In this document: piece after piece, positions 1 to 11,647 of the stretch
How the letters are laid out: each line of letters opens with the position of its first letter
How positions within the stretch are numbered: position 1 is the first letter of the stretch
Assembly (NCBI GenBank): GCA_027061995.1
Contig: JAMOUT010000042.1
Coordinates: 1 to 11,647 of the forward strand
Reading direction: 5' to 3'
Length of the DNA: 11,647 bases
From: Candidatus Aminicenantota bacterium
GTDB taxonomy: Bacteria; Acidobacteriota; Aminicenantia; JAMOAD01
Translations under genes and position numbers: made by a program
Notes under the pieces: model-generated
The model's input: the letters and a program-made list of their open reading frames with translations, nothing else
What the model was told of the DNA's origin: nothing
Databases searched by the model: none

Positions 1-65
1 TCTTCTTCAATTATACTCTTAAAATCACTTATACCTACGGGCAAATTCTTTGGTTTTTCTTTCAT
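1..65 (-). CDS. 5' end of an AAA-ATPase-like / PD-(D/E)XK nuclease-family gene (partial)
   Basis: Reading leftward from the ATG at 65-63, an open frame runs off the window edge after 21 complete codons. It begins MKEKPKNLPVGISDF and continues KSIIEE. The LPVGISDFKSIIEE segment resembles the N-terminus of a large family of proteins with an AAA-ATPase-like domain followed by a PD-(D/E)XK nuclease domain. In that family the start is usually of the form LPIGI.DF..I...., followed by a YVDKT motif that would lie outside this window. The family is common and often multicopy in anaerobic bacteria; its role is poorly defined. No Shine-Dalgarno sequence is visible before the ATG, unlike most genes here. 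The assignment rests on about 14 residues, so it is tentative. Confidence 0.55.
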   Translation of the reverse strand, partial: MKEKPKNLPVGISDFKSIIEE

Positions 66-341
66 ATGATAATATTACCAAAATTAGGTTGTTTTTGCAA
101 AATTAATGTTTTTTATTCACCGTTTTAAAGCCACTTAACAATTTCCATCAACTCTTTTATTAAGTCTTTTAACTCAATAATCTCCGTAAAACGGTTCCAC
201 AAAATGATATGTTTACCTTTTACGATTTATTCTAAGAAATTATTATACACTTTATTTCAACAACTTATATTTTCAACGAATATAGTTATCTTGATTTAGA
301 ACATTTTATGGAGTAAAATATTCTTTAATAAAGGAGAAAGG
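66..341. other. Intergenic region between divergent genes
   Basis: This AT-rich spacer separates the leftward partial gene from the rightward mtnA operon. It holds the rightward promoter annotated separately. On the minus strand, a consensus TATAAT lies at 247-242 but has no convincing -35. Downstream of it a short frame stays open for about 33 codons to the TAA at 127-125 and ends in a helical sequence (LKDLIKELMEIVKWL). That frame has no ATG/GTG/TTG in a good position behind a ribosome site. It may be gene debris, a leader peptide or chance. No RNA gene is recognisable. Confidence 0.5.
291..319 (+). promoter_or_regulatory. Predicted sigma70-type promoter of the mtnA operon
   Basis: TTGATT (291-296) and TAAAAT (314-319) are separated by exactly 17 bp. 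The expected start of transcription is near 326, which leaves a leader of about 16 nt containing the AAGGAG ribosome site at 331-336. The -35 matches the consensus at 4 of 6 positions and the -10 at 5 of 6. It is the best-placed promoter before the first gene of the rightward operon, but AT-rich sequence produces such matches by chance. Confidence 0.5.
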
Positions 342-908
342 ATGAAATTATCCGATGCTTTAAAAGAGTTTTATAATCTCATATCACCGTTTTTAATAGG
401 GGGGCAGAAGACTTTCATCCCGATTGTTTATTCCTTTATATCTTCAATGATTAAAACCGGAGAAAATCAATTATCCGACACAAAAATCCATATTCCGCGG
501 ATAACAAAAAATTGCCCTTCAAAACCAAACGAATTTATCCTGTTCTTTTTTAAGGACAATCCCATACTTTTTAAACAATATTCAAAAGAGATAAAAGAAA
601 ATAACATAAAAGCTTTAAAAAGAGAGTTTAAAATACTATATCCTTTACTTGTCTTAAAAGATCCTTTCCTGAATCTTGTTTTCGAAAACGAGATAAAAAA
701 CAATAATTATTACAATCTTTCATCTTTATATAAAAAAAGGAGGAAAGAACTAATGGATTCCATAACAAAGATAAAAGAATCATCAACTATCAATGAGATA
801 AAGAGATGGGTCAAAATCACTATGGAAACTTTTTTTAATCAATTTAAAAATAATAAGAATTTCAGGGAGCTTATATTTGAAGAACTCAGTAAAAATAACC
901 CTTATTAA
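342..908 (+). CDS. Conserved-looking hypothetical protein, 188 residues, first gene of the mtnA operon
   Basis: I do not recognise this protein. It is Lys-, Phe-, Asn- and Ile-rich, predicted mostly helical, with no signal peptide and no clear transmembrane segment. A moderately hydrophobic stretch lies at about residues 15-36 (ISPFLIGG, then IPIVYSFISSMI). The middle contains a proline-bearing basic patch (HIPRITKNCPSKP), and the C-terminal half is highly charged and possibly coiled-coil. The ATG is preceded by AAGGAG at 331-336 with a 5-nt spacer, so the start is well supported. Its last 32 nt overlap the start of the downstream lipoprotein gene, which suggests translational coupling. Operon position alone does not reveal its function. 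The intact frame, good ribosome site and tight overlap indicate a real gene. Confidence 0.8.
   Translation: MKLSDALKEFYNLISPFLIGGQKTFIPIVYSFISSMIKTGENQLSDTKIHIPRITKNCPSKPNEFILFFFKDNPILFKQYSKEIKENNIKALKREFKILYPLLVLKDPFLNLVFENEIKNNNYYNLSSLYKKRRKELMDSITKIKESSTINEIKRWVKITMETFFNQFKNNKNFRELIFEELSKNNPY
864..869 (+). promoter_or_regulatory. Ribosome-binding site that fixes a TTG start
   Basis: AGGGAG lies 7 nt upstream of the TTG at 877-879, inside the 3' end of the preceding gene. No in-frame ATG or GTG would preserve the signal peptide that starts at this TTG, so this site decides the start of the lipoprotein gene. Confidence 0.65.
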
Positions 909-1626
909 TATTCTAATAATCTTATTCATATCTTGTATCACCCCTTTGGATAAAGTCAAAACTTATTATACCAAAGGGGAAATATCAGAATTACAAGGAA
1001 AGAGCTCTCTTGCACTTTCATATTATAAAACAGCTCTTGATTATACTGAAAAAATTGATAATAGCTCTTTTTTTTATAAAAACTATTATAAATCATTGAT
1101 ATATTTTAAACTCGGAGACAAAGGAAAAGGGCTAAAATTCATAGAAACTCTGAGTAATCCCCCCTTGGAATACGAGAATCAATACCTTCTGTTAAAAGCA
1201 ATCTATTTTAATGAAAATCGGTTTTTCAAACTATCTTTGAATATCTCGGAACTTCTTCTGCACGCGAAAGATGAAAGCCTAAAAAGAGAGGGTTTTAAAA
1301 TTTTTATCAACTCGCTTATAAATCTCCGGCAAAATAATTCCATTAGTAAAAAAGAGTATAAATCATACTTAAATAAAATAAATAAAGTGGTTTTAACAAG
1401 ATATGCATTTCCCGAATATCACTACTGTTATTTTAACCTTTTGTTAAATGATAAATCTTATGAAAAAGCACTGGAGGAGGGAGTTTTATCTCTTGAATTC
1501 GGTCTTTCGGGAAGTAAAAGGAAGGATTTATTATATTCTTTGAAATTTATAAAATCGGTCATTGATAAAAAATTATTAATAAAATATAAAAAATTTTTCA
1601 GGAGGTATAATGTTACCGACAATTGA
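877..1626 (+). CDS. Putative TPR-like lipoprotein with TTG start
   Basis: This 249-residue protein starts at TTG and begins [20 protein letters not shown]. It has a short basic n-region, a hydrophobic core at residues 7-18 and Cys20 as the likely lipidated residue. The lipobox FISC has Phe at -3, which is relaxed compared with the usual Leu and resembles spirochaete-type lipoboxes. After the cysteine the sequence is a series of helical pairs typical of TPR-like repeats, for example around residues 28-60 ([20 protein letters not shown]), 95-130 and 185-215 ([15 protein letters not shown]). TPR lipoproteins usually act as envelope scaffolds; the partner is unknown. The start overlaps the upstream gene by 32 nt, and the 3' end overlaps mtnA by 17 nt. 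Lipoprotein call fairly confident, TPR call moderate, function unknown. Confidence 0.75.
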
Positions 1627-2635
1627 GTGGAAAGATGGAAAAGTTATAATGATTGATCAGAGATTACTACCGGGTGAAGAGATTTATCATAATTTCGAAA
1701 ATTATGAGCAGGTTGCGGAAGCTATAGAAACAATGATCATAAGGGGAGCGCCCGCAATAGGGATAGCGGCGGCTATGGGGATAGCCCTCGGATATAAAAA
1801 TCTAAGAAAGGATGATAAAAAAGCCTTTTTAAAAATTTGTGATAGAATCTCCAAAACAAGACCTACTGCAAAAAATCTTTTTTGGGCGATAGACAGAATG
1901 AAAAAAAGATATAATTCCTTAAACAACTCCTCTTTTGAAGAGAAAAAAGATATTTTGATTAAGGAAGCTCTTGAAATAGAAAGAGAAGATATTGAGATGA
2001 ATAAAAAGATGGGAGATTTCGGAGCCACTCTTATCGAAGACGGGGACAGTGTTCTTACCCACTGTAATGCCGGAGCTCTTGCAACGGGTGGCTATGGAAC
2101 CGCTCTCGGAGTTATGAGAGCCGCTTTTTTCTCGGGTAAAAAGATAAGAGTTTATGCTGATGAAACAAGACCCTTCCTTCAGGGGGCAAGACTTACAACA
2201 TGGGAGCTTGTAAAAGAGGGGATAGAAACATATCTTATCTCCGATAATATGGCGGGTTTTTTCATGAAAAAAGGATATATAAATAAAATAGTTGTCGGTG
2301 CCGACAGAATAGTGGCAAACGGAGATATTGCAAACAAGATAGGAACTTATTCTGTTGCGGTTCTCGCAAAAGAAAATAATATCCCTTTTTTTGTCGCGGC
2401 ACCCTACTCCACTTTTGATCTCTCGCTGAAAACAGGAGAACAAATTCCGATAGAGGAAAGAGATCCGAATGAGATATTGAAAATTAACGGTAAAAATATA
2501 GCGCCCGATAATGTCAAGATTATTAATCCCGCTTTTGATGTAACTCCTGCAAAATATATATCCGCCATTATAACCGAAAAAGGGATAATTTATCCCCCTT
2601 ATTCTGAAAATATAAAAAAAATAATCGGCAAGTAA
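1610..2635 (+). CDS. mtnA: S-methyl-5-thioribose-1-phosphate isomerase
   Basis: This 341-residue cytoplasmic enzyme should convert 5-methylthioribose-1-phosphate to 5-methylthioribulose-1-phosphate in methionine salvage. It belongs to the eIF2B-alpha/MtnA family. Visible hallmarks are the N-terminal [14 protein letters not shown], the [13 protein letters not shown] loop (45-57), the catalytic-cysteine motif [14 protein letters not shown] with Cys152, [18 protein letters not shown] (183-200), DNMAGFFM (212-219), and [16 protein letters not shown] with the catalytic Asp at 232. The Cys152 and Asp232 spacing matches the Cys160/Asp240 pair known from the Bacillus subtilis enzyme. Length is normal for the family. 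AGGAGG at 1600-1605 precedes the ATG with a short 4-nt spacer. The start lies 17 nt inside the lipoprotein gene and the next gene begins 2 nt after the stop. No other salvage gene (mtnB, mtnC, mtnD, mtnK, mtnP) is in the window. Confidence 0.96.
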
Positions 2636-2637
2636 AG

Positions 2638-3618
2638 ATGGATAATAAAAGATTTAATAGTGTTCTTGATTCGGTGGGAAATACCCCGCTTATTAAATTA
2701 AATAAGATAACCGAGAATATCAAAAGTGAGATTTATGCTAAACTTGAATTTTATAACCCTACAGGTAGTATAAAAGATAGAATTGCCAAATATATGATAG
2801 AAAAAGCCGAAAGGGAGGGGAAACTCAAACCAGGGGCAACAATCGTTGAAAATTCATCCGGTAATACTGCTCTCGGTCTTGCACTTGTTGCCATTCAGAA
2901 AGGGTATAAATTAAAAATAGTCATAAGAGACAGAACAAGTAAAGAAAAACTGAATCTTCTCGAAGCTCTCGGAGTGGAACTGATAAAAGTTGATAGCACC
3001 CTACCACCGGAAGACCCCAATAGTTACAATAATATCACTCCGAAAATTGTTGCAGAGACGCCGAATGTTTTTTTCCCCGATCAACATAATAACAGAGATA
3101 ATAATGAGGCTCACTATATGACAACGGGCCCCGAGATATGGGAGCAGATGGAGGGGAAAATAGATTATTTTATAGCGGGGATAGGAACAGGGGGAACAGT
3201 ATGCGGAGTTTCAAAATATCTGAAAGAAAAAGACCCTAATATAAAAGTTATTGCAATTGATCCGGAAGGTTCTATATTTTATGATTATTTTTATCATAAA
3301 AAAATCGTAAAAGCTTCCCCCTATTTAATTGAGGGACTCGGGGATGAATTTTTAATCAAATGTGTTGATTTTAGTTTGATAGATGAGATGTATAAAATCT
3401 CCGATAAAACAGCTTTTGAATATACGAAGCTTTTGGTAAGAAAAGAGGCCATAATGGGGGGAGGTTCAAGCGGAGCGGCGATATGGGGAGCATTAAAATT
3501 GGCGAAATCACTTGATAAAAAAGCACGAATAGTTACAATCTTCCCTGATACATCTTTTAAATATGTAAGCACTATATTTAATGATGAATGGATGAAGAAT
3601 AAGGGATTTTCAGATTAA
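2638..3618 (+). CDS. PLP-dependent cystathionine beta-synthase / cysteine synthase-family protein
   Basis: This 326-residue fold-type II PLP enzyme would catalyse beta-replacement: serine plus homocysteine to cystathionine, or O-acetylserine plus sulfide to cysteine. Visible motifs are VGNTPLIKLN (13-22), PTGSIKDR with PLP lysine Lys46, the asparagine loop SSGNTA with Asn76, the PLP-phosphate loop GIGTGGT (181-187), IDPEGSI (207-213), EGLG (232-235) and GGGSSGAA (274-281). The DPEGSI motif, the AHYMTTGPEIW segment (158-168) and the C-terminal IFPDTSFKY...W look more like CBS catalytic cores than CysK. The protein stops after that core, with no C-terminal CBS/Bateman domain. The asparagine loop SSGNTA departs from the usual TSGNTG. 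It begins 2 nt after mtnA without a clear ribosome site, so coupled translation is likely. Family certain; choice between CBS and cysteine synthase not settled. Confidence 0.88.
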   Translation: MDNKRFNSVLDSVGNTPLIKLNKITENIKSEIYAKLEFYNPTGSIKDRIAKYMIEKAEREGKLKPGATIVENSSGNTALGLALVAIQKGYKLKIVIRDRTSKEKLNLLEALGVELIKVDSTLPPEDPNSYNNITPKIVAETPNVFFPDQHNNRDNNEAHYMTTGPEIWEQMEGKIDYFIAGIGTGGTVCGVSKYLKEKDPNIKVIAIDPEGSIFYDYFYHKKIVKASPYLIEGLGDEFLIKCVDFSLIDEMYKISDKTAFEYTKLLVRKEAIMGGGSSGAAIWGALKLAKSLDKKARIVTIFPDTSFKYVSTIFNDEWMKNKGFSD

Positions 3619-3670
3619 GTGTTGTTATTAGTATAAATAATCTATGACTTATGAATTATCAATAATAAAT

Positions 3671-3698
3671 AAAAAAAAGGGGGAGCTTTCGCTCCCCC
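3671..3698 (-). terminator. Rho-independent terminator of the leftward argS-gld operon
   Basis: Read on the minus strand, GGGGGAGC (3698-3691) pairs perfectly with GCTCCCCC (3686-3679) around a GAAA loop, a stable GNRA-type tetraloop. Eight T residues follow at once (A-run at 3671-3678 on the plus strand). This is a textbook intrinsic terminator about 40 nt beyond the DUF4340 stop codon. On the plus strand the hairpin is preceded, not followed, by the homopolymer run, so it should work mainly for leftward transcription. Confidence 0.93.
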
Positions 3699-3724
3699 TA
3701 CTATAGTATAAAAACAAGGAGGCA

Positions 3725-3749
3725 AAAGGAGGGTAATTTACCCTTCTTT
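3725..3749 (+). terminator. Possible weak terminator of the rightward operon, overlapping the DUF4340 stop codon
   Basis: AGGGTAA (3730-3736) and TTACCCT (3738-3744) form an inverted repeat around one central base. Flanking AAAG and CTTT bases extend the stem with one G-U pair. In the plus-strand RNA the hairpin is followed by a T-rich stretch (ATTTTCTTCTCTTTTC). It could terminate rightward transcripts, which otherwise have no clear terminator before running into the opposing operon. The stem is AT-rich and the T tract is interrupted, so this is tentative. Confidence 0.3.
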
Positions 3750-5096
3750 CGATATTTTCTTCTCTTTTCTTTCCCAGTTTCTTATTTTATCAAATTTTAG
3801 TTTTGAAATAAAGTCTTTTCCGGTTTTAAAGATATTTGTAAAATTTTTGTTTTTAACAAAGACCTCATTATTAATAATTTTACCTATATAAAGCTCTATA
3901 TTGCGGTTCTCTTCCTGAAGATGAAAAATAACCGTTGTTTGAGGCTTTTTTAATCCGTATTCTTCCAAATCAGTAGGGTTATCAATGATATCTTTTGCTT
4001 CAAGTTCCTCAAAATAGGAGATAAACTCCGAGACTTTATCATCATCAAGTATGAACTCTTCGGGAGTTTTTAATCTCCAAACCCCGTTTTCATCTTTTTC
4101 CATCAAATATTTTTTTCCCTTTCTAACAATTGTAATCCTATCAACATCATATCCGGGGAACACCGCTACCTTTTTTTCTCTTAATTCATCAAATTTTTTA
4201 TCAATATCATCTTTAAAAGTTGAGGATATCTCGGCAATAAAATTGCTTCCCTTTGAATAAGCATACCATTTATCATCTTTTTCCGAAATTAATAGTTTAA
4301 CCTCACCGTTTGCCTTGCCAATATATAGGGTAACGATGAAAACAGGTTTATCAAGATTATATTTTTTCAAATCATCTATAGTCGGAGAATCTTTATATAT
4401 GGTTTTAGCTTCAAGACTGTGAATTGCGGAAACCATACTATCTATCTCGGAACTTTTCGCCAGTGCGTTTTTCGGTTTTAAGAAAAACCAATTATCTCCC
4501 TCTTTTTTAATTTCCAAGATTGTATTATCCTTAACTTTATTAATTATATAAGAATTCAGTTTATCAGTATCAAACTTGATAAGGTGCCTGTCTCTTAAAT
4601 CAAAATCTGTTTTTTCAGCCGCCTTCTTTTTAATCTCCGATAAGAGAAAAACAGTGTTTGAATCCTTTAATCTCGCATAATAATAATCACCGGTAGGTGC
4701 TTTTTCACCGAAAAGTAAAACTATCTTTTTCCCTTTATTATCCGTTAATTTTACACTAATTTCAGGATTTTTTAATCCGTATTTTTCAAGATTAGAGCAA
4801 TCTTCTTCCACTATTTTCTCACTTTCAAGCTCTGCAAAATCATCTAAAACTCTATTAACCGCAAAATCATCGGCATTCGTTTGTATCGGTGCTTTAAGTA
4901 ACCAGGAATTATTAACTTTTTTCAGAATGACTTTATAATTATTTTGAATCAACTCCAAGCCGATTATATCATCCGATTTCATTGATATAACTTTTTTTTG
5001 CTCCTCTTTTTTCCGGTTTACTTTATCAGCTTGATTTATTGCGATTATCAAACCTGCTAAAATAACAAAAAGGACTAATATCTTTTTAAGATTCAT
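3738..5096 (-). CDS. Membrane-anchored DUF4340 protein with three internal repeats, partner of the Gld-type ABC system
   Basis: This 452-residue protein has one N-terminal membrane segment (residues 5-20) and a large, probably periplasmic region. That region consists of three copies of the DUF4340 unit. Each copy has a W..LK.P motif (SWLLKAP 64-70, NWFFLKP 202-208, VWRLKTP 339-345) and, about 36-42 residues later, an L..Y.L..P motif (LEKYGLKNP 103-111, LKKYNLDKP 243-251, LEEYGLKKP 377-385). DUF4340 genes commonly follow GldG-type genes, as here. No enzymatic motif is seen, so a structural or accessory role in the ABC complex is likely, with unknown substrate. The ATG overlaps the gldG-like stop by 4 nt (ATGA) behind a strong AGGAGG at a 5-nt spacing. 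It is the last gene of the operon, with a terminator just downstream. Confidence 0.88.
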   Translation of the reverse strand: MNLKKILVLFVILAGLIIAINQADKVNRKKEEQKKVISMKSDDIIGLELIQNNYKVILKKVNNSWLLKAPIQTNADDFAVNRVLDDFAELESEKIVEEDCSNLEKYGLKNPEISVKLTDNKGKKIVLLFGEKAPTGDYYYARLKDSNTVFLLSEIKKKAAEKTDFDLRDRHLIKFDTDKLNSYIINKVKDNTILEIKKEGDNWFFLKPKNALAKSSEIDSMVSAIHSLEAKTIYKDSPTIDDLKKYNLDKPVFIVTLYIGKANGEVKLLISEKDDKWYAYSKGSNFIAEISSTFKDDIDKKFDELREKKVAVFPGYDVDRITIVRKGKKYLMEKDENGVWRLKTPEEFILDDDKVSEFISYFEELEAKDIIDNPTDLEEYGLKKPQTTVIFHLQEENRNIELYIGKIINNEVFVKNKNFTNIFKTGKDFISKLKFDKIRNWERKEKKISKEG

Positions 5097-6628
5097 AATG
5101 ACCTCCTTTTAATCCAAACAATTATCCCGAGAATTAAAACAAATAAAGGAAGAATTATGATTACCATATAAAAGATAAGATTCATTTGTGCGGGTGTCAG
5201 AGTAATTCCGGAAGATCGAGCGGTTTTAGGGCTGATGGAAATCAAATCTTTTTCATTGGAAAGATAATTTACGATATTCATAAAAAAGTTTTCATTGCCC
5301 GAAGTATTTATAATTCCGTTTTTTGCAAAATCCGAGTCACCTATAACCACAATTTTAGCATCTTTCTCCTTTGAATTATCTTTCTGTTTTATCTTTATCT
5401 CTGAAATAGCGGCAAGGGAAACAGGTCCCGGTTTATCGACCGCCGGATTATATGTTAGTTTACCTGTTTTTATCTCCTCTTTAAGATTCGTCTCTCCCCA
5501 CGCATTATTCGATGTTTTGGCAAGTTCGGTTATAAACATATTCTTTGGTGCGGGTTTTAGAGCTGTAACAGATCTTGCATATGGAAAAACAGCCGCAAGT
5601 TTAAAGTTTTTTGTTATCTCATGATATTCATAATGATTTACAATCGGAATCAATGGATCTCCGCTTACAACTCTTGATACCAAATCCACGACAACATCCT
5701 TGTCAAGAGATATACCGTATTTTTTCACAAGTTTTTCTATTTTCTCCCCTGTGTCAGGGTCAATCAGAAGGAACAGATTTTTACCTTTATTTACATAATC
5801 ATCAAGCATTTTAATCTCACTGTCAAAAAGAGGTGTTTGGGGACCTGCCACTATAACCATTTTACATTCATCTGGAATTTTACCTTTTTCCGCTATATTA
5901 AGTTTTTCTATATTATATCCTATCTTTTTAAGATTATCTTTTACAAAAGATAACCCCTGTTTACTCGTATCATCGGGATTAACCTCTCCGTGCCCCTGTA
6001 AAAAACAAATTGTCTGTTTTTTATCTCTCGTTATTTTAATAATGGCATTGGTTAATTCCTCTTCACTCAGATTATTGATTTTTTCCTCTTTATCCTTATA
6101 TTCCAAAACAACCGTATTCTCAGCTGTTATATTGTATCTTCTCGCCATACCCGGATTTTTATTGGGATCGATTATCTCATATTTTATCTTCGGGGAATAT
6201 ATTTTGTATAATTTCAAAGTATCTTCCGCTTTAAAAGATATCTCACTCGGATAAAAAGCTTTAATATTTAACTCCCCTTTCAGATTTTTCAAAACTTTGA
6301 TTGTTTGGGGAGAGAGCGAGTATATCTTTCCTTCGGTAAAATCATATCTTTTCTGCACTTTCACGGATAAAACATTAATTGCGATAATGATGGCGAGAAC
6401 AAGCAAGATAATAACAAGTATATTGCTTTTATACAAAAGTGTTTTTCTTCTCAAACTATCTTTTAATTCCCCCATATGAAGATAAAGATAAAAAACAAAA
6501 AGGAGAACCGCTATCCCTATCACTATCCAACCGATATATGTTTTACCCGCAAATATTTTTAAAAATGCAAAACCAATAATAAGAACTAATAAAGATATAT
6601 AATTTAAAAATCTTTTTATGGTTTCCAT
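5093..6628 (-). CDS. GldG-family ABC-system protein
   Basis: This 511-residue membrane protein matches the uncharacterised-ABC-transport/GldG family. It has two N-terminal hydrophobic segments (about 9-26 and 31-51), a third at about 68-88, and a C-terminal one (about 484-503, ending IKRRSL). Between them is a long extracytoplasmic region with the family's RYDFTEGKIYSLSPQT start (about 94-109), a GHGE motif (212-215) and a late GDSDFAKN segment. In Flavobacterium johnsoniae GldG works with GldA and GldF in gliding; outside Bacteroidota homologues occur without gliding, so a motility role is not implied. I place the start at the ATG at 6628-6626, not at the upstream ATG at 6655. A GGAGGT ribosome site at 6640-6635 lies between the two, 6 nt from the chosen start. 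The gene begins 4 nt after the permease stop and overlaps the DUF4340 gene by 4 nt. Confidence 0.9.
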   Translation of the reverse strand: METIKRFLNYISLLVLIIGFAFLKIFAGKTYIGWIVIGIAVLLFVFYLYLHMGELKDSLRRKTLLYKSNILVIILLVLAIIIAINVLSVKVQKRYDFTEGKIYSLSPQTIKVLKNLKGELNIKAFYPSEISFKAEDTLKLYKIYSPKIKYEIIDPNKNPGMARRYNITAENTVVLEYKDKEEKINNLSEEELTNAIIKITRDKKQTICFLQGHGEVNPDDTSKQGLSFVKDNLKKIGYNIEKLNIAEKGKIPDECKMVIVAGPQTPLFDSEIKMLDDYVNKGKNLFLLIDPDTGEKIEKLVKKYGISLDKDVVVDLVSRVVSGDPLIPIVNHYEYHEITKNFKLAAVFPYARSVTALKPAPKNMFITELAKTSNNAWGETNLKEEIKTGKLTYNPAVDKPGPVSLAAISEIKIKQKDNSKEKDAKIVVIGDSDFAKNGIINTSGNENFFMNIVNYLSNEKDLISISPKTARSSGITLTPAQMNLIFYMVIIILPLFVLILGIIVWIKRRSL

Positions 6629-6632
6629 CGTA

Positions 6633-7400
6633 TTACCTCCACCTTCTTGATTCAAGATAGGATTGAGTTAAAAACAATCCGAAATATGTAACACTGAGAT
6701 AATAAACCAAATCAGTAAGATTCAGAACCCCTCTCGGGAGATCCTTAAAATGCTCGAAAAACGAGAGATATGTCAGAATTGGTTTCAGCTGAGGACCGGC
6801 AGCTTGGCCGCTCCATGATAAAACCCACAGTAGTAAAAGCATCCCGAAAGTTAAAGATGCTGCAACAACTTGATTTTCCGTAATGGAAGAGAAAAACAGT
6901 CCAATGCTTATAAATGCCATCCCCATCAATAAAAGACCCAAATATCCCATAATCAGAGGGATAGTTTCAGGTTTGCTGTAAATAAATCCGAAAATCGAAT
7001 AAACCGATAAAAACAGAAGCATAACAATCAAAACTGTCGTGGCTCCCAAGAATTTACCTATAATTATCTCACTGTTTTTAATAGGGCTTGTGTATAAAAG
7101 TTCCTCTGTTCCGCTTCTTTTCTCTTCGGAGAATAGTCTCATTGTCAACAGTGGAAAAATCAATAATAATACAACTGAGATATTATGAAACATGGGCTCG
7201 AAAACAAATCTGTTTATATTCAATTGTTTTGCATAATAAGGATTTCTCATCATCGCCATGCTTTGCGAATTAAACCACCAAATCATATTATAGAAAAAAT
7301 ACCCGCTGATTAATAAGAATACGGATATCAGAACATAGGCTATGGGTGAATTCATATATGTTTTTATCTCTTTTTTAGTGATAGTCCATATATTTCTCAT
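6633..7400 (-). CDS. GldF-like ABC-2 type permease
   Basis: This 255-residue integral membrane protein has about six hydrophobic segments (roughly residues 18-45, 75-93, 113-135, 147-170, 178-198 and 228-248). It carries the EEKRSGTEELLYTSPI segment between the second and third, typical of ABC-2 permeases such as GldF and NosY. Its short N-terminal part (TITKKEIKTYMNSPIAYV) is also characteristic of this group. It should form the membrane channel energised by the ATPase encoded just upstream. The start ATG overlaps the ATPase stop codon by 4 nt (ATGA), with AAGGAGGT upstream. Its last codons (RRWR) contain the ribosome site of the next gene. Substrate unknown. Confidence 0.92.
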   Translation of the reverse strand: MRNIWTITKKEIKTYMNSPIAYVLISVFLLISGYFFYNMIWWFNSQSMAMMRNPYYAKQLNINRFVFEPMFHNISVVLLLIFPLLTMRLFSEEKRSGTEELLYTSPIKNSEIIIGKFLGATTVLIVMLLFLSVYSIFGFIYSKPETIPLIMGYLGLLLMGMAFISIGLFFSSITENQVVAASLTFGMLLLLWVLSWSGQAAGPQLKPILTYLSFFEHFKDLPRGVLNLTDLVYYLSVTYFGLFLTQSYLESRRWR

Positions 7401-8323
7401 TGAATACCTCCTTTATCACTTGATACTATTTTAAGATAAAGGTCTTCAAGGGTGGGAGTTATTATTCTCCACTCTTTTAATAAAACATCTTTTACCTTTA
7501 CATATTCAAAAAGAGCTTTTTCTCCGAGAGACTCATCCTCCCAATAGATTTTATAACCGTTTCCATCCGCTTTAACCGATTTTACACCTGCAACCATTTG
7601 TAATTGTCCCATCTCAAGAGCAGGCTCTGTTTTAATATATATCCCTTTTTGCTCTTTGAATTTTTTCTGAAGCTCGGAGATGGAGCCCGCTGCTCTTAGC
7701 TGACCTTCATTGATTATCACAACACCATCACAAGTTTGAGTAACTTCCGGCAAAATGTGGGTTGAAAGTATTACCGTATGATTCTCTTTCAAGGATTTTA
7801 TAAGTTCTCTTATCTCTATAATCTGAGCGGGATCAAGCCCTATGGTCGGCTCATCAAGTATAAGAACTGCAGGATCATTAACAATCGCTTGAGCTATGCC
7901 TACTCTTTGTCTGAATCCTTTGGACAGATTTTTAATCAATCTTTTTTTAACAGGCGCCAAGCCTGTTTTTTCAATAGCAGCTCCGACACCTCTCTGTTTT
8001 TCTTTACCTTTCATCCCTTTTAGCTCGGCTACAAAACCTATATAACCCTTAACAGTCATATCATTGTAGAGAGGGGGGATTTCGGGCAAATAACCGATAT
8101 GAGTTTTGGCTCTCAGAGGATACTTTACAACATCATAGCCCGCAATATAAGCTTCGCCCTCGGTAGGGGGTAAATACCCTGTAAGAATTCTCATTGTGGT
8201 TGTTTTTCCCGCCCCGTTAGGACCGAGAAAACCCCAGATCTTACCTCTTTCAACAGAGAAAGAGATATTGTGAACGGCGATTTTCTCACCATACTTTCTC
8301 AAAAGATTTTTTACTTCAATCAT
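7397..8323 (-). CDS. GldA-like ABC transporter ATPase
   Basis: This 308-residue cytoplasmic ATPase has a complete nucleotide-binding domain: Walker A GPNGAGKTTT (34-43), signature LSKGFRQRVG (133-142), Walker B AVLILDEP (152-159), D-loop GLDP (162-165) and H-loop His189. At the Q-loop position it reads GYLPEIPPLY (77-86), a form common in GldA/NosF-like ATPases in place of a standard glutamine. The C-terminal 85 residues form the extra domain found in ABC-2 exporters and end in the typical TPTLEDLYLKI. It should power the GldF-like permease. AGGAGG at 8334-8329 overlaps the argS stop codon (TAG) and lies 5 nt before the ATG, coupling the two genes. Confidence 0.95.
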   Translation of the reverse strand: MIEVKNLLRKYGEKIAVHNISFSVERGKIWGFLGPNGAGKTTTMRILTGYLPPTEGEAYIAGYDVVKYPLRAKTHIGYLPEIPPLYNDMTVKGYIGFVAELKGMKGKEKQRGVGAAIEKTGLAPVKKRLIKNLSKGFRQRVGIAQAIVNDPAVLILDEPTIGLDPAQIIEIRELIKSLKENHTVILSTHILPEVTQTCDGVVIINEGQLRAAGSISELQKKFKEQKGIYIKTEPALEMGQLQMVAGVKSVKADGNGYKIYWEDESLGEKALFEYVKVKDVLLKEWRIITPTLEDLYLKIVSSDKGGIQ

Positions 8324-8332
8324 TTACACCTC

Positions 8333-10234
8333 CTACATAATATCCGGTTTTTCTATCCCGAGTATATCAAGGATTTTATTGAGTTGTTTATAGATTATAT
8401 AAATGGTTATAAGTCTTAATTTCCTTTTTTCTTCATCTTCCTCATTAATTACCGAAAAACTATTGTATATATAATTAAATTTCTGACACAGGTAAAAACC
8501 GTATTTTGCCAATCTGGAAGGTTCAAGATTATTAATTGAAAGTTCAAGTTCGGAATCAAGTCTTGAAGCAAAAACAATGGTTTCCCAAAGTTTATTTTTC
8601 TCCTCTTCCGGAAGGATAGAAAAATCGGGAATATTATCTATTGAATTTTCAACATTTTCCCCGAATCTTTCCTCATATTTTTTGAATAAACTTTTCATTC
8701 TGACATTTGAATACTGAAGGTAAGGACCCGTCTCACCTTCAAATTTTAAGGCTTCGTCAAAATCAAATACTATAATGGCATTCAAAGTATATTTAAGCAT
8801 ATAATATCTTAAAGCTCCCGAGCCTATCTTTTTTGAGATTTCATTGATTTTTTCTTCGGGAAAATCCGGATGTCTCTTTTCAATCTCCTCTTTCGCTCTT
8901 CTTTCAAGCTCATCTATCAAATCATCGGCTTTAACCCCTATCCCTTTTCTTCCCGAAACTTCTACGATTTTTTTCTCCGAGTCAATTTTAAATCCCAAAT
9001 CTTCAGCGGATTTTTTTGAAAGAGCGACAACCTCATAAGAAAAATGAACAAGATTTTCAGCCGCTTTTTCATAACCGAGTTTTTCGAGAGCTTTTTTAAC
9101 AATATTTTGGAGATAAGATTGTCTTTGATCAATAACATTATAAACTCTTTCCCCGTTTCCGAAAGAGATATCATTAACAGCTTGATCAGGATCCGAGATT
9201 GATATATAGTGTTTTTCATCCATCTTTTTATAGTAAAAATCCTTATTCAATAATCCGAATTTCCAAAGATGATAGGATATATCCTTACCAACATAGGTTA
9301 TGGCTCCATTTGACTTAACAATGATTTTCTCTCTATCCTCACCATCTTCAAACACATCCATAACCCAGCATCCCTTGTTCACCCCTTCATCCTGATACCT
9401 AATAACACTTTTCTCTTTTAATATATCAAATGCATTTTCCCAAAATTTAAGATTTATAATATCACTTTCCCGAGGCAAAACATCATAATCTATCCCCAAT
9501 CTTTTAACTGTTTCAAGATGCCTTTTTAAAACACCCAAAGAGATGATTTCAGCATAATCTTTCTCGGGCAAAATCCCTTGCTCGATTTTATGATGAACCT
9601 CTCTTCTCATTTTTTTCGTCTCTTCATCATCTTTAAGATGAACTTTCACATAAAGGTCCCAAAGATAATAATCAATTCTATCCATTTTTTTCAAATCATC
9701 AATGGAAAGTTTATCAATATGGAGCACCCCGTAAACAACATCCGCAACCTGAACCCCCGTATCATCTATATAATTTTGTATTTCCACATTCTCTCCCCTC
9801 TCTTTCAACATTCTTGAGAGTGTATCACCGAGGACAGCATTTCTCAGGTGTCCTATATGAGCGGCTTTATTCGGGTTTATATTCGTATGTTCCACTATTA
9901 TCTTTTTATATTCTGCTTTATCCCTTTTAAGGGTAAATATTTTTTCTATATTTGAGAGAAAATATCTCTTATTAAAAAAGATATTCAAATATCCGGGACC
10001 TGCAATATCTATTCTGTCTATCTCATCCATCTCTTCCAAAATATTTACAAAAGAGGATGCAATCTCCCTCGGATTTTTTCTGAGTTTTTTACCTATTTCA
10101 AAAGCGGAAGATATTGTAAGATCTCCCATTTCAGGTTTCGGAGGGTTTAAGAATCTTATTTCGTTTTTTTCTCCGTATTCATCAAATATAAAAGGCTCCA
10201 AAACAATTTTTAATTTATTTTTAAGATATCTCAT
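8333..10234 (-). CDS. argS: Arginyl-tRNA synthetase
   Basis: This 633-residue class I aminoacyl-tRNA synthetase charges tRNA-Arg. Domains in order: an N-terminal additional domain (about 1-110, with PPKPEMGDLT at 31-40), the catalytic Rossmann core with the HIGH signature in AAHIGHLRNA (HIGH at 126-129), YIDDTGVQVADVV (155-167), SNGAITYVGKDISYHLWKFG (308-327), SGRKGIGV (427-434) where other class I enzymes have KMSKS, GETGPYLQYSNVR (500-512), and a C-terminal DALR anticodon-binding domain to residue 633. Loss of a strict KMSK is normal for many ArgRS enzymes. The length is slightly above the usual 550-600 residues. The ATG overlaps the upstream phosphatase gene by 14 nt and has no clear Shine-Dalgarno sequence, so coupled translation is likely. 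An essential gene sharing a transcript with the Gld-type ABC genes implies that those are expressed during growth. Confidence 0.97.
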   Translation of the reverse strand: MRYLKNKLKIVLEPFIFDEYGEKNEIRFLNPPKPEMGDLTISSAFEIGKKLRKNPREIASSFVNILEEMDEIDRIDIAGPGYLNIFFNKRYFLSNIEKIFTLKRDKAEYKKIIVEHTNINPNKAAHIGHLRNAVLGDTLSRMLKERGENVEIQNYIDDTGVQVADVVYGVLHIDKLSIDDLKKMDRIDYYLWDLYVKVHLKDDEETKKMRREVHHKIEQGILPEKDYAEIISLGVLKRHLETVKRLGIDYDVLPRESDIINLKFWENAFDILKEKSVIRYQDEGVNKGCWVMDVFEDGEDREKIIVKSNGAITYVGKDISYHLWKFGLLNKDFYYKKMDEKHYISISDPDQAVNDISFGNGERVYNVIDQRQSYLQNIVKKALEKLGYEKAAENLVHFSYEVVALSKKSAEDLGFKIDSEKKIVEVSGRKGIGVKADDLIDELERRAKEEIEKRHPDFPEEKINEISKKIGSGALRYYMLKYTLNAIIVFDFDEALKFEGETGPYLQYSNVRMKSLFKKYEERFGENVENSIDNIPDFSILPEEEKNKLWETIVFASRLDSELELSINNLEPSRLAKYGFYLCQKFNYIYNSFSVINEEDEEKRKLRLITIYIIYKQLNKILDILGIEKPDIM

Positions 10235-10832
10235 TTTTATAAGGTTGATAATTCCACAATTTCATAAAATATCTGTTTCTGTCAAACTCAAACATTGAAA
10301 CAGAACCATTACTTAGAATAAAATTTCGGATTGAATTATAGGGAATCCCGAGTTTAGAATAGAGGAATGCTCTTGTTATAACAATATGGCTTACAAATAA
10401 TATATTTTCTCCCCGAGTTTTATCCATAAGTTTTTCCCACCCTTTTTTAAATCGGGAAACAACATCATGAAAAGATTCTCCCCCCGGAATTTTATAATCG
10501 GGAGAATCCATAAGAGCTTTATATTCATCAACTCTTTCCCCTCTGATTTCATTCATGGAAAGTCCTTCCCAATCACCGCAATCAAGTTCATTAAGTTCTT
10601 TAATGGAGATTATATCATTTATCCCTTTTTTTTCGGCGATTATTTTACCCGTCTCTTTTGATCTCTCCATATTACTTGTAAAAACCATTTTAAAATTTAT
10701 AGATTTCAGATATTCAGCTGTTTTTTCAACGGCTTTTCTCCCCTTTTCCGATAGAGGTAAATCTATATTCCCCTGAACAAGATCCTTTTCATTCCATTCG
10801 GTCGCACCATGTCTGACAATAAAAATATTCAT
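10221..10832 (-). CDS. Histidine phosphatase (phosphoglycerate mutase-like) family protein
   Basis: This 203-residue soluble protein has the catalytic RHG motif at residues 7-9 (VRHGATEWN, nucleophile His8), the phosphate-binding Arg57 in SNMERSKET, the probable acid Glu82 in ELNELDCGDWEG, and the second histidine His149 in FVSHIV. All core residues are present, so it should be an active phosphohydrolase. The length and the GDWEG segment fit cobC/gpmB-like phosphatases and not a cofactor-dependent glycolytic mutase (about 230-250 residues). The substrate cannot be read from the sequence; no cobalamin genes are nearby. AGGAAGG lies 8 nt before the ATG. It is the first gene of the operon and overlaps argS by 14 nt. 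Confidence 0.9.
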   Translation of the reverse strand: MNIFIVRHGATEWNEKDLVQGNIDLPLSEKGRKAVEKTAEYLKSINFKMVFTSNMERSKETGKIIAEKKGINDIISIKELNELDCGDWEGLSMNEIRGERVDEYKALMDSPDYKIPGGESFHDVVSRFKKGWEKLMDKTRGENILFVSHIVITRAFLYSKLGIPYNSIRNFILSNGSVSMFEFDRNRYFMKLWNYQPYKNEIS

Positions 10833-10868
10833 AATTGCTACCTTCCTTTATGAATTAAAATGTTTATT

Positions 10869-10897
10869 ATTATACCACAAACAGCAAGAGGTCTCAA
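10869..10897 (-). promoter_or_regulatory. Strong sigma70-type promoter of the phosphatase-argS-gld operon
   Basis: On the minus strand TTGAGA (10897-10892) and TATAAT (10874-10869) are separated by exactly 17 bp. TGG directly before the -10 makes it an extended -10 element. The -35 matches consensus at 5 of 6 positions and the -10 at 6 of 6. Expected transcription start is near 10862, giving a leader of about 30 nt that contains the AGGAAGG ribosome site. It lies about 50 bp from the nearest heptamer unit. Confidence 0.88.
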
Positions 10898-10947
10898 AAA
10901 TAAAAAGCCGAGCTGATGTTACCTGAAAACCAGTGGTTCAACCATAA

Positions 10948-11094
10948 TAGAACTGAGAAGTGAGAACTGAGAAGTGAGAAGTGAGAAGTGAGAAGTTAAA
11001 ACTTAGAAGTGAGAACTTAGAAGTGAGAAGTGAGAAGTTAAAACTGAGAAGTTAAAACTAAGAACTGAGAAGTGAGAACTAAGAAGTGAGAAGT
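10948..11094 (+). repeat. Array A: 21 tandem 7-bp repeats, consensus GAGAAGT
   Basis: Twenty-one consecutive 7-bp units can be read without a single insertion or deletion. The unit fits [G/T/A]A[G/A]AA[G/C]T. Variants, with counts: GAGAAGT (11), GAGAACT (3), TAAAACT (3), TAGAAGT (2), and one each of TAGAACT, AAGAACT and AAGAAGT, with variation confined to positions 1, 3 and 6. Positions 2, 4, 5 and 7 are invariant. A degenerate unit, TCTAACT (11095-11101), follows and contains the stop codon of the adjacent minus-strand gene. The array lies between that gene and the argS-operon promoter. Confidence 0.95.
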
Positions 11095-11095
11095 T

Positions 11096-11455
11096 CTAAC
11101 TTTTTGGATTTTTCTTCTCTCTTAAAGTTTTTAAACTCTTACCTAAAATATTCCTTATTTCCAATGATTCTTTTATAAGCTCTTCAATCTTTTTACCCTC
11201 AAATATATTGGAATCTCTTATCAATCTCAACCATAAATTAGTCTCTCTTGATTCTTTAAAACATAAACTTATTTTATATATAAAATCATTTCTGCTTATA
11301 GCTCCTCTTGATTCTTCATAATTTGCTGCTATCGATGTCCCTGATCTTAATAATTGTTTTCCCATTTCTAATGACACCATATTTCTGGGCATGCTCTTGA
11401 CTAAATCAACAATTTTCAATGCAAATGAATAAATTCTTTCTTCAATCTCTTTCAT
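11096..11455 (-). CDS. Four-helix-bundle protein of the S23 / 23S rRNA intervening-sequence protein family
   Basis: This 119-residue, all-helical, basic protein matches the S23/IVP four-helix-bundle family, which also includes the Avd accessory protein of diversity-generating retroelements. Diagnostic segments are QLLRSGTSIAANYEES (34-49) at the end of helix 2 and FKESRETNLWLRLI (66-79) in helix 3. Length is normal (about 115-125). Avd forms a basic pentamer that binds nucleic acid and reverse transcriptase; most other members have no known role. Here there is no 23S rRNA gene, reverse transcriptase or variable-repeat pair nearby, so neither the rRNA-insertion nor the DGR role is supported. 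The ATG is preceded by a G-run ending 4 nt upstream (weak ribosome site). The stop codon TAG lies in a degenerate heptamer abutting array A. An inverted heptamer array lies about 48 nt upstream of the start. Confidence 0.9.
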   Translation of the reverse strand: MKEIEERIYSFALKIVDLVKSMPRNMVSLEMGKQLLRSGTSIAANYEESRGAISRNDFIYKISLCFKESRETNLWLRLIRDSNIFEGKKIEELIKESLEIRNILGKSLKTLREKKNPKS

Positions 11456-11502
11456 TTTCCCCCCGATTTTTTATTAAGTTTATTTTTCTTAAAACTTTTT
11501 TC

Positions 11503-11572
11503 TTATTACTTTTTACTTCCTACTTCTTACTTCCTACTTCTTACTTCTTACTTCCTACTTCATACTTCTTAT
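11503..11572 (-). repeat. Array B: about 10 tandem 7-bp repeats in the opposite orientation
   Basis: Ten consecutive 7-bp units occupy this stretch. On the plus strand they read TTCTTAC or TTCCTAC with edge variants (TTATTAC, TTTTTAC, TTCATAC, TTCTTAT). On the minus strand, in the phase used for array A, they read AAGAAGT or AGGAAGT. AAGAAGT also occurs as a unit of array A. The two arrays are therefore the same repeat family in opposite orientations, bracketing the S23-type gene. The terminal units are the most degenerate. A plus-strand frame crossing it encodes a 7-residue repeat only because three heptamers equal seven codons. Confidence 0.88.
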
Positions 11573-11574
11573 TT

Positions 11575-11590
11575 GCATGCGTAAGCATGC
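11575..11590. repeat. Short perfect inverted repeat between arrays B and C
   Basis: GCATGC (11575-11580) and GCATGC (11585-11590) flank GTAA. This gives a 6-bp hairpin with a 4-nt loop; each arm is itself a palindrome. It starts 2 nt after array B ends. It is more GC-rich than its surroundings and has no T-run, so it is not an intrinsic terminator. It may mark an element boundary or a protein-binding site. Confidence 0.55.
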
Positions 11591-11606
11591 GCCTCAATTC
11601 CCTCTC

Positions 11607-11647
11607 GATAAGTTAAAACTGAGAAGTGAGAAGTGAGAAGTTAAAAC
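11607..11647 (+). repeat. Array C: GAGAAGT-family heptamers, cut by the window edge
   Basis: Five complete units (GATAAGT, TAAAACT, then three GAGAAGT) and a partial TAAAAC run to the end of the window. They have the same orientation and unit variants as array A, including GAGAAGT followed by TAAAACT. The array clearly continues beyond the window, so its length and what it borders cannot be seen. Confidence 0.85.

Follow-up and report, generated by a model that had tools for sequence, protein, structure and literature searches.

What is a small gene of the S23 family doing between two inverted arrays of tandem heptamers, and do gene and arrays belong together? The question is raised by the right end of an 11,647-nucleotide stretch of DNA (the window) from a Candidatus Aminicenantota bacterium, which is the whole of contig C42 and ends, at 11647, inside a further array. 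S23 proteins are widespread and, to our knowledge, without known function, and we are aware of no accepted origin for the tandem heptamers found in cyanobacteria and elsewhere among bacteria. We likewise know of no settled answer on the mobility of S23-coding intervening sequences (IVSs), an open question since the early 1990s. We consider it probable that the window locus is one copy of a mobile element of ~0.45-0.7 kb, with S23 as its sole gene and inverted tandem words as its ends.

The layout in the original prediction, an array followed by a minus-strand S23 gene, an inverted array, a GCATGC hairpin and a third array, proved accurate by TRF and PF05635 (Table 1). The gene product matched PF05635 (23S_rRNA_IVP) at 62.8 bits (E 4e-17; cut-off 33.8). 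TRF resolved array A as 20.9 copies of a period-7 unit, AGAAGTG, and array B as 11.1 copies of ACTTCTT, also of period 7; read inward from either end, the word consists largely of purines (GAGAAGT / GAAGTAA). Array C, which TRF places at 11620-11641 and which is visible from ~11610, points away from the arm-S23-arm unit and, to judge from its letters, is probably the left arm of a neighbouring copy and lies outside that unit.

Table 1. Features at the right end of the window, in positions of the 11,647-nucleotide stretch.
Feature	Position	Strand	Remark	Basis
Array A	10949..11094	+	~21 GAGAAGT-type heptamers; arm 3' of the S23 gene	TRF
S23 / 23S_rRNA_IVP four-helix-bundle gene, 119 aa	11096..11455	-		ORF and PF05635
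Array B	11494..11571	-	~11 heptamers, orientation opposite to array A; arm 5' of the S23 gene	TRF
Palindrome GCATGC-GTAA-GCATGC	11575..11590		just outside array B	read from the sequence
Array C	11610..11647	+	probably left arm of a neighbouring copy, ended by the contig end	sequence and TRF
Proposed mobile unit (arm, S23 gene, inverted arm), 623 bp	10949..11571	-		analogy with cyanobacterial plasmid insertions

Among relatives of the window's genome, PF05635 genes are patchy, occurring in 16 of 40 with up to 11 copies, several of them broken. The flanks of 51 S23 genes from relatives were scored for inverted matches between the 200 bp upstream and the 250 bp downstream. A score of 25 or more was reached by 51% of these genes, by 1.5% of 131 control ORFs from the same loci, and by 1.2% of mismatched pairs whose upstream and downstream sequences came from different genomes; each S23 gene therefore has its own word, inverted on both sides. 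Arms A and B of the window scored 38, above a control median of 13 and maximum of 30, so that the array and gene layout of the window is not a product of chance. In the flanks of the 51 genes, sequence of period 7 covered 6-8% of the nearest 150 bp on either side but mostly 0-0.4% of positions more than 600 bp away, and it was the only period to stand out.

The same link appeared in a broad set drawn from a contig scan, which gave 80 loci, 77 of them usable, spread over about twenty phylum-level groups as judged from record titles. The median inverted score was 23 at the 77 S23 loci and 11 at 272 control ORFs (p 2e-34), and period-7 coverage within 150 bp reached 9.2% upstream and 6.4% downstream, compared with 0.1-0.5% at distances above 600 bp; across the 77 loci, coverage by periods 5, 6 and 8-12 was near zero. 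Over the relatives and the broad set, period-7 enrichment within 150 bp of S23 genes was about 20- to 60-fold. The original prediction had made its case depend on such co-occurrence and on S23 genes not keeping the same sites in related genomes. Arrays do also lie away from S23 genes, but they are strongly enriched beside them, and the S23 genes, when tested, were not at conserved sites.

The words themselves are common to S23 proteins above ~60-75% identity and unrelated below 50%, so that words diverge together with the protein. The two arms of any one gene stay alike, the downstream arm being the reverse complement of the upstream one (median 27), and array length varies between copies while both arms keep the same word. 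That the word changes while the arms go on matching could reflect recognition evolving in step with the protein, or simply the arms being inherited. About half of the S23 genes have weak or decayed arms, and there are none at loci L102 and L032.

Some loci depart from the common form or lie in particular surroundings. At two loci of relative G029 (L070 and L088) the S23 arms have a period of ~22 bp, of TTGTCATT... type, instead of 7, and at L089 (G022:C35) short repeated hairpins, GGGCGCTAGCCCA / GGACTAAAGTCC, flank the gene rather than heptamers. An S23 gene 59% identical to that of the window and bearing the same AAGTGAG word (L087 1-1320, G011:C7) sits amid CRISPR-like repeats (CCTAACTATGAGGAATTGAAAC) and short hairpins; a similar CRISPR-like repeat occurs in L094. 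In Riemerella (L188 1962-2378), an S23 gene with GGTTTAA-type arms lies within a suf (iron-sulfur) operon.

The most direct view of movement comes from cyanobacterial plasmids, in which we found seven pairs of filled and empty sites. At the best of these the insertion is exactly array, gene and array, with 5-bp direct duplications (GTAAT, TTCTA); duplications are clean at two sites only, sites 1 and 5. Site 1 is filled in Trichormus plasmid C (L186) and Scytonema plasmid 1 (L193), where it reads AAAAA-GTAAT-(arm, S23, arm)-GTAAT-TAACAAATA, and empty in three plasmids and others with 97-98% identity to the filled ones, where it reads AAAAA-GTAAT-TAACAAATA. At the same place a plasmid of Nostoc C052 carries an internally deleted S23, and a Brasilonema plasmid carries two arms without a gene, that is, a gene-less hairpin. 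Site 5 reads TTTAGG-TTCTA-(unit)-TTCTA-GTTATG in Nostoc ATCC 53789 plasmid pNsp_a (L271) and TTTAGGTTCTAGGTTATG in its empty counterpart (L225), and the ends at site 6 (L225 vs L197/L269), TAATG/TTATG, form an imperfect duplication.

Sites 2, 3, 4 and 7 show no clear duplication. The unit is present in one plasmid and absent from a relative at site 2, an integrase junction, and at site 7; at site 3 it lies between cas10 and cmr3 of a type III-B operon in a Picosynechococcus PCC 7003 plasmid (L198 1801-2157), the site being empty in PCC 7002 pAQ6 (L203). At site 4 a unit with GGGAGTA arms lies on the opposite strand between nrdB and nrdA of Nostoc edaphicum pNe_5 (L185 1849-3405), and Calothrix NIES-4105 has the empty form. 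Some of the pairs fall in conjugation-gene operons, and copies of one S23 subfamily with the GGAGTCA word occupy three different sites. Excision, a formal alternative in most pairs, would need the exact loss of both arms plus one repeat. These sequence comparisons support the reading of S23 and its heptamer arms as one mobile unit with the arrays as termini. Here the original prediction, which had made heptamers and gene one functional or mobile unit, perhaps ending in its arrays, is supported by the filled and empty pairs and has to give up array C, which would belong at most to a neighbouring copy.

The same pairs bear on whether gene and arrays came together through independent events, S23 being a host gene near which slippage-prone intergenic heptamers gather by chance. 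We find this scarcely credible: arrays elsewhere in the window's genome would agree with it, but the matching of words around the same gene, so rare in mismatched pairs, would not, and empty sites that lack the gene and both arrays together refute it for the cyanobacterial sites.

The window locus itself has no alignable empty site, the gpm neighbourhood in relatives being without S23 and its upstream sequence unalignable. By analogy, we infer that the window copy behaves like the cyanobacterial ones. The window's genome (2.36 Mb in 104 contigs) holds four S23 genes and 25 matches to the pattern AAGTNAGAAGTNAGAAGT with one mismatch allowed, the reversed control giving 0. Arrays of GAGAAGT type occur on C42 and, in short form, on C10 directly behind another S23 gene, and solitary ones on C2 and C29; solo arrays are few in total. 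A different word, of AGCCTCGAAGCTT type, adjoins three of the four S23 genes. Two copies of S23, one on C101 and one on C67, share 98.9% identity over 280 bp, with similarity that ends in the 3' arm and unrelated flanks beyond (the C67 contig begins inside the gene), a pattern such as recent movement within the genome would leave. The S23 genes on C101 (L033 3280-4020) and C10 (L032 4100-4360) lie amid degenerate AAGCCTCGAAGCTT repeats with a period near 8-9.

We propose that the element would insert at junctions between genes, oriented mostly as its neighbours are, and duplicate about 5 bp of target. Its arrays would change length freely by repeat gain and loss, both arms keeping the same word, usually a heptamer, and internally deleted copies, consisting of two arms around 40-150 bp, would spread as MITE-like repeats. 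Duplications of 5 bp are what a cut-and-insert reaction that leaves staggered ends would produce. The original prediction had seen no transposase, and indeed there is none inside the unit, nor is any recombinase detectable within arm-S23-arm units. S23 would have a direct part in mobility, as the catalyst or by keeping the folded ends in place for a host enzyme. From its association with the arms and the selection on it, S23 is most likely the element's own factor.

That selection is seen between S23 copies at different sites, for which dN is 0.09-0.15 and dS 0.86-1.3 (dN/dS about 0.1); given this low dN relative to dS, S23 is under purifying selection though the unit is not at a conserved place. 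Of 122 homologues from two subfamilies, 97-98% share residues Q34, S41, N45, E48 and E71, and R/K37 is conserved nearly as well; most of these polar residues occupy a single helix face, which would suggest a site as well as a fold. A profile of the window S23 and its relatives matched PDB 2rld (E 1.9e-37) and, weakly, 2gsc. Both structures have 5 chains, and by analogy with them S23 is predicted to be a pentamer. A search of phage records for S23 with one query protein gave no match.

Copies without the gene bear on how far the arms depend on S23. We used as query the AGACGTT arms of a unit (L074) from a genus of the window's class, which gave ~105 matches in relative G012, ~75 in G031, 40 in G024 and 35 in G018. 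Many as they are in G012 and G031, these two genomes carry no S23 gene, and S23 is thus dispensable or lost there. In most of the gene-less copies inspected, a centre of 40-150 bp separates two inverted arrays, and the fixed inner ends, GCAAGA...TCTTGC, are those of the S23-bearing unit; at L239 (G012:C5:37800-38900) three nearly identical gene-less hairpin units with AGACGTT arms stand in tandem. In sequence these copies resemble MITEs or REPINs. No transposase bounded by the arms was found in G012, where long inter-arm intervals held ordinary genes, and we accordingly rejected the idea that this genome has a partner element carrying a gene between such arms.

It follows from amplification in genomes without any S23 gene that one must ask whether S23 is a passenger, the inverted arms serving an ordinary transposase in trans and the gene perhaps bringing some unrelated benefit to host or element. 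Inverted termini with 5-bp duplications do look like a product of DDE transposition. A passenger would not, however, explain the link between S23 and period 7 across about twenty phylum-level groups while the word changes, and the copies inspected included no transposase gene with AGACGTT arms. We regard this explanation as unlikely, if with a real chance of being right, and prefer a direct role of S23 in the movement of its element.

A further possibility is that the arms are an RNA device, in which a stem in the operon transcript isolates S23 and is cut by RNase III, so that insertion into operons is tolerated and selection at the RNA level keeps the arms complementary. The Coxiella 23S IVS offers a precedent, with a 28-bp terminal stem, three tandem heptamers (GACAGAT) adjoining the S23p ORF on its upstream side, and excision by RNase III (PMC4990558). 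Orientation is also as this explanation would have it, S23 being co-directional with both neighbours in 85 cases and running against both in 4, but short control genes are co-oriented as well (100:23), so that the bias of S23 is partly ordinary gene order; what remains of it may come from dependence on read-through transcription. Arm mismatches on the sense strand show no bias to G:U (219, against 217 A:C), and the window transcript folds only slightly better than its shuffles (z -1.4). With no G:U excess and such weak folding, we rejected sense-RNA pairing as the reason for arm complementarity. Moreover, the amplification of gene-less copies would be left unexplained. We therefore hold an RNA device to be improbable as the purpose of the arms of the mobile element, for which RNA pairing may be a by-product.

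Two known kinds of enzyme might also move the unit, namely a reverse transcriptase, with S23 in the part of Avd, or a REP-type Y1 transposase (RAYT). S23 has an Avd-type structure, and Y1 transposases are present in 31 of the 40 relatives. A RAYT-like ORF (FLTICT...MPNHVHG), with other sequence, occupies the orthologous site in G012 (L238 1056-1664, G012:C11) where G018 and G024 carry the S23 unit. Against this, neither a PF00078 reverse transcriptase nor a PF01797 Y1 transposase was found in the window's genome, at 95% completeness and with its four S23 genes, and both enzymes are likewise absent from G011 (2 S23 genes) and G018 (8); G036 (10) and G005 (7) have no reverse transcriptase. Because of these absences from S23-bearing genomes, that of the window included, we discarded either enzyme as a required partner. 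Y1 enzymes, moreover, make no target duplication. Movement by either route is very unlikely, and we retain S23 itself as the candidate factor.

More generally, our reading would make S23 proteins, S23-coding IVSs and tandem heptamers components of a single mobile element. Should S23 participate in the reaction, it would represent a type of mobility protein distinct from the known recombinases. We hypothesize, tentatively and with rather more doubt than for the window locus, that S23 founds an unrecognised class of mobile element in most bacterial phyla. A protein of ~120 aa with an invariant Q-R-S-N-E...E polar site would act, alone or with host replication and repair, on foldback heptamer DNA ends, and 23S rRNA IVSs and many unexplained bacterial heptamer repeats would be its copies and relics.

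A search of the open-access literature returned no description of S23 with inverted heptamer arrays. Avd of diversity-generating retroelements (DGRs) has a related, pentameric four-helix-bundle fold; the window's genome, however, lacks a reverse transcriptase, and DGRs involve neither inverted arms nor insertion. An unexplained association of S23 genes with cas loci has been reported (PMC3936711, PMC10910872), for which insertion offers a simple reason, at least one case being the cas10/cmr3 insertion, which a close relative does not have.

REPIN/RAYT systems and bacterial MITEs (PMC3116915) share with the present units the many gene-less inverted-repeat copies beside a rare gene-bearing form, a feature seen in the relatives, the window's genome having only its few solo arrays; in contrast to REPIN/RAYT, the arms here are tandem heptamers of variable number and the companion gene is S23 in place of a Y1 transposase. 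Foldback, Galileo and Tetris of Drosophila (PMC3573991, PMC4079207) likewise have inverted termini of variable-number tandem repeats and non-autonomous forms, but they are eukaryotic, larger and moved by DNA transposases of known superfamilies, whereas the bacterial units carry S23 and no transposase. The STRR heptanucleotides of cyanobacteria and the TAACTGA repeats of Beggiatoaceae are, as here, intergenic tandem heptamers, and their descriptions treat them simply as repeats, neither connecting them with S23 nor making them the termini of an element (PMC4679880). Several of the sites are in Nostoc-type cyanobacteria, and the GGGAGTA and GGAGTCA arms of Nostoc and Trichormus plasmids are, in layout, likewise intergenic tandem heptanucleotides.

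The nearest known thing is the 23S rRNA IVS, which has an S23 ORF between inverted termini, with heptamers adjoining the ORF in Coxiella; IVSs with an S23p ORF have been regarded as selfish (PMC4990558). Whereas an IVS is part of a 23S rRNA gene and is removed by RNase III, the present units stand between protein genes, have long word arrays and target duplications, and involve no rRNA; a location in 23S rRNA was rejected for the window, in which Rfam gave no match. We infer that the Coxiella 23S IVS resembles such an element situated in rRNA.
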